From Methanosarcina sp. KYL-1 (lineage in GTDB: Archaea; Halobacteriota; Methanosarcinia; Methanosarcinales; Methanosarcinaceae): 64,000 nt of DNA. Positions 1 to 64,000 of this stretch are shown here, piece after piece. The DNA is taken from the NCBI RefSeq assembly GCF_024372725.1, contig NZ_VOUA01000002.1, positions 271,039 to 335,038 of the forward strand, read 5' to 3'. Numbering within the stretch: the first letter of the stretch is position 1; every line of letters starts with the position of its first letter. A program made the translations under genes and the position numbers. The notes under the pieces are model-generated. The model had not been told where the DNA came from. It worked only from the letters and a program-made list of their open reading frames with translations, and did no database searches.

Positions 1-234
1 TCCACCAAGGTGTTCGAATTTGATGTATCCTTTTCCTATGTCATCGTCTGCATTGGCACTAACGTTGACAGCGGTAATATCGAGGTTCGCCTGCGGTGCT
101 GATCTTGCAGGGCCCTGTCCGAAGACGGATGATCCGATTGCTGCGGCGAGGATGACGGTGATTGCGACCATCAAAACCACACCTATAACCGGGGACACTG
201 CGCTATTGTTCTTGAAAATGTTCTTGAGATCCAT
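1..234 (-). CDS. Type IV pilin N-terminal domain protein, partial
   Basis: This is the first 78 codons of a gene running off the left edge. A short charged start (MDLKNIFKNN) is followed by SAVSPVIGVVLMVAITVILA, the class III signal of archaeal type IV pilins (Arch_pilN/DUF1628 family). The prepilin peptidase is expected to cut just before the hydrophobic stretch, which packs into the pilus core. The mature part begins with an NLDITAVNVSA beta-strand-like segment. A GGAGGG ribosome site lies just upstream of the ATG (241-250 on the plus strand). It is divergent from the pilin at 532. The C-terminus is unseen, so subunit type (adhesive pilus or other surface filament) is open. Confidence 0.85.
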   Translation of the reverse strand, partial: MDLKNIFKNNSAVSPVIGVVLMVAITVILAAAIGSSVFGQGPARSAPQANLDITAVNVSANADDDIGKGYIKFEHLGG

Positions 235-531
235 ACTTTTATCCCTCCTGCATAGAGGACTTCAGGCCATAGCCTGACGTACTATAACTGTCTTAAATAT
301 ATTTACGTACAATCCTTAAATTTTATAACTGCAGTTAAAGGTTATTCGTCGTTCGTATATATACTTTGCTAAAGACACAAAAAATATATTAATAAATATA
401 TGAGGAGATACATTTAAAAGAGAGGATTTATATTTTTATTGGATCTCTGAATAATATCCCACAGTCAAGTTAATATTAGAGAAATAACAATACACGAAGT
501 GGAAGAACAATTTTCTGGAAGGTGAATATAC
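235..531. promoter_or_regulatory. Divergent intergenic region between two pilin genes
   Basis: About 300 AT-rich bases separate oppositely oriented pilin genes. TATA-like tracts lie near 290-305 (reading toward the minus-strand gene) and near 383-400 (reading toward the plus-strand gene). No ORF or RNA gene is apparent. The arrangement would allow both pilin units to be controlled from one region. Confidence 0.4.
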
Positions 532-1014
532 GTGGAGGGGAACAAAAAAAAGCGTGCACTTAGCCGTGACTGTCTGGCCGTGTCGGAAGTGATAGGGCAG
601 GTACTCATGGTTGCAATAGTGGTACTTGCCTTCTCTTCAATCTCGCTTGCCGTATTTTCGGATGGTGGGGCTATGAATCCGCCTCATACGCCGCATACGG
701 ATCTGCAGGAGAAAATAGATACTAAGGAAAATACCGTGCAGATATTCCACAGCGGAGGAGAGGCTATTGACCTTGAGTACGTAAAGATTATACTCAATGT
801 CGACGGGCAGCAGGCAGAATTCAATATGTCTGAACCTGCTGTCGAAGTCTTTGATCCTAAAGGCAACCAGCTTTCCTCTGACGACGTCTTTATGCTCGGA
901 GATTACATCGTAATCAACGCCAGCAGTAAAATTAATATTACAGGTGGAAACGCCACTGATCTCTACTTCGTGCACACGGAGTCTCGCCAGGTGATTAAGA
1001 AGGCAATGCTCTGA
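532..1014 (+). CDS. Type IV pilin (Arch_pilN/DUF1628 family)
   Basis: A 160-residue small pilin-like protein. Residues 10-45 carry the archaeal prepilin signature: SRDCLAVSEVIGQVLMVAIV, with the acidic residue just after the predicted cut site and then a single hydrophobic helix. The rest is a predicted beta-rich head with conserved HSGGEAIDLEYVKIIL and ending FVHTESRQVIKKAML. It starts at GTG 532 behind GGAAGGTGA. It is a clear tandem paralogue of the next gene, and the pilin at 4949 shares the same HAGGE/HTPSRQV head motifs. It is probably a subunit of an extracellular filament assembled by a PilB/PilC-like machine not in this window. Confidence 0.85.
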   Translation: MEGNKKKRALSRDCLAVSEVIGQVLMVAIVVLAFSSISLAVFSDGGAMNPPHTPHTDLQEKIDTKENTVQIFHSGGEAIDLEYVKIILNVDGQQAEFNMSEPAVEVFDPKGNQLSSDDVFMLGDYIVINASSKINITGGNATDLYFVHTESRQVIKKAML

Positions 1015-1051
1015 AGAAAATCGGGATATAATTTTGCAGAGGGTGTGTTCA

Positions 1052-2011
1052 GTGGAGGGAAACAAAAAGCACAAGAAACTTACCCGGGACTGTCTGGCGG
1101 TTTCAGAGATAATAGGGCTGGTTCTCATGATAGCGATAGTGGTACTTGCCTTTTCTGCTGTATCGCTTGCCGTATTCTCAGACGGGGGAACAATGAACCC
1201 CCCGCATACGCCGCATATCAACCTGCAGGAAAACATCAACACGTCAGATGACACCGTGCAGGTCTTCCATAGAGGGGGAGAGACTATCGACCTTGAAGAC
1301 ATCACGATAATACTCAACGTTGGGGAGGAGCAGGCAGAATTCGATATGTCTGAATTCCAGGTCCTTGACCCCGAAGGCAACCGGTCCGATGACAGCGTCT
1401 TTACGCTCGGGGATTGCATCGTCATCAACCCCGTCAACAGTAGTGTGGATATCACAGATGGAGACGCTATTAATATCTACGTCGTGCACACAGAGTCCAG
1501 CCAGGTGATTCAGAAGACAGTACTCTGGATAGATTCCGGGGATTTGCCTGAATGGATAACGCCTTATCCTTATGGAAGTGTATATGATAGTCTCGGAGGG
1601 TGGCAGGATGAAGAATTAGTCGATAAAATCGGTGACGGGCTGTTAACAGAGAATGAATTTCCACAAGATGAATATGTATACGAAAACTTTACCTTTGGCA
1701 CAGGTGCAGAGGAGCTAGACATTCCAGAAGGCACATCGTTTATCGAAGTTCGCCTGAAAGTCGTTTATATAAAACACGACAACAGTCCGGAGATTATGTC
1801 ACTGAAAATCTATAATGGATCCCAATGTATCACAATAATGGAAGAGCTCCCCACAAATCTGAATACTGTAGAAATGCCCATTACTGAACACGTAAAAACC
1901 ACTGCAGAACTTGAAAATCTCTTAGTCCAGATATCAACTATAGGGAATGCGGCAGATTCAGCTGATAAAGTGGGCTGGATTGATTTTGTAGGCATCCACC
2001 TGGAGTATTGA
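1052..2011 (+). CDS. Type IV pilin with C-terminal beta-rich extension
   Basis: Residues 1-150 duplicate the preceding pilin (MEGNKKHKKLTRDCLAVSEI signal, then FHRGGETIDLEDITIIL and VHTESSQVI). A further ~165 residues follow that the small pilins lack. This extension ends WIDFVGIHLEY, close to the ends of the proteins at 3105 and 5636, so all three seem to share a C-terminal module. The GTG at 1052 is preferred to an upstream TTG at 1034 because it matches the paralogue's start and has AGAGGGTG seven bases before it. It probably displays a binding or cap domain on the filament. Confidence 0.8.
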   Translation: MEGNKKHKKLTRDCLAVSEIIGLVLMIAIVVLAFSAVSLAVFSDGGTMNPPHTPHINLQENINTSDDTVQVFHRGGETIDLEDITIILNVGEEQAEFDMSEFQVLDPEGNRSDDSVFTLGDCIVINPVNSSVDITDGDAINIYVVHTESSQVIQKTVLWIDSGDLPEWITPYPYGSVYDSLGGWQDEELVDKIGDGLLTENEFPQDEYVYENFTFGTGAEELDIPEGTSFIEVRLKVVYIKHDNSPEIMSLKIYNGSQCITIMEELPTNLNTVEMPITEHVKTTAELENLLVQISTIGNAADSADKVGWIDFVGIHLEY

Positions 2012-2052
2012 AACATGAAGAAGGGAATCCGAATCCGGAGGTTTGAAGACAT

Positions 2053-2982
2053 ATGAAAGAAAAGAATCCGAAAAGTTCACAGGTAAACAAGCCCCTTTTT
2101 CTCCGTTCGGAATCTGCATCGTCAACCGTTGTGGGGGCAGTTTTGCTACTGGCGATCATTGTTATGGTATTATCGGTAATCAGACTTAGCTATATCCCGG
2201 AATGGAAAAACGATGCGGAATATTCCCACATGAATGATGTGTGGGGGGACATGGCAGACCTCAAATCAAAAATCGACTTAATGACCATAATCCTGGCATC
2301 AGACCCAGCTACCTCGAATACTGAAATTACAATGAGTATACCTTTTCACATGGGAGGAGGGGATGTTCCGCTTATAGGACCAATAAAGTCCAGCGGGACT
2401 CTTTCGGTAAACAAGGACAACTGCAATATGACCGTGATCCCTAACGAGGGGAACAAAACGAAAATCCGTTGCGGCACTATAAGCTACAGCTCACAAAACA
2501 GGTATTACGTGGACCAGAACTTTGTATATGAGGGAGGAGCTCTGATCCTTTCCCAGGGAGAACAGTCTTCCATGATGCTTTACCCTTCGATTCGCTTCTC
2601 CAGAGTATCAGCAAAGAAATACAATGTTTCGATACATGCCGTGGAGATCTATAAACAAGGATATATCCCCTCGGACATCGTTTCATCGAATACCGGATGT
2701 TCTCTCCGCCTTACTGGCAGGGAGTTTAAACCCCTCTATGACAGTATGGAAAGCTCCAACGACACAGACTCCTTCACTTTAACGATTAATACTAACTATC
2801 CCGATGCTTGGGACCTGTACCTCAAAGAAACAATGGCAGATGCAAGGGTAACAGATTATGATATTGATAAAAGAGGAAACAGCGTGAGTTTAACTTTCCC
2901 CTCTGGATCAAGTGGAGAGAGCCTGGAAAGGCTCCAGGTGAGTAAGACAGTGATCAAGGCAGAACCGGGAATAGGGATCTAA
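2053..2982 (+). CDS. DUF7289-like pilin-related membrane protein
   Basis: This 309-residue protein has one N-terminal hydrophobic segment (about residues 20-42) preceded by LRSESASSTVVGAVLLLAI, a degenerate prepilin-like signal. It then reads SYIPEWKNDAEYSHMNDVWG, a block repeated almost unchanged in the proteins at 3105 and 5636, and a PFHMGGGDVPLIGP motif also shared by all three. The family is known in haloarchaea and methanosarcinas without a proven role (DUF7289, from recall). Its place behind pilins and the shared signal suggest a minor or tip pilin, or an anchor for the filament. Most of the chain is predicted outside the cell. Confidence 0.75.
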   Translation: MKEKNPKSSQVNKPLFLRSESASSTVVGAVLLLAIIVMVLSVIRLSYIPEWKNDAEYSHMNDVWGDMADLKSKIDLMTIILASDPATSNTEITMSIPFHMGGGDVPLIGPIKSSGTLSVNKDNCNMTVIPNEGNKTKIRCGTISYSSQNRYYVDQNFVYEGGALILSQGEQSSMMLYPSIRFSRVSAKKYNVSIHAVEIYKQGYIPSDIVSSNTGCSLRLTGREFKPLYDSMESSNDTDSFTLTINTNYPDAWDLYLKETMADARVTDYDIDKRGNSVSLTFPSGSSGESLERLQVSKTVIKAEPGIGI

Positions 2983-3104
2983 GCTGAAATTCCTGAGATG
3001 TCCGTTTATCCGTAAGGTCCGTTATCCGTAAGTGAAAATATAAGAAATCAAAGAGCAAACCGGAGAGAGTCCTGACTCGGACAATTATGTAGCAGGATCT
3101 AAAC

Positions 3105-4544
3105 ATGCTCACTTGCATCATTATGAACCAGGAAACAAAAAGAAAAGAAATGGCTCGGAAAAGCCTTTTAAAATCAGAATCTGCCGCCGCAGTTGTAGTT
3201 GCAGCTGTGCTGCTTTTGGGGCTTGCATTTACTTTAATCTCCGTGGTCAAACTAAACTATGTCCCGGAATGGAAAATTGATGCGGAAAAAGACTATAGTT
3301 ATGATGCATGGAGCAATATGGAGGACGTGAAAACCAGAGCCGATCTATTCACCCGGTTCATGGATTCGGATAGCAATTATCCATATGGGCTTTCAGCAAC
3401 TGTTCCTTTCAGCATGGGAGGGGGAGAAATCCCGGTATTCGATCCCTCTAAATCTAACGGTAAGCTTGCAGTAAACACCCAAGGGTGTACAATGAGTATA
3501 ACTCTTGCCAATCATTCAAATGATCCTCGCCCAGTTGACTGCGGAGGCATCACCTATTATTCAGAAAACAGGCAATACCCCGACCAGGTTTTCAGGTACG
3601 AGAACGGAGCCCTTATCCTTGCTCAGGGAAACAATTCTCAGATGAAGCGCGACCCCTTATTTAATATAAGTAAATATATGGGTAATTATACAGTTACCAT
3701 TAATGCCATCAACCTTACTGGAGAAACTGCATCCATATCCTCTAGCACCTTCACCGCCCTGCGTCTTACCGGAGAGTCAATAAAACCTGTTTTCAACAGT
3801 AATGACTATGGCTACCTGAACGAAAGCATAAACTCTTTTAACCTGACCATTTCCACCCACTATACGGATGCCTGGAGTACTTACCTTAACAATACGGCAA
3901 AAGAAGCAAAACTTGAATATGGCATTGATTACAAGATCACCTACCCGGATTCCGACTACGTGTGCCTCTCTTTCCTCCCCACAGACAATAATACTTACAA
4001 CATCTACATCAATCAAACCGTAATCTGTACGGAACTTGGAGGAGGATTCCTGACGGGAGATACCGTTATGAAGCTGGGTAAGTGGTATAACTTCAACACA
4101 GTATCCGATAATGGAGCTGATAGTGGAGTGGATTTATTATCCTTTAAGGATTATGGCACCGTAGTCAGCTTTCCAGCAAATGATCCTTATGATGGCGTTC
4201 TGAACCCCTACTCCAAAGATAATAATGTATTTTATTATGATGATAAGAACACACTGGAACTAACATTTGGTTTTAACGGTTACACGAAACTCGAATCCAA
4301 ACCCACATCAGCAACGATTCGAATGATTTATCACTATACATTTACTAATACTGACCCTGGAAGCGTGCAGGTGGCTGGAGAAAACCTTAGCCCACTGACA
4401 GGACCGAATAATGAGTGGTGTTTATACAACAAAACGACTCCAATAGACATAACCGACCCTTCAGATCTTACACTCGATCTTCAACTCAATTATCAAAACC
4501 CAAAATACATAGAAATCGATTACCTTGCAGTTCGCTTAGACTGA
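3105..4544 (+). CDS. DUF7289-like pilin-related protein with C-terminal module
   Basis: A 479-residue paralogue of the gene at 2053. It has the N-terminal segment LKSESAAAVVVAAVLLLGLA, then KLNYVPEWKIDAEKDYSYDAW, then PFSMGGGEIPVFDP. After about residue 320 it carries an extra domain beginning near GKWYNFNTVSDNG and ending YIEIDYLAVRLD, matching the C-terminus of the protein at 5636. Start ATG 3105 has a weak AGGATC upstream; ATG 3123 is an alternative. It is lower in GC than neighbouring housekeeping genes, as is common for surface proteins. Likely an exported filament-associated protein. Confidence 0.75.
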   Translation: MLTCIIMNQETKRKEMARKSLLKSESAAAVVVAAVLLLGLAFTLISVVKLNYVPEWKIDAEKDYSYDAWSNMEDVKTRADLFTRFMDSDSNYPYGLSATVPFSMGGGEIPVFDPSKSNGKLAVNTQGCTMSITLANHSNDPRPVDCGGITYYSENRQYPDQVFRYENGALILAQGNNSQMKRDPLFNISKYMGNYTVTINAINLTGETASISSSTFTALRLTGESIKPVFNSNDYGYLNESINSFNLTISTHYTDAWSTYLNNTAKEAKLEYGIDYKITYPDSDYVCLSFLPTDNNTYNIYINQTVICTELGGGFLTGDTVMKLGKWYNFNTVSDNGADSGVDLLSFKDYGTVVSFPANDPYDGVLNPYSKDNNVFYYDDKNTLELTFGFNGYTKLESKPTSATIRMIYHYTFTNTDPGSVQVAGENLSPLTGPNNEWCLYNKTTPIDITDPSDLTLDLQLNYQNPKYIEIDYLAVRLD

Positions 4545-4606
4545 CGGAAGAGAAAAAGGCATATGGACACCTATCTTCGGTAACGAAAAGGCGGAAATAG
4601 ATCCAC

Positions 4607-4762
4607 ATGCCTGAGCGATACACCACTCCTTACCCTGCAAAAAGAATTCATTCAGACGGCAGCCCTGAAAATACGGGGTTTTATCGGATTTCCGGCAAAG
4701 AAATGCCCTATAAAATATTTTTGAAGCAGAAAAATTTACTCTTTTTAAGTCTTCAGAATTAG
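4607..4762 (+). pseudogene. fdhD: Truncated 5' copy of fdhD
   Basis: A 51-codon reading frame begins MPERYTTPYPAKRIHSDGS, nearly identical to the start of the intact fdhD at 7625 (MPEKYTTLYPAKRIHSDGR). Weaker similarity continues through GKEMPYKIFL (intact: AKEYPVKLFL) up to a TAG at 4760. The rest of the gene is gone and the next pilin follows. It sits directly after a pilin-related gene, exactly as the intact fdhD does. This suggests that a block containing pilin, pilin-related gene and fdhD was duplicated and the first fdhD decayed. Confidence 0.8.
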
Positions 4763-4948
4763 TTTAAAAAATGAAGGTTGTAAAAGCTTTGTCCCCCAAT
4801 ATCCCCTTTTTTAATATTACTGCGCACAATAACTGGAAGTGAGCAGAATTACAGAATAAAAAAGTTAACAATTCGACGAATGAACTAATATATAACTTTA
4901 TTAAATAAAACTCCTTGAATTTTGAGTGGAGTTTTAGGCGGCACTGGT

Positions 4949-5425
4949 ATGAATAAAAACGGTAACTTACAGTATTTTTCCCGGGATTCGAGAGCCGTTT
5001 CCGAAGTGATGGGAGAAATTCTTCTTGTGGCAATTGTGGTGATACTCCTTTCATCAGTTGCTGCTGTCGTGTATGGCGAGCTGGGAGTGACAGACGTCCC
5101 GCATGTGGAAATTCACGAAAGAGTGAATACCACATATAACAGGATAAAGATCGAACATGCCGGAGGAGAGCCCCTGAAGCTTGACTCCATAAAAATAACC
5201 CTGTACCGCAACGGGGAAAAGTATGATTTTCTGCCCTCTGACCCGGATGTAACATGCAGTTCCGATAACGGGGCCTGGAAATTCGGAGACACCATTGTCA
5301 TCGATACGGACCAGGTACGGAGCATAAAGATGGAAGAAAACGATACTGTAGACCTTTTTTTTATCCATACCCCTTCCAGGCAGGTGCTCCACAAAGTAAG
5401 GCTTTCTGATGCCTGGAAAAGGTGA
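4949..5425 (+). CDS. Type IV pilin (Arch_pilN/DUF1628 family)
   Basis: A 158-residue small pilin. The signal reads SRDSRAVSEVMGEILLVAIVVILLSS, with the cut expected before AVSEV. The head includes IEHAGGEPLKLDSIKITLY and the C-terminal FIHTPSRQVLHKVRL, both recognisable in the pilins at 532 and 1052. ATG 4949 is chosen over a TTG 27 bases upstream; a weak GGCGG precedes it. It heads the second pilin cassette, followed by the PKD-bearing protein and intact fdhD. Confidence 0.82.
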   Translation: MNKNGNLQYFSRDSRAVSEVMGEILLVAIVVILLSSVAAVVYGELGVTDVPHVEIHERVNTTYNRIKIEHAGGEPLKLDSIKITLYRNGEKYDFLPSDPDVTCSSDNGAWKFGDTIVIDTDQVRSIKMEENDTVDLFFIHTPSRQVLHKVRLSDAWKR

Positions 5426-5635
5426 GCAGGCATAAAAAAGAATAAAAATTTTAAAAAGACCTTCAGATTCCGGAAAAACGGAAACAGGACCGGATAAAAG
5501 CAGAAGCAGTTGAACAGAAAAACGGGATAACTGCGCTGCAGCCATTCTTGATAAGACTGAAAAACGGAAGCAGGAAAACAGCCATTGAAAAATAAAATTT
5601 GGATTTATCGGTTCCAAAAAAAGGCAGGAAAAACT

Positions 5636-7612
5636 ATGAAGGCCAGGGCTTCAATCAGGAGGATCGGAGAGTTGGGATCCTCTTTTAAAAAGTCAGAAAA
5701 TGCCGCTGCAATTGCACTTGCAGGCATCATATTGTTTGCAATTGCATTTACAGTTTACACCGCAGTTCAGGTACAATACGTGCCTGAATGGAAAACCGAC
5801 GCTGAGTACGCTCATATGAACGAGGTGTGGGGAGACATGGGGATGGTAAAATCAAGCGTTGACACCCTGGCCGTGCTTATGGACTCGGACAGCTCCGCGG
5901 CTGAGGCAGGGACCTCGATAAGTATCCCTATCAGCATGGGAGGCGGGGCCCTCCCGGTTGTCGGAACCCTTAAATCAGGGGGAACGCTCGCGGTAAATGA
6001 AGACCATTGTTCCGTTGAAATCGATTTTTTTGATGAAAACATACAGGATGAAGAGTGCGACTGCGGAACTGTCGCTTTCCTTTCGGACAACCATTACTAT
6101 ATTGACCAGGCTTTCTGCTACGAAAACGGAGCCCTGATCTTTGAGCAGGACGGCCTATGCTCCATGAAACTCACACCTTCATTCATCAATTTCCAGATAA
6201 AAAATAATGAATCGGAGATTTACCTTAACCCGGTCGAAATACGCGGGGATGCAAACTCCCTGTCAGGAAACACCAGGGGAGGAATCAAACTCTCCACGAA
6301 AAGCTTTACTAAAACCCAGAGCACCACCTCAGAAGGGTTCAGGCTCACAATCACGACTGAATATCCCACCGCCTGGGAAAACTACCTGGACAGCACAGCC
6401 AGGGGAGCCGGCCTCACTTACGGGGACGAGTACGAAATAAGCCGGACAAGCAACTCCGTGATCTTCGCTTACCTGAACCTTGATAATTCGAACGTAACAG
6501 TCCACTGCCGCAACGCCGTAGTTGAGGCTGAAGTCGTAGTAGGCGACGAAGGGAACTCAGCCTGGGAATACGATGAAGAAGACCTGATACTCCCGATTGC
6601 CGACTTTACGGCCAACCGGACATCCGGGACCTCTCCCCTCACAGTCAGGTTTACGGACCAGTCCGAAAATACAGCCTCCCGGGACTGGGACTTCGGAGAC
6701 GGCAACACGTCCTTCAGCAGGAACCCGGTCCACACCTTTACGAGCCCTGGTGATTACACCGTCGAGCTGACAGCCCGCAACGAAAACGGCACGGACACCA
6801 AATCCTTGAGAATCGAAGTTTCGGGTATCCCAAAAATTTACCCTGTAGCCAACTTTACCGCCAAACCCACTAACGGCCCGATACCACTTATAGTGCAGTT
6901 CAACGACACTTCCACAGGAAACCCGACCTCCTGGCTCTGGGAATTCGGAGACGGCAGCACGTCCAACACCAAGAACCCCATGCACGCCTATTCCGTTGGA
7001 AATTTCCCAGTAAGGTTGACAGTAACCAATGCTAATGGAACTGATACGGAAATCAAGGAGAATTATATTAATGCGGGTATTCTGCTGACCGAAAAATGGT
7101 ACACCTACAACAACGTTTCCATAAGTGGAGACTCGACGATTGATGTGGAAGCTCTTAAGGACTACAATTCAAGCATTGAAAGTTACTTTGTGCCCGGAGG
7201 AGCAGAAATAAATGAACTTATAGAAGGGTATGTGCCTGTAAACAACACTAATTCTGCTTACATAGATAAAGAGGGAGATCTTGAATTGAACTTTGATTTC
7301 GTAAACTTCTACGAAACGGGTTCAAACATCTCAAGTGCAACGATTGTGATAGTTTATGCATACGATAGAGCAGATGACACGGGCAAAAACAATCCGATGC
7401 CAGAAATTGTAATAAAACTTCAGAATGAAGTGCTGACTACAATAAGACAGAATACATTAGTAGACAGCAAGTGGTATGTATTTAGAGATACGCTTTCTTT
7501 TGATACTCCACCTACCGCTTCAGAAATAACATCCCAACTGAAAATCGACATAAATGGAGAAGCTAAAGAAGGGGTATTCCTAATTGATTACATAGGAGTG
7601 TATCTGAGCTGA
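5636..7612 (+). CDS. Pilin-related surface protein with two PKD domains
   Basis: A 658-residue protein with the same N-terminal half as the DUF7289-like genes (membrane segment near residues 25-50, VQYVPEWKTDAEYAHMNEVW, SMGGGALPVVGTL). Two PKD repeats follow: roughly residues 320-400 (DWDFGDGNTSFSRNPVHTF) and 403-485 (WLWEFGDGSTSNTKNPMHAY). PKD domains are Ig-like folds common in archaeal surface layers. The last ~170 residues match the C-terminal module of the 3105 protein, ending LIDYIGVYLS. ATG 5636 with GGCAGGA before it is preferred to an upstream TTG. The PKD pair looks inserted between two modules that adjoin in the paralogue. Probably an adhesive or structural surface component. Confidence 0.8.
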   Translation: MKARASIRRIGELGSSFKKSENAAAIALAGIILFAIAFTVYTAVQVQYVPEWKTDAEYAHMNEVWGDMGMVKSSVDTLAVLMDSDSSAAEAGTSISIPISMGGGALPVVGTLKSGGTLAVNEDHCSVEIDFFDENIQDEECDCGTVAFLSDNHYYIDQAFCYENGALIFEQDGLCSMKLTPSFINFQIKNNESEIYLNPVEIRGDANSLSGNTRGGIKLSTKSFTKTQSTTSEGFRLTITTEYPTAWENYLDSTARGAGLTYGDEYEISRTSNSVIFAYLNLDNSNVTVHCRNAVVEAEVVVGDEGNSAWEYDEEDLILPIADFTANRTSGTSPLTVRFTDQSENTASRDWDFGDGNTSFSRNPVHTFTSPGDYTVELTARNENGTDTKSLRIEVSGIPKIYPVANFTAKPTNGPIPLIVQFNDTSTGNPTSWLWEFGDGSTSNTKNPMHAYSVGNFPVRLTVTNANGTDTEIKENYINAGILLTEKWYTYNNVSISGDSTIDVEALKDYNSSIESYFVPGGAEINELIEGYVPVNNTNSAYIDKEGDLELNFDFVNFYETGSNISSATIVIVYAYDRADDTGKNNPMPEIVIKLQNEVLTTIRQNTLVDSKWYVFRDTLSFDTPPTASEITSQLKIDINGEAKEGVFLIDYIGVYLS

Positions 7613-7624
7613 GAGGGAGGAAAT

Positions 7625-8359
7625 ATGCCTGAAAAATACACCACCCTATACCCTGCAAAAAGAATCCATTCCGACGGCAGGACCGAAGCCACGGAGGTAT
7701 TGCTTGCAAAGGAATACCCCGTTAAACTTTTTCTGGACGGGAAAGTATATACCACTCTTTTTGTCTCACCCATGGAGCTGAAAGAACTTGCTGTGGGGCA
7801 CCTTATCACGGAGGGGGTTATCAGCTATGGAGAGATTGCAGGAATTGAAGTGCAGGGCAATGAAGTTCATGTCCTGACCCGGAAAGATGCAAAAACTCCC
7901 CATTCCCGGACAACAAAGACCGAGACAGAGATTTTCATAAACTCAGATGCTGTTTTTGATGCCAAGGCCATCTTTGCAGGCATCGAACACCTTGAATCCG
8001 ATGCCTACAAGCTCACCAGAGGGACCCACCTTGCAGCCCTTGTGGATGGGCAAGGAAAACTCGTAATCCAGATAGTCGATGTCGGAAGACACAACGCCGT
8101 GGACAAGGTTGTGGGTGCTGCATTTCTCAGAGGGCTTGACCTCTCAAAGCTTTACCTGCTCTCAACCGGCAGGCAGCCCGCGTACATGGTCACAAAAGCT
8201 GCAAGAGCCGGAATCCCACTTGTCGCCACAAAAGCCGTGCCCTTTGATTCGGGAGTTGAAGCCGCAAAAAAAGCAAACATGGGCCTTGTGGGCCAGCTAA
8301 GGAAAGAGTCAATGCTGGTATTTGCCAGCGAGTGGCGGGTAAGGGTTCACAAAAATTGA
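7625..8359 (+). CDS. fdhD: FdhD family protein lacking active-site cysteines
   Basis: A 244-residue FdhD homologue. FdhD proteins pass sulfur from a cysteine desulfurase to the molybdenum/tungsten bis-MGD cofactor of formate dehydrogenase. Conserved blocks seen are LKELAVGHLITEGVI (residues 52-66), LTRGTHLAAL (130-139), VDVGRHNAVDKVVG (151-164) and AGIPLVATKAVPFDSGV (195-211). The protein contains no cysteine, whereas the characterised enzyme uses a CxxC loop in the middle; here that stretch reads HSRTTKTETEIF. It may bind cofactor without transferring sulfur, or do something else. A GGGAGG ribosome site precedes the ATG. A truncated copy lies at 4607. Confidence 0.85.
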   Translation: MPEKYTTLYPAKRIHSDGRTEATEVLLAKEYPVKLFLDGKVYTTLFVSPMELKELAVGHLITEGVISYGEIAGIEVQGNEVHVLTRKDAKTPHSRTTKTETEIFINSDAVFDAKAIFAGIEHLESDAYKLTRGTHLAALVDGQGKLVIQIVDVGRHNAVDKVVGAAFLRGLDLSKLYLLSTGRQPAYMVTKAARAGIPLVATKAVPFDSGVEAAKKANMGLVGQLRKESMLVFASEWRVRVHKN

Positions 8360-8375
8360 AGAAAAAATGATCAGT

Positions 8376-8518
8376 CCTCTTGAGGGAGCGAAGCGACCGA
8401 AAAGGACCCCGTGCTGTTGCACTTGCAGTGCAACTCCCAGTAAATCTTCGATTTACTGTGCTGCCGAAGCGGAATTCGGCTGCTTCAACTCTGCGTTTAG
8501 AGCACGCCCTTTGTGCTC
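8376..8518. repeat. Cluster of hairpins between convergent fdhD and hisB
   Basis: Four clean stem-loops lie side by side: GTTGCAC/GTGCAAC (8416-8434), AGTAAAT/ATTTACT with loop CTTCG (8439-8457), GCCGAA/TTCGGC (8463-8480) and GAGCAC/GTGCTC (8500-8518, reaching into the hisB 3' end). A fifth weaker one, CCTC/GAGG, is near 8379-8388. Being palindromic they would form on either strand. They could act as a two-way transcript end for the convergent genes, or be a copy of a dispersed structured repeat. Confidence 0.6.
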
Positions 8519-9072
8519 TTCACTTCTTTTCCTTCGATCTTCACTGCCCTTTTGAGAGCATAGGCAAAGGCTTTGAAGAGAGCTTCGATCTTATGGTGAT
8601 CGTTTTCCCCGTAGACATTTGCATGCATGGTGATTTTTGCGTTTGAAGCAAGGGTCTCGAAGAAATGCCGCACAAGCTGGGTGCCGAACTGCCCCACCTG
8701 CGGAGACGTAAACTCGGCTTTGAGGACAAGGTAGCTCCGCCCTCCAACATCCAGGGCAACCTCTGCCAGGGCTTCGTCCATGGGGATCCTGGCTTCCCCG
8801 AAACGGGCAATCCCGGCCATGTCCCCGAGAGCATCGAAAAGAGCCGTACCAAGAACGATCCCCGTATCTTCCACAAGGTGGTGCTCGTCAACGTGGAGGT
8901 CACCTTCGGCATGCACTTTAAGGTCAATGTCTGCATGCCTTGCAAAGGAAGTCAGCATATGGTCGAAAAACCCGATACCTGTGCTGATCTCCGCAGTGCC
9001 TGTCCCATCGAGGTTAAGCTCAAGCTGGATGTCGGTTTCCTTTGTTTTGCGGGAGATTCTGGCTGTTCTCAT
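8497..9072 (-). CDS. hisB: Imidazoleglycerol-phosphate dehydratase
   Basis: This 191-residue enzyme removes water from imidazole glycerol phosphate to give imidazole acetol phosphate, the sixth step to histidine. Family marks are [13 protein letters not shown] and [15 protein letters not shown] (metal-binding histidines), the second HH block [20 protein letters not shown], and the end KSTKGVL. Start [10 protein letters not shown] at 9072 is chosen because it fits the family length; the frame stays open another 42 codons upstream without homology. It is a single-function enzyme, as usual in archaea. It follows hisG and hisA on the same strand with gaps under 100 bases. Confidence 0.95.
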
Positions 9073-9160
9073 AAGTATCCCATTCTTTTTAAATTTATTA
9101 AATACTTTGTCCCGTATACCTTGTCCCGTATACTTTATCCAGTTTACTCCACCCCGGACT

Positions 9161-9901
9161 TCAACGAGTGGTTCTGACGGCTTCAATAGCCCCTTCAAGG
9201 GTAAACCTGCCCGTATAAAGAGCGCTTCCCACTACAACCCCTGCAGCCCCGGTCTGTTTCAGGACATGAAGGTCATCTAAGGAACTTACCCCACCTGAAG
9301 CAATGACAGGGATGCTGACCGACTCTACAAGTTCTTTAGTGGGGAGGGGGTTTACGCCCTGCATCAGGCCTTCGGTATCGATGTTCGTGAAAAGCAGGCT
9401 GCCTGCACCCAGGGCCTCAAACTTTTGGCCCATCTCCACGGGAGTATGGGCACACTCCTCGGTCCAGCCCTTGATCGAGATTTTCCCGTTCTTTGCGTCC
9501 AGGGCCACGGTTACACATTCATTCCCGAAAGAGTCGGCAAGCTGCTTTACAAGCCCGGGGTCCTGGAGGGCAGCAGTCCCGAGGATTACCCTGGAAACCC
9601 CGAGTTCAAGGAGGGAGGCTGCATCTTCAAAGCTCCGGATGCCGCCCCCTACCTGGATGCTCACCCCTATTTTGCTGCATGCCTCTACAATTTTTTCTAT
9701 AATGGGGGCGTTTTTGCGCTCCCCTTCGATTGCCCCATCCAGGTCTACAAGGTGCAGGGTTTTTGCTCCCTGCCCGACCCACTCGAGAGCGACCGCGAGA
9801 GGGTCGTCAAGGGACACGATTTCACTTCCCGGAACGCCCTGCACGAGCTGGACGCATTTGCCTCCCCTCATGTCCACCGCAGGAATTACTTCAAATGCCA
9901 C
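9161..9901 (-). CDS. hisA: ProFAR isomerase
   Basis: A 246-residue (beta/alpha)8 barrel catalysing the Amadori-type isomerisation of ProFAR to PRFAR in histidine synthesis. Residues at the start, [17 protein letters not shown], carry the first catalytic aspartate. [20 protein letters not shown], the second catalytic aspartate in [11 protein letters not shown], and the phosphate-binding [13 protein letters not shown] are all present. Length and motifs are normal. It lies between hisG and hisB. Confidence 0.95.
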
Positions 9902-10000
9902 AGCATACCACTTCTCCGGGATAATGTGCAGTACAGCACTTACACGAAAAACTCATCCTTAAAGCACATCCTTAAAGCACAACCTTAAAGCACAGCCTGC

Positions 10001-10870
10001 TCAAGGCATGATCCTTTCAATGGGCACTACAAGGATATCCCTTGCCCCAACCTTTTTTAATTTGTTCACGATGGTAAAGATCAGGTCTGCGTCTACAACT
10101 GCATGCACCGCAAGAATCGAGTCTTCGGAGGATTTGCTGGACTCAACCTTCATGACTGTGGGCCCTGACATTCCCGGAAGCACTTCTTTTACTGCCTGGA
10201 GGGAAGATTCGGGGACGTTCATCATGAGATAGCGGCGTCTTTTTGCATTGAGCACACTTTCGAGCGCTGTCTTGATGTCCAGGATCTTTTCCTTTGTTTT
10301 CAAACTTTCCTTGTTGGCGATCAGGTAAACAGTGGAAGAAAAAGCCCTGTCAATGGCCTTCAGGCGGTTGATCATGAGGGTGGTCCCGGAACTGGAGATG
10401 TCCACTATGGCATCGGCAATCCCCACATGGGGAGTCATCTCACAGGCGCCGGTGACTTTTATGACCTCAACGTTAACTCCCAGCTTTTCGAAATACTGGC
10501 CTGTGATCACGGGAAACTCGGTGGCAACCTTCTTGCCTTCCAGGTCTTGAGGCCCCTGGAACTCCGAATCCTCGGGGACGGCCAGGACAAGGTTTGCTTT
10601 CCCGAACCCGAGGTCCAGAAGCGTCTCGACGTCTGCCCCTCGTTCGGTAATAAGGTCAAGGCCGGTGACGCCGACATCTGCAGCCCCGTCCTGTACGTAC
10701 TCGGGGATGTCGGCAGCCCTGGCAAAGAGAATGCTGATTTCGGGATCTGTTGTTTTTGCAAAGAGTTTTCGGCTCTCGGCCCCACCGCTGATGTGAAGCC
10801 CTGCATCGTTGAAAATAGAGATGGTGGGTTCGTGAAGGCGCCCTTTGTTGGGTATTGCAATGCGAATCAT
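10001..10870 (-). CDS. hisG: ATP phosphoribosyltransferase, long form
   Basis: A 289-residue enzyme joining ATP and PRPP in the first committed step of histidine synthesis. The start MIRIAIPNKGRLHEPTI is typical; ATG 10870 has AGAGGACAG before it and is preferred to an in-frame ATG 20 codons upstream. The PRPP-binding segment appears as DAIVDISSSGTTL. The last ~75 residues (VMKVESSKSSED to VVPIERIMP) form the ACT-like regulatory domain of the long HisG form, which senses histidine and needs no HisZ. It is first in a hisG-hisA-hisB series. Confidence 0.94.
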   Translation of the reverse strand: MIRIAIPNKGRLHEPTISIFNDAGLHISGGAESRKLFAKTTDPEISILFARAADIPEYVQDGAADVGVTGLDLITERGADVETLLDLGFGKANLVLAVPEDSEFQGPQDLEGKKVATEFPVITGQYFEKLGVNVEVIKVTGACEMTPHVGIADAIVDISSSGTTLMINRLKAIDRAFSSTVYLIANKESLKTKEKILDIKTALESVLNAKRRRYLMMNVPESSLQAVKEVLPGMSGPTVMKVESSKSSEDSILAVHAVVDADLIFTIVNKLKKVGARDILVVPIERIMP

Positions 10871-11384
10871 CTGCTCTGTCCTCTGAAAAGTACTCTGCTG
10901 GAAATCTTCGCCCAGCTTATGCTCATCCATATAAAACGTATATCCAGAATAATCTTGTATAATATAGAGTTCACGGTAAAAGGTTTCCTGTTGTATTGGT
11001 GTTAACTTGCTTTTGTTGCATTTTATCTGCTTTTTGCTGCCCCTTACACATCCGGGAACAGGGGATGCATTTTACAGGAGGGAAAGGGATGCCGGAAAAC
11101 CTGCAAGCAAAATTTGCCGATAGTGGTTATTACCTGCAGTAATTATGGGATGGGAACAATTATATAGCGGGAGTAATTTAATAGAAAAAGAAGTCCGAGT
11201 CATAAGCACAATAATATTAAAGTGATAGAATAATATTTGAAATTTATCCCGGATCTGAACCAACAGACTGATAATATCAAGAAACGGATAATACCGACAA
11301 TTAATCCCGACAATTAAGCAATAACATTGACAAAACCCTATAACTGATAGATATCATCAATTGTTTTGAAAAAAGAGGATTCAA
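10871..11384. promoter_or_regulatory. Intergenic region between hisG and AdoMet synthetase
   Basis: About 510 AT-rich bases between divergent genes hold the promoters of both. A TATA-like TATAATATAG lies near 10957-10966 for hisG. A 16-codon frame (MPENLQAKFADSGYYLQ) at 11089-11139 follows a strong GGAGGGAAAGGG, but it is too short to support as a gene. No conserved riboswitch was recognised. Confidence 0.35.
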
Positions 11385-12581
11385 ATGGCCCGAAATATCA
11401 AAGTGGAAGAGCTTCTGCAAACCCCGATTGAAAAGCAGCGGATAGAGCTTGTAGAGCGTAAAGGGATAGGGCACCCAGACAGCATATCTGACGGGCTGGC
11501 AGAAGCCGTAAGCCGCGCTTTATGCAGGGAATACATCAACAAGTGCGGGGCCGTGCTCCATCACAACACCGACGAAACCCAGATCGTAGCCGGAAGGTCC
11601 AGCCCAAAATTCGGAGGCGGGGAAGTCCTGCAACCGATTTACATACTCCTTGTAGGCAGAGCCACAAAAGAGTTCGAAGGAATTGAACTTGCCACTGAGT
11701 CCGTAGCCCTCCAGGCTGCCCGGAAATACCTGAAGAACACACTTGTGAACATCGACCTTGAAAGGGATGTGATCATGGACTGCAAACTCGGGACCGGGTC
11801 TTCGGATCTCAGGGATGTCTTCAAGCGGGACAGGGTTCCGGTTGCGAATGACACATCCTTCGGGGTGGGGCATGCTCCGTTTTCCGAACTTGAAAATCTT
11901 GTCTACCACACTGAAAGGCAGCTTCTTACAGACCTGAAATCACGCCTCCCGGCAATCGGGGAAGACACCAAGGTCATGGGGTTCAGGGACGGAGACGATA
12001 TTACCCTTACCATCTGCAGCGGCATGATCGGGAGGTACATCGACGACCTGAACAGTTATGTAAACATGACTGAAGAGATGAAGGTCTACGTTGAAGAACT
12101 TGCAACCCGCTACACCGAAAGGAACGTAAACGTTTGCATCAACACCGCCGACGACCTGAAAACTGGCAGTGTCTTCCTCACCGTCACCGGGACCTCAGCT
12201 GAAATGGGAGACGACGGGTCCGTAGGGCGTGGAAACCGCTGCAACGGGCTGATCACCCCGAACAGGCCCATGAGCATGGAAGCTACCAGCGGAAAGAACC
12301 CGATTAACCATATCGGAAAGATCTACAACCTCCTCTCCACCCAGATGGCCAGAGACATCGTGCAGGCTGTCCCCGAGGTGCAGGACATTCACATCAGGTT
12401 GCTCTCCCAGATAGGAAAACCAATTGACCAGCCGCTTGTGGCAAGTGCCCAGATCATACCCCATGAAGGCAACTCCTTTGAGAAGGTCAAAGCCGAGGCT
12501 GAAACTGTAATAGATGACTGGCTTTCCAACGTGACTAAGATCACTGAAATGGTGATAAAAGGAGAGCTGGACACTTTCTAA
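11385..12581 (+). CDS. mat: S-adenosylmethionine synthetase, archaeal type
   Basis: A 398-residue enzyme making AdoMet from methionine and ATP. The sequence belongs to the archaeal family, which is only distantly related to bacterial MetK. Motifs include [20 protein letters not shown] near residues 25-44, [29 protein letters not shown], the glycine-rich [16 protein letters not shown] and [15 protein letters not shown]. Length is normal. It stands alone, with a hairpin-T tract after its stop. Confidence 0.95.
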
Positions 12582-12911
12582 AGGGAATAAAGAAATAAAA
12601 AAACGAAAAGAAGAAAAACTCTGAGTTTTTCTCTTTTTCCAACCTTTTTTTGCCGGATCTGCCCACCTTGCCGGACCTGCCACTCTAAACCCGACTGATG
12701 CCGTCAAACAATTTCAGGCCACGTCCAAATTTACAAATATCATTGTAATTGTCGGGCGTTTTTAGCGGGCGTTTTAAGATTTTTAATTTGTTTATATTCA
12801 AGCCCGATATTTTCAAGCCACTTATTTCACTTCAGATCTATTTAAGCCTTCAAAAACAGAATATGGAATGTCAAGAGAGTTTCAGGCTTTGGCAGAATAT
12901 TCATACTGCTT
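12582..12911. other. Intergenic region between convergent genes
   Basis: Contains a terminator-like hairpin just after the AdoMet synthetase gene (12612-12637) and, further on, AT-rich sequence with several short T tracts. No gene is apparent. Confidence 0.4.
12612..12637 (+). terminator. Hairpin plus T tract after AdoMet synthetase
   Basis: AGAAAAACTC and GAGTTTTTCT form a 10-bp stem with a one-base spacer, followed by CTTTTT. It lies 30 bases past the stop codon. Confidence 0.5.
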
Positions 12912-13253
12912 TCAGACGACTTTAACCGTCAGCTTGAACTTTTCTTCTCCTCCGAAACGGTAAATGGTATATTTGCCTTCAATTTCCCAGGTACCGGGCT
13001 TTATTGCTTCATACTCCCATTCATGGACACCGGGCACGGTTGTCGTATCCGGAATGTCGGGAATGAAGCGTTCCTTGAGCAGTTTGAGGCCCCCACCTGC
13101 CTTCATTTCCCAGACAGTTTTCGCAGAGTGCTCCTTTTCCTTACTGTATATATGCTCTGCCGGCTCATCCCTGAGTTTGACAAGAAAAGTTTCTCCCTGT
13201 TCGACAGTGACCGTATCAAAGTTATTGGCGTTTGTAAAGATTTGAGCCACCAT
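12912..13253 (-). CDS. Chagasin-like cysteine protease inhibitor (I42)
   Basis: A 113-residue all-beta protein resembling chagasin (peptidase inhibitor family I42). The order of landmarks fits: an early strand with GETFLVKL, then TVWEMKAGGGLKLLKERF, the turn VPGVHEWEYEAIKPGTWEI, and a final KFKLTVKV strand. The usual NPTTGY and RPW loops are altered (KTVW, KPGTW), so inhibitory activity is uncertain. No signal peptide is seen, so it would act in the cytoplasm unless exported otherwise. It is a single gene facing AdoMet synthetase. Confidence 0.7.
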   Translation of the reverse strand: MVAQIFTNANNFDTVTVEQGETFLVKLRDEPAEHIYSKEKEHSAKTVWEMKAGGGLKLLKERFIPDIPDTTTVPGVHEWEYEAIKPGTWEIEGKYTIYRFGGEEKFKLTVKVV

Positions 13254-13478
13254 GATTTCCTATCCCCTGAGATATGTGCATTATGCACAGTTTCTTACTT
13301 CAATAATGTATTATGTTCCCGTAATATAGAAAAGTATTTTCGAGAAATATTGAAAATGTTATAAATGTGACCTCCATTATACCCCGATCTAGCGAAAACA
13401 ATAAATACCATCACCATATATGGAGATGGTGCATTAAAGCAGTGCAGCACCATGCAGCACTTGACACGCATACATCGT

Positions 13479-13592
13479 CCCGCCTTAACTCAGTGGTAGA
13501 GTGCGCGGCTGTAGTTCGGCTCGTGCGGGAAACATCCCGTACATCTCTGCGCAGGCACCGCGATGCCCCCGGTTCGAGTCTGGGAGGCGGGA
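13479..13592 (+). tRNA. tRNA-Tyr (GTA) with intron
   Basis: Exon 1 (13479-13514) gives acceptor CCCGCCT, D stem ACTC/GAGT and anticodon stem CGCGG with loop CTGTAG. Exon 2 (13557-13592) resumes with A, CCGCG, T arm CCCGG-TTCGAGT-CTGGG, acceptor AGGCGGG and discriminator A. The C1-G72 pair is the archaeal tRNA-Tyr identity mark. A 42-base intron (13515-13556) sits at position 37/38, the usual archaeal site, to be cut by the splicing endonuclease; boundaries could be off by one or two bases. CCA is not encoded. Confidence 0.93.
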
Positions 13593-13630
13593 CCTAAAAC
13601 ATCCACTAAAAAAGAGAAGCGTCAACGGGA

Positions 13631-13640
13631 ATCTTTATAT
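13631..13640 (+). promoter_or_regulatory. TATA box upstream of tRNA-Asp
   Basis: CTTTATATAC is a good archaeal TATA box. A start about 25 bases downstream would leave a ~45-base leader before the mature tRNA-Asp end at 13705. Confidence 0.5.
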
Positions 13641-13704
13641 ACCCGAAAGGCGTTTAAGGATTGCTCACAACGCGAGCAAGAAAAACAGCTAAAGAGACCG
13701 AAGT

Positions 13705-13777
13705 GTCCGGATAGTGTAGAGGCCTATCATGGAGCCCTGTCGAGGCTCCGACTCGGGTTCGAATCCCGGTCCGGGCG
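13705..13777 (+). tRNA. tRNA-Asp (GTC)
   Basis: All arms are seen: acceptor GTCCGGA/TCCGGGC (one G-T pair), D arm GTG/CAT, anticodon stem GAGCC/GGCTC with loop CTGTCGA (anticodon GTC), and T arm TCGGG-TTCGAAT-CCCGG. The discriminator is G, as expected for aspartate. There is no intron and no encoded CCA. A T-rich run follows directly as a likely end signal. Confidence 0.95.
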
Positions 13778-14203
13778 CTTCCTTTTTTTTCAATCGTTTA
13801 ACTTTGGAGATTTTGCACAACTGTTCCTCAAGGACTGTTTGCATCCAACTGTTTCTACCCAACTATTCATATGATTTACGATTTTATCCGAAGGATATCT
13901 GTTTCTTTTTTATGATTTGGGTATAATGATCTTTTTATTACAACCAGGTTAAACCTTTAGACCACTTACAAGCCCCGTACGCGATTTAAGGCCCTGATTA
14001 TATAAGTCAGACAAAGCTTACGATCTGATCCTATACGATTCCCTATTAGGGCCCCTTTGATGCCAGCAATTTTTAATTTACCCAGAAACTTCCGGAGTCA
14101 TCTCGTTTTTCACTCAAAAGAAACTCTATGTAACTTGAAAAAACATATACGAAGTATACAAATAATGATGGGAAAAGACAGACAAACTGGAGGTACAGAA
14201 AAG
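13778..14203 (+). other. Intergenic region after tRNA-Asp
   Basis: An AT-rich stretch begins with a CTTTTTTTT run that probably ends the tRNA transcript. Frames crossing it show no family resemblance. The GGAGG for the next gene lies at 14189-14193. Confidence 0.35.
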
Positions 14204-14812
14204 ATGGATGCAGCCCCGGGCATTCAGGATGACGCAGAAGAAAGGGCCAACCGGCTGGACCTGCAGGTAAAGCAAACTAAAGGAAAAATGGAGTTGGAAA
14301 CCCGTTCCTTTATCGAAGCAGCTAAAACTTTCACCTGCGAGTGGGTCATGAGAGAAGCAAAAAGGGCGGAATTTTTCCCTGAGAATGTGACTTCTCCTGA
14401 GTACGCAAAACCCGCCCCGGAAAAACTTAATGGCTTAAAACCCGGCCTGAACGAGATAATCACGCGCATTCCGGCCATTGTAGAAGACCAGCTCAACCTT
14501 GATGAGCTCTGGATACATAGAAACAAACTGCCGCACCCGGGCATTTCCAGAGACTACCTGGAATATAAAAAAGAAAAAACCCGCCGGGAATTGACTGCGC
14601 GCATCCGCATGATCCTGGGCTGCGCAGGAGAACTCCTTAGTGAGCAGGAAAATGTTGCTCTGGGAGATAAGGAGTGGGTGAGAGAACGGGGCAGGAGAAA
14701 GTATGCGTGCTTACTCAGGTTCTCGGAGGAAATGACATCTTCTCTGAGCCGCTATTTTGCTTTGCTTGAAGAACTCCTGTTTTTAGAATACGAGCTGAAA
14801 GAAGAGAGATAA
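14204..14812 (+). CDS. Unknown helical, charged protein
   Basis: A 202-residue protein not recognised as any family. It is rich in charged residues and predicted almost wholly helical, with a coiled-coil-like start (NRLDLQVKQTKGKMELETRS) and another long helix near the end (LSRYFALLEELLFLEYELKEER). No signal peptide or membrane segment is present. ATG 14204 lies 10 bases after GGAGG; in-frame ATGs further upstream lack a ribosome site. It stands between tRNA-Asp and a putative lipoprotein. Confidence 0.6.
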   Translation: MDAAPGIQDDAEERANRLDLQVKQTKGKMELETRSFIEAAKTFTCEWVMREAKRAEFFPENVTSPEYAKPAPEKLNGLKPGLNEIITRIPAIVEDQLNLDELWIHRNKLPHPGISRDYLEYKKEKTRRELTARIRMILGCAGELLSEQENVALGDKEWVRERGRRKYACLLRFSEEMTSSLSRYFALLEELLFLEYELKEER

Positions 14813-14890
14813 GGGAACTACAAAACCGGAGAACAACATAAGTAATTATTTATATCAGATGAAATTTAAAGAAATGAAATTAAAAGAGTT

Positions 14891-15418
14891 GTGCCTGAAC
14901 CCGGGGGTATCAATACGGAAAAAAATAAAGCCGTTTTCTTTTTGTTCCTTTTCCTTATGGCCGCACTGGCAGGATGTGGGTGCCTGGACCAGGAATACGA
15001 AGACTACAGTTCAAATATTGAGAGTGGTTACTTCAGCATAAAAGATGAAAGCATATGTGAGTTTACCGGGGCAGAACCGGATTTAAAAATACAATATGAA
15101 CTTGATACATACTATGATTTGATTGGGAATGAAATAACCGCTACAGGCAAAATAACAAACAATGAAAGCAATCTTACACTGGTCAATCCCACAGTAAATG
15201 TGGAATTTTTTGGGGAACAGGGCGAACAAATTAACTACAATATACATTCACAAAGAATCGCAACTTTACTGAACCCTAATGAAACCGCAGAGTTCCAGGT
15301 AAAATATAAAGCGGGCCTGCTAACATTAAATTTTCGGGACATGATAAATTACTACAGGATCAAAGACTGTAAGATGAAAATTAGCTGGGCGGAAATTAAT
15401 TCAAATAATGAGAAATAA
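14891..15418 (+). CDS. Putative lipoprotein of unknown function
   Basis: A 175-residue secreted protein. After NTEKNKAVFF comes a hydrophobic run ending LMAALAGCG, a good lipobox with the cysteine near residue 29. The mature part has a beta-rich middle (ITATGKITNNESNLTLVNPTV) resembling an Ig-like or FxLYD-type fold. GTG 14891 is the only sensible start upstream of the signal. It is probably anchored on the outer face of the membrane. A minisatellite follows the stop. Confidence 0.65.
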   Translation: MPEPGGINTEKNKAVFFLFLFLMAALAGCGCLDQEYEDYSSNIESGYFSIKDESICEFTGAEPDLKIQYELDTYYDLIGNEITATGKITNNESNLTLVNPTVNVEFFGEQGEQINYNIHSQRIATLLNPNETAEFQVKYKAGLLTLNFRDMINYYRIKDCKMKISWAEINSNNEK

Positions 15419-15479
15419 CAAAAACTTATGCAAGAACCTGTCTGCGAATACCCTTAGCTACTTTTACTTACTCACCTTT

Positions 15480-15622
15480 CATCCCCTATTCATCCCCTAT
15501 TCATCCCCTATTCATCCCCTATTCATCCCCTATTCATCCCCTATTCATCCCCTATTCATCCCCTATTCATCCCCTATTCATCCCCTATTCATTCCCTATT
15601 CATTCCCTATTCATTCCCCGTT
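15480..15622 (+). repeat. 11-bp tandem repeat (about 13 copies)
   Basis: CATCCCCTATT is repeated ten times without change from 15480 to 15589, then three drifting copies follow (CATTCCCTATT twice, CATTCCCCGTT). The unit is not a multiple of three and the frame that crosses it looks artificial. Copy number is likely variable. It lies between a lipoprotein gene and an aminopeptidase gene. Confidence 0.95.
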
Positions 15623-15715
15623 CATTCTCATTTACTCCCTGTGAACACCGGGCTCCCACCGGCAGGCCCCTATCAACAATAACAACTTTATCCACGAACA
15701 CCAGAATAACCTTCC

Positions 15716-16885
15716 ATGACAGAGCCAGACTTCAGCATAAAAAAGGCGCTTGAGGAAGCAGGGGCAGACACCTACCTGATGACAGGCGACATTCATTCCG
15801 CGGACATCTACTATGCAACCCGCTTCCTGGCTTCCGATGACTTCGTGTACCTGCAGACCGAAGCAGGAAAAGAGGTCCTTTTTATTTCGGAAATGGAGCA
15901 TGGGAGAGCCGAACTTGAGTCAAGGATTTCTGAGATCCGGACAACCCAGGACTTTGGGTACCGGGAGAAGATCAAGGAGAAAAAAGACGTTTCTCTTGCC
16001 TACGCTGCATGCATATCCGAACTGCTTTCGGAAGAAGGGGCAAAGAAAATTGCAGTGCCCTACGATTTTCCGGTTTTTTACTCGAACTTTCTCACTGAGG
16101 CCGGCTTTTCCATAATGCCGGTAAAAAGCCCGTTCAGGAAGATGAGGAGCCTGAAAAGGGCAGAAGAGGTCGAGGCTGTAAAGTATGCCCAGAGAGCCGG
16201 AGAAAGGGCCATGGAGGCGGCGATAGAGCTGATCAGGGGAGCTGAGGAAAAGGGCGGCTTCCTCTACCATGAGGGAAAGGAGCTTACGGGGGAGAAAGTG
16301 CTCTCTGTTATCGACCATGCCCTGCTCGACTTCGGCTGCGAAGCAGAAGAGACCATTGTCTCCTGCGGAGAAGATACAGCGAATCCTCACGGGACCACCA
16401 GCGGCCCGCTCAGGGCAGGTGCACCCATCATCCTGGACATTTTCCCAAGGAGCAAGAAGAAACGCTATTTTGCGGACATGACGCGAACCGTCCTCAGGGG
16501 AGAGGCTTCGGAGGAACTGAAAGCGATGTACGAAGCGGTGCTTGCAGCCCAGGAAAAGGGACTTGAACTTGTAAAGGCAGGAGTGCTTGCTTCCGATGTA
16601 CATAACGCGGTCTGCGATGTGCTTGAGGCAAAAGGTTATGACACTTACAGGAGCGGGGCAAAAGCCGGCTTTATCCATTCCACGGGGCACGGGGTCGGAC
16701 TCGATATTCACGAACTGCCCGGAGTAGGGGAAAACGGCACCGTACTCGAAGCAGGCAACGTAATTACCATCGAACCGGGGCTTTACTATCCTGGAATCGG
16801 GGGAATCCGGCTCGAGGATATGGTGCTGGTTACGGAAAACGGGTGTGAGAACCTGACAGGATTGGAAAAGAAATTTGTATTATAA
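15716..16885 (+). CDS. pepQ: M24 family Xaa-Pro aminopeptidase
   Basis: A 389-residue cytoplasmic metallopeptidase that likely removes N-terminal residues next to proline. The N-terminal ~130 residues form a creatinase-like domain. The C-terminal pita-bread domain shows all five metal ligands: the aspartates in IILDIFP and YFADMTRT, the histidine in HSTGHGVGLDIHE, and the glutamates in VITIEPGLYY and GIRLEDMV. Length fits the Xaa-Pro group rather than methionine aminopeptidase, which is the next gene. Symbol is by family; aminopeptidase versus dipeptidase activity cannot be told. Confidence 0.85.
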   Translation: MTEPDFSIKKALEEAGADTYLMTGDIHSADIYYATRFLASDDFVYLQTEAGKEVLFISEMEHGRAELESRISEIRTTQDFGYREKIKEKKDVSLAYAACISELLSEEGAKKIAVPYDFPVFYSNFLTEAGFSIMPVKSPFRKMRSLKRAEEVEAVKYAQRAGERAMEAAIELIRGAEEKGGFLYHEGKELTGEKVLSVIDHALLDFGCEAEETIVSCGEDTANPHGTTSGPLRAGAPIILDIFPRSKKKRYFADMTRTVLRGEASEELKAMYEAVLAAQEKGLELVKAGVLASDVHNAVCDVLEAKGYDTYRSGAKAGFIHSTGHGVGLDIHELPGVGENGTVLEAGNVITIEPGLYYPGIGGIRLEDMVLVTENGCENLTGLEKKFVL

Positions 16886-17028
16886 CCCTGTTATATTTTT
16901 ATGCTGGACTTCATTATAGCCCTTATATATTAACCAGGAAATATTCAACGACTACTCAATACGGAAGTTATTCAACAGAAATTCAATCTGAAAGTTATTC
17001 AATCCTGAATATTCAAGCTGGAGTAAGC

Positions 17029-17919
17029 ATGACCGATAACGTGCACAACAGGGAAGATATCCTTGAAAAATACAGGGAAGCGGGCAGGATCCTGAAAATT
17101 GTCAGGGCCGAGGCCGCAGACATGATCCGGGTAGGAGGCAGCCTGCTTGAAGTTGCGGAATTTGTGGAGAACAAAACCATCGAACTCGGAGGAAGACCGG
17201 CTTTCCCCTGCAACATCTCAAGAAACCAGGAGGCTGCGCATGCAACCCCAAAAGCAGGGGATACGGACGTCTTCGAAAAGGACATGGTAAAGCTGGACCT
17301 GGGGGTCCACGTTGACGGGTACATTGCGGATTCTGCTGTGACCATAGATCTCTCCGGAAACCCGGACATCGTAAAAGCCGCCGAAGCTGCCCTTGCTGCA
17401 GCAATCGACCATGTCAGGCCCGGGGTCAGCACAGGAGAGATAGGAGCTGCAATCGAGGACAGCATCAGGGGCTACGGCCTGAGCCCGATTATGAACCTGA
17501 CAGGACACGGGCTTTCCGAATACGTGGCCCATGACGAGCCTTCAGTCCCTAACAGGCATGTGGAGGGTGGAGCCATCCTTAAAGTAGGAGACGTGCTTGC
17601 AATCGAGCCTTTCGCAACGGACGGGGAAGGCATGATCCACGACGGCCCCTGGACAGAGATATACAGCCTGATAAGGAAAAAGCCGGTCCGCATGCCTGCA
17701 GTCCGGAATGTCCTGAAACAGGTAGAAGAATACAGGGGGCTTCCTTTCGCAAAACGCTGGCTTGAATCCGACAAACTGGAATTTGTAATGCTCCAGCTTG
17801 AAAAGGCAGGAATCCTCCACGGCTATCCCGTGCTCCTGGAAAGTGCGGGCGGGCTGGTTGCCCAGGCTGAGCACACTGTAGTCGTAACCGAAGACGGCTG
17901 CGAGATCACAACAAAATGA
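17029..17919 (+). CDS. map: Methionine aminopeptidase, type II
   Basis: A 296-residue enzyme that removes the initiator methionine. Metal ligands are seen in VKLDLGVHVDG, IADSAVTIDL, NLTGHGLSEY, LAIEPFAT and AQAEHTVVV. The substrate-side histidine in ISRNQEAAHATP is present. A ~60-residue insertion between the ligand histidine and the last glutamate (VPNRHVEGG to LLESAGGL) marks the type II form used by archaea. It lies 140 bases after the other M24 peptidase on the same strand. Confidence 0.95.
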   Translation: MTDNVHNREDILEKYREAGRILKIVRAEAADMIRVGGSLLEVAEFVENKTIELGGRPAFPCNISRNQEAAHATPKAGDTDVFEKDMVKLDLGVHVDGYIADSAVTIDLSGNPDIVKAAEAALAAAIDHVRPGVSTGEIGAAIEDSIRGYGLSPIMNLTGHGLSEYVAHDEPSVPNRHVEGGAILKVGDVLAIEPFATDGEGMIHDGPWTEIYSLIRKKPVRMPAVRNVLKQVEEYRGLPFAKRWLESDKLEFVMLQLEKAGILHGYPVLLESAGGLVAQAEHTVVVTEDGCEITTK

Positions 17920-17990
17920 GACGGCAAAGGCAGGAAAATAAATAAAGGTTAAAGGTTGAGAGATAAACAAAAGAAAAGAGTTGAACACCT

Positions 17991-18770
17991 TTGAAATTGC
18001 AGCACCTCCTTTCAGCCTGCTCCCTAGCGGCCCTCATGATACTGGTTCTTATTCCGGGGCCCTGTACAGCTGCCTTCATACCTGGCAACAATATCACACT
18101 GGAAAACAGGGGAATGGCCTGGGATTACGAAGAACACATAACGGGCCGGGAGGCGATCTTTTTCAGGGAGGTTGCGGACCGGGAAGCAGGCAACAATGAC
18201 AGCTTCGTCAATGCCTGGGAACTCCTTAACATGGAGCTGCAGCTTCAGAAAAAGCTGGGAGAATCCATAGAAAGAAAACCCGATGTAAAACTCAACGGGT
18301 CTTCAAACGCAGTAAAAGTGCAGGATGTTGAGTTCTGGCTCTCGGAAGAGGCCCTGGGGAGGGTCCTTAAGATCTCGCCCCTCACAAACACCGCCAGGGT
18401 CAAGTACAGCTTCGAAAAAGAAGCCGGGCAGGACACAAGCCTCTGGTTCCTGGGAACGCCGAAATCGGAAGTTACCATTACCCTCCCCGAAGGGTTTGAT
18501 TCAAACAAAACAGAAGGGCTGGAGAACAAAAGCACGATGTATGAAGATAACCGCATGGTGCTGAAAGGCCGCTTCGACTCCGGCGGAGAAATCACCCTCT
18601 GGCTTTCGGAAAATGACAGCTTTAAAGCAGCATACCTTATGGAAGCGGTAAATGAAATCGAAGCCGCAGAAAACGAGACCATTCCAGCTGAACCCGAGCA
18701 GGAAGAAACCGAAACCTCCGGGTTTTTCAAGATATTCCTCAGGCAGCTTTGCCTGAGCCCAAAAGCTTAA
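17991..18770 (+). CDS. Secreted protein of unknown function
   Basis: A 259-residue protein starting at TTG 17991. A signal peptide (MKLQHLLSACSLAALMILVL, cut near CTAAF) is followed by a charged extracellular part with beta-rich segments such as DTSLWFLGTPKSEVTITLPEG and RFDSGGEITLWLSENDSF. A Glu/Pro-rich stretch precedes a short amphipathic tail (FFKIFLRQLCL). No family was recognised. It is followed 27 bases later by a DUF1805 gene. The start is uncertain because the ribosome site is weak. Confidence 0.6.
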   Translation: MKLQHLLSACSLAALMILVLIPGPCTAAFIPGNNITLENRGMAWDYEEHITGREAIFFREVADREAGNNDSFVNAWELLNMELQLQKKLGESIERKPDVKLNGSSNAVKVQDVEFWLSEEALGRVLKISPLTNTARVKYSFEKEAGQDTSLWFLGTPKSEVTITLPEGFDSNKTEGLENKSTMYEDNRMVLKGRFDSGGEITLWLSENDSFKAAYLMEAVNEIEAAENETIPAEPEQEETETSGFFKIFLRQLCLSPKA

Positions 18771-18797
18771 TCTGGCTTGAAGCTCATTTTGAAAAAC

Positions 18798-19085
18798 ATG
18801 CTCATCGAACAGATTCGGCTTGAAAACGGATGCGCCCTCGGGCTCCGTTTTGAAATGCAGAAATACCCCCTGCTGCTGATAAGGGCAGAGAAAGGGTTCC
18901 TTATGTGCGGGTACCTGGACGTAAAGGCCGCAGAGGCTCTTGGGGATGCTGCGGCAAAGGTAAAAGGTGTGCAGAACTTTGAAGACGTGCTTGAAGCCAG
19001 GATTGTAGAAGCAACGCCTGCTGCCAGGGAACTAGGGGTTGAGCCCGGGATGACCGGCAGGGAAGCCCTGGAGAAAATGTTTTAA
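18798..19085 (+). CDS. DUF1805 family protein
   Basis: A small, 95-residue cytoplasmic protein with the DUF1805 (YunC-like) pattern: an N-terminal strand IEQIRLENGCALGLRFEMQ, then KYPLLLIRAEKGFLMCGYLD, and a helix VKAAEALGDAAAKVKGVQNFEDVLEARI. Members of this family are conserved in methanogens and Bacillus without a proven role. ATG 18798 (MLIEQIRL) is chosen over TTG 18777, which adds seven residues. It may be co-transcribed with the secreted protein upstream. Confidence 0.7.
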   Translation: MLIEQIRLENGCALGLRFEMQKYPLLLIRAEKGFLMCGYLDVKAAEALGDAAAKVKGVQNFEDVLEARIVEATPAARELGVEPGMTGREALEKMF

Positions 19086-19164
19086 ATAAAGGGATTTCTG
19101 CAAATCCGCTTATTTTTCGGGAATTTTAATCAGCCTATATTTATCAACCTATTCCGGATCATCG

Positions 19165-20214
19165 ATGTTATACGCTTTTGAACTCTCTGGAGAACATGAA
19201 GAACTGCCTGTGGCCGAAGTCCTGGCCTGCCTCAAGATAGAGGGGCTGGACTGTCGGCCCCGAATACGGGTCGACCAGTGCCTGGTACTGGAAGTTGCAG
19301 GCAACGAAGAAGATGTGGAAAGAGCCCTGAAAGGCCGGGTAACGGAAAGGCTTGCAATGACCCACCACATCCTGAAAGTCGTAGGGACTTCCGAAAACAC
19401 CCCTGAAGCTGTCATGGAGCTTGCCGAAACCTTTGAGCCTGAAGGTTTTATCCGGGAAGGACAGAGTTTTGTGGTCAGGGCAAAAAGGATTAAACATCAC
19501 GTAGACTTTCCCGGCGAACTCCTTGAACGGAAAATAGGAGGCTGCATCTACAGGAAGGGCTTCCGGGCAAACCTCAAAAGCCCTGACGTGGAATTCCGGC
19601 TGATCCTGAGCGAGAAAGCCGTGCTTGGGACCCTGATCTCATCCGTGGACAGGAGCACATACGAAGCCAGGACCCCCCAGAACAAGCCCTTTTTCCATCC
19701 AGGCGTCCTCATGCCCAGGATAGCCCGCACCCTTGTAAATCTCTCGGGAATAAAAGAGGGAGAACTTTTCCTGGACCCCTTCTGCGGCACTGCCGGCATC
19801 CTTGTGGAAGCAGGGCTTATCGGAGCCCGGGTCATGGGAATTGACGCCCAGGAAAAACTTGTCCTGGGAGCCCGCATGAACCTTGAAGCCTTCGGAGTTA
19901 ACTACGCCCTGATGGAAGGAGACGCCTGCAGGATCCCCTTAAAAGAGGCATCTGTAGATGCGGTCGTCACGGACCCCCCCTACGGGAGGTCGGCAGCCAT
20001 CCTGGCAGAGTCCCTTGAAACTCTCTATGCCGGAGCCCTGGAAGAGACCTTCAGAGTCCTGAAGCCGGGAGGAATTGCCATCGTGGTCTCGGACAAGGCG
20101 GCGTTAGAATATGGAGAAAAGGCAGGTTTCAAGGTGCTTGATATCTATGTCCAGAGAGTGCACCGGAGCCTTACCCGGACAATCACGATATTTCAGAAAA
20201 ATCAGACTGCCTGA
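19165..20214 (+). CDS. trmG10: tRNA (guanine(10)-N2)-dimethyltransferase, Trm-G10 type
   Basis: A 349-residue enzyme that methylates G10 of tRNA. The N-terminal part (to ~residue 150) is a ferredoxin-like plus THUMP tRNA-binding region. The C-terminal Rossmann methyltransferase has DPFCGTAGILVEAGL at 204-218 (AdoMet site), GIDAQEKLVLGARMNL, and the catalytic DPPYG at 270-274 for N2-guanine methylation. The length and order fit archaeal Trm-G10. It stands near truA, another tRNA-modifying gene, in convergent orientation. Confidence 0.92.
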   Translation: MLYAFELSGEHEELPVAEVLACLKIEGLDCRPRIRVDQCLVLEVAGNEEDVERALKGRVTERLAMTHHILKVVGTSENTPEAVMELAETFEPEGFIREGQSFVVRAKRIKHHVDFPGELLERKIGGCIYRKGFRANLKSPDVEFRLILSEKAVLGTLISSVDRSTYEARTPQNKPFFHPGVLMPRIARTLVNLSGIKEGELFLDPFCGTAGILVEAGLIGARVMGIDAQEKLVLGARMNLEAFGVNYALMEGDACRIPLKEASVDAVVTDPPYGRSAAILAESLETLYAGALEETFRVLKPGGIAIVVSDKAALEYGEKAGFKVLDIYVQRVHRSLTRTITIFQKNQTA

Positions 20215-20400
20215 AAAATGACTTTTGAAAAAGAGCTTCTGTAAAAAAGAATTTCTGATTAACTTCTTAAAAAGATTTTTGAAAGGAGCTCCTAAAAAAT
20301 ACTTTCTGGAGAGCGACTGTTTAAAATAACCAGAAGGATGAAGAATGCCCTTAAGAGGGCAGTTCTCATTTCAGGGAAATTCCTGATTCCCTGAAATTTT

Positions 20401-21210
20401 TCAGTCCTTGAAAATAAGTTCCTCAAGCACTTCGGCCATAACCCTTTGCCTGAGAATGTGTTTGTAGTTCTGCTCCCCGGCTCTCCGAACGGAATAGCTG
20501 TCTACGGTCCATTCAATGGCATCCGGATACTTGACTTCCATCAGGGTCAGCCCGTAAGCCGGAGCAGGTTCGATGCCTTCTTCATAGATTTCGGGATTGA
20601 GCATCTGGAGCAGCCAGTCCTCGTCCCGGACCCCATTTCCTATCATGGTAAGAGCAGTTACGATTTTCCTTACCATGTTCCAGAGGAAACTGTTGCCCAC
20701 TACATCGATTTTGGTAAACTCGCCGTCCACCCGGACATCGATCCTCTCGAGGGTACGGACCGTGCCTTTATCCCCGTCAGCTTTGGAAAAGTTGGCAAAG
20801 TCGTGGGTCCCGAGCAGCAGTTTTGAAGCTTCCCGGATCTTCGAGATGTCGTAGTCTTCCCCGCTCATTACATAGCGGTAGTGCCGGGAAACCGCATCAC
20901 GCCGGGCATCAAAATCTGAGGGGACTTCCGCATGGGCCCAGGCCCAGATTGTAGGGGGAAGTTCGGAGTTGATGACCCGGGGGATTGCCAGGTTCGGTTT
21001 GTCAGTGTCAAAAGCTATGACCTGTTCAAGGGCATGCACCCCTGCATCAGTCCGGCCTGCACAGGTGTAATTGGCAGATTTGGGGCTTTCTATGATCCCG
21101 AGTTTACGGAGGGCCTTGAAGAGCTCCCCTTCAACGGTCTCGACGTTGGGCTGGATCTGGGAGCCGTGAAATTCGGTACCAATATATGCAATCTTTAAAG
21201 CGACTCTCAT
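20401..21210 (-). CDS. truA: tRNA pseudouridine(38-40) synthase
   Basis: A 269-residue enzyme that converts uridines 38-40 in the anticodon arm to pseudouridine. The start ALKIAYIGTEFHGSQIQPN is typical, and the catalytic aspartate is D55 in CAGRTDAGVHALEQV. SRHYRYVM and FLWNMVRKIVTAL are further TruA blocks. Length is normal. It is 12 bases downstream of the membrane-anchored regulator at 21223 and probably co-transcribed with it. Confidence 0.95.
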   Translation of the reverse strand: MRVALKIAYIGTEFHGSQIQPNVETVEGELFKALRKLGIIESPKSANYTCAGRTDAGVHALEQVIAFDTDKPNLAIPRVINSELPPTIWAWAHAEVPSDFDARRDAVSRHYRYVMSGEDYDISKIREASKLLLGTHDFANFSKADGDKGTVRTLERIDVRVDGEFTKIDVVGNSFLWNMVRKIVTALTMIGNGVRDEDWLLQMLNPEIYEEGIEPAPAYGLTLMEVKYPDAIEWTVDSYSVRRAGEQNYKHILRQRVMAEVLEELIFKD

Positions 21211-21222
21211 ACCAATCCCTGA

Positions 21223-22311
21223 TTACTTGGTCTTTTTCTTATAATAGACTTCTCTTATGACTAGAAGAAATATGACAAAGATGCACCCAAAAAGGAACCA
21301 GACTCCCGGATGTGCCGAAAAGACATCATAAAGCCCGTGGGTCCCGGTAAACCCGGTAAACCCTTCGGCAGGGACCGGAGGAATCCCCTGCACCACATCC
21401 GAGGGCTCAAACCCTTCCATGGGAGCATCAGGAGTGTCGGTTATAGTATCCGTTTCCATGACAGATCGTTCAGGCATGGGTTCTTCAGATACAGCTTCTT
21501 CCATCGGGACTTCTTCCATTGAAGGCTCTTCCATTATGGTTTCTTCCATTGGAGCCTCTTCGACAGAGTACTCTTCGGGTAAGGCCTCTTCCGTTGGAAT
21601 CTCTTCCGTTGGAATCTCTTCCGCTGGAACCGCTTCATCAGCCTCTTCTCCCGCATAGGTCCCGGGATCTGGATTTACTGCTTCATTCTCCTGCATCTCC
21701 TCATCATAAGCAGGTACAGAGTCCGACATTTTGGGGTCGGGATTATCACTTTCATTTCCTCCTGCCATCATGGATTCCGGATAGGGGTACTCCATAACCC
21801 CCATCCTCATAGGTGCCGTAGCGTCAAAGATTCTTTTTGCCTTCAGGTACGCAGAGAGGTATTCTATCCCTGCGGCTGCAAAGACTGCGGCTGCAATTAC
21901 CCCTATGTACTGCTGCAGCAGGTTCATGATGGAGATTTTATCAACAGGGCTCCGGGAAGGGACCAGGACGATCAGCTTTTCCAATGCCTCGTAGACCTTA
22001 ACCTCCCGGCCCTTGCGGCTCCATTTTATCTGCTTGACCTTAATCAGGTCAGAGTCCACCAGAGAGTCAAGGTTGTACTTGACGGTGGTAAGGGGGATTT
22101 TCAGCTCCTCTGCAATACCGGTTGCAGACATGCTCTTTTTCCCGAGAAGTTCAAGGATCTTAAGTGATGTTTCATTGGAAAGCGTCTGGGTGATCTTTCG
22201 TGAGTCTTCATTTACGGGGAGCACCAGCACCCTGTCCTGGTCCCGCAGTCCGGGACCCTCGGGGAGCTTTTCATCACCTGGAAACCCGTCTTTATCTTCA
22301 AGCCCGTTCAT
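21223..22311 (-). CDS. Membrane-anchored winged-helix regulator with acidic loop
   Basis: A 362-residue protein. Residues ~38-105 form an ArsR/MarR-like winged helix (LSNETSLKILELLGKKSMSA, then TTVKYNLDSLVDSDLIKVKQ). A hydrophobic segment follows at ~130-152 (YIGVIAAAVFAAAGIEYL). About 180 residues rich in Glu, Pro and Met come next, with TEEIP/MEE-type repeats near 230-285. A second membrane segment lies at 336-355 (VWFLFGCIFVIFLLVI) before a lysine-rich tail. DNA-binding and tail would be inside the cell, the acidic loop outside. It could sense an external cue directly. Target genes are unknown; it sits upstream of truA and divergent from purP. Confidence 0.8.
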   Translation of the reverse strand: MNGLEDKDGFPGDEKLPEGPGLRDQDRVLVLPVNEDSRKITQTLSNETSLKILELLGKKSMSATGIAEELKIPLTTVKYNLDSLVDSDLIKVKQIKWSRKGREVKVYEALEKLIVLVPSRSPVDKISIMNLLQQYIGVIAAAVFAAAGIEYLSAYLKAKRIFDATAPMRMGVMEYPYPESMMAGGNESDNPDPKMSDSVPAYDEEMQENEAVNPDPGTYAGEEADEAVPAEEIPTEEIPTEEALPEEYSVEEAPMEETIMEEPSMEEVPMEEAVSEEPMPERSVMETDTITDTPDAPMEGFEPSDVVQGIPPVPAEGFTGFTGTHGLYDVFSAHPGVWFLFGCIFVIFLLVIREVYYKKKTK

Positions 22312-22580
22312 AGATACATCCTGAGTAAAATCGTTTGGTAATTGTGATAACTCTCTTATAGTTGTGATCTTAGTGTGACCCTGGTTGATCTTAATTGTGG
22401 TCTTAAGTCCCGACTTTTCTGCGCCGAACTCTATACTCTACTTTGAACCGATCTTTATTTATAAGTTTTAGTTTTCACTTTTTATTATACTTTCACTACT
22501 ATATTTATATATAGAATCCAGCCCTTAATCTTAAATATAACATTGTATATTCTAATCTAAATTTTCCGTTGGTAGCCATC

Positions 22581-23651
22581 ATGATAACAAAACAGCAGGT
22601 TCTTGAAATTCTTCAGAACTATGATTTAGATAATATCACTATTGCAACTGTCTGTTCTCATTCAAGCCTTCAGATCTTTGACGGGGCCAGAAAAGAAGGT
22701 TTCAAGACCCTGGGGATCTGCGTAGGCAAACCTCCAAAATTTTACGAAGCGTTTCCCAAGGCGAAACCGGATGAGTACATGATTGTCGAAAGCTATGCGG
22801 ACATCATGAACAAAGTAGAAGAGCTCAGAGAGAAAAACGTCATTATCATCCCCCACGGCTCTTTTGTTGCTTACCTTGGTACGGATAATTTTGCAGAAAT
22901 GGCTGTTCCGACCTTTGGGAACCGGGCCGTGCTCGAATGGGAATCGGACCGCGACAAAGAACGGGAATGGCTACTTGGGGCAAACATCCACATGCCCGGG
23001 AAAATCGATGACCCTCATGACATCAACGGGCCTGTAATGGTCAAGTACCACGGAGCAAAAGGAGGCAAAGGGTTCTTCGTTGCAAAAACCTACGAAGAAT
23101 TCGACGGGCTTATAGACAGGACCCAGAAGTACACCATCCAGGAATTTATCACCGGGACCCGCTACTACCTGCACTACTTCTACTCCCCCATCCGGAACGA
23201 AGGGTACACCCTGAGCAAAGGCAGCCTTGAACTCCTGAGCATGGACCGGAGGGTAGAGTCCAACGCCGACGAGATCTTCAGGCTCGGCTCTCCCCGGGAA
23301 CTCATAGAAGCAGGCATCCGCCCGACATACGTGGTTACCGGAAACGTCCCCCTCGTCGCCAGGGAATCCCTCCTGCCGCTGATCTTTTCCCTCGGGGAAA
23401 GGGTCGTGGAAGAATCCCTCGGCCTCTTCGGCGGGATGATAGGGGCTTTCTGCCTGGAAACCGTTTTCACGGACGAGCTGGAGATCAAGGTCTTTGAAAT
23501 CTCAGCCCGGATTGTGGCAGGGACAAACCTTTACATTTCGGGTTCCCCTTATGCGGACCTGATTCAGGAAGGCCTGTCCACGGGAAGAAGAATTGCCCAG
23601 GAAATCAAAATTGCAGCTAAGGAAGGAAAACTGGAAGAAATTATCTCCTGA
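22581..23651 (+). CDS. purP: Formate-dependent AICAR ligase
   Basis: A 356-residue ATP-grasp enzyme. PurP formylates AICAR with free formate and ATP, replacing the folate-dependent PurH step in methanogens. Seen motifs are the N-terminal ATVCSHSSLQIFDGARKEGF, IPHGSFVAYLG, MVKYHGAKGGKGFFVAK (ATP-grasp), YYLHYFYSPI and FEISARIVAGTNLYISGSPY near the end. ATG 22581 is chosen; a TTG 12 bases upstream is possible but has no better ribosome site. It stands alone, divergent from the regulator at 21223. Confidence 0.95.
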   Translation: MITKQQVLEILQNYDLDNITIATVCSHSSLQIFDGARKEGFKTLGICVGKPPKFYEAFPKAKPDEYMIVESYADIMNKVEELREKNVIIIPHGSFVAYLGTDNFAEMAVPTFGNRAVLEWESDRDKEREWLLGANIHMPGKIDDPHDINGPVMVKYHGAKGGKGFFVAKTYEEFDGLIDRTQKYTIQEFITGTRYYLHYFYSPIRNEGYTLSKGSLELLSMDRRVESNADEIFRLGSPRELIEAGIRPTYVVTGNVPLVARESLLPLIFSLGERVVEESLGLFGGMIGAFCLETVFTDELEIKVFEISARIVAGTNLYISGSPYADLIQEGLSTGRRIAQEIKIAAKEGKLEEIIS

Positions 23652-23824
23652 GAATTCAGTTCCTTTATCCTGAAAACTCAGGCCCCTGAATTCACTATTT
23701 ATTTGAGGTTGAAAGCTTTCCGGCTTCAACCTCCAGCCCCTTTCAAAAACCCGGTAATTCCCTCTATTTCTTAAATTCCTCCGGATGATGTCCTCTATTT
23801 TTTAATTCCTCCAGGTGATATCCT

Positions 23825-24643
23825 CTATTTCTTTAATTCCTCTAGATTCTCACCTGTTACTTCCCTGGACTGGTCCAGGAGATGCAGGAACATTTCTTTT
23901 CCCCATTCGATTGCCTTCTCCTCAAAGCTCAAAAGAAGCCTCTGGTCAAGTTTTCCTCTTTTATCGGGGAGGAGCAGCGCCATGAACCTCTCGGTAACGG
24001 TGAGGGAGGCAAGGGTCGTGCTCCCGTTAAAAATGAATAGTTTCGAATTTTCAGGCCGCAGGAATTTATCAAGTTCTTCCGGGTGATCACTTACCACCCT
24101 TTCGAAGAAGCCGCTGGTAACGATAAGGGAAACAGCAGCCTTGTTCCGGATGACTATATCATGAATGCTTTTGAAAGAAGGCTGGAAGTAAGAGGTAAAC
24201 CGCATTACCTCCCCGGATTTAAGGAGGTTGTCTACAAATTCCTCGGGAGGTTCAAAGATCCGGGAAAGCTTGGGCTCGATCAACCTGCAGGACCCGATTT
24301 TTCCGAGATTCACGCGCAGGGAAGGAGGAATCCCGGTTAAGTCCCTCTCTGTCCAGTAATCAAAGTGGTCCTCAAAAACCTCAAGGGTCCCAACCAGAGG
24401 CTGCATTTTTTCAGTTACAATCAACCCTATTTTGGAAAGTTTGTAAGTTTTTCCATCCTGCAAGACCAGCCCATTCTCTTTAAGCTTTTTGACCTGGGGA
24501 AGGACCGAAGTTGCAGGGGCGTCAAGTACCTCTGTGATTTCATCAATTCGTTTCGGACCTTCTGTTAACAAAAGCAGCAACTTCTTTCTTTTGTCAGATC
24601 TTAAAAGCAGATCTACTAAGGAGGATTTAGGGGGTTGATCCAC
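23825..24643 (-). CDS. FilR1-like winged-helix regulator
   Basis: A 272-residue transcription factor. The N-terminal winged helix (LLLLLTEGPKRIDEITEVLD, then PQVKKLKENGLVLQDGKTYK) is followed by a ~180-residue domain typical of FilR1/DUF1724 regulators of methanogens (LTGIPPSLRVNLGKIGSCRL, VVSDHPEELDKFLRPENSKL, LLSFEEKAIEWGKEMFLHLL). Members include regulators of methanogenesis genes in Methanosarcina. The ligand is not known. A paralogue lies at 37554. It is divergent from the HerA-like ATPase. Confidence 0.85.
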   Translation of the reverse strand: MDQPPKSSLVDLLLRSDKRKKLLLLLTEGPKRIDEITEVLDAPATSVLPQVKKLKENGLVLQDGKTYKLSKIGLIVTEKMQPLVGTLEVFEDHFDYWTERDLTGIPPSLRVNLGKIGSCRLIEPKLSRIFEPPEEFVDNLLKSGEVMRFTSYFQPSFKSIHDIVIRNKAAVSLIVTSGFFERVVSDHPEELDKFLRPENSKLFIFNGSTTLASLTVTERFMALLLPDKRGKLDQRLLLSFEEKAIEWGKEMFLHLLDQSREVTGENLEELKK

Positions 24644-25041
24644 GGATATTCACCATAAAAAACTATAAAGCCACTTGAGGATTTGTCTGGTTGGGATCTG
24701 TACAATTTCATGGGTTCAAGAGATTCCTTATCTCCCGGTTTTCAACCAGGTAAGGAGTGCTTCAGCAGACCCGTCAGCATACCGCAGGTATAAACACATA
24801 GAAAGTTTAAAGCCCATGCAAAAAGAGCATATGTGAGCATCAGAGTATACATTTTCACATCTAAATAAACATTTCGCTTATAAGAAAAAAGATTTTACTT
24901 AAATTCACGTTCTTAAAAGAGTGGGTCGGACACTGACCCCAAAATATTCTTTCCCGGCCTTTAGATGCCTAAATTCTGCTTTTACTTCCCATGAGGCCAT
25001 GTAAATTATCTTAAATAGTAATCCCTCGATATTATTAAAAG
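24644..25041. other. Intergenic region, FilR1-like regulator to HerA-like ATPase
   Basis: About 400 bases between divergent genes hold their promoters. A TATA-like TTAAATAG lies near 25011-25018 for the ATPase. No ORF or RNA gene is apparent. Confidence 0.35.
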
Positions 25042-26376
25042 ATGTCAAAAGGGGAGAATGAAACCTTAAGGCCTGCTTTCGGAGGGAAAACTTCCGGAAA
25101 ATGCCGTGTGCTCGGAAATGAGGAGAACCCCGGAGAAGGGCTCCTCTTCCTTGGAAACTATCTGGCGCTTGACCGCTCAAAAGGAGCCGCCGTCTACCTG
25201 GACGCCCTGAAACCCCATGCAGTGCTTATCTGCGGGAAACGGGGGTACGGGAAGTCCTATACCATGGGCTGCATACTGGAAGAACTTGCCCTGCTTCCTC
25301 CTGCCCTCAGGGAAAAACTTGCAGCTTTTGTCATTGACACCATGGGAATTTTCTGGACAACAACCCAACCCAACACACTCGAAGCCGGGAAACTCAAAAG
25401 CTGGAACCTTGCACCTGCAGGCCTAGATGTCGAAGTTTTTGTGCCTGCAGGGAGAGTTGAGGCTTACAGAAAAAGAAACATCAGGGCCAACCCATTCTCA
25501 ATCTCAATCCGGGAACTTTCCGGGAGCCAGTGGTGCAGGGTCTTCGGGACCGAAGAGATATCCCCGCTGGGAGTCCTGGTGGTAAGGACTATTGAGACCC
25601 TGAGAAAGGAAAAGGAAAAATATTCCTTTGAGGACATCGTAAGCGGAGTGCTCCGGGATGAGCGCTCGGACCAGGCTTCGAAAGGGGCCGCAGAAAATTA
25701 TTTCAGGGCTGTGGATGCCTGGGGAGTGTTTTCGGAAGAGGGGACCCCCCTTTCGGAACTCGTATCCGGGGGAAAGACCTCGGTCCTTGACGTAAGCACC
25801 CTTGAAAACGAAAACGTCTGTGCCGCCGTGGTATCCATCATGGCAGGCAGGCTTTATGCAGAGCGGCTTGAGGCCAGGCGGGCGTATGAGAAGAAGCTTA
25901 TGGGAGAAAAACAGGAGGGAAAAGAGTTCCCTATGGTCTGGCTCTTTATAGACGAAGCCCACCTCTTCGTGCCCGCAGGGGGTGAGAGCCTTGCCTCGGA
26001 GGTGCTGATCAACAGGTGCCTCAGGCAGGGCAGGCAGCCGGGCCTGTCCCTTGTCCTGGCAACCCAGAGGCCCTCAGGCCTGCACACGGACGTGGTCTCC
26101 CAGAGTGACCTCCTGATCTGCCATCGCCTCACCGCAAGCGACGACATCCTGGCGCTTGAGGCTTCCCGCCCCCTTTACATGCAGGAAGGCATCCAGGCAT
26201 ATATCAAAAAAATGGGAAGCGAAAGGGGAGCTGCCCTGATAGTGGACGACCACTCCGAATCCGTCCACCTGGTCCGCATCCGCCCCAGGAGGAGCTGGCA
26301 TGGGGGAGGAGACCCGGGAGCTTTTGTGCCCGGAAAAGAGGGAAAACAAAGAGAAACAGCACCAATCGAACCATAA
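25042..26376 (+). CDS. HerA/VirB4-like P-loop ATPase
   Basis: A 444-residue ATPase. It has Walker A CGKRGYGKSYTMG near residue 70, Walker B VWLFIDEAHLFVP near 293, the sensor LATQRPSGL, and RLTASDDILALEASRPLY, which fits the HerA/FtsK family (DUF87-type). HerA proteins pump DNA in repair, but many single archaeal copies are of unknown role. No NurA nuclease lies beside it, and the HAS-barrel of true HerA is not obvious at the short N-terminus. It is therefore best described as HerA-like rather than HerA. Its likely role is DNA or protein translocation. Confidence 0.75.
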   Translation: MSKGENETLRPAFGGKTSGKCRVLGNEENPGEGLLFLGNYLALDRSKGAAVYLDALKPHAVLICGKRGYGKSYTMGCILEELALLPPALREKLAAFVIDTMGIFWTTTQPNTLEAGKLKSWNLAPAGLDVEVFVPAGRVEAYRKRNIRANPFSISIRELSGSQWCRVFGTEEISPLGVLVVRTIETLRKEKEKYSFEDIVSGVLRDERSDQASKGAAENYFRAVDAWGVFSEEGTPLSELVSGGKTSVLDVSTLENENVCAAVVSIMAGRLYAERLEARRAYEKKLMGEKQEGKEFPMVWLFIDEAHLFVPAGGESLASEVLINRCLRQGRQPGLSLVLATQRPSGLHTDVVSQSDLLICHRLTASDDILALEASRPLYMQEGIQAYIKKMGSERGAALIVDDHSESVHLVRIRPRRSWHGGGDPGAFVPGKEGKQRETAPIEP

Positions 26377-26570
26377 GTATTTATTTTAAAGAGTTTAGAG
26401 GCATAAACCCCGGGGGAAATGAGTGGGATTGTCAACCAATTTTTATAGCCTGCCAGAAAATAATTTAAATATTACCTGCAATACTTCAACCCTGTGAGTA
26501 CAGGCTGGGTTACAGGCTGTAAATTTCCAAGAACAGCTTTTAATTACAGCAAACCAAAAGTGGTGATGCC

Positions 26571-27059
26571 ATGAAAGGAAGAGCCTGGAAATTCGGAGAT
26601 GACGTGGACACGGATGCGGTTATTCCCGGAAGGTATTTGATTTTCAATACCCCCGGAGAACTTGCAAAGTACACCTTTGAAGGCGTCCGCCCAGATTTTG
26701 CAAAAAACGTTCATGAAAACGATATCGTGGTCGCAGGCAGCAACTTCGGCTGCGGATCCTCACGCGAACACGCGCCCCTGGCCCTGAAAGGGTCAAAGGT
26801 AGCCTGCGTGATCGCAAAGTCCTTTGCCCGGATCTTTTTCAGGAACGCAATCAACATAGGAGTCCCGGTCCTGGAATGCCCTGACACGGACAGGATCGAC
26901 GACGGAGACGAGCTTGAAGTTGACCTCGCAAGCGGGGTCATTGAAAACAAAACGAAAGGTGAGACCTACCAGGCAACGCCCCTCCCTGACTTTGTCCGCG
27001 AGATCGTGGATGAGGGCGGGCTGATCGAGTATGCCAGAAAACTGGTCTCCGAGCGCTGA
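26571..27059 (+). CDS. leuD: Isopropylmalate/citramalate-type dehydratase small subunit
   Basis: A 162-residue small subunit of the aconitase-like isomerase acting in leucine and isoleucine (citramalate) synthesis. Motifs are [17 protein letters not shown], the signature [32 protein letters not shown] and the closing GGLIEYAR. The substrate loop reads YLIF. The homoaconitase type carries an arginine there (YLRT, from recall), so the isopropylmalate role is more likely, but methanogen enzymes overlap. The large subunit is not in the window. It is 107 bases upstream of leuB and likely in one operon. Confidence 0.88.
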
Positions 27060-27166
27060 ATAGCGGAAAACCTGTTGAAAAACGGGCTGTTCACGTTCGA
27101 CATCTCTCAAACAAAAAAGGCAGTTTTGCAAGGCAAGTTGCCTGTAAATTCGAAAGGAGAACAAAC

Positions 27167-28294
27167 ATGACGCAGTATAAGATTCCGGTCCTTCCCGGTG
27201 ACGGGATAGGCCCAGAAATCATCGCAGAAGGCCGAAAAGTTATAGACGCCGCAGGCGAGAAATTCGGCTTTGACGTGGAATGGATAGAGTACCCTCACGG
27301 GGCAGACCATTACCTGGAAACGGGGGAACTGATTTCGGAAGAGACCTTAAAGGAATTATCCGGCTACCCTGCCATTTACCTTGGCTCCATCGGGGACCCG
27401 AGGATTGCCCCCGGCATTCTTGAGAAAGGGATCTTATTAACTGCGCGCTTCTACTTCGACCAGTACATCAACCTGCGCCCGATAAAACTCCTGGAAGGAG
27501 TCTGGACTCCCATCAAGGACAAGACCTCAAAGGATATCGATTTCACCGTGGTCAGGGAAAACACCGAGGACTTCTACATAGGAATCGGCGGCAGGGCAAA
27601 GAAAGGAGTGAGCAAGGACCTCCTTGAAGTCAAAAGGACACTCTACTCCGCAAAGTTCGGGCTGGACATCGAGACCGACAGCGAGGAAATTGGGTACCAG
27701 ATCGGCCTGATCTCCAAGGAAGGGACAAAGCGCGTGATAGAGTACGCTTTCGACCTTGCAGAAAAGAGCAAGAAACACGTCTCTTCGGTGGACAAGGCAA
27801 ACGTCCTCTCCGACATCTACGGTTTCTGGAGAGAAGAGTTCAACGCAGTCGCCGCATCCCACCCGGACGTTAGCACGGACTTCAACTTCGTTGACGCCAT
27901 CACCATGTGGTTTGTTAAAAACCCCGAATGGTTCGACGTGGTCGTAACCCCGAACATGTTCGGAGACATCATAACCGACCTCGGCGCCATGATCCAGGGC
28001 GGCCTCGGCCTTGCCCCGGGCGGGAACATAAACCCGAACGGCACAAGCATGTTCGAGCCAATCCACGGCTCAGCCCCGAAATACAAGGGCTTGAACAAGG
28101 TAAACCCGATTGCCACAATCTGGGCAGGGGCCATGCTCATCGAACAGCTTGGAGAAAAGGAAGCAGCAGACACCATCGTAGGCGCAATCCAGAAAAACAT
28201 TCTGGATGCAAAAGTCAGGACCTACGACATGGACGGATCCAGCGGCACCTCCGACGTCGGGGACGACATCGCAAGGCTCGTAAAGGAAGCATAA
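27167..28294 (+). CDS. leuB: 3-isopropylmalate dehydrogenase family enzyme
   Basis: A 375-residue NAD(P)-dependent beta-decarboxylating dehydrogenase. It starts [17 protein letters not shown] and has [49 protein letters not shown] and [13 protein letters not shown]. Such enzymes act on isopropylmalate, isocitrate or homoisocitrate; a methanogen homologue also serves coenzyme B synthesis. The leuD neighbour favours leucine or isoleucine synthesis. Length is slightly above bacterial LeuB, as in archaea. A strong GAAAGGAG ribosome site precedes the ATG. Confidence 0.9.
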
Positions 28295-28448
28295 GCGAAA
28301 ATGCCCTTTCGGGCATACTTTTTTTAAAAATTCCTTAAATTGCAGGCCCTGGAAAGATTCTTTTTCCGGGGATTTTTCCTTTTGCAGGTTTTTCCTGCTT
28401 ACCATATTTCTTTTCGATTAATCCTTCCTGCGGGTTTTTTCTACGAGT

Positions 28449-28985
28449 TCACTTCTTTCCCTGATCACTGGTTTTTTCGTTTTCGGACTTATTCATTCTG
28501 CCGGATTTAAACCTCAGGCATTCTTTCAGGTTCTCATCGTTGTACATTAAAAAAATCGCCACCCCCAGCAAGAAGTAAAGCGCAGAAGCGAGATACCTGA
28601 ACCACAGGCTGCCAATAAGGGCAAAACTGCCTGCACCGAAATCGGAGGATAAAATCCCGTATACACACAGAAGATAGATACAGAAAACGCAGAAAGTGGA
28701 AACCAGTTCCGTGAAAGCGTACACAGCACACCTTTTAGGGCTTTTTAGAAGCCATCTTTCCCAGCCCAGTTCGGGGTATTCCTTGATGAAAGAAGATTCC
28801 AGTTCACGGATATATTCCCCGGCATTAATTATGGAAAGCCGCTCCCAGTGGTAGAGGCTCATGAAAGAAAGGATAATAAGAGGCAGGATCAGGAAGAGGG
28901 GATACAGGCTGTATTGAAAGGCAAGCCCGAGCAAAGTACCCGTGCCTGTGACTTCGAGAGCCAGGATCTTATATTGCTTATCCAT
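28449..28985 (-). CDS. Four-helix membrane protein; true start uncertain
   Basis: From ATG 28985 the frame gives 178 residues with about four membrane segments (LYPLFLILPLIILSFMSLY, TFCVFCIYLLCVYGI, WFRYLASALYFLLGVAIFL) and a charged tail. No function is recognised. The same frame is open for 53 codons upstream (to 29144) and reads like protein: LILEEFRSLRAEELGK runs straight into MDKQYKILALEV, a pattern common at the start of such families. Yet no ATG, GTG or TTG lies in that part, and a run of seven G bases is at 29124-29130. A rare start codon or a frameshift may apply. Confidence 0.65.
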   Translation of the reverse strand: MDKQYKILALEVTGTGTLLGLAFQYSLYPLFLILPLIILSFMSLYHWERLSIINAGEYIRELESSFIKEYPELGWERWLLKSPKRCAVYAFTELVSTFCVFCIYLLCVYGILSSDFGAGSFALIGSLWFRYLASALYFLLGVAIFLMYNDENLKECLRFKSGRMNKSENEKTSDQGKK

Positions 28986-29181
28986 CTTACCCAGTTCTTC
29001 TGCCCGCAGGGACCTGAACTCCTCAAGGATAAGGTCATGCTCAAAACTCTTTTCCTTATCTCCCCTCTCATCCTTTTCATCTGCTCCCCACCCTTTCGGA
29101 ATTTCCTCTTCTGGGATGTTCCACCCCCCCTTTCGCTGGAATAATCAGGGAGTATTTTCTGTCTTTGAAGATAGATTATTT

Positions 29182-30393
29182 CTATCCATAAAAATCAAGA
29201 CACTTATATTTTCTACACAGATTGTAATCAATATCATAGCATTTTGGCTCTGAAAACAATCCACGAGTTTTCAGAATCGGCTTTCCATCTTTGACCTCAA
29301 GGTAAAACACTGTATTGGCAAACCATAGAAGATATTCTTCGAAAAACTTATTTTGTAGGGTATTGAGTCGAAGAATATAAAGCGAAGATACTTTGTTTTT
29401 TTCCTCCCAAAACATATTATGCCTGAGATACTGGATGGCTATCTTTTCATCTGTAAAGCACAAAAAATCTGACAATGCGTCATAGACTACACAAATACTT
29501 TCACATCTTTTGTTCTTGAGGAACAGGAGTGATTTTTCGTAGAATTCGTTTAAAAGATGAGGGTTTCTTGGATCAGCGACTAAATAACCTTTATCAATTG
29601 TGCCCCCCCTCAACCGATTTGTAGAAAAAATAGAATTGATAAAACTTTTTAATGAGCCGGGGTTTTCGGAGCTTTTTAGTGACAGAGGGGTAAAGCAGTC
29701 AATAATGACTACATTATTGAGCGGAAGAGAACTGGCTACAAAATTGGGATTCTTCTGCTTAATTTTATTTATTATCTGATCACTTATATGCTCATGCGGC
29801 CTGGTGAATGTGAAATATATTACACCGGTGCGTCCATTATTAAGAATAGCGTTTGCAACGAATTTTTGTGCGATGCTCCACGGCCTCCAACATTCATCGG
29901 CTGCCAGGATTAACGGATACAGGCCCTTCTTCTTTCCTGGCTGTTTATTATGGGTTGCCCCAGGCCACCCTTTTTCAGACTCATCATTTGCTTCATTGAT
30001 TGCAGCGTCAATGCAGTCTGACCCAAAAGAATCCTTGATAAAATCGTGGAATTCAAGCCCATCCCTTTTGGAGAATTGAATGAGTTCAAGATTTAGTACA
30101 TTGTAAAATATTCTTACAACAACAAAAAACACAATCACCCATGTAATCAGCCCAATTATAAAGAAAATAGCTGCTACATCCAAATTAAGTATAAGCTTCA
30201 AGTGGATGAGAATAGAGGAAAACCACAAAAAAATCAAACAGGTGGATAAATCTTTTCTCCATCTCACAAATGCCTGCCTGCCCAGTACAAATGCAATTAA
30301 AAGCGTCAAAATAGAGGTGATAAGTTCCACCAGGTCTGTAAGAGCTTCATAATTAATATCCAGAGCTTGTAAAGTTTCGATGACTGATATCAT
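29182..30393 (-). CDS. Membrane protein with degenerate RecA/KaiC-like domain
   Basis: A 403-residue protein. Three hydrophobic segments occupy roughly residues 20-100. The rest reads like a RecA/KaiC-type ATPase fold: strand LYPLILAADECWRPWSIAQK where a P-loop is expected, strand GVIYFTFTRPHEHI, NNVVIIDCFTPL, then ESICVVYDALSDFLCF in the Walker B place. The glycines and lysine of Walker A are absent, so ATP hydrolysis is doubtful. It overlaps the DUF1989 gene by four bases, so the two are translated together. The pair is AT-rich against its neighbours. Function unknown; a membrane-bound sensor or effector is inferred. Confidence 0.65.
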   Translation of the reverse strand: MISVIETLQALDINYEALTDLVELITSILTLLIAFVLGRQAFVRWRKDLSTCLIFLWFSSILIHLKLILNLDVAAIFFIIGLITWVIVFFVVVRIFYNVLNLELIQFSKRDGLEFHDFIKDSFGSDCIDAAINEANDESEKGWPGATHNKQPGKKKGLYPLILAADECWRPWSIAQKFVANAILNNGRTGVIYFTFTRPHEHISDQIINKIKQKNPNFVASSLPLNNVVIIDCFTPLSLKSSENPGSLKSFINSIFSTNRLRGGTIDKGYLVADPRNPHLLNEFYEKSLLFLKNKRCESICVVYDALSDFLCFTDEKIAIQYLRHNMFWEEKNKVSSLYILRLNTLQNKFFEEYLLWFANTVFYLEVKDGKPILKTRGLFSEPKCYDIDYNLCRKYKCLDFYG

Positions 30394-30938
30394 TGAATTT
30401 TCACTTCTATTTTCCCTTCTGTCTTACATGCACCAGCTTCACTAGGACATGCTGAGATGGCAACTGTGCAATTTTTGAGGACGTAAAAGCTTACCGAATC
30501 ACCTTCCTTTACCCTTGATGTTCTGGTCTTGAACGAAAAGTCCTTGCAATCAAGCTCGAAATCCATGAACAGGTTTATTGTGCTGGGAAGATTTGGGAAA
30601 GGAACCCCGAGAGCAGAGGCTAAAAGATCCCTGCAACCATTCTTATCTTTTCCAAATTTTTCAGCATACAATTTTCTTCTGCAACCTGGATACAGAATAT
30701 TTGTGTCAGCATCAGAATTTATTGACGTGACCCGAAGAACCCCTTCCTCGTTTGAATCGAACAATTCATCCCCGCACTTCAGAACGAACCTGCGTAGCCT
30801 GTCAAGGGTTATACCCTGGTGATAACCAAGAAAAACCAAATCAGCTAACTGCCCCGCACCAATACAAGAAATTGATATGTTCTGGCCCTTTAATACTACA
30901 ACTGCCCTTGCTTCTCCTTTATCTAAAGTGAACTCCAA
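30390..30938 (-). CDS. DUF1989 (urea-carboxylase-associated) family protein
   Basis: A 182-residue protein with the DUF1989 pattern: ILYPGCRRKLY (residues 81-91), NGCRDLLASAL (100-110), STINLFMDFEL, VKEGDSVSFYVLKNCTVAIS and ACPSEAGACK. Cysteines C86, C102, C157 and C164 are at family positions and could bind zinc. Bacterial members form carboxyguanidine deiminase in guanidine breakdown, but no urea or guanidine genes are near. Here it is fused by a four-base overlap to a membrane RecA-like protein, an unusual partner. Substrate unknown. Confidence 0.72.
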   Translation of the reverse strand: MEFTLDKGEARAVVVLKGQNISISCIGAGQLADLVFLGYHQGITLDRLRRFVLKCGDELFDSNEEGVLRVTSINSDADTNILYPGCRRKLYAEKFGKDKNGCRDLLASALGVPFPNLPSTINLFMDFELDCKDFSFKTRTSRVKEGDSVSFYVLKNCTVAISACPSEAGACKTEGKIEVKIQ

Positions 30939-31377
30939 CTTTCCAACCTCAAGGCATTTATTAGCATTTTTATTAGAAGATATAACAATAAAGTTACTTA
31001 TACTGACGCGCCGATTTTAAATCTGACATTTCTGGTCTTCAAAAAAATACAGACTCAATCCTAAGCACTTGAGAATGGATCGTGAGTTATATATATGAGT
31101 ATATATAAAAACCATTTAAAAATAGTTTTTGTAACAGTGTTTCTAAAGACAAATCCTGATAAACACTATCATTGAATTCAAATATATTTATCAAAACAAG
31201 GATGAAACACCGTTGGTGATAGGAGAGCTTCTGGCTCGCCCGGGAGAAGCATGAGCAGAATCTGGAGGGGCACTGCCTCAGTTCAGAGACTGCAATAATC
31301 TTTAATTATATATCTCGTGAATTTAAATATAGAAAAATACAATTTTCAAGTAACCGTCAATTAGTGTGGGGGAGAAA
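30939..31377. other. Intergenic region with a GC-rich hairpin island
   Basis: Mostly AT-rich, but 31210-31300 is distinctly GC-rich and contains the hairpin GCTTCT/AGAAGC (31227-31250). A TATA-like AAATATATTTAT lies at 31177-31188, about 30 bases before it. A small RNA is possible. A 15-codon frame starting ATG 31251 is too short to support. Confidence 0.35.
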
Positions 31378-32076
31378 ATGCCTTTTGAAACCTGTGTAGT
31401 TGAGACTATCCAGAGAACGCCTGATATAAAGAGTATAAGATTTGAAAAGCCTCAGGGGTTTCGTTACCTTGCAGGCCAATACATATTCATAACTCTGGGC
31501 GGCGGTCCTGAAAAGATGACAAAACATTTTACGTTATCCAGCAGCCCTACTGAAGGCTTCCTTGAGATAACCAAGAGGCTGACAGGCCATCCCTTTTCAG
31601 ATGCTCTGGCAGGCCTGAATTCAGGTGATAAGGTTTCCATAAGGGGACCTTATGGCGAGTTCACCTTCCAGGGTGAGTATGATAAGGTAGGAATGCTTTC
31701 GGGAGGCATAGGCATAACTCCACTGCGAAGCATGATCAAATATTCGATCGATAAGGAGCTAGGTACCAGCATAATCCTGCTTTACTCAAACAGCCGCGAG
31801 AGTGATATAGCCTTCATGGATGAGCTGGAAGGTATGCAGAGGGAAAAACCTGACATAAAAGTAATTGAAACAGTCACCCGACCCGGACAGGAATGGAAGG
31901 GAGTGACCGGGAGAATCAATGCCGAAATGGTAAAAAAATATATGCCGGATTACATAGAACGCACATTCTATACCTGCGGCCCACCGAAGATGGTAGAGGC
32001 AATGGTTTCTCTTATGAGGGAGCTGGGAGTGCCGGAGGAGCAGATAAAGCAGGAAAATTTTTACGGCTATGATTGA
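31378..32076 (+). CDS. Ferredoxin-NADP reductase-like flavoprotein
   Basis: A 232-residue oxidoreductase of the FNR family. The FAD barrel holds the flavin motif HFTLSSSPTEG and VSIRGPYGEF; the nucleotide domain holds GGIGITPLRSMIKY and the closing TCGPPKMVEAMVSLMRELGV. ATG 31378 with GGGGGAG ahead is clear. There is no fused ferredoxin domain, so it needs a separate electron partner. It may transfer electrons between NAD(P)H and a ferredoxin or haem protein. It stands alone. Confidence 0.87.
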   Translation: MPFETCVVETIQRTPDIKSIRFEKPQGFRYLAGQYIFITLGGGPEKMTKHFTLSSSPTEGFLEITKRLTGHPFSDALAGLNSGDKVSIRGPYGEFTFQGEYDKVGMLSGGIGITPLRSMIKYSIDKELGTSIILLYSNSRESDIAFMDELEGMQREKPDIKVIETVTRPGQEWKGVTGRINAEMVKKYMPDYIERTFYTCGPPKMVEAMVSLMRELGVPEEQIKQENFYGYD

Positions 32077-32087
32077 TTCCTTAGCAA

Positions 32088-32191
32088 TGTCCTGAACAAT
32101 ATCCACCAAAACAGGATTGAAATTCTTTTTTTTAAGACGCAGAAATCCTGAGATATCCGCGAGCAATATCCACTAAAACAAGGTTTGGAAC
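32088..32191 (+). CRISPR. Two-repeat CRISPR-like relic
   Basis: Two imperfect direct repeats, 32088-32123 (36 bases) and 32155-32191 (37 bases), are separated by 31 bases. They share CAATATCCAC and AAAACA followed by GGATTGAAA or GGTTTGGAA. The second copy opens ATCCGCGAGCAATATCCAC, close to what I recall of the 37-base Methanosarcina CRISPR repeat that ends GGATTGAAAC. There are no cas genes or further units nearby. This is most likely a decayed mini-array or a stray repeat copy, not an active locus. Confidence 0.45.
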
Positions 32192-32264
32192 TCGGGAAGT
32201 CATACAACCCTCCTTTTCAGTTGCCTTTAAATCCCATAAACCTCCTACTATTTCCCAGATCGAC

Positions 32265-33305
32265 GTGGCACGGAAAAAGCAATTTGAAAAGCCCCTTCAT
32301 GGGGATAAGGAAAGCCTGCGCTTTGCGACCCCCGAACCGATTGCCCGCTACAGGGCACAGCGCCTGAGATGCAGGGCCCTGGCGGACATCAGCTGCGGGA
32401 TAGGAGGGCAGACGGTTTTTTTTGCACAGCAGTGCGAGTTTGTGTATGCAGTGGAAATCGACCCTGAGAGGATCGAGTATGCAAAGCAGAACTGCGAGAT
32501 GTACGGGCTCGACAACGTGAAGTTCATATGCGGGGATGCCCTTGACCCGAAAGTCATCGAGCAGATCCCGGCAGTCGATGTGGTTTTTTCGGACCCCTTC
32601 CGCCCTCCGGAGGAAGATGAAAGGCAGGTCTCATGCCTGGAACCCGGGATCCCGAACGTGCTTTCGGCTTACGGGGAGAAGACGAAAAACTTTGCCTTCG
32701 AAGCCCCGCCCCAGATGCCTCCCGAGAGGATTCCCTTTGACTGCGAAAAAGAATACATCTCCTTGGACGGGCAGCTCAACCGCCTTACCCTCTACTTCGG
32801 CGGGCTCAAACAGTATGAACGGCTGGCTGTGGCCCTCCCCGCAGGCGAGGGGCTCATATCAAAGGCCCTCCCGCTTCCACCCGTGAGGGAAAGCGAAAAG
32901 ATGAAACTCTACGCCTACGAGCCCGAGCCTTCTGTTATGGCGGCAGGGCTGCTTCCGGAACTTGCAGACTCCATGATTGAAACCGTGGGGCCCTTTGCCG
33001 GGGGCTTCGAACTCTTCAGGGTGGATAAAAAAAGGCTTCTATTTACCTCGGACGCCCTGGTCAAGCAGCCCATGATCAAGCACCACTACCTTGTCCTGAA
33101 GGTATGTCCTTTTGAACCCGGGGAAATTAACCGGTTTTTGAGAGACAGGAACGTGGGGAGCGTTGTGCTGAGGGCCGGAGTGAAACCCGAGGACTACTGG
33201 GAAGTCCGAAAAGAGGTAGAAAAAGGCCTTGAAGGGAAAAAGACAGTGCACCTCTTTGTAAAGGAAGGCAGGGCAATTCTCTGCGAAGTGATCTTTCAGG
33301 ATTGA
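32265..33305 (+). CDS. Class I methyltransferase with THUMP-like C-terminus
   Basis: A 346-residue protein with the AdoMet motif LADISCGIGGQTVFFAQQ, AVEIDPERIEYAKQN, ICGDALDP and VDVVFSDPFRPPEEDERQ. The C-terminal half (to VHLFVKEGRAILCEVIF) resembles the THUMP-like domain found in uncharacterised methyltransferases. RNA is the likeliest substrate. GTG 32265 is the start used; the ribosome site is weak. A minisatellite begins at its stop codon and appears to be built from the last codons of this gene. Confidence 0.75.
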   Translation: MARKKQFEKPLHGDKESLRFATPEPIARYRAQRLRCRALADISCGIGGQTVFFAQQCEFVYAVEIDPERIEYAKQNCEMYGLDNVKFICGDALDPKVIEQIPAVDVVFSDPFRPPEEDERQVSCLEPGIPNVLSAYGEKTKNFAFEAPPQMPPERIPFDCEKEYISLDGQLNRLTLYFGGLKQYERLAVALPAGEGLISKALPLPPVRESEKMKLYAYEPEPSVMAAGLLPELADSMIETVGPFAGGFELFRVDKKRLLFTSDALVKQPMIKHHYLVLKVCPFEPGEINRFLRDRNVGSVVLRAGVKPEDYWEVRKEVEKGLEGKKTVHLFVKEGRAILCEVIFQD

Positions 33306-33438
33306 AATGTTTCAGAATTGAAATGTTTCAGAATTGAAATGTTTCAGAATTGAAATGTTTCAGAATTGAAATGTTTCAGAATTGAAATGTTTCAGAATTG
33401 AAATGTTTCAGAATTGAAATGTTTCAGAATTGAAAATA
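33295..33438 (+). repeat. 16-bp tandem repeat at a gene 3' end
   Basis: ATTGAAATGTTTCAGA is repeated eight times without change from 33301 to 33428, with partial units at each end. The unit matches the last codons and stop of the preceding gene (TTTCAGGATTGA), so the array probably arose by slippage from the gene's own end. Each unit carries a stop. Confidence 0.95.
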
Positions 33439-33447
33439 GAAAAAAGA

Positions 33448-33478
33448 ACCGGGCCTTAGACCCGGTGTCTGTTTTATT
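33448..33478 (+). terminator. Hairpin and T-rich tail between convergent genes
   Basis: ACCGGG (33448-33453) and CCCGGT (33461-33466) form a six-pair stem with loop CCTTAGA, followed by GTCTGTTTTATT. It lies between the methyltransferase and alaS, which converge here. Confidence 0.5.
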
Positions 33479-33556
33479 GTCCACTTTTAGTTATATTCTT
33501 ATATTTTTGACTGAATCAGCCGATTATTCAGGTCGATTCATTCAAGCCGAATTAAT

Positions 33557-36337
33557 TCAAGCCTTCTTCCCGCATGCCTCTTTCACGAGTTCAAGCCCGC
33601 GGGCAAGGGCGTCTTCGATCCTGGTAGGATCGGTCCCGCCGCCCATGGCAAGGTCCGGCTTTCCTCCACCGCCTCCACCGACGACTTTTGACATTTCCCG
33701 GACAAGGGACCCAGCATTAATTCCGCACTCGAGGGCTTTCTTGCCGGCAGATGCCACGATCTTGACTCCCCCGGCCTCGCTTATGAGGAGGGTGACAACA
33801 TCCTCGTTTTTAAGGAATTCAGTGGCGATCTTCTGAAGTTCCAGGGCATCGGCGCCAGGTACGGACTCGGCAATAACCCTGAGGCCCGAAAGTTCTGCGG
33901 CGTTTCCGAGCATCCGGTAGACCCTGGCACGGGCGAGTTCTTCCTTGAGCCGCTCGTTTTCTTTCTTGAGGTCCTTCCATTCCCCGAAGAAGCGCTCGAC
34001 ACTTCCGGGGAGGTGATCGGGGGGTACGCTCAGGGTCTTAGAGGAATCGACCAGAAGGGACTCCATCTTCTGCATGGCCCTGACAGCAGCGGTTCCGGCT
34101 GCAAACTCGACTCTTTCCACCCCGTCCTGGATCCTCTCGGTCTTCAGGATCTTGATAGGGCCTATTATGCCCGTACTCAGGCAGTGGGTCCCTCCGCAGG
34201 CTTCCACGTCATCGCCCACTTTTACGACCCTGATCTTCTCTCCGGGGGGCACTCCGCCCTGGTAAAGCCCGAACCCATATTCCTGCTCGGCTTCGGTCCT
34301 GGGCATCCATTCAGTGACCACGCGCTTGTTTTCCATCACGGTCCTGTTTGCCAGGAGTTCGATCTGCTTCAGTTCTTCAGGGGAGATGTGCTTGTAGTGA
34401 GAAAGGTCAAGCCTGGAATGGTCCTCAAACTTCTGGGCACCGGCCTGCCAGATGTGCTTCCCGAGGACTTTCCTTGCGGCATCGTTTACGATGTGGGTTG
34501 CGGTGTGGTGCCGGGCAAGGGTCATTCTCCGCTCTTCGTCCACATTTCCTACGATGATGTCGCCTTTACCGATCTCCGGTTCCCCTTCGGGACTTTCCAG
34601 GGTATGGACTATGACCCCGTTGTAGACCTGGACGTCCACCACTTTATACACAGTATAACCGGCAGTGATTGTCCCGAGGTCAGCAGGCTGGCCGCCGCCT
34701 TCCGCATAGAAGAAGGTGCTGTCCAGCACGACGTGCCTGTCAAAGACATCCAGGACAACCGCTTCGAACTCCAGGCGTGTAGGCTCGTCATAGAAGCGGC
34801 GCTTGGTTTTGGGGAGGTGGCTGAGCCGCTCGGCAAAGGGGATTTCTTCAGCTGCCTTTTCCTCTGCCTTGTTGTGCAACTCGCCGATGATTGAATAGAA
34901 GTTGTCCGGGAACTCTACTCCCACCCCTAGTTCGGATGCAACGTCCTTTGCCATCTCGGGCGGGATGCCGTGAGAATCGTAAAGTTCGGTTAACTGGGAC
35001 AGGGGAATCTTTTCCCCGCTCTTCTTGAAATGGGATGCCGACTTCTGGATAATCCTGCGGCCCCTCTCCATGGTGCTGTTGAACTTTTCTTCTTCAGACT
35101 CCAGAATGTCCTGGATGACCGGGAAGTTTTCCCTGAACTCGGGATATTCGGGCATGTTCCTGATGTGCATGTCCACGATTTCGGAGAGCGGGAGCCTGAT
35201 ATCCAGGTCATTCATCATGCGCAGAGTCCTTCTAAGGACCAGGCGAGCCAGGTAGCCGCCCTTGACGTTTGAGGGGATGACGCCGTCGCCCAGCATGAAA
35301 GTCAGGCAGCGGCTGTGGTCCGTGATCGCATAGACCTTTTCTACGGGTTCCATGATGGCCGAGAGCTTGTCCACGGTCATCCCTATGTTTGATGCCACCT
35401 GTTTCCGAAGTTCCAGCAGGTTTGCCTTTTCGCTTACGTCCATGAGCCCTGCAAGCCTTGCGTTCTGGGCCAGGATGTTTGCATATTCGGAGTCGTTCAG
35501 TTCGTGTTCGATCCCCGCAAGCCCCATGAGTTCGTTTACGATGCCCGGGAAAAGCGCATCATAGATGGTGGGGGAACCCTTTGAAGCCCAGACAAAACGC
35601 TCGAGCCCGTACCCGGTATCCACGATATAGTTGTCCATTTTGGAGTAGGTCTCACCCTTGATCGGGATGTCCCCGTTCTTATCAACCCGCAGGTTCATGA
35701 ACACAAGGGTTGCAAGCTCGAGCCCGTGTACGATAACTTCCACACAGGGTCCGGCATTGCCGCCGCCTGCCCAGGGCTCTTCCTTGTAGGTTACGGCGAA
35801 GGGATCGACCTTAAGCGAGTTTAAAAGCTCGTCGCAGAGTTCAAGGGTATGTTCCTTCCAGTAGATCTCGTTGTCCTTCTTGTTGAAGGCGTGGTGCGCC
35901 ATCATTTCAAAGGTTGTCAGGTGGCGCCCACTCCTGCCCACAGAGTCCAGGTCGTTTAAGCGGATGCAGGGCTGGGAAATTGTGAGGGGGTTTGCCGGGG
36001 GAGGGACCTGCCCTGAGGTAACGAAAGGCTGGAAGTCTGCAATGGAAGCTATGGTCAGGTAAATATCGTCCCTCCAGCGGGCAATAACGGGATAGCGATC
36101 GATCCGGGTGTGCCCACGGGCCTCAAAGAAGGAAAGGTAATACTCGCGCATCTCTGAGATATTGAATTCCCGGGAAAAAGCAGAATTCCCGATAAAGGAA
36201 TAGGGGTCGCAGGGCGCATCTCCGCATGTCTCTCGGTCAAGGTCTCGCGTCCAGAAGAACGTTCCACATTTGGAGCACTGCTTCCGAACGAACCCATTAT
36301 TTTTGAAAAAGTCAAGTTGATACTCATCTTCAAGCAT
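33557..36337 (-). CDS. alaS: Alanyl-tRNA synthetase, archaeal type
   Basis: A 926-residue enzyme charging tRNA-Ala. The N-terminal CSKCGTFFWTRDLDRETCGD is the archaeal zinc-ribbon-like leader, and the class II core follows (SFFEARGHTRIDRYPVIARW; HHAFNKKDNEIYWKEHTLEL). The editing domain carries HHTATHIVNDAARKVLG and the matching CGGTHCLSTG zinc ligands. The C-terminal DHHA1 domain ends SKVVGGGGGGKPDLAMGGG. Length is as expected for archaeal AlaS. It is transcribed alone toward the methyltransferase. Confidence 0.97.
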   Translation of the reverse strand: MLEDEYQLDFFKNNGFVRKQCSKCGTFFWTRDLDRETCGDAPCDPYSFIGNSAFSREFNISEMREYYLSFFEARGHTRIDRYPVIARWRDDIYLTIASIADFQPFVTSGQVPPPANPLTISQPCIRLNDLDSVGRSGRHLTTFEMMAHHAFNKKDNEIYWKEHTLELCDELLNSLKVDPFAVTYKEEPWAGGGNAGPCVEVIVHGLELATLVFMNLRVDKNGDIPIKGETYSKMDNYIVDTGYGLERFVWASKGSPTIYDALFPGIVNELMGLAGIEHELNDSEYANILAQNARLAGLMDVSEKANLLELRKQVASNIGMTVDKLSAIMEPVEKVYAITDHSRCLTFMLGDGVIPSNVKGGYLARLVLRRTLRMMNDLDIRLPLSEIVDMHIRNMPEYPEFRENFPVIQDILESEEEKFNSTMERGRRIIQKSASHFKKSGEKIPLSQLTELYDSHGIPPEMAKDVASELGVGVEFPDNFYSIIGELHNKAEEKAAEEIPFAERLSHLPKTKRRFYDEPTRLEFEAVVLDVFDRHVVLDSTFFYAEGGGQPADLGTITAGYTVYKVVDVQVYNGVIVHTLESPEGEPEIGKGDIIVGNVDEERRMTLARHHTATHIVNDAARKVLGKHIWQAGAQKFEDHSRLDLSHYKHISPEELKQIELLANRTVMENKRVVTEWMPRTEAEQEYGFGLYQGGVPPGEKIRVVKVGDDVEACGGTHCLSTGIIGPIKILKTERIQDGVERVEFAAGTAAVRAMQKMESLLVDSSKTLSVPPDHLPGSVERFFGEWKDLKKENERLKEELARARVYRMLGNAAELSGLRVIAESVPGADALELQKIATEFLKNEDVVTLLISEAGGVKIVASAGKKALECGINAGSLVREMSKVVGGGGGGKPDLAMGGGTDPTRIEDALARGLELVKEACGKKA

Positions 36338-36881
36338 AATAATCTCTCCGGATGCGTGGGGGTACCGTTCTGCCCCATTATACGTGAAAATAAAAGGAAA
36401 GCAGAAAAACCCCGCTCAACCGTTTCAAGGGATTTCCAAGCGCTTTAGTGTGCTTATCCGGTCATGTCATCCGATCATTAATCAGACTATTCAATCGATT
36501 ATCCTGATCAGATCATCTGAACCCGATCATTCATTGGGTACGATCGCTCACTAAATACGATCATCCGTTAATCCGATGTCAGTTTACGGGAATTTACATG
36601 GACTCCGGAATGTTAACGGGTTATGTGTAAATAATTTGTATAGTTCAAATCGCTCTTGCAGCACAAATAACTTACACAACATTGGATAAATTATATAATA
36701 ATTTGCATAAAGATAGCCCCATATTTACGGGCTCTAACCTATAAAAGTCAATTCTACAGAAAAACCTTATTCTTTTTTTTAAAGATAAGAAGTTTTTTTT
36801 AGCGGATGAGCGGGACCTCTATCCGCACTTTCCCCGGAAAACGGGATTCAAGGGTATGGCATCCTTACTGCCAGAACCCAT
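36338..36881. other. Intergenic region upstream of alaS with GATC-rich repeats
   Basis: About 540 bases between alaS and the YhbY gene, both on the minus strand. Bases 36465-36575 hold a loose series of short ATCATCCGATCAT-type units (CCGATCATT, AGATCATCT, CCGATCATTC, ACGATCGCTC, ACGATCATCC). A hairpin GCGGAT/ATCCGC is at 36802-36826, after the YhbY stop. AT-rich tracts near 36690-36700 could be a promoter. No gene is apparent. Confidence 0.4.
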
Positions 36882-37142
36882 TTACCTGTACAGCACCACG
36901 GTCCTTCCACGCACCTCTATCAGGGTGGACTGGGTGGCTTCTGCCAGTTCTTCAGCTATGGTTTTCAGGTCTTTTCCGGCTTCGGCGCTTTTGAGCACCT
37001 TTACCTTTACAAGCCTGTTAGCCTTTATCTGCTTCTTCAATTCTTCGATCACAGAGTCACTTACACCGAACTTCCCTATATTGAGAATCGGGGAGAGTTT
37101 GTTTGCTTCAGCTTTCAACTGGTATAGTTTGTCTTTGTCCAT
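36882..37142 (-). CDS. YhbY-type CRM domain RNA-binding protein
   Basis: An 86-residue protein that is a single CRM/YhbY domain: LKAEANKLSPILNIGKFGVS, then IEELKKQIKANRLVKVKVLK and the end EVRGRTVVLYR. Such proteins bind rRNA and associate with pre-50S ribosomes in bacteria; archaeal ones are presumed similar. The GxxG loop of the domain appears as NIGKFG. It stands upstream of alaS on the same strand but 540 bases away. Confidence 0.9.
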   Translation of the reverse strand: MDKDKLYQLKAEANKLSPILNIGKFGVSDSVIEELKKQIKANRLVKVKVLKSAEAGKDLKTIAEELAEATQSTLIEVRGRTVVLYR

Positions 37143-37553
37143 TGCCCTTCCTCATATCTGAATCAAGATGAAAATAACGGCCTCTCTTCGAAGCTATTTT
37201 GGAAATTATTTTGGAAATTATTTTGGAAACAATTTACCCTGGGTCATGGGCTTTCCCCTTCTCTCATCTCAACCCCTATATCAATATTTCCCGGTCAACC
37301 ACCCCCTACTTAAAGTAGAATGCTCCCCCCATCTCCCAGCTACCTGAGCCGTGTGCCATAAAATGGCTGACAACAGCCCTAAAATAACGCGGCTTCCGGC
37401 CTGCTTTCTCGTGAACAAACTCTAATTAAAAAAAATTCGAAATCTTTATCATAGTTAGGTATCCACATACTACTTAGAATATAAACTCCCGTTTTAGAGC
37501 ATAATCTAGAGTATAAAAACCCCATTCCGAAAAATTCTGGCTGGCGAAGGCAA
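37143..37553. other. Intergenic region between YhbY gene and FilR1-like regulator
   Basis: Divergent promoters. A short tandem repeat TTATTTTGGAAA occurs three times at about 37194-37231. Beyond that the sequence is AT-rich with no ORF or RNA gene recognised. Confidence 0.4.
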
Positions 37554-38369
37554 ATGAACCCCGGCTTAATTGACCTGATCTTGTTTTCTGAAAAGAGAAA
37601 AGCGTTTCTCTTATTCCTGAGAGAGGGACCAAAAAGCAGCAAAGAAATCCTCGACCAGCTCCAGGTCCCCCGTACTTCCATTCTCCCCCAGATAAAGAAA
37701 CTAAAAGAACAGAACCTGGTAATCCACGAAGATGGAATGTACCGCCTCACCCAGATAGGAGAAATTATTGTAGAAAAAATGAAGCCCCTTCTGGAAACCC
37801 TCGATGTGTTCGAGAAGGACGAGGAGTTCTGGATTGACAGGAAACTCTCTTCGATCCCTCCCCATTTGATAAAAAGGATTAACGAGCTGGAAGACTATAA
37901 CCTCATAGAACCTGACCTGAGCCATGCCTTTGACCTGAATCCCGAATTCATAAAGTACGTCTCAGACTCAAGCCGGATCCATATGCTCCTCTCCTACTTT
38001 CACCCGCAGCTCCCGATTTTGTTCCTGGAGCTCGCCGGGAAGGGCATTGAAATTTCCCTTGTCTTAAGCGAATCCGTATACTCAAGGTTTGCAGAAGATT
38101 TCGGAAAAGAAGGGGAAGAATTCCTTAAAATGAACCACACCGGCCTCTTTGTTCTGGATAAAAAAGCAACAGAAATCCCTGCAGTCATCGTGGCCTCAGA
38201 CAACATAATGATCCTCGGGTTGTTCAATGAAAACGGGAGATTCGACCGCCAGTACTTAACAAGCTTTGAGCCCGATGCCATAAAATGGGGAGAAGAGCTG
38301 TTCGAGTACTATATGGGAATGGCCAGGGAAACACAAGCATGCAGGAGAAATCAAAGGTTAAGTGAATAG
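37554..38369 (+). CDS. FilR1-like winged-helix regulator
   Basis: A 271-residue paralogue of the regulator at 23825. The winged helix is FLLFLREGPKSSKEILDQLQ, then LPQIKKLKEQNLVIHEDGMY. The FilR1-type domain follows (LSSIPPHLIKRINELEDYNL; FAEDFGKEGEEFLKMNHTGL; YLTSFEPDAIKWGEELFEYY). The stop is TAG, followed by a repeated AGTGAATAGGRAGGTACC. It may regulate its own gene or nearby operons, such as feoB downstream, but nothing in the sequence proves this. Confidence 0.85.
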   Translation: MNPGLIDLILFSEKRKAFLLFLREGPKSSKEILDQLQVPRTSILPQIKKLKEQNLVIHEDGMYRLTQIGEIIVEKMKPLLETLDVFEKDEEFWIDRKLSSIPPHLIKRINELEDYNLIEPDLSHAFDLNPEFIKYVSDSSRIHMLLSYFHPQLPILFLELAGKGIEISLVLSESVYSRFAEDFGKEGEEFLKMNHTGLFVLDKKATEIPAVIVASDNIMILGLFNENGRFDRQYLTSFEPDAIKWGEELFEYYMGMARETQACRRNQRLSE

Positions 38370-38708
38370 GAAGGTACCAGTGAATAGGGAGGTACCGGAA
38401 AATTTCAGGAAATCTGCGGGCTGGCTGCAAACAGCTGAGAGGGGCAGCAGGGCGGACCCAGCAGGGAAAGGGTTTCGAATGGACTTTTTTCAGACTTATC
38501 CTTGAGTTTTCAAACAACATTCTGAATTTTTATGAGGCTTCCATGGCACCCATACTTATAGAGATTCACAGTTAACAGCGTGAATGAGGAAGAGTGGGGC
38601 TAAACCAAAGGAGTGAAGTTGGATGAACATCAGGGCGTGATCTTTAAATATTAGGTATACCTAAATACGAACAAAAAAGTTAGGTTGCCCTAAAAAAGAG
38701 AAAGGAAC
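38370..38708 (+). other. Intergenic region upstream of the feo operon
   Basis: The left part carries two tandem copies of AGTGAATAGG(A/G)AGGTACC around the regulator's stop. The right part (38640-38708) is the iron-responsive promoter of feoB, listed separately. No gene is apparent. Confidence 0.45.
38643..38693 (+). promoter_or_regulatory. feo promoter with two DtxR-like iron boxes
   Basis: A TATA-like TTTAAATA (38643-38650) adjoins TTAGGTATACCTAA (38651-38664), a perfect 14-base palindrome. A second box, TTAGGTTGCCCTAA (38680-38693), keeps the TTAGG/CCTAA arms; the centres are 29 bases apart. TTAGG-n-CCTAA is the DtxR/IdeR operator type, so binding of an iron-loaded repressor here would block feoB. 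AAAGGA for feoB follows. Confidence 0.75.
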
Positions 38709-40832
38709 ATGAAATTGCCGTTCATTTATCCCGGAGCAGAGTGCTCCTGCAGGAAAAAGGGATGCAAACAGGAAAGCCGGATGCCGAAAATAGTACTTGT
38801 GGGGAACCCCAACGTAGGCAAAAGCAGCCTCTTCAACTCCCTCTCCGGGAGTTACACAGTGGTCTCCAACTACCCGGGGACCTCCGTAGAGATCAGCAGG
38901 GGAAAAGGCAGGACAGGAGAAAAGGAATACGAGATAATCGATACCCCCGGGATGTATTCCCTGCTTCCTGTAAGCGAAGAGGAGAGGGTTTCCCAGCGCC
39001 TGCTCTTTGAGGAAACACCTTTTGTCTGCCTGCACGTGGTGGACGCCAGAAACCTCAGGCGTATGCTTTCCCTTACACTGCAGCTTCTTGAGGCGGAGCT
39101 CCCCCTTATCCTCGTGCTGAACATGATGGACGAAGCAGAGGAAAGGGGAGTTGAAATAGACAGCCGAAAACTAAGCCAGCTCCTCGGGGTCCCGGTTGTT
39201 GGCACGGTCTCGAACGAAGGTAAAGGCATAAAGGAACTTAAAGCTGCAATTGAAGAGTTCAGCCCCTCAAAAACCGTGAAAAAAATCGAGTATGGTGCAG
39301 AGATCGAGCCATATCTTGCGGAAATTGGGAACCTGCCGGAAACGGGAGGAGAATCCCGCATCTCTACAAGAGCGCTGGGGGCCCTGCTGCTCCAGGAAGA
39401 CAAAACAGCCCTCGAATGGGTTTGCAGGGACGAAAAATTAACCAAAGAGGCCGGATGCCCGGAAAAAAGTTTTTCCAGGCTGCAGCAGCTCACGGAAGAG
39501 GCTTCAAGAAAGGCAGGAGCCCCCCTCCACTACCTGATAGCCCTTAAGCGCCAGGAATATGTGAATGAGATCGTGGAGCAGGTGATGACCTTTTCAGGAA
39601 CCAAGAATGAGACAGGAAAGGAAAAAGAAGAGGAAGAAGAGGAAATTTACGGCCCCCTTACCGGAAAAGCAAAACACGGGGCTAAAAAACTCATGCTTGC
39701 GGAGAAGGTAGACAGCATACTCACCCACCCCGTGCTCGGGATCCCGGTGCTGCTCCTGGTCCTGTACTTCGGGCTCTACCGCTTCGTAGGGGTCTTTGCA
39801 GCCGGGACGGTAGTGGATTTCCTGGAAAATACGGTTTTCGGGGAACACATTAACCCGTGGATAACCTCCCGGTTCACAGCCCTTGTGCCTTTCCCCCTGC
39901 TGCAGGACCTCTTTGTCGGGGAATATGGGATCATTACCCAGGCCGCAACCTATGCAATAGCGCTTATCCTCCCTATCGTGGGAGCGTTTTTCCTGGTGTT
40001 TTCCATTATCGAAGACACAGGATACCTCCCCAGGCTCGGCCTGCTCGTGGACGGCATGTTCAAAAAAATAGGGCTTAGCGGAAGGGCAGTAATCCCCATG
40101 GTCCTGGGCTTTGGCTGTTCCACCATGGCAACGATGGTTACCCGGACCCTTGAGACAAAGCGGGAGCGGCTCATCGCAAACCTCCTGCTCGCCCTTGCAA
40201 TCCCCTGTTCGGCCCAGCTGGGAATCATCCTTTCCGTCCTTTCGGGAAGCCCGAGGGCGCTTCTGGCCTGGGCAGGCGTGATCTGCCTTGAGTTTGTCCT
40301 CATAGGATACCTGGCTTCAAAGGTCCTGCCCGGCAGGAACCCCACTTTCATCCTCGAACTTCCCCCTCTCAGGTGGCCGAAGCTTTCGAACATAGCCGTA
40401 AAGACCTACTCAAGGATGCACTGGTACTTCCTGGAAGTCCTGCCCCTCTTCGTCCTGGCCAGCGTCCTGATCTGGATCGGAAGGCTCACGGGCCTCTTTG
40501 CCCTGGCCCTGAAAGTGATGGAATACCCGACCCTCTGGATAGGCCTGCCCCCTGATGCGGCAGTGGTCTTTCTCTTCGGGTTTTTCAGGAGAGACTTCGG
40601 GGCAGCCGGGCTCTACGGGATGTATGATTCCGGAGCCCTGACGGCAGTCCAGCTCCTGGTTGCCGCAGTCACCCTGACCCTGTTCATGCCCTGCATCGCC
40701 CAGTTCATGATGACGGTAAAAGAAAGGGGGCTGAAAACCGCCCTTGCAATCTCTGCCTTCATTTTCCCCTTCGCCTTCCTCTCAGGCTATATGGTCAGCA
40801 CCCTGCTGGCTGCCCTGGGGGTGAGCATGTGA
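38709..40832 (+). CDS. feoB: Ferrous iron transporter FeoB
   Basis: A 707-residue membrane protein importing Fe(II). The N-terminal G domain shows G1 GNPNVGKSSLFN, G3 DTPGMYSL and G4 NMMDEAE, and needs GTP. The membrane part has gate motifs VLGFGCSTMATMVTRTLETK and LAIPCSAQLGII and about nine to ten helices. An unusual 24-residue leader holds three cysteines (AECSCRKKGC) that might bind metal. It is first in a feoB, zinc-ribbon, feoA operon behind iron boxes; the next gene overlaps its stop. Confidence 0.95.
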   Translation: MKLPFIYPGAECSCRKKGCKQESRMPKIVLVGNPNVGKSSLFNSLSGSYTVVSNYPGTSVEISRGKGRTGEKEYEIIDTPGMYSLLPVSEEERVSQRLLFEETPFVCLHVVDARNLRRMLSLTLQLLEAELPLILVLNMMDEAEERGVEIDSRKLSQLLGVPVVGTVSNEGKGIKELKAAIEEFSPSKTVKKIEYGAEIEPYLAEIGNLPETGGESRISTRALGALLLQEDKTALEWVCRDEKLTKEAGCPEKSFSRLQQLTEEASRKAGAPLHYLIALKRQEYVNEIVEQVMTFSGTKNETGKEKEEEEEEIYGPLTGKAKHGAKKLMLAEKVDSILTHPVLGIPVLLLVLYFGLYRFVGVFAAGTVVDFLENTVFGEHINPWITSRFTALVPFPLLQDLFVGEYGIITQAATYAIALILPIVGAFFLVFSIIEDTGYLPRLGLLVDGMFKKIGLSGRAVIPMVLGFGCSTMATMVTRTLETKRERLIANLLLALAIPCSAQLGIILSVLSGSPRALLAWAGVICLEFVLIGYLASKVLPGRNPTFILELPPLRWPKLSNIAVKTYSRMHWYFLEVLPLFVLASVLIWIGRLTGLFALALKVMEYPTLWIGLPPDAAVVFLFGFFRRDFGAAGLYGMYDSGALTAVQLLVAAVTLTLFMPCIAQFMMTVKERGLKTALAISAFIFPFAFLSGYMVSTLLAALGVSM

Positions 40833-40993
40833 TCTGCCTCCTCTGCGGACACGAATTCGAGAAAGCGGATGAAACGAAATGTACCGGCTGTGGGAAATTC
40901 AGGAACTGCAGTAAGCAGTGCTGCCCCTCCTGCGGGTACGAAGTTGTAAAAGAAGCAAAGGTAATACGACTCATAAGGAGCCTGTTCAAATAA
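40829..40993 (+). CDS. 54-residue cysteine-rich zinc-ribbon protein in feo operon
   Basis: A small gene starting at GTG 40829, inside the feoB stop (ATGTGA). It begins MICLLCGHEFEKADETKC and has eight cysteines, at residues 3, 6, 18, 21, 27, 31, 32 and 35, in CxxC and CCPSC patterns. A basic tail ends IRLIRSLFK. Such a protein could bind zinc or an iron-sulfur cluster and act like FeoC, helping or sensing FeoB, but it is not homologous to bacterial FeoC by eye. Overlap with feoB implies coupled translation. Confidence 0.8.
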   Translation: MICLLCGHEFEKADETKCTGCGKFRNCSKQCCPSCGYEVVKEAKVIRLIRSLFK

Positions 40994-41009
40994 TACGACT
41001 CATAAGGAG
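40962..41009 (+). repeat. Direct repeat carrying the feoA ribosome site
   Basis: TAATACGACTCATAAGGAG occurs twice, at 40962-40980 and 40991-41009. The first copy is within the end of the zinc-ribbon gene; the second holds its stop and supplies AAGGAG for feoA. A short local duplication probably created the ribosome site. Confidence 0.9.
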
Positions 41010-41017
41010 ACAATCAA

Positions 41018-41281
41018 ATGAAAATTCAAACAAAAATTGAAAACACACCTCTTTCCCCGGAGGCTACCAGGCTTTCCTCAATGGAAACGAAAAGAAGAGG
41101 AAAAATCTCCGCCCTGGAAACGAAAAACCCGGGGATCCTGCAAAAACTGATGGCAATGGGCGTCCTCCCCGGAATGCCCGTTACCCTCCTGCGAAGGGTG
41201 CCTTCCTACATCTTTGAGGTGGACCAGACCCGCTATGCAGTAGACAGGGAAATAGCAGACCACATTTACGTCAGCTACTGA
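41018..41281 (+). CDS. feoA: FeoA domain protein
   Basis: An 87-residue SH3-like cytoplasmic protein. Family marks are ILQKLMAMGVLPGMPVTLLR and RRVPSYIFEVDQTRYAVDRE, ending IADHIYV. FeoA partners FeoB in Fe(II) uptake and may control its GTPase. A ~25-residue N-terminal lead without homology is present. It is last in the operon and is followed by a strong hairpin terminator. Confidence 0.92.
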   Translation: MKIQTKIENTPLSPEATRLSSMETKRRGKISALETKNPGILQKLMAMGVLPGMPVTLLRRVPSYIFEVDQTRYAVDREIADHIYVSY

Positions 41282-41307
41282 ACCCTGCCGGGAAAAGAAG
41301 AAAAAAG

Positions 41308-41339
41308 ATTTATGTTTTAGCCTAAAACATAAATTTTTT
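41308..41339 (+). terminator. Terminator of the feo operon
   Basis: ATTTATGTTTT (41308-41318) and AAAACATAAAT (41324-41334) make an 11-bp stem with loop AGCCT, continuing into a T run (41334-41339). Confidence 0.75.
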
Positions 41340-41396
41340 GATAAAACGTGGAGGCAGAAGTTTTTGGGCAGATTTTCTCAGTGAATGTTTTGTTTT

Positions 41397-41852
41397 TTAA
41401 GGTTCTTGTTTCTGGGGCCCTATCCGGGTTTTGCTTTTGTGCACTTCAACTCCATCTTCGTCTTCGATCAGGACTTCGATTTCATAGCTGGTATCTGGCT
41501 TTTTCGGGACCCTCATTATAATCGGGGTATGGGTTGAAACTTCTTCGTAATAGATTTTCTCAGCACTTTCCAGAGTGGTTCCGTTTTCTTTTATTTCGAA
41601 GCTAAAGTAGTAATTGGCGGTCGCATTGGAGGCTTTAGGAATAAATAAGAAGGCAAAATGGTCGTCATACGCCCAGACCTCTTCCAGAAACACATCCCCA
41701 ATCAGGCTTCTTTCCTCGAATTCTGTATATATCTCTGATGAATAATCGGATGGATAAGTGACGATAAAACTTCCCCCACCAGTGACAAAAATACCTCCGA
41801 CAATTATTATCAGAAGTAAAAGAAAAGTCAACACTAATTTCAATTTTTCCAT
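41397..41852 (-). CDS. Membrane-anchored extracellular protein, paralogue of 52839
   Basis: A 151-residue protein with an N-terminal anchor (LTFLLLLIIIVGGIFVTGGG) and a small beta-rich outer domain. Shared blocks with the protein at 52839 are YDDHFAFLFIPKASNATANY against YEDHFVFRYIPRNPNATIDC, and NGTTLESAEKIYYEEVS against NTLESADNKYYDGVS. Both end in a strand like YEIEVLIEDEDGVEVHKS. The family was not recognised. It converges on the feo operon. Confidence 0.65.
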   Translation of the reverse strand: MEKLKLVLTFLLLLIIIVGGIFVTGGGSFIVTYPSDYSSEIYTEFEERSLIGDVFLEEVWAYDDHFAFLFIPKASNATANYYFSFEIKENGTTLESAEKIYYEEVSTHTPIIMRVPKKPDTSYEIEVLIEDEDGVEVHKSKTRIGPQKQEP

Positions 41853-41902
41853 AAACCTTTCTCCCTCACATTGACTCTATATTGCTCAGGATTAATAAAT
41901 AT

Positions 41903-42016
41903 AGGACTTACGCACTTGAGGTGTGAAATAAAGCACATGAGGCCTTATCACGATTATTGTGATTATACAGTTAAGTGTTTTCCGCTTTTGTTTTTTAGTT
42001 CAACTGCGTAAGTCCT
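41903..42016. mobile_element. 114-bp MITE-like element with terminal inverted repeats
   Basis: The left end AGGACTTACGCACTTGA (41903-41919) is matched by the complement of the right end TCAACTGCGTAAGTCCT (42000-42016) with one mismatch in 17. The interior is AT-rich and carries no ORF. Ends of the AGGACTTACGCA type are familiar from IS elements of archaea and cyanobacteria. This looks like a non-autonomous derivative moved by a transposase elsewhere in the genome. No clear target duplication is visible. Confidence 0.72.
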
Positions 42017-42292
42017 GAAATATATAACCTCAAGTATTTCTGTTCCCAATCCATTGGTCATGGTTAAGGAATTTTCCTGCCTGAAAGCTAGCTATTTTGC
42101 ACTGGAAGCCTGCCTTATATTTTGCTCTCTTTACATGAAATCGAGATCTTGATCCAGTCCACAATACATTGAAAATTTAGATAACTGTTGTGGAAATGAG
42201 AGCAACTTGTCACGAATCCTCACTTAACCGAAGACGCATGAGAAGCATTCAAAAAACGCACATGATATCTTTGAATAACAGGCACAAAGAAA

Positions 42293-42316
42293 TGAAAGTA
42301 CTTAAAAGTACTTTCA
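42293..42316. terminator. Perfect palindromic hairpin downstream of moaB
   Basis: TGAAAGTACTT and AAGTACTTTCA form an 11-bp stem with a two-base centre. It lies about 50 bases after the moaB stop on its strand and may end that transcript, though no long T run follows. Confidence 0.4.
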
Positions 42317-42367
42317 TGCCAAAGAGAATAATTCAAGGAAATAATTCAAGGAAATAATTTGAGGGAA

Positions 42368-42907
42368 TTATTCCCCCACATGCCTGACAATATGTCCCGC
42401 TTCCGGGATGATGATACTGGAGAGGGCAAGCTTCACCGCGTTCGGGGACCCCGGCAGGCAGAACACGGCTTTTCCTTTTATGACGCCTGCAGCCGCCCTG
42501 GTCAGGATTACCGCGGTCCCGATCTCTTCAAGGCTCATGTACCTGAAAAGTTCCCCGAATCCAGGGATTTCCTTCTCAAAGAGGGGGGAAAGGGACTCCA
42601 GAGTCAGGTCTTTTGGGGCAAGGCCTGTGCCTCCGGTGGTAAGCACAAGGGCCGAGGGGCCGGAAAGGGCGGCGGAAACGGCTTCGACAATTGCATTTCT
42701 TTCGTCGGGGACGAGCCTGTAAAAAGGCACGGTGTGCCCGCCTGCTTCCAGGAGGTCCTTCATGGCTTTTCCGGAGAGGTCTTCCGCCTCTTCAGGAGAG
42801 GAGGCATTTCCGTATTTTTCATGCCTTGAGCTTGAAATCGTAATTACCGCAAAGGGATAGGACTTTTTGGCGTCCTTTTTGTGGATTTCGGGTGTGGATT
42901 CTTTCAT
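42368..42907 (-). CDS. moaB: Molybdenum cofactor biosynthesis protein MoaB
   Basis: A 179-residue MoaB/Mog-fold protein. It binds molybdopterin and, in archaea, is thought to adenylylate it before metal insertion. It has FAVITISSSRH at the start of the domain, the signature VLTTGGTGLAPKDLTLESL, the loop YMSLEEIGTAVILTRAAAGV and FCLPGSPNAVKLAL. A ~15-residue charged leader precedes the fold. It works in the same broad cofactor pathway as the FdhD homologue at 7625, though far from it. Confidence 0.9.
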   Translation of the reverse strand: MKESTPEIHKKDAKKSYPFAVITISSSRHEKYGNASSPEEAEDLSGKAMKDLLEAGGHTVPFYRLVPDERNAIVEAVSAALSGPSALVLTTGGTGLAPKDLTLESLSPLFEKEIPGFGELFRYMSLEEIGTAVILTRAAAGVIKGKAVFCLPGSPNAVKLALSSIIIPEAGHIVRHVGE

Positions 42908-42961
42908 ACCCCCTGCTTATGAGCCCATACATTAATACTTTATCAGCTCCATGCCCAGAGT

Positions 42962-44095
42962 ATGCGCATACTTGCAGCGGACATCGGGACAGGCACACAG
43001 GACATCCTGCTTTTTGATTCGGGAAAAGAAATGGAAAACAGCCTGGTAATGGTCATGCCTTCTCCTACACAGGTCATTGCGGAAAAGGTGAGGAAGGCAA
43101 CGAGAGAAGGAAAGGATATCGTGCTTACCGGGACCATCATGGGGGGAGGGCCTTCGGGGTGGGCTATAAGGGCTCACATGGAGGCGGGCTTTTCTGTATA
43201 TGCAACGGAGAAAGCCGCCCTTACAATCCACGACAACCTTGAGAGAGTAAAATCCTTCGGGGTTCGGATAGTCTCCGAAGAGGAGGCAAAAAAACTCGCC
43301 GCCTCCGGGAGTGCTGTAGAAATCGTTATGCAGGACTTCGACCCCGGGACGGTTTCAAAAGCCCTTTCAGGCTTTGAGGTCTCAATGCCCGGAAACTTTG
43401 CAGTTGCGGTGCAGGACCACGGAAACGCCCCCGACAAAAGCAACAGGGTATTCCGCTTCGAGCTTTTCAGGGAGTTCATAGAGAAAGGAGGGGAACTTGG
43501 ACGTTTCGTCTATAGGCCTGAGGAAATCCCGGCAGCCTTCACCCGCATGAAAGCCCAGGCTGACTCCCTCCTGAAAACAACCCTGAGAACAGAGGATGCC
43601 ACGGAGCCCCGGGCGGTATTCATGGACACCGGGCCTGCCGCAATCTTCGGGGCGCTCACGGACCCTGCGGCCCTTCAGCCCGCGCTTGTGGTGAACATAG
43701 GAAACGGGCACACTCTCGGGGCGCTTGTGATTGAAAACAGGGTAACTGCCCTCTTTGAGCACCACAGTTCCCTCATGGACCCGGAAAAACTGCAGGACTA
43801 CATAATCAGGCTTGCTGACGGAAAACTAGGGTTTGACGAGGTCTTTGAGGACGGAGGACACGGGGCGTATGTAAAGGAAGCCCCGGGCTTTGAACAAGTG
43901 CGCTCGGTAATGGTAACCGGCCCGAAAAGGGGGATGCTTGAGAAACTTTCCGGACAGGAAATCCGGCCCGAGATTTCAAAGAAACTGCATTTTGCCGCAC
44001 CTTTCGGGAGCATGATGCTTTCGGGCTGTTTCGGGCTTCTTGCAGGATTTTTTGAGAAATACCCGGATACATCAATAAAACTTATAAACCACTAA
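42962..44095 (+). CDS. DUF1786 family actin-like ATPase fold protein
   Basis: A 377-residue protein. Its start MRILAADIGTGTQDILLFD is a phosphate-1 loop of the actin/Hsp70/sugar kinase fold. The second phosphate site is PALVVNIGNGHTLGALVIEN, and VMVTGPKRGML may be the adenosine motif. Bodies in between include TIMGGGPSGWAIRAHMEAGF. This matches DUF1786, a methanogen family of unknown substrate, sometimes labelled a pyruvate-formate-lyase-activating-like protein without proof. It is divergent from moaB with a 54-base gap, so a shared promoter region is likely. Confidence 0.75.
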   Translation: MRILAADIGTGTQDILLFDSGKEMENSLVMVMPSPTQVIAEKVRKATREGKDIVLTGTIMGGGPSGWAIRAHMEAGFSVYATEKAALTIHDNLERVKSFGVRIVSEEEAKKLAASGSAVEIVMQDFDPGTVSKALSGFEVSMPGNFAVAVQDHGNAPDKSNRVFRFELFREFIEKGGELGRFVYRPEEIPAAFTRMKAQADSLLKTTLRTEDATEPRAVFMDTGPAAIFGALTDPAALQPALVVNIGNGHTLGALVIENRVTALFEHHSSLMDPEKLQDYIIRLADGKLGFDEVFEDGGHGAYVKEAPGFEQVRSVMVTGPKRGMLEKLSGQEIRPEISKKLHFAAPFGSMMLSGCFGLLAGFFEKYPDTSIKLINH

Positions 44096-44123
44096 GTAGT
44101 AGGGAGTAAGTCACCTAAGCCCG

Positions 44124-44220
44124 GGATATATAAAAATTCATAGACTGCAAAGGGTTCAGGCCCGGAAACCCCCTCCGGAGGAACTCGATAATGCGGGAGG
44201 TCCCTGCCCGCCCGGGGTTA
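44124..44220 (+). ncRNA. Possible structured RNA (candidate)
   Basis: A strong TATA box (GGATATATAAAA, 44124-44135) stands ~20 bases before a GC-rich island (44154-44220) in AT-rich surroundings. The island contains CCTCCGGAGG (44172-44181), AACCCC/GGGGTT and CCCGG/CCGGG complementary arms. It is not the promoter nearest to rpl10e, which has its own TATA box at about 44249. No known RNA family was recognised. Confidence 0.3.
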
Positions 44221-44384
44221 CAGATAAATGTAAATATAGGCAGGTATCTTTATATGCACATATCTCCATGCTAAACGGTTTGCCAAGCAGTTTTTTGCTA
44301 ATGTCGTGCAAACACTTCCAGCCGGAAACAGTTCTATTATAAGAAATTACAATCAAAATCATCACTTTCAGGAGAATCAAGCTA

Positions 44385-44906
44385 ATGGTACGAAAGCCAG
44401 CAAGTATGTACAGGAACGTGAAGCAGCGCTCCTTTACCAGAAGAAAGTACATGGGCGGTGTCCCCGGAAGCCAGGTCATTCACTACGACATGGGAGACAA
44501 GTCAAACACAACTTTCCCGGTCAAGATTTCCCTGCTTGCAGAGGAGAGATGCCAGATCAGGCACACTGCCCTTGAAGCAGCCCGTATTACTGCAAACAGG
44601 CACCTGATTGCGGACACCGGAAGGCAGGGCTACTACATGAAGCTCCGTGTCTACCCCCACGAAGTCCTCAGGGAAAACAAGCAGGCAACCGGCGCCGGTG
44701 CAGACCGTGTGTCCAGTGGAATGCGCGGGGCCTTCGGCAAGAACGTCGGGACCGCAGCAAGAGTGGATTCCATGCAGAAGATCTTCACCGTGGCAGTGCC
44801 AAAGGAAAACTTCGCAGCCGCAAAGAAGGCACTCTGGCATGCCGGGCAGAAACTGCCAACACCTTGCAGAATCGTTATCGACGAAGGGGCCGAACTGGTA
44901 CTCTAA
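44385..44906 (+). CDS. rpl10e: Ribosomal protein L10e (uL16)
   Basis: A 173-residue large-subunit protein, the archaeal equivalent of bacterial L16, placed near the tRNA-binding centre. It opens [20 protein letters not shown] and has [43 protein letters not shown] and the disordered loop [20 protein letters not shown]. Length is normal. It is followed 89 bases later by aIF2-beta. A TATA box (CTTTATATG) is near 44249, giving a long leader. Confidence 0.97.
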
Positions 44907-44995
44907 ACCGGTTCGGAGCTGTAAAGCTCCCCTAACCGAAACGGCAACAATGAGAATTACAGAGCAGCCAGAACTGCCACAAAGAGGAATTACCG

Positions 44996-45604
44996 ATGTA
45001 TGATTACGAAGAGCTTTTGGACCGTGCAATGACCAAAATGCCGGAGACCGAAACTACTGATGCTCGATTCGTAATCCCCGAACCCAGACTGTTTTCCGAA
45101 GGAAAAACCACTATCCTGGACAACTTTGGAAACATTGCAGACATCCTTAACCGGGACCCTGACCACCTGATGAAATACCTTACCAGGGAACTTGGGACTG
45201 CAGGGAAGATAGAAGGCACACGTGCAGTCTTTCAGGGGAGGTTTACACGAGCTCAGATTGCGGACAACATCCAGGCCTACGTAGACGAGTACGTCATGTG
45301 CTCGGAATGCGAGCGTCCCGATACCCAGCTTGTCCGGGTGGACAGGGTGCTGATCCTGAAGTGTTCCGCATGCGGTGCCCACAGGCCCGTCAAAAAGAGA
45401 AAGGCAACTAACGTAGTCGTAAGAGAAGCCATTGAAGAGGGCGGAATCTACGAACTCCGGATTGATGCCGTGGGCTCCAAAGGTGATGGGATAGCAAAGA
45501 TGGACAAGTACACGGTTTTCGTACCCGGAGCCGCAAAGGGCGACGTGGTCAAAGTAAAGATAAAGAAAATTAGCGGAAACCTCGCCTTCTCAGAGAGGGT
45601 CTGA
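44996..45604 (+). CDS. Translation initiation factor aIF2 beta with TRAM domain
   Basis: A 202-residue protein. Residues 1-135 are aIF2-beta: [17 protein letters not shown], a central eIF5/IF2-beta fold ([20 protein letters not shown]) and a zinc ribbon with CSEC and CSAC. Residues ~145-202 form a TRAM domain ([20 protein letters not shown] to GNLAFSERV) that binds RNA. aIF2 brings initiator tRNA to the ribosome. The TRAM fusion is known from methanogens. It is probably co-transcribed with rpl10e. Confidence 0.94.
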
Positions 45605-45868
45605 GGTCCAACCTTTTTCTTTACACACTTTTTCAAGAGAAGTTGCCCGGGCCGGTTACATCTGCACTTTATACCCTCACCCGGACAGCTCCCAACCTTA
45701 CTTTTTCAGCTTTCCTGCTTTTTTGGACCTGATATGTATTTCAGGATGCAACGGATACGGTTGTTCAGGCCTTTTTTCAAATTCGGACCTTTCTTGAGCT
45801 GTACATCCAAACAAAACTTACGGCCGGTTTAAATAGGAGCCGGTCAAATCAGGAACCTGTGAGGAAAA

Positions 45869-47080
45869 ATGACTCCTGAGAAAAACAATCTACAGGAAAT
45901 GCCTTCAGCCGGGAAAAAAATCGAACTCCTCTCTGTCCCCGGCCTGTCGGTGAACCTTCAGCATTCAGGGAAAGCCCTGGAACTTGCAGCCAGCGGCACC
46001 TTGAAAGCCGCATGCAGCCCCATCCTCAAAAAGATGAACGCACGGCTGCGCGAGGAAAAACCTGCCCTTGTGCAGGGAGACAGGGTCATTGCCTCGGCCT
46101 GGCTGCCCCCGATCCCGGGCCCGGCTTTCAAGCGGCTGCTCTTTGCAGAAATGCAGATCGCCCTTGGAAAATACGTTCCTGAAACCGTCTCCATCGAGCT
46201 TACCCGCCAGAACAGCGCAAGATACCCCCCGGGCACGGTTGCAGACGAACTGGACGTCAAGACTTTAAAGAGGGTCATTGACGAAGCCCTGGACCTTGGC
46301 GCCTTCATCATCACGTTTACGGAAAATGACCCCCTGCTCCGGGACGAAGTTTTCGAGCTTATAGAGTACGTGGACAAAACCCGGGCAATTGTGAACTGCT
46401 CCACGTGGGGTACGGACTTTTCAAAAGAAACCGCTCTCCGCCTGAAAGAGGCCGGGCTCCATGCCCTGATGGCAGGCATCTACTCAACAGACCCGGAAGA
46501 GCACGACACAGCAAGGAAATCCGCAGGAGCATACGAAAAGGCTGTCTCGGCCATTAAACTGGGGCTTGACGCCGGACTCATGGTCGCAATGACAACACAT
46601 GCCTCTCCCTCGAACATGCAGGAACTTCCGGCCCTCTACGCCCTTGCAGCAGAACTCGGGGTGCAAGAGTTTTCGGTCTGGGAAGCCATGCCGAAAACCA
46701 GGGACGAGCCTGCAGTCACGGACGAAGACCGGAAAACTATCCTTGAGATGTACCACAGGATAAATTCGGACCCGAAAGGCCCCCGGATGTTTGCAAACAC
46801 CTATTTTGAAGGGCAGATGCTGGGCGCCATGGCAGGCCGGCGCTGGATGCATGTCACAGCGGAAGGGGACGTAAAGCCCAGCCCATATCCGCCTTTCAGT
46901 TTCGGGAATGTAAAAGAAGAAACCTTAAAAGACATCTGGCAGAGGATCAGAAACTGCCCTTATTTCCAGAGGCAGAAGAGCCTGAGCCCCATGCACGACC
47001 CGGAATTCCTGAAGTTTGTGGACAGGATACCACCGGGGGCAAAACTGCCCTATCCTTTTGAAGAGGTCTGCCGGAATTAA
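45869..47080 (+). CDS. Radical-SAM/SPASM-like protein without cluster cysteines
   Basis: A 403-residue protein whose layout is that of radical SAM enzymes with a SPASM-type tail. The entry to the barrel, VSIELTRQNSARYPPGTVAD (107-126), stands where family members read ELTxxCNLxCxHC, but the cysteines are absent. The SPASM region AMAGRRWMHVTAEGDVKPSP (320-339), then PPFSFGNVKEETLKDIW, has alanine and serine where cysteines are usual. Barrel strands and helices are otherwise well kept. It cannot hold the usual Fe-S clusters, so a non-radical role (binding, scaffold or a new reaction) is inferred. It is a single gene before trpS. Confidence 0.75.
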   Translation: MTPEKNNLQEMPSAGKKIELLSVPGLSVNLQHSGKALELAASGTLKAACSPILKKMNARLREEKPALVQGDRVIASAWLPPIPGPAFKRLLFAEMQIALGKYVPETVSIELTRQNSARYPPGTVADELDVKTLKRVIDEALDLGAFIITFTENDPLLRDEVFELIEYVDKTRAIVNCSTWGTDFSKETALRLKEAGLHALMAGIYSTDPEEHDTARKSAGAYEKAVSAIKLGLDAGLMVAMTTHASPSNMQELPALYALAAELGVQEFSVWEAMPKTRDEPAVTDEDRKTILEMYHRINSDPKGPRMFANTYFEGQMLGAMAGRRWMHVTAEGDVKPSPYPPFSFGNVKEETLKDIWQRIRNCPYFQRQKSLSPMHDPEFLKFVDRIPPGAKLPYPFEEVCRN

Positions 47081-47348
47081 GCGTTTGAATTGAGCGTTTC
47101 TTTTAAAATTAATTTCGACCCATCCGGCATTACGGCTTTTTCCGGCCGGCTCGAAGGTATCTCTTTTTAATGGTCATTCCCGGCCCGGGTGTCTTAAGAT
47201 AAACATTTACATATTAGCAGGTATTTTTAAAGAGCAGTTCAGTTGAGACTGAAACTTACATCCGAATTCAAATATCCGAATTCAAATTCAGTAAAAAGCT
47301 GCCTTTCTGTGGCTCTTCCCCGGGAAACGGCAGCCAATGAGGGACTTT

Positions 47349-48662
47349 ATGGATACGAAACTTGACCCCTGGAGTTCAAACGACATTACCGACTACTCCA
47401 AGTTATTCGAAGAATTCGGGATTTCCCCCTTTGAAAACGTGCTTCCGGAAATCCCCTCCCCGCACAAGTACATGCGGAGAAAAGTCATCTTCGGGCACCG
47501 GGATTACGAACAGATTGCACAGGCTATGAGGACAGGTGCCCCTTTTTCGGTCATGGACGGTTTTATGCCCTCCGGAAAGGTCCACCTCGGGCACAAGATG
47601 GTCATGGACCAGATCGTCTGGCACCAGGAACAGGGAGCCAGCGCCTTTGTGGGGATCGCAGACAGGGAAGCGTTCTCAGTCAGGGGATTTTCCTGGCAGA
47701 AGTGCAGGGAAATCGGGGTCGAGGAGTACATTTTAAGCCTTATCGCCTTCGGGTTCAAGCCCGACGGCCTTATTTACTTCCAGTCAGGGTGCGAAAGCGT
47801 CAAGGACCTGGCATTCGAACTCGGAGCAAAAGTCAACTTCTCGGAACTTGGGGCTATTTACGGCTTTTCCGGGGAGACAAACCTCTCCCACATGCTCAGC
47901 GTAGCGACCCAGGCCGCAGACATCCTCCAGCCGCAGCTTGAAGAGTACGGCGGGCCAAAACCCGTTGTGGTGCCCGTGGGCCCTGACCAGGACCCCCACC
48001 TTCGGCTTACGCGGGGACTTGCCGGCAAGATGAACATGTTCAGGGTCGAAGAACGGGAAGACACAAAAACCGGCAGGAAATATCTGAGCGTCCGGGGAAA
48101 AGCCGCCCCAGCGGAAGCCTTAAAAGCCCTGCAGAAACGCATCCCCGGCAAGGTCAAGCTCTATGAAGGGCACCTGGACGTGCTCGAGTATCCCGACCGC
48201 GCAGGGCTCGAGAAAATTGTAGGGGAAGTGGCAACCGAATACGGAGGCTACGCCTTCGTCCCCCCGGCTTCCACCTACCACCGCTTCATGAGCGGGCTGC
48301 AGGGCGGAAAGATGTCAAGCAGCATCCCGGACAGCCACATCGCCCTTACGGACGACCCGAAGGAAGGGGCAAAGAAGGTCAAGCGGGCAAAGACCGGGGG
48401 CTGTGTGACCCTCGAAGAGCAGAAAAAACTGGGCGGAAAACCAGATGAATGCTCGGTCTTCGAACTGATGCTCTTCCACCTGCTTGAAGACGACGACGAA
48501 CTCCTGGAAATCCGGGAAGAATGCGTCGCAGGAACACGGATGTGCGGCTCGTGCAAGCAGCTTGCAGCCGAAAAGATGCAGGAATTCCTCAAAGACCACC
48601 AGGAAAAGAGGGAGCTTGCCCGGGAACAGCTCGGGGAATACAGGATCGTGTACAAAAAATAA
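47349..48662 (+). CDS. trpS: Tryptophanyl-tRNA synthetase
   Basis: A 437-residue class I synthetase of the archaeal/eukaryotic type. The HIGH-like motif is [11 protein letters not shown] near residue 75 and the KMSKS-like motif is [12 protein letters not shown] near 325. [12 protein letters not shown] is a conserved tRNA/ATP contact. ATG 47349 is chosen because GAGGG lies five bases before it; ATG 47337 gives four more residues but lacks a ribosome site. It precedes pheS by 60 bases on the same strand. Confidence 0.96.
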
Positions 48663-48722
48663 ATTATTCATGAAATTATCAAATTCTTAAATTTTCAGGA
48701 ATATCAGGATGGGATCACAACC

Positions 48723-50201
48723 ATGAGTACCCAGGACAACCTCACAATTAACGAGAAAAAGGTTTTGCTTGCCCTTCAGGAACTGGGAGCTGCAGCCCCC
48801 GATGAACTGGAAAAGAAATCCGGGCTGCAGGTAGATGCGGCAATGCAGGCAGCCTTCCTGCTAGAGGAAAAGGAGCTTGCATCCGTTTCCGAAACAGTGT
48901 TCGAGCGCTATGCCCTTACGAAGGAAGGGATAACGTATACAGAAACAGGGCTTCCGGAACGCCAGATTATTGACTCCCTGGAAGGCCCGACCCCCCTTGA
49001 AGAACTGAAGAGCCGCTTTTCCCCGCAGATGGTAGGGATTGCAACCGGCTGGCTCGTGAAGAAAGGGTGGGCAAAAATCGAAAACGGGGCAATGGTGCCC
49101 ATAGGACACGCCCCTGCAGGCCGGGACGAAGAGACCCTTGCAGCTTTCGGAGGCCAGGCAAAGACCCTTGAGGAACTTGCCGCAGACCAGGGGACCGTAA
49201 AAGACCTCCTCAAGAGAAAACTCGTCATAAAGCACGAGGAAAAATTCAGGACCGTTTCCATTACGGACGCCGGCCGTGCCCTTGCAGCCGAAGGGCTTGT
49301 GCTTGAAGAGGAGATCGCCCAGCTTACACCCGACTTACTTAAGAGCGGGGCCTGGAAAGAAAAGAAGTTCAGGCCCTACAGGCTCGATATCACCCCAAAA
49401 CCCCTCTACGGGGCCAAGATCCACCCCTACAGGCGCCTTATCGAGCAGATGCGCCAGATCTTCCTGGAAATGGGCTTTACCGAGATCAAAGGCGGCATCA
49501 TCCAGAGCTCTTTCTGGAACTTTGACGCCCTCTTCCAGCCCCAGGACCACCCTGCAAGGGACATGCAGGACACCTTCCACCTGGGCAGCACCACCCCCCT
49601 GCCCCTGGAATACGCCGACAAAGTAGGGGCAATGCACGAGTGCGGAGGAGACATCGACTCCTGCGGCTGGAAAGGGAAATGGGACAGGGAACTTCCTGAA
49701 AAGAATGTGCTCCGGACCCACACAACCGCAGTCACCATAAAATACCTTGCCGACAACCCGGAGCCCCCGGTAAAAGCCTTCTGCATCGACCGGGCCTACC
49801 GCAGGGAAACAATCGACCCCACCCATACCCCCGAATTCGAGCAGCTAGAAGGCGTGGTCATGGACAAGGACATGTCCTTTGCCGACCTCCTGGGCCTGCT
49901 TTCCGAATTCTACCACAGGATGGGCTTTGAAGAAGTCCGCTTCCGCCCCGGTTACTTCCCCTACACCGAACCGAGCGTCGAGCCCGAAGTCTACGTCGAC
50001 GGCCTTGGCTGGGTGGAACTAGGAGGCGCAGGCGTCTTCAGGAAAGAAGTCACGGAACCCTTCGGGATCAAGGAACCCGTCCTTGCCTGGGGGCTCGGGG
50101 TCAGCCGCCTCGCCATGCTGAAACTGGGGCTTAAAGACCTCAGGCTGCTCTACCAGTCCGACATCGACTGGCTCAGAAAGAGTGAAGTTTGCAGGATTTA
50201 A
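48723..50201 (+). CDS. pheS: Phenylalanyl-tRNA synthetase alpha subunit
   Basis: A 492-residue class II synthetase subunit. The first ~210 residues contain tandem winged-helix-like tRNA-binding domains ([20 protein letters not shown], then [20 protein letters not shown]). The catalytic core has motif 2 [35 protein letters not shown], and motif 3 [18 protein letters not shown]. Length is typical of archaeal PheS. The beta subunit gene is not in the window. Probably in one transcript with trpS. Confidence 0.96.
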
Positions 50202-50297
50202 ACCTTAAAGCCATTCATGGGCTGTAAAAACTGCCTGTTCCAGCCCGCAGGCACTTTCTTTTTCACATTTTTTGATTGCCCACGACCAGGTGGTTGA

Positions 50298-51164
50298 CTA
50301 CACTTTCTCCGCATAGACTATCCGTTCGACCGGCGTGGAGGCAAGCTCCCGACCTGTCGGCTTAATATACCGCCCTGCAAGTTCCTCGTAACCGACGTGC
50401 TCGACTACCTTCCAGCCGTACTCCTTGAGAAAATCCGGCCACTCTTCCGGGTCCAGCCCGAAAAGCCAGATTTTTCCCTTCACGTACTTTTTATAGATAT
50501 TCTCCCAGTCGTACATGACCCGGCCATCGAGAAAGTCTTTGCGAATATATGTGAAAACCAGGCGGCTGCCGCGCTCGGCCTTAGCCAGAAAATCAAAGCT
50601 GTTCCGGACACCGGTTTCAGTCAGGTACTGCGTAACCGCCTCCAGAATGAAAAACGTCCGCTTATCCGCAGAGTAGCCGTACGATGCCAGAACGGGGCCC
50701 AATTCTTCGCGGTCGAAGTCTATTGGCACAAGCCTGACATGGGACGGGACTGCTCCGAACAACTTACACAGCCGGGTCTGCTTGGACTCAATGTTTTCAG
50801 GCTGGTCGACTTCCCAGACTGGCATGTTAGATAGAGCCGGCAGCCGGTATGACCTGGTGTCAAAGCCCGCACCCAGGTTCACGACCGCGTTAACCTGATT
50901 GGCCGACTCGATCAGCTTCTCATCTATGTATCTTTTTCTGCACAGCATACCACCCCAGAGACCGGGAGTGTCATTCCCGGTAACTCGGATCATCCAGGCC
51001 CTGAACGACTTAAACCGCATCAGCCATACGAGAGATCTCAGGCCTAACGGAAGTATTCGATAGGCCAGGTCATCTTCAATGATGCGTTGCTTCGCAGGAA
51101 AATATTGTTCAATAGCAACCAGTGCTGTTGGACTCACACCTGTTTTAGCTGCAGCTTCTGTCAT
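50298..51164 (-). CDS. LCM-like class I methyltransferase (TIGR00027 type)
   Basis: A 288-residue AdoMet methyltransferase of the leucine carboxyl methyltransferase-like family. The AdoMet site is VNAVVNLGAGFDTRSYRLPA, the acidic ribose contact is VWEVDQPENIESKQ, and further marks are VPIDFDREEL and FFILEAVTQYLTETGV. Such proteins are common in actinobacteria and scattered in methanosarcinas, often with polyketide or small-molecule partners. No such partner is here. Substrate unknown. It stands divergent from the MFS transporter. Confidence 0.83.
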   Translation of the reverse strand: MTEAAAKTGVSPTALVAIEQYFPAKQRIIEDDLAYRILPLGLRSLVWLMRFKSFRAWMIRVTGNDTPGLWGGMLCRKRYIDEKLIESANQVNAVVNLGAGFDTRSYRLPALSNMPVWEVDQPENIESKQTRLCKLFGAVPSHVRLVPIDFDREELGPVLASYGYSADKRTFFILEAVTQYLTETGVRNSFDFLAKAERGSRLVFTYIRKDFLDGRVMYDWENIYKKYVKGKIWLFGLDPEEWPDFLKEYGWKVVEHVGYEELAGRYIKPTGRELASTPVERIVYAEKV

Positions 51165-51257
51165 GATGCTACTCCTGTTAATCTAATATGTAGCCAATAA
51201 TAGGTAAACTGCTATCCTGGTAAACTGTTATCTGGGGAAACCGGGAAATATTAGCTG

Positions 51258-52616
51258 ATGAAAGGGAAAACTGCAAGTCCGGACCCCGGAAAAAACCCGG
51301 AAAAAGACCCGGAAACCCCTGCCGGGGAAAATATCTCCCTCCTTCCCCTCCTTGCCGTCAACTTCATAGGGACCCTGGGCTTCAGCATCGTGCTCCCTTT
51401 TCTGGTTTTCCTGGTGGAAAGGTTCGGGGGCAATGCTTTTGTCTACGGGCTGGTAAGTTCCATGTACCCGGCTTTCCAGCTGATAGGAGCCCCGGTCCTG
51501 GGCAGGTGGTCCGACATCTACGGGCGGAAAAAGGTCCTGCTCTTGAGCCAGCTCGGGACTTTGCTTTCCTGGATTATCTTTCTTATAGCCCTGTTTTTGC
51601 CTGTCCTGCCCCTCATGGATGTGGATTCGGAACTCCTGGGGGCTTTTGTCCTCACCCTGCCAATGGCAGTGCTTTTCTGCGCCAGGGCCTTTGACGGGCT
51701 TACGGGCGGCAACGTGTCTGTTGCCAACGCTTATCTGGCCGACGTTACCGAAGAAAAGGACAGGAACAAAAACTTCGGGAAAATGTCCATCTCCACAAAC
51801 CTGGGGTTTATAATCGGGCCTGCCCTTGCAGGGCTCTTGAGCGTGACCCGGTACGGGGACGCCGCCCCGGTGCTGGGGGCAGTCATCATTTCCATTGCAG
51901 GGACCCTCCTGATAATCTTCCGCGTCCCGGAGCCCGGGGAATGTTCCCTTGCAGGGCCTGCCGAGCCAAAAAACGTGCGAAAAGTGTTCGGCTACCAGAT
52001 AAAGGAGTGCGGGACCGTAAGGGAAGTAAAAAAACCGGGCTTAAGGGAAGTTTTGAAAATCCCTCATATCCCCTACATCCTGGGCCTATACTTCCTGATT
52101 TTTCTCGGGTTCAACCTCTTTTACACGGCTTTTCCCCTGCACGCTATTGCGGTGCTGGACTGGGGCATTGCGGAGATGGGCGTCTACTTCACGGTCCTGA
52201 GCTCCCTGCTGGTAATCGTGCAGGGCCCTGTGCTTTCAAGGGTCTCGAAAAGGCATTCCGACGCTTCGCTTGTAATCTTCGGAAGCCTGATGCTGGGCAC
52301 AAACTTCTTGCTGCTTATCCCGGGAGACTTTTTCCTGACCTACATTGCAGCCGTATTCTTTGCGCTGGGCGACGGGCTCATGTGGCCCTCCTTCCTCTCC
52401 ATGATATCAAAACTTGCAGGGAAAAGCTACCAGGGCACGGTCCAGGGTTTTGCCAGCAGTTTCGGGGGCCTTGCCAGCATCACCGGGCTGATCCTGGGGG
52501 GGCTTTTATACGAAGTGCTGGCAGGAGGAGCCTTTCTGATTGCGGGCCTCATAATCTACACCGTATTCCTGCTCAATTTCAGGCTAAGGGGTTTTGAAAA
52601 AAGCCTGAAGGCTTAA
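51258..52616 (+). CDS. MFS family transporter
   Basis: A 452-residue permease with about 12 membrane helices. A charged leader of ~25 residues precedes helix 1 (LLPLLAVNFIGTLGFSIVLP). The signature loop between helices 2 and 3 is GAPVLGRWSDIYGRKKVLLL. FDGLTGGNVSVANAYLADVT and FGKMSISTNLGFIIGPALAG fit the drug-efflux branch similar to TetA. A long inner loop lies near residues 220-265. The substrate cannot be read from sequence. Confidence 0.88.
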   Translation: MKGKTASPDPGKNPEKDPETPAGENISLLPLLAVNFIGTLGFSIVLPFLVFLVERFGGNAFVYGLVSSMYPAFQLIGAPVLGRWSDIYGRKKVLLLSQLGTLLSWIIFLIALFLPVLPLMDVDSELLGAFVLTLPMAVLFCARAFDGLTGGNVSVANAYLADVTEEKDRNKNFGKMSISTNLGFIIGPALAGLLSVTRYGDAAPVLGAVIISIAGTLLIIFRVPEPGECSLAGPAEPKNVRKVFGYQIKECGTVREVKKPGLREVLKIPHIPYILGLYFLIFLGFNLFYTAFPLHAIAVLDWGIAEMGVYFTVLSSLLVIVQGPVLSRVSKRHSDASLVIFGSLMLGTNFLLLIPGDFFLTYIAAVFFALGDGLMWPSFLSMISKLAGKSYQGTVQGFASSFGGLASITGLILGGLLYEVLAGGAFLIAGLIIYTVFLLNFRLRGFEKSLKA

Positions 52617-52654
52617 ACCCAGGGAAAGACAGGGAGCAATTTCGGACCCGTATC

Positions 52655-52775
52655 AGGTTCAGACAGAAATATGGTTTAAAACGAAAGAAGGTTCAGACAG
52701 AAATCAGGTTCAGACCATAAAATTAAGACCGTAAAGTTAAGACCGTAAAGTTAAGATCGAAATAAGGTTCAAAAA
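52655..52775 (+). repeat. Short imperfect direct repeats in an intergenic region
   Basis: GGTTCAGACAGAAAT-like units occur near 52656, 52690 and 52707, and GACCGTAAAGTTAA-like units near 52728, 52740 and 52753. The region is AT-rich and leads to a TATA-like TTTTATGTTTTAAA before the next gene. Confidence 0.6.
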
Positions 52776-52838
52776 GAACACGAAATTTAGACAGACTTTT
52801 ATGTTTTAAATTCAAAAAAGGAATTACGGAGACTTAAA

Positions 52839-53297
52839 ATGGAGAATCTCACAAAACTACTCACGGCTGTTCTCCTTATAGTGGCAGCAGGAATAATCGG
52901 GGCAATAGTTGTTTTCAATCCCCCGGACGGACCCGGGGAAGGGGGCGCCAGGCAGACAGCATCCATCTGGGGAGAAAGTACTCTCGACGCGTTCGTAAGT
53001 GAATCCGAAGATTATGAAGACCATTTCGTATTCAGATATATCCCGAGAAACCCTAATGCAACCATTGACTGTTACATGAGCTACGCATTCGAGGAAGACG
53101 GGAACACCCTGGAAAGTGCGGATAATAAATATTACGACGGAGTTTCGGCGGAAAACCCTATTGTGTTCGAATTCCCCAGAAAGAAGGGCTCAACATACAA
53201 ACTTGAGGTCACGATCAAAGACAACAGCGGGATAACCCTGCATAAAAGCGGGCTTGAGATCTATCCCCAAACCGAAGGGCACGAAATTGAGCAGTGA
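52839..53297 (+). CDS. Membrane-anchored extracellular protein, paralogue of 41397
   Basis: A 152-residue protein with an N-terminal anchor (LLTAVLLIVAAGIIGAIVVF) and an outer domain of about 110 residues. The blocks YEDHFVFRYIPRNPNATIDC, NTLESADNKYYDGVS and TYKLEVTIKDNSGITLHKS align with the protein at 41397. The shared DHF-IP-NAT pattern suggests a small Ig-like fold. Function unknown. It is followed by a small membrane protein on the same strand. Confidence 0.65.
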   Translation: MENLTKLLTAVLLIVAAGIIGAIVVFNPPDGPGEGGARQTASIWGESTLDAFVSESEDYEDHFVFRYIPRNPNATIDCYMSYAFEEDGNTLESADNKYYDGVSAENPIVFEFPRKKGSTYKLEVTIKDNSGITLHKSGLEIYPQTEGHEIEQ

Positions 53298-53371
53298 GGA
53301 AAAAACAAACAGTTTAACTCCTTTCGGTCGCATAAACCTGATAACAATTTTCAGTTAAGGGGATCGATAAA

Positions 53372-53590
53372 ATGTTCGGGAATTCGTTTATTTTCCTTAT
53401 TTTTGGCTTTATCTACCTTCTTTCCTTCATCCTCTGGATATGGACCCTTATCGACTGCGTGAAGAAGGAGACGGATAAAGGGAACACACGCCTGATCTGG
53501 GTCATAATTATTGTTTTTACCTACATCGTCGGGGCATTTATCTACTACCTCATCCGCCGCCCGAAAAGGATTCAGGAACTCGGGAAGTAA
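53372..53590 (+). CDS. Small two-helix membrane protein (PLDc_N-like)
   Basis: A 72-residue protein with two membrane helices (SFIFLIFGFIYLLSFILWIW and LIWVIIIVFTYIVGAFIYYL) joined by TLIDCVKKETDKGNTR, then IRRPKRI. This fits the phospholipase-D-like N-terminal domain (PLDc_N), which is widespread as a free-standing small protein of unknown role. It converges on the cytochrome gene. Confidence 0.75.
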   Translation: MFGNSFIFLIFGFIYLLSFILWIWTLIDCVKKETDKGNTRLIWVIIIVFTYIVGAFIYYLIRRPKRIQELGK

Positions 53591-53647
53591 ATACAAAAGG
53601 CAATGGAAGGACAGTACAAAAAGTAAAAAAAAGAGAGGGTTTGCCCC

Positions 53648-54229
53648 TCAAAGGGTTTTCAGGTACTCCAGCAGGTCGTTAAGGTCGCTGTCCGACATAT
53701 CCCACCTGGGCATTGTCAGGTCAAGAGGCTCGCCCGCAGGGTCAATACCTTCCCGGATTGCCCGCTTGATGGTCTCGTCCGTGTAAGGAGGGTGTTCTTC
53801 TTCCCCTTCTTCTTCGTGTTCTTCCGAAGTCAGGGTCTCATAGCGGATGTCCGAGGGAACTGCAAAGCCCATCATCACCGGAAAACCTCCTTTCCCGTCC
53901 GTCCCGTGGCAGTTGACACAGCTACCCCCATGGACGTACAGCCACCTGGGACCATATTCGATTTTTATCAGGGACCCACTTTCATTGTACCCTGTATAAT
54001 ATATCAGGTCCCCGTTTGATTCGAAATCACTCTTTCTGTAGGGAGGATACCCGCCTCCCGGATACATCATGCCCCCTCCCGGATACATCATGCCCCCCTG
54101 CCCCGGATAAAATCCCTGCTGCCCGTTAGGACCGGTTATGGAGCCGAAAGAACCCCACATGGCCCCGAACATGAAAATGATGATTCCTATCCCTGCAAGT
54201 ACCAGCACCAGCAGGATTACAATTATCAA
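53648..54229 (-). CDS. Membrane-anchored monohaem c-type cytochrome
   Basis: A 193-residue protein. Residues 1-25 form an N-terminal membrane anchor. A Gly/Met/Tyr-rich linker follows (GGMMYPGGGMMYPGGGYPPY). The haem site is CVNCH at 104-108 and the likely sixth ligand is M173 in LTMPRWDMS, as in class I cytochromes c. An acidic insert (EEHEEEGEEEH) lies between them. The haem would face outside. It is the last gene of a minus-strand group with CopB, so a link to copper handling or electron flow at the membrane is possible. Confidence 0.85.
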   Translation of the reverse strand: MIIVILLVLVLAGIGIIIFMFGAMWGSFGSITGPNGQQGFYPGQGGMMYPGGGMMYPGGGYPPYRKSDFESNGDLIYYTGYNESGSLIKIEYGPRWLYVHGGSCVNCHGTDGKGGFPVMMGFAVPSDIRYETLTSEEHEEEGEEEHPPYTDETIKRAIREGIDPAGEPLDLTMPRWDMSDSDLNDLLEYLKTL

Positions 54230-54324
54230 GCTGTGTTTGTTCTCTGATTCCGCGATATTACCACCCCTTCAAACCCTCAGAATCTTAATTTACTTCCACT
54301 TATCTCCTTTTCAGTTACTCTCCC

Positions 54325-54464
54325 CAACTTACCTTCCTTTCACTTGATTTCCCAACTTACCTTCCCTTCACTTGATTTCCCAACTTACCTTCCCTTCACT
54401 TGATTTCCCAACTTGCCTTCCCTTCACTTATTCTCCCCAATTTACCTTCCTTTCACGTATTCTC
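54325..54464. repeat. 28-bp tandem repeat (five copies)
   Basis: Units based on CAACTTACCTTCCCTTCACT plus TGATTTCC begin at 54325, 54353, 54381, 54409 and 54437, the first three nearly identical and the last two drifting. The array lies between the cytochrome gene and the 50-residue membrane protein and overlaps that gene's last few codons. Confidence 0.9.
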
Positions 54465-54605
54465 CTCACTTATCTTCTCGTCACCTTTTCTCTTTTCCCG
54501 GTATTTCCCTGCCTTTTGGGCGTACTTCTTAAAAATACGGGCCCATGCGTAAACCAGCAAAAGAAATGTAAGGAGCTTTTTCAGTTTGAAAATTATACCC
54601 AGCAT
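54453..54605 (-). CDS. 50-residue single-helix membrane protein after copB
   Basis: A small frame starting ATG 54605, five bases after the copB stop. GGTGATC, a near-perfect match to the 16S anti-SD, lies just ahead of it and overlaps the copB end. The product starts MLGIIFKLKKLLTFLLLVYA and ends in a very basic then acidic tail (KYREKRKGDEKISEENT). One membrane helix with a cytoplasmic tail is predicted. It could be a small regulator or partner of the ATPase; no family is recognised. Confidence 0.6.
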   Translation of the reverse strand: MLGIIFKLKKLLTFLLLVYAWARIFKKYAQKAGKYREKRKGDEKISEENT

Positions 54606-54609
54606 CCGA

Positions 54610-56784
54610 TCACCCCATCTTCAGTGCCCTTGCGTTTATGGACACTATCACCGTGCTAAGGCTCATGAGCACCGCCCCTGCAGCCGGGCTGAGCAGGATT
54701 CCGTATCCGTAGAGGACCCCAGCTGCGAGGGGGATTGCAAAAACGTTGTACCCGGTTGCCCAGAGGAGGTTCTGGAACATCTTGGAATAGGTCTTTTTTG
54801 AGAGCATTATAATGTCCAGCACATCCCCGGGGTCATTCCTGACCAGGACGATGTCGGCGGTCTCGATAGCAACGTCCGTCCCGGCTCCTATCGCGATTCC
54901 CACATCAGCCTGCGCAAGGGCAGGGGCGTCGTTGACCCCGTCCCCGACCATCCCGGTGATGTAGTGCTTCTGCACCTCCTTTACTTTAGCTGCTTTTTCA
55001 TGGGGAAGCACTTCGGCAAAGTAGTCGTCAAGCTCCAGCTCCTCTGCTACCCAGGCAGCCACATAGCGGTTGTCCCCGGTAAGCATCAGGCACTTTATGC
55101 CCATGGACTTCAGCTTTGAGACAGCTTCCCTCGACTCTTTTCGGACCATGTCGGCAAGCGCAAGGGCTCCGAGCACCTTTTTCCCTTCAAGCAGGAAGAC
55201 AACGGTTTTTCCCTGCTCCTTGATTATTCCAATTTCGGCTGCCTCAAGCCGGATTCCTTCCTCTTCCAGGTAGCCAGGGCTTACGACCAGAAGCTTTTTT
55301 CCTTCCACAAGCCCCTCTACCCCTTTTCCGGGAATGGAACTGAACCCCTCAACAGGCAGGGTTTTCAGCCCCTTTTCCCTGGCGGTATCCAGGATTCCCG
55401 CTGCAATCGGATGTTCCGAACTGGCTTCCAGGGAAGCTGCAAGGCTGAGGATTTTGCCATTATCTTCTCCTGAAACCGAAACTATATCCGTGACCCCGAA
55501 CCTGCCTTCCGTGAGAGTCCCGGTCTTGTCAAAGATCACGGCTTCAAGGTTCCGCGCCCGCTCAAACGCCTGCCTGTCCCGGATAAGGAGCCCGGACTTT
55601 GCGGCAAGGGACGTGGAAACCGCAACCACGAGAGGAATTGCAAGCCCGAGGGCGTGCGGGCAGGTGATGACCATTACCGTAACCGCCCTTTCCAGGGCAA
55701 AAACGAATTCCTGCCCGAAGAAAAGCCAGGCAGCCAGCGTGATTATGCCCACACTCACTGCGATTATTGTCAGGTAGAGCGCAGCCCTGTTTGCAAGGTC
55801 CTGGGTTTTTGATTTGCTTTCCTGGGCTGTCCTTACGAGTTCGATGACCTGGCTCAGGTAGGTGTCTTTCCCGGTTTTTTTGACCTCCGCCACGAAAGCC
55901 GCCTCCCCGTTAAGGGAGCCGCCAATGACTTCGTCTCCGGGTTTTTTGGTGACGGGTTTTGACTCTCCCGTAAGCATGGCTTCGTTTACGCTGCTCGTCC
56001 CCCCGGAAACCGTCCCGTCCACAGGCACCTTTTCCCCGGGCTTGACCAGCACCAGGTCCCCTATTTTCAGCCTGGCCACCTCAACGTCAACTGTCTCCCC
56101 ATTTTTTTTCAGGTGGGCAACCGACGGCATGATCTTCACGAGTTCCTCAAGCGCCCTTGAAGCCCCCATCACGGAACGCATCTCAAGCCAGTGCCCCAGG
56201 AGCATCACGTCTATCAGGGTCACAAGTTCCCAGAAAAAGACCTTCCCCTGCAGCCCGAAGACCACAGCCGAACTGTAAAAATAAGCCACCGTGATTGCAA
56301 TCGCAATCAGGGTCATCATACCAGGCGTTTTTTCTGCAAACTCGTCTTTCATCCCCTTGAGAAACGGGTAGCCGCCGTAGAAATAAACAACAGAAGACAG
56401 CAGGAAGAGCAGGATATTGGAACCAGGGAAACGGAATTCAAAGCCCAAAAAACCCTGGATTGCCGGAGAAAGCACCAGGACAGGGATGGTCAGGATAAAA
56501 GAAACAATGAACCTTTTCCTGAAATCTGCGAGCATATGGGCATGATGGCTACTGTGCCCCTTTCCATGAGACGGGCCGTGCCCTTCGTGCTCATCTTCAT
56601 GCGCCCCCCCATGTTCTTTATGAGCAGACCCATGCCCTTCATGCTGCCCTTCTTCATGAGCTTTATGAGCAGATCCATGCCCCTCATGCTGTTCTTCTTT
56701 ACGGGTTACATGAGCCGGACTGTGCTCTTCATTCTGAGTTTCCTTATGTGCTCCATGAGCGGCTTTATTTCCCTCATTTTGCAC
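54610..56784 (-). CDS. copB: Copper-exporting P1B-type ATPase, CopB group
   Basis: A 724-residue transporter from GTG 56784. Residues 1-85 are a histidine-rich tail with HEGHGSAHK-type repeats that would bind copper. The membrane core has TITCPHALG-type CPH at 375-377, which marks the CopB (P1B-3) group. DKTGTLTEG at 419-427 is the phosphorylation site; TGES, SEHPIAAGI and GDGVNDAPAL are also present. GTG 56784 has no ribosome site. The frame continues upstream through a single TAG (56794-56796) to ATG 56883, which has one. The true protein may therefore be longer (see the next entry). Confidence 0.93.
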   Translation of the reverse strand: MQNEGNKAAHGAHKETQNEEHSPAHVTRKEEQHEGHGSAHKAHEEGQHEGHGSAHKEHGGAHEDEHEGHGPSHGKGHSSHHAHMLADFRKRFIVSFILTIPVLVLSPAIQGFLGFEFRFPGSNILLFLLSSVVYFYGGYPFLKGMKDEFAEKTPGMMTLIAIAITVAYFYSSAVVFGLQGKVFFWELVTLIDVMLLGHWLEMRSVMGASRALEELVKIMPSVAHLKKNGETVDVEVARLKIGDLVLVKPGEKVPVDGTVSGGTSSVNEAMLTGESKPVTKKPGDEVIGGSLNGEAAFVAEVKKTGKDTYLSQVIELVRTAQESKSKTQDLANRAALYLTIIAVSVGIITLAAWLFFGQEFVFALERAVTVMVITCPHALGLAIPLVVAVSTSLAAKSGLLIRDRQAFERARNLEAVIFDKTGTLTEGRFGVTDIVSVSGEDNGKILSLAASLEASSEHPIAAGILDTAREKGLKTLPVEGFSSIPGKGVEGLVEGKKLLVVSPGYLEEEGIRLEAAEIGIIKEQGKTVVFLLEGKKVLGALALADMVRKESREAVSKLKSMGIKCLMLTGDNRYVAAWVAEELELDDYFAEVLPHEKAAKVKEVQKHYITGMVGDGVNDAPALAQADVGIAIGAGTDVAIETADIVLVRNDPGDVLDIIMLSKKTYSKMFQNLLWATGYNVFAIPLAAGVLYGYGILLSPAAGAVLMSLSTVIVSINARALKMG

Positions 56785-56883
56785 GTCGCCGGTCTATTTA
56801 TGGGCCTGACCAGGGCTTTCCTGCTGCTCATTCACTTCATTAGTATGGAAATCAGGACCCTCTACTCCCTTCTCAGCCTGCAT
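56785..56883 (-). CDS. Upstream in-frame extension of copB across an amber codon
   Basis: Twenty-nine codons from ATG 56883 (starting MQAEKGVEGPDFHTNEVNEQ, ending QAHK) run to TAG at 56796-56794, then ACC GGC GAC leads in frame to the copB GTG. GAGAGGGG (56894-56901) is well placed before the ATG. In Methanosarcina TAG can be read as pyrrolysine, so this may be the true CopB N-terminus. The alternative is a short leader peptide ended by TAG, with copB started afresh at GTG. Confidence 0.5.
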
Positions 56884-56922
56884 ACTTTGCTGTCCCCTCT
56901 CGATTTTAATTTAAAATACCGA

Positions 56923-57129
56923 TTATTTTTTTGCGGTGTTGATCCCCAGGATAACATATGGAGAGCAGTGCCGCATTATCGAGGTAAACAGTCCTGTAAA
57001 AGCTATCACGGCAACGACCCATTTCAATGGAGAACTTTTCACAAGGTTCATTGCCAGAGCAATGATTGCAAGTACCCCCAGCGCCGTTCGCACAAGGAGG
57101 TCAAAACCCCCTACATTTTCTTCCAGAAT
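56923..57129 (-). CDS. DUF2892 (YgaP-like) small membrane protein, non-canonical start
   Basis: About 68 residues with the DUF2892 pattern: EENVGGFDLLVRTALGVLAI, a second helix LKWVVAVIAFTGLFTSIMRH, and the closing CSPYVILGINTAKK (family CPLYxxLGIxT). Two membrane helices. The frame has no ATG, GTG or TTG near the expected start; ATT (57127-57129) or CTG (57124-57126) are the only candidates where homology begins. A TATA-like TTTATAAG at 57161-57168 stands ~35 bases upstream. It is 39 bases before the extended copB start and likely co-transcribed. Confidence 0.65.
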   Translation of the reverse strand: MLEENVGGFDLLVRTALGVLAIIALAMNLVKSSPLKWVVAVIAFTGLFTSIMRHCSPYVILGINTAKK

Positions 57130-57351
57130 TAATTTTTTAAGATTCGTCGGACAAAACCCCCTTATAAACCCTATTACATACTTATAGAACCCTTCACTAT
57201 ATAGGATTAATTCAGCTTATCAAAAAAGCCCTCGGGATAAAACATCTCAGGAAAAATAAGGGAAAAACGTCCTGGAAAGTTTCATACTTCTCCCATAATT
57301 CTTCCGGAAAAATCACAAAGTATATAATAGGAAAAAGGAAGGTTTCTAATT

Positions 57352-58626
57352 ATGTCCGAGATAAAAATTGACAGGTCCCTCTCATATATAGAAGGCACCC
57401 AGCGCGTATATGACGAGGCCACAACCCTGGAAAACACGAAAGACCATTTAAAGAGCATAGGTGTGACCCGGATTGCGGACATCACGAACCTGGACAGGCT
57501 CGGAATCCCGGTCTTTTCGGCAATCCGGCCCAGTGCAGCCTATGGGGCAATCTCCATCTACTCCGGAAAAGGCTCAACCGAACAGAGGGCCCGGATTTCG
57601 GCAATCATGGAAAGTTTTGAGCGCTGCCTGGCTGAAAGGGCAGGCATGAACGCAAATATCAGGAGCGACATTTCCTCCCCCACCCTTGTCGATACTGTAG
57701 ACAAAGCTGGAAATAGTTACAGCATAGTCCCCCCGGAGTCCCTTCTCCTTCCCCAGCCGCTTATTCCGGGTGCTCTGATTGACTGGGTTACGGCATACGA
57801 TTTGCTGAACAAAGAAGAAGTGCTTGTAAGCGCCAATGCGGTTTTCCACCCTTACGAAGCCCCTAACATGTGCCAGAAACTTTTCCTGAGCAACACCAAC
57901 GGGCTGGCCTCCGGAAACGTGCTCGAAGAAGCCATTCTCCACGGGATGCTTGAAGTCATCGAAAGAGACGCTATCAGCGCTGCCCACTTTTCCCGGGACA
58001 TGGGAAAAGAAATCGTGCTGACGGAAGAAGACGGGTACGTCTACGAGCTTGCCCGGAAGTTCAAAGAAGAAGGGATAGAGCTCAAACTCTGGCTGGTCCC
58101 CACGGACACCGGAATCCCGACGGTGATTGCGGCAAGCGATGACGTGAAACTGAAAGACCCGGCCCTCATGGTCATGGGGGCAGGTTCCCACCTTAAACCC
58201 GAGATTGCAGTTGCCAGGGCCATTACGGAAGCTGCCCAGTCCAGGGTCGTCCAGATCCAGGGCGCAAGGGAAGATACCGCAAGAGAAGGCTTTATCCGGG
58301 ACGTAGGGTACGAAAGGATGAAGCGCCTGAACTGGTTCTGGTTCGAAGAAGGGGAGAAAGTTTCCCTCTCCGAAGTGCAGGACCTCTCCCGGGGAAGCCC
58401 TGCCGAAAACATCGATGCGATCCTGGAGAATCTCAAAGGCATTGCAGGGAGGGTGCTTGTAGTGGACCTCTCGAGGGAAGAAATTGCAGTGCCCGTTGTC
58501 AGGGTGATCATCCCCGGCTTTGAACTCTTTACCATCGACTCAGAACGCAGAGGAAGAAGGCTTGCATCAGGAAAGAAGAAAAATTCCTTCCGGGACAAAA
58601 GCGAAAAGCCGTGGAAAAGAAGATGA
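57352..58626 (+). CDS. ycaO: YcaO domain ATP-dependent cyclodehydratase/thioamidase
   Basis: A 424-residue YcaO enzyme, which activates peptide backbone amides with ATP. Typical blocks are YSGKGSTEQRARISAIMESF with the ExxxR metal/ATP site (ESFERCLAE), LEEAILHGMLEVIERDAISA, and VVRVIIPGFELF near the end. The adjoining TfuA gene, overlapping by ATGA, shows it is the methanogen YcaO-TfuA pair. In Methanosarcina that pair makes the thioglycine of methyl-coenzyme M reductase. The lysine-rich C-terminal tail is longer than in many YcaO proteins. Confidence 0.93.
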   Translation: MSEIKIDRSLSYIEGTQRVYDEATTLENTKDHLKSIGVTRIADITNLDRLGIPVFSAIRPSAAYGAISIYSGKGSTEQRARISAIMESFERCLAERAGMNANIRSDISSPTLVDTVDKAGNSYSIVPPESLLLPQPLIPGALIDWVTAYDLLNKEEVLVSANAVFHPYEAPNMCQKLFLSNTNGLASGNVLEEAILHGMLEVIERDAISAAHFSRDMGKEIVLTEEDGYVYELARKFKEEGIELKLWLVPTDTGIPTVIAASDDVKLKDPALMVMGAGSHLKPEIAVARAITEAAQSRVVQIQGAREDTAREGFIRDVGYERMKRLNWFWFEEGEKVSLSEVQDLSRGSPAENIDAILENLKGIAGRVLVVDLSREEIAVPVVRVIIPGFELFTIDSERRGRRLASGKKKNSFRDKSEKPWKRR

Positions 58627-59282
58627 AAGCAAAAGCAGTGGTCTTTGCCGGCTCAAGCATCAGCCACGAGGAAGCCAGGACAATCCTTACGGCAAACTAC
58701 CAGCCCCCGGTAAAAAGATTCCAGCTGGAAAAGTTTGTCCGGCAGGGGTATAAAGTCATAGGGATAATCGACGGGATCTTCTTTGACAGGGCAGCTGTCG
58801 GGCACAGGGAGATCATAGCCGCCCTGGATGCCGGGATCAAAGTGGTAGGGGGCTCGAGCATGGGAGCCCTCCGGGCCTCGGAACTGGACTCCCACGGGAT
58901 GATCGGAGTCGGGAAAATTTACGGGTGGTACCGGGACGGGGTAATCGAGTCCGACGACGAGGTAGCCGTAAGCACGAACCCCGATACCTTCGAGTCCATC
59001 TCCATACCCCTTGTCAATATGAGGGAAAACCTGCAAGCAGCCCTTGCCGCAGGGCTGGTCACCGAAGAAGAGCACGGCTCCCTCCTTAAACTTGCAATCA
59101 ACACCTACTACCCTGACAGGAGCTATCTCGGGCTTGTAAAAGAAGGGGTTAAAAAGGGCCTTATCCCGGAAGAAAAAGGAGTCCCCCTTCGGGACTTTTG
59201 CATTAAGAGCGGAGTTGACGTAAAAAAGGAAGACGCGGTCCTTGTACTCGAAACCGTAAAAAAATTACTTGGAGAGGCCTGA
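58623..59282 (+). CDS. tfuA: TfuA family partner of YcaO
   Basis: A 219-residue TfuA protein. Seen are AVVFAGSSISHEEARTIL, YKVIGIIDGIFFDRAAVGHR, and KVVGGSSMGALRASELDSHG, the last being the family signature. It is thought to help YcaO take sulfur from a donor to thioamidate the McrA glycine. ATG 58623 overlaps the ycaO stop (ATGA); GTG 58611 adds four residues. The two are translationally coupled. Confidence 0.93.
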   Translation: MKAKAVVFAGSSISHEEARTILTANYQPPVKRFQLEKFVRQGYKVIGIIDGIFFDRAAVGHREIIAALDAGIKVVGGSSMGALRASELDSHGMIGVGKIYGWYRDGVIESDDEVAVSTNPDTFESISIPLVNMRENLQAALAAGLVTEEEHGSLLKLAINTYYPDRSYLGLVKEGVKKGLIPEEKGVPLRDFCIKSGVDVKKEDAVLVLETVKKLLGEA

Positions 59283-59326
59283 AATTCAGGCCCCTTCCAG
59301 CCCTGGTTTCAAATCTTTTTGCGTAC

Positions 59327-59593
59327 TCAGCGCTTCAGGATGTACAGCCTGATGATGTAAAGGCTTGCGACCAGGACTAAAAAGTTATACACTGCCCTGA
59401 AAATGGGGACGTACTGGTACTCGAACCACATCTCAATTATCCGCTCGATAGAGAAGTAGAACTGGAAGGTTGCCACAAGCAGGAGCAGCATGGCAATCAG
59501 AAACACTCCTTTTTTGAAGTTATCTCCCAGGTCTGAAGTTTTTTCCTCTTTTCCCCCGGCCATCCCTGCCTTAATGTCTTCTGCCTCATTCAT
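59327..59593 (-). CDS. Small two-helix membrane protein
   Basis: An 88-residue protein with an acidic N-terminus and two membrane helices (KKGVFLIAMLLLLVATFQFY and FRAVYNFLVLVASLYIIRLY), ending in KR. No family was recognised. It overlaps the stop of the surface lipoprotein gene by four bases, so the two are made together. It may help place or hold that protein. Confidence 0.65.
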   Translation of the reverse strand: MNEAEDIKAGMAGGKEEKTSDLGDNFKKGVFLIAMLLLLVATFQFYFSIERIIEMWFEYQYVPIFRAVYNFLVLVASLYIIRLYILKR

Positions 59594-60594
59594 CTAAACC
59601 GCCTCCTGGACATGAAAAGTACTGCAGAGCACATCAGAACTGCGGAAAAGAACATGCCAAATCCTGGAGTAGCCTCTTCTTCTGCGGCGTATTCATCTTC
59701 AGGGATCGGCTCCCTCTCTTCACTGCTTTCGAAATCGCTTGTCTCGATCTTCCGGACTGCCGTATTGGAATCGTCCTTGACCTTGATTTTCGGGCTAAGC
59801 TGGATGTAGTCCTCCCCGCGCTTGACAACTGTATCGTTGTTCCAGATCAGGACTTCAACTACGTAGTTGTACTGGTCGGGCATTGTAAGGTTGACACTCC
59901 TGATGACCGTTGTCTGGGGCCTGATTTTTCCGGTCCCGGTCCAGACCTTATCGGCCAGGAGCCCGGCATCCATCTCCCGGACCTTGACAAGCATCCGGAA
60001 GTCCTGGCTGGTCTCCATGCCCTCATTTGTCAGGTAGATGTCGTTTTCAATCAGGACTTTTCCGTTTTCGACCTTCCTTACCTGAAAGTCCATTTCGGAA
60101 ATCTCAAGCCCTATGTCCTCCAGGTCGGCAGGAAGGGCATCCAGGTTGTAAACCTTGATTTCCCCGCTACCCTTCTGGGTTTTTTCTTCAAACAGGACGG
60201 AACGGAGCTCGTATCCCCCGGTTTTCGGGAGGCTCAGGGCCTGGCTTACAGCTTTTGTTTCCCCTTTTTCAAATGTCCCGAGTTCCACTTTCTTCTCCAC
60301 CTCAAGGAGTCCGCTCTCCCTGTTGTAAGCCTTGAGGAGAAGGGAAGTGTTTTTCTCCGTATCCCCGTGATATTTTTCAACGTAAGTCGTGACGTTAAGG
60401 TCTACAAAAGCAGCCCCTACACGGTCTGCAGAAATGTCCATATCCCTGATATTGTAGTAACTTTCTTCTTCAAAACTCCGGAGGCAGCCGCTCCCGGATG
60501 TGAAAGCCAGGAGAACGGACATAAGTATAAGGATCCTGAAAAACCGGATTCCGAGTGATTTGGTTCTGAGTGATTTGATTTCCTGTTTTCCCAA
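59590..60594 (-). CDS. Surface protein with lipobox-like start and PGF-CTERM tail
   Basis: A 334-residue exported protein. The N-terminal signal (FRILILMSVLLAFTSGSGC) ends in a weak lipobox. The mature part has two Ig-like or CARDB-like beta regions (DRVGAAFVDLNVTTYVEKYH; KVENGKVLIENDIYLTNEGM). An acidic stretch (EEREPIPEDEYAAEEE) leads to ATPGFGMFFSAVLMCSAVLF and RRRFR, a typical PGF-CTERM signal processed by archaeosortase. It may be the DUF7490 type. Function unknown; probably fixed to the outer face of the membrane or S-layer. Confidence 0.75.
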   Translation of the reverse strand: MGKQEIKSLRTKSLGIRFFRILILMSVLLAFTSGSGCLRSFEEESYYNIRDMDISADRVGAAFVDLNVTTYVEKYHGDTEKNTSLLLKAYNRESGLLEVEKKVELGTFEKGETKAVSQALSLPKTGGYELRSVLFEEKTQKGSGEIKVYNLDALPADLEDIGLEISEMDFQVRKVENGKVLIENDIYLTNEGMETSQDFRMLVKVREMDAGLLADKVWTGTGKIRPQTTVIRSVNLTMPDQYNYVVEVLIWNNDTVVKRGEDYIQLSPKIKVKDDSNTAVRKIETSDFESSEEREPIPEDEYAAEEEATPGFGMFFSAVLMCSAVLFMSRRRFR

Positions 60595-60756
60595 AATCTG
60601 CCCTCCTCTTTCAAAATAGGTATAAGAAGTATATACTATTTATGCCGAAATGCGTATGTCAATCTGCACCGGGAAATTTAGAGGATGAAAATTATTAATA
60701 TGGATGCACCAATATTCAAATAAGGGGCTTAAAAAAGGAAAGGTGCTTAAAATACA

Positions 60757-61224
60757 GTGGGGGACCAGAGTACGGACAGGGAACTTTATAACAAAATCAT
60801 GATTGCTACCGACGGTTCTGAAAGTGCAAAAAAAGCAGCAGATGCCGGAATTGAGTTCGCCCGCCTGAGCAGGGCAAAAGTCCACGCAGCTTATGTTATA
60901 GACACTTCTGCTTATTCATCGGTCCCGAAAGACCCGAGATGGGAAGATGTCATGTATGAACAGTTCAGGAATTTCGGGCTTGAAGCAACCTCTTATGTGG
61001 AAAACACGGGAAAAAGGGCAGGGGTAGAGGTTGAATCCGTGCTTCTCGAAGGGCATCCGGCTGAAGAAATAGTCAACTTTGCGGAAAAAAACGGGATTGA
61101 ACTGATAGTTATAGGATCGCTCGGAAAAAGCAGGATCGAACGCTTCCTTATAGGCAGCGTGTCCGAAAAAGTCGTCAGGAACGCAAAAGTTTCGGTCCTG
61201 ATCGTCCGCGACCAGAGTACATGA
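60757..61224 (+). CDS. Universal stress protein (UspA family), copy 1
   Basis: A 155-residue UspA-fold protein. It begins GTG 60757 with AGGAAAGGTG ahead. NKIMIATDGSESAKKAADAG is the first strand-loop and VIGSLGKSRIERFLIGSVSE, with GxxGx9GS, is the ATP-binding motif. It is cytoplasmic and probably a nucleotide-bound dimer. It is first of three tandem paralogues, closest to copy 2, with a ferritin after them, pointing to a stress or redox unit. Confidence 0.92.
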   Translation: MGDQSTDRELYNKIMIATDGSESAKKAADAGIEFARLSRAKVHAAYVIDTSAYSSVPKDPRWEDVMYEQFRNFGLEATSYVENTGKRAGVEVESVLLEGHPAEEIVNFAEKNGIELIVIGSLGKSRIERFLIGSVSEKVVRNAKVSVLIVRDQST

Positions 61225-61305
61225 GAAACAAAACCCCGGTAGCGGGGGTTAGAGGGGAATGGAAGATCAAAAATCCGGTTGGAAGGGACCGGAGGGGGAA
61301 AAGGC

Positions 61306-61758
61306 ATGAAAAGCGACTATTACAAAAAAATCCTTATTGCTACTGATGGCTCGGAAAATGCCAGACAGGCAATAAGAGCGGGGATGGAAATTGCAAGGTT
61401 AAGCCAGGCAAAGGTCTATGCTCTCTATGTCATGGATACAACCGTGCATTCTCTGGTTAGGGGAGATGACAGATGGAAAAAAACAATGGACGAACAGTTT
61501 AAAACCCAGGGACTTGAAGCAACCGTTGCAGTGGAAGAAGCTGCAAAAGAAGCAGGAATTGAGGTTGAATTCGTAACCTTTGAAGGGCGCCCGGCTGAAA
61601 AAATTCTCAGTTTTGCAGAAGAACAGGACATGGATATGATTGTTGTAGGATCGCTCGGAAAAACCGATATTGAGCGATTCCTGCTCGGGAGTGTGTCCGA
61701 AAAAGTCGTGAGGAACACAAAGGTCCCGGTCCTGGTCGTACCCGGGAAGAGCTCCTGA
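61306..61758 (+). CDS. Universal stress protein (UspA family), copy 2
   Basis: A 150-residue UspA protein. ATG 61306 has a strong GGAGGGGG before it, so it is chosen over ATG 61279. YKKILIATDGSENARQAIRA and VVGSLGKTDIERFLLGSVSE (ATP-binding loop) are present. It is highly similar to copy 1, including the VLxxDTxxxSxVxxDxRWxxxMxEQF region. The 120 bases after it are a run of CCGGAAAAAA-like imperfect repeats. Confidence 0.92.
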   Translation: MKSDYYKKILIATDGSENARQAIRAGMEIARLSQAKVYALYVMDTTVHSLVRGDDRWKKTMDEQFKTQGLEATVAVEEAAKEAGIEVEFVTFEGRPAEKILSFAEEQDMDMIVVGSLGKTDIERFLLGSVSEKVVRNTKVPVLVVPGKSS

Positions 61759-61880
61759 AAAACCAGAAACCGGAAAAAACCGAAGCCCGGAGAAAATCGA
61801 AATCCGGAAAAAAACCAAAACCAGGAAAAAAATCGAAACCCGGAAAAAACCGGAATCAAGAAAGTTACAGGGGGTAGAAT

Positions 61881-62318
61881 ATGAAACGAAAGCCCTACAG
61901 GAAAATCTTAATTGCAACCGACGGCTCGGAAAACGCAAGAAGTGCAGCCTGTTCGGGGCTTGAAATCGCAAAAAAGACCGGCGCAGAGGTCTATGCCGTA
62001 TACGTTGCAGCCACTGGCTGCTGTTCTCCTCTGATGCCCGAAAGCTACGACTGGGAACTTGGAAAAGAGGGAAGTGAGGCGGTCGCGGAGATAGAGGAGA
62101 TGGGAAAAGAAGCAGGAGTTCCGGTAAAAGCCGTCCTTCTACAGGGACACCCTGCCCTGGAAATCCTGAATTTTGCAGAAAAAAATGACGTTGATATGAT
62201 AGTAATGGGAACGCAGGGAAAAGCCGGAGTCGACCGCTTCCTGCTGGGCGGAGTTACGGAAAAGGTCGTGAGGCATGCAAAAACAGAGGTGCTTGTCGTG
62301 CGCGCGCCCTGCTCCTGA
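61881..62318 (+). CDS. Universal stress protein (UspA family), copy 3
   Basis: A 145-residue UspA protein, shorter and more diverged than its two neighbours. YRKILIATDGSENARSAACS opens it and VMGTQGKAGVDRFLLGGVTE is the ATP-binding motif. The middle segment YVAATGCCSPLMPESYDWEL holds a CC pair not in the other copies. GGGGGT lies ahead of the ATG. It is followed by the ferritin gene. Confidence 0.92.
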   Translation: MKRKPYRKILIATDGSENARSAACSGLEIAKKTGAEVYAVYVAATGCCSPLMPESYDWELGKEGSEAVAEIEEMGKEAGVPVKAVLLQGHPALEILNFAEKNDVDMIVMGTQGKAGVDRFLLGGVTEKVVRHAKTEVLVVRAPCS

Positions 62319-62335
62319 AAAAGTAAATTTTCTGG

Positions 62336-62384
62336 AAAGAATCAATTGAAAGAATCAATTGAAAGAATCAATTGAAAGATCCAT
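62336..62384 (+). repeat. 13-bp tandem repeat before ferritin
   Basis: GAATCAATTGAAA recurs about three times (62338-62376), with further drifting units ATCCATTAA. It lies in the leader of the ferritin gene. Confidence 0.8.
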
Positions 62385-62416
62385 TAAGGAATCCATTAAT
62401 CAGATGGGGGAAAGCA

Positions 62417-62908
62417 ATGCTGAATGCAAAGATGGAAAAAGCACTGAACGAACAGGTCAACAAAGAAATATACTCCGCATACCTGTACCTGGCAATGTCA
62501 GCGTACTGTTCATACCGGGGACTTGCCGGTTTTGCCAGGTGGTTCAAAGTCCAGTATGGAGAAGAAACTGAACATGCAGGCAAGATCTACAAATATCTTG
62601 TTGAACAGGGAGCCCGGGTGGAACTTGAGGCTATTGAAAAACCTCCCACCGAGTTTGGGACGCCCCTGGAAATGTTTGAAAAAACCCTTGCCCACGAACA
62701 GTTCATAACCCGCTCAATCCGGGAACTCCTCGAACAGGCTGTAGCGGAAAAAGACTATGCCACGAGCATCTTCCTGCAGTGGTTTGTGGCAGAACAGGTA
62801 GAAGAAGAAGCAAACGACAACGCTATCATTGCAAAACTCAAACTTGCAGGAGAAGACGGGGCAGCCCTTCTCGTTGTTGACAGCGAGCTTGGAAAGAGGG
62901 GGCATTAA
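62417..62908 (+). CDS. ftn: Ferritin
   Basis: A 163-residue four-helix ferritin that oxidises and stores iron. The dinuclear site residues are in NKEIYSAYLYLAMSAYCSYR (first helix), EETEHAGKIYKYL (ExxH), and FLQWFVAEQVEEEANDNAII. ATG 62417 follows TGGGGGAA and gives the usual ferritin length; ATG 62372 is less likely. No haem-binding or DNA-binding tail is present. It complements the feo uptake operon found elsewhere in the window. Confidence 0.93.
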   Translation: MLNAKMEKALNEQVNKEIYSAYLYLAMSAYCSYRGLAGFARWFKVQYGEETEHAGKIYKYLVEQGARVELEAIEKPPTEFGTPLEMFEKTLAHEQFITRSIRELLEQAVAEKDYATSIFLQWFVAEQVEEEANDNAIIAKLKLAGEDGAALLVVDSELGKRGH

Positions 62909-63412
62909 TCAAAGCCTGCTGCACGGTGGAATGCTTGAAGTAAAAACATTTTATTCTTTTTTGTAAGATTCTAATAAAGTTGATATTATTCCAAAATACC
63001 CGTAATGATATCTACAGGCATTTCTTTTCCTGCACTTCCATGCTGTTGGACCTGCCCGAATCCTGTGTATAAAAAAAAGCGAAGATACCATTCTTTTATA
63101 GATTTCTTTTTATTCCTTTTGAGGAGGCGCCGCCAGGCAATCTAGCGGGCATACTTTATAGTGTTTAGATTGAAAAGAGGTTTCCGGGACCAAGAGAAGA
63201 ATTCCTCGCACTAGGAGGGGTATTTCCCTATAGCATTCAGGGCCTTAAAGAAGCATAAAGCTCCGACAGATATATTTTTCTTGGCTTGCAGGCCAGATAC
63301 AGCCGAATTCGATGCGAGAAATAAACGTAAGTCTAAAAAATCGTTAACTTTTTGATCAAATAAAACACTTTATGTTTTTAATATCTGTTTACAACTCAAT
63401 AATTAAAGGACT
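62909..63412. other. Intergenic region with a possible relic frame
   Basis: About 500 bases. Bases 63156-63257 hold a short frame (ending FPYSIQGLKEA before TAA at 63255) that reads like the end of a protein but has no start. It may be the tail of a lost gene. A GC-rich patch lies at 63120-63150. The last 100 bases are AT-rich and hold the promoter of the next gene. Nothing else is recognised. Confidence 0.35.
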
Positions 63413-63892
63413 ATGAATATGGAGAAAACTTGCTTTATTATAATGCCAATCGGCACTCAAAAATATGGGAATATAGAAGTTTCAGCTCAAGAGCTCAAAG
63501 ATAAGTACACAGATCTAATATCAGAAGCAATAAAGATTGCAAACCCTTCACTAAAAATCATAAGGGCCGATGAAATTCCAGATCAAGGTACAATAACAGA
63601 TCAAATTATCGAATTATTAACTAACTGTCGATACGTAGTAGCTGACATCACTCATCCTAACCCAAATGTTTATTATGAACTTGGGGTAAGACATGCTTCT
63701 CGGCCCGGTACAATTTTAATTAAAGAGAAAAGTAATGCTCAAGCTCCTTTTGACATATCACAGTTACGTCATATAGAATATGAAAATACTCCAACCGGCT
63801 TGAAAAAGTTGTCAAGCGATTTAAAGAAGAAATTCGAATGGTATGAGAAAAATCCAGAGAAATATGATAATACCCTGCCTTCGGCAGGTTAA
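63413..63892 (+). CDS. Nucleoside deoxyribosyltransferase-like protein
   Basis: A 159-residue protein. It begins with KTCFIIMPIGTQ, a first strand typical of deoxyribosyltransferase-like and related nucleotide-processing domains. VVADITHPNPNVYYELGVRH (76-95) is the hallmark block, with E89 as the likely catalytic residue. Such domains serve in nucleotide salvage and as toxic effectors in some phage-defence systems, including certain retrons. The gene is clearly AT-richer than the rest of the window, suggesting transfer. No reverse transcriptase or other partner is visible before the window ends. Confidence 0.7.
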   Translation: MNMEKTCFIIMPIGTQKYGNIEVSAQELKDKYTDLISEAIKIANPSLKIIRADEIPDQGTITDQIIELLTNCRYVVADITHPNPNVYYELGVRHASRPGTILIKEKSNAQAPFDISQLRHIEYENTPTGLKKLSSDLKKKFEWYEKNPEKYDNTLPSAG

Positions 63893-63897
63893 CGTAA

Positions 63898-64000
63898 TTA
63901 GAGATAGATATTTTCATATTTCTCTCCCATGAGCCTCAGTATCTTCCAGTGAATATCCTCCATATTCAATATTTCTGACTCTATTTCTTCTTCATTATGA
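63898..64000 (-). CDS. C-terminal end of an unidentified protein, partial
   Basis: The last 33 codons of a minus-strand frame that enters from the right edge. It reads NEEEIESEILNMEDIHWKIL, then RLMGEKYENIYL and TAA. Composition is protein-like. The family cannot be told; the DIHWKILRLGxK pattern resembles parts of some restriction-like proteins only loosely. It converges on the gene at 63413 with a gap of five bases. Confidence 0.5.
   Translation of the reverse strand, partial: HNEEEIESEILNMEDIHWKILRLMGEKYENIYL

Follow-up and report, generated by a model that had tools for sequence, protein, structure and literature searches.

A lineage-specific in-frame amber codon in the leader of a Methanosarcina copB gene is probably neutral and ambiguously read

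A frame encoding a CopB-type metal P-type ATPase lies on the minus strand (54610..56784) of the 64,000-nucleotide stretch of Methanosarcina sp. KYL-1 DNA analysed here, hereafter called the window. The frame comprises 724 codons when counted from a GTG and ends with a TGA stop codon (54612-54610), and its product carries both the E1-E2 ATPase domain (PF00122, 178.5 bits) and the hydrolase domain (PF00702, 114.1 bits). CopB-type P1B ATPases are defined by a CPH membrane motif and a His-rich N-terminus, and both are seen in the translated protein (TCPHALGLAIP and a His-rich N-terminal stretch). We take the CopB-type class of Methanosarcina copper ATPases to be the CPH, P1B-3 class, and the copB product is predicted from its sequence to be a copper pump. 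Upstream of copB on the same strand is a frame for a small YgaP-like_TM membrane protein (PF11127; 56926..57132), whose family match begins at almost the first residues with no ATG seen ahead of it. A cytochrome c-like open reading frame (PF00034; 53648-54229, minus strand) is located two frames downstream of copB, and a tandem repeat of 28/56 bp (54310-54492; minus strand AAGTGAAGGGAAGGTAAGTTGGGAAATC) lies between the two genes.

A sequence-only reading of this locus had proposed that the GTG (56782..56784, minus strand) has no ribosome site, and that 29 codons beginning with an upstream ATG (56881..56883) run in frame across one TAG into copB. Both descriptions were borne out. Pairing with the anti-Shine-Dalgarno sequence at the 3' end of the 16S rRNA gives the ATG a duplex energy of -6.7 kcal/mol, whereas that of the GTG, -1.7 kcal/mol, is weaker than the median of 2000 random sites in the window (median -2.9, 10th percentile -6.5). 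A ribosome-binding-like stretch of the AGGGG type (GAGAGGGG, 56894..56901, minus strand) precedes the ATG, and AGGGG occurs near the same place in many relatives. The 29-codon leader (56797..56883) is followed at codon 30 by the TAG (56794..56796), which is likely to be read as pyrrolysine or as a stop, and then by three codons (9 nt) before the GTG. Of the in-frame codons at which translation could restart beyond the TAG, this GTG alone would keep the His-rich tail; the region before the membrane domain has 22 histidines, and 20 of them lie between the GTG and the MLADF sequence. One further start codon, ATG 56535, is in frame before the membrane domain, but it would lose this tail and is likewise without a ribosome site (duplex energy +0.6 kcal/mol).

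In most relatives, translation and alignment indicate that the region corresponding to the leader forms the N-terminus of CopB itself. The leader (MQAEKGVEGPDFHTNEVNEQ) can be compared with the typical start of these proteins, MQAEEKGVDT...VNEPS, which is continuous with the His-rich tail. When the first 81 nt from ATG 56883 were aligned with 23 relatives' starts, the mean score was 42.1 (background 20.2, sd 5.5), a value matched by none of the 1902 other ATGs in the window. The margin at the DNA level is narrow, since the highest background ATG scored 40.6 and the best single pairs scored 57.5 versus 56.5. The gap is wider at the protein level, where the leader scored 21.8 and no background stretch exceeded 14.5. 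The 5' flank of the ATG (TTAAAATCGAGAGGGG...ATGCAGGCTGA) also resembles the relatives' flanks by eye. However, a profile HMM built from the same 23 starts did not include the copB leader among its matches, and thus the resemblance is confined to the opening codons, a VNE block and the 5' flank.

This HMM result is what favours regarding the upstream ATG frame as a chance open reading frame, with GTG 56784 as the true old start. Despite this miss and the narrow DNA margin, we reject that explanation as having almost no chance of being correct, because none of the other ATGs, out of 1903 in the window, scores as well in either the DNA or the protein alignment, and its 5' flank is alike. A TAG is the first upstream in-frame stop for 11 of 52 greedily chosen window frames of at least 120 amino acids, yet copB is the only one of these with an ATG-led stretch of at least 20 codons ahead of such a TAG. 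Homologous coding sequence therefore flanks the in-frame TAG of copB on both sides, and unrelated, non-coding sequence upstream of the GTG, which would have spoken against a readable amber, was not found.

Besides that of the window, 30 copB loci (L002-L023, L028-L030, L047, L051, L058, L126 and L127) were compared; each belongs to a genome of the genus or to a record titled Methanosarcina, apart from L051, whose record is titled Methanosarcinaceae archaeon. Duplicate records of contigs already represented were left out (L042-L046, L048-L050 and L052, with L128 equivalent to L058), as were loci of other genera or phyla (L024-L027, L053-L057 and L059-L121) and, in genome G002, a paralogue with 44% identity. 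That paralogue aside, CopB homologues of the genus are 74-83% identical over the matched part. For each locus, the sequence ahead of the membrane domain was translated, and any TAG was displayed as O. In 24 of the 30, an MQAE-like start is in frame with the membrane domain with no stop between, including at the position of the TAG, although one of these intact leaders (L023) belongs to a gene with a frameshift further on within the pump. A TAG in the leader was found in none of the 30 loci, and five database proteins (P0002-P0006) begin with MQA or MLA and continue uninterrupted with no amber. L023 (genome G019) and the second copB copy of genome G024 (L058, L128) each show one TAG, which was considered and rejected as an in-frame amber, since in each case it lies on the out-of-frame side of a frameshift in the pump.

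The leader is broken in the remaining six loci by frameshift, start loss or truncation. For example, a frameshifted leader in L005 ends in a TGA that overlaps an in-frame ATG (ATGA; duplex energy -7.0 kcal/mol), and in L010, also frameshifted, the TGA that closes the leader follows shortly after an in-frame ATG (-4.0 kcal/mol). In L011 (genome G026), expansion of a GGGAA repeat places the leader ATG out of frame, and the leader ends in a TAA; the pump frame has an in-frame ATG upstream of this TAA, directly behind a purine-rich run (-7.3 kcal/mol). The leader start is lost in L003 and out of frame in L126, and in L058, near a contig end, the first codons are replaced. The genomes of L005, L010 and L011 are each a single contig, whereas those of L003, L058 and L126 are fragmented drafts that could hold errors. 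These breaks suggest, from sequence comparison, that the pump can do without its leader and that the leader is expendable.

When 34 pump cores were placed on a tree, the copB of the window branched outside every other sequence save two, namely L051, which is intact, and the outgroup L024. The lesioned L003, L005, L010 and L011 group with intact loci (L058 and L126 were not included). Given this placement and the intact leaders, it is simplest to suppose that the open leader is the ancestral state and that the amber arose on the branch leading to the window's lineage.

The genome has the means to read UAG as pyrrolysine. The pylT gene (anticodon CTA; L122:12525-12596) resides on contig C47 together with genes for PylS, PylB, PylC and PylD, all of which score above NCBIfam curated cut-offs. 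Thus the prediction that these genes would be present holds, although the Pfam profile PF21360, used by itself, gave no match. PylS exceeds its cut-off in 26 of 30 genomes of the genus, this one included, and mtmB in the same genome carries an in-frame TAG. UAG also serves as an ordinary stop codon: a TAG closes 4 of the 52 window frames of at least 120 amino acids, of which three encode Pfam domains of nearly full length (FilR1 in two, LCM in the third), and pylB itself ends in TAG. These genes rule out complete reassignment of UAG to sense.

Separately, among the 25 genomes of the genus holding both copB and pylS, 15 have the two genes within 25 kb of each other on the same contig (G014, G015, G006, G021, G008, G022, G002, G007, G029, G005, G016, G027, G028, G001 and G023). 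This closeness also holds in genomes without a copB amber. In the genome of the window, the two genes are on separate contigs, with copB on C2 and pylS on the 16.5-kb C47.

We propose that the copB TAG is a lineage-specific neutral amber that is read ambiguously, partly as pyrrolysine and partly as termination, and we assign this reading a probability of roughly 0.6. Ribosomes would start at ATG 56883 and meet UAG at codon 30, where by analogy a fraction of the CopB chains would gain pyrrolysine and the remainder would terminate. The analogy is with uidA in M. acetivorans, in which an introduced amber reportedly gave mostly terminated product, with full-length protein carrying pyrrolysine at an apparent 20-30% (PMC2933860). 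After the 9-nt gap, terminated ribosomes may restart at GTG 56784, which would yield a pump that is shortened by 33 residues but retains its His-rich tail. A pyrrolysine at residue 30, ahead of 20 of the 22 histidines before the membrane domain, is predicted to have no special role. Because the lesions in relatives indicate that the leader is expendable, neither reading of UAG would need selection. We infer both the neutrality of the amber and the reading of UAG itself.

The same expendability means that termination and restart alone could suffice. In a plain nonsense mutation, UAG would only stop translation, CopB would arise by restart or independent initiation at GTG 56784, and pyrrolysine would play no meaningful part. 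The restart-type layouts of L005, L010 and L011 and the location of the GTG just 9 nt after the TAG are consistent with this possibility. However, the GTG is weak (-1.7 kcal/mol, poorer than the random median of -2.9) compared with the relatives' restarts (-4.0 to -7.3 kcal/mol), and ambers that lack a special context are reported to be partly read in M. acetivorans (PMC2933860). We therefore consider a plain nonsense mutation possible but rather unlikely. An assembly or sequencing error at one base is improbable to a greater degree. The amber is known from one genome only, with a protein search for near-identical CopB returning just the window's own record and no second strain; but the contig is 335 kb long in a genome that is 99.74% complete, the frame is open on both sides of the TAG, and the rest of the gene is unbroken.

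The sequence-only reading had gone further, suggesting that pyrrolysine might serve the His-rich tail or that the amber might tune CopB output. A selected use of this kind, in which full-length CopB depends on pyrrolysine supply or the residue handles metal, could draw on the presence of the pyl genes and on the closeness of copB to pylS in 15 of 25 genomes, which could allow joint regulation. Neither service to the tail nor tuning is supported by the data. The leader TAG is absent from all 30 relatives' loci, and no RNA structure signal lies behind the TAG of the window: a PYLIS-like element was sought after the TAG and rejected, with nothing outstanding found (z -0.86; 36 of 200 shuffles fold as well). 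Downstream RNA structure is, for its part, reported as unneeded for the reading of UAG (PMC2933860). In addition, 6 of the 30 leaders are broken by lesions that are unable to encode pyrrolysine (three of the six from fragmented drafts). Furthermore, loss of UAG decoding in M. acetivorans reportedly costs only methylamine use (PMC2933860), where copB may or may not bear an amber. TAG conservation, RNA structure and the distribution of histidines hold no sign of a selected role or of tuning. Selected use is thus very unlikely, and we give marginally less credence still to its regulatory form, in which full-length CopB, bearing pyrrolysine before its metal-binding tail, would be made only with plentiful charged tRNA-Pyl, so that copper export would track growth on methylamines. 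The earlier interpretation as a whole is partly supported.

The neutral, ambiguous reading has a parallel in Thg1 (tRNA-His guanylyltransferase) of M. acetivorans. Like copB, Thg1 is no methyltransferase gene, and its in-frame amber is confined to a single species; this amber is described as readable as pyrrolysine, dispensable, and not needed for activity (PMC2933860). Read-through of Thg1 was tested by others, whereas that of copB is predicted here from sequence. Unlike that of Thg1, the copB amber sits in a poorly conserved leader, such that the pump may still work even where translation terminates. In the genome of the window, Thg1 has no stop inside the matched domain. Elsewhere, the draft genome of a relative has a Thg1 match with one internal TAG in a short, 69-residue frame (G017:C475:2062-2241).

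MtmB shares with copB the genome, the codon and the pyl machinery. However, the mtmB amber recurs across the genus and its pyrrolysine is reported in the active site (PMC8211752), whereas the copB amber occurs in one lineage and in a tail. Other Methanosarcina CopB-type ATPases have the same His-rich tail and TCPH motif without the leader TAG. In M. acetivorans, transposases, a TetR regulator and a methylcobamide:CoM methylase are listed with in-frame ambers (PMC1914089); like copB, these fall outside the three methylamine methyltransferases, but they belong to other families, and PMC1914089 calls the pyrrolysine in the TetR protein unclear. No copB amber was found in the titles and abstract openings of the literature searched, and the words copper and ATPase are absent from the main texts of PMC3639795 and PMC1914089.

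If this reading is true, copB would join the genes beyond methylamine metabolism in which an amber is tolerated, with the double meaning of UAG in Methanosarcina as the reason for that tolerance. The genus also offers a natural comparison, in which the leader is broken elsewhere by lesions that pyrrolysine cannot rescue and once by UAG. Because the same leader is broken in both ways, the copB leader would be a clean reporter for the reading of UAG outside dedicated genes.
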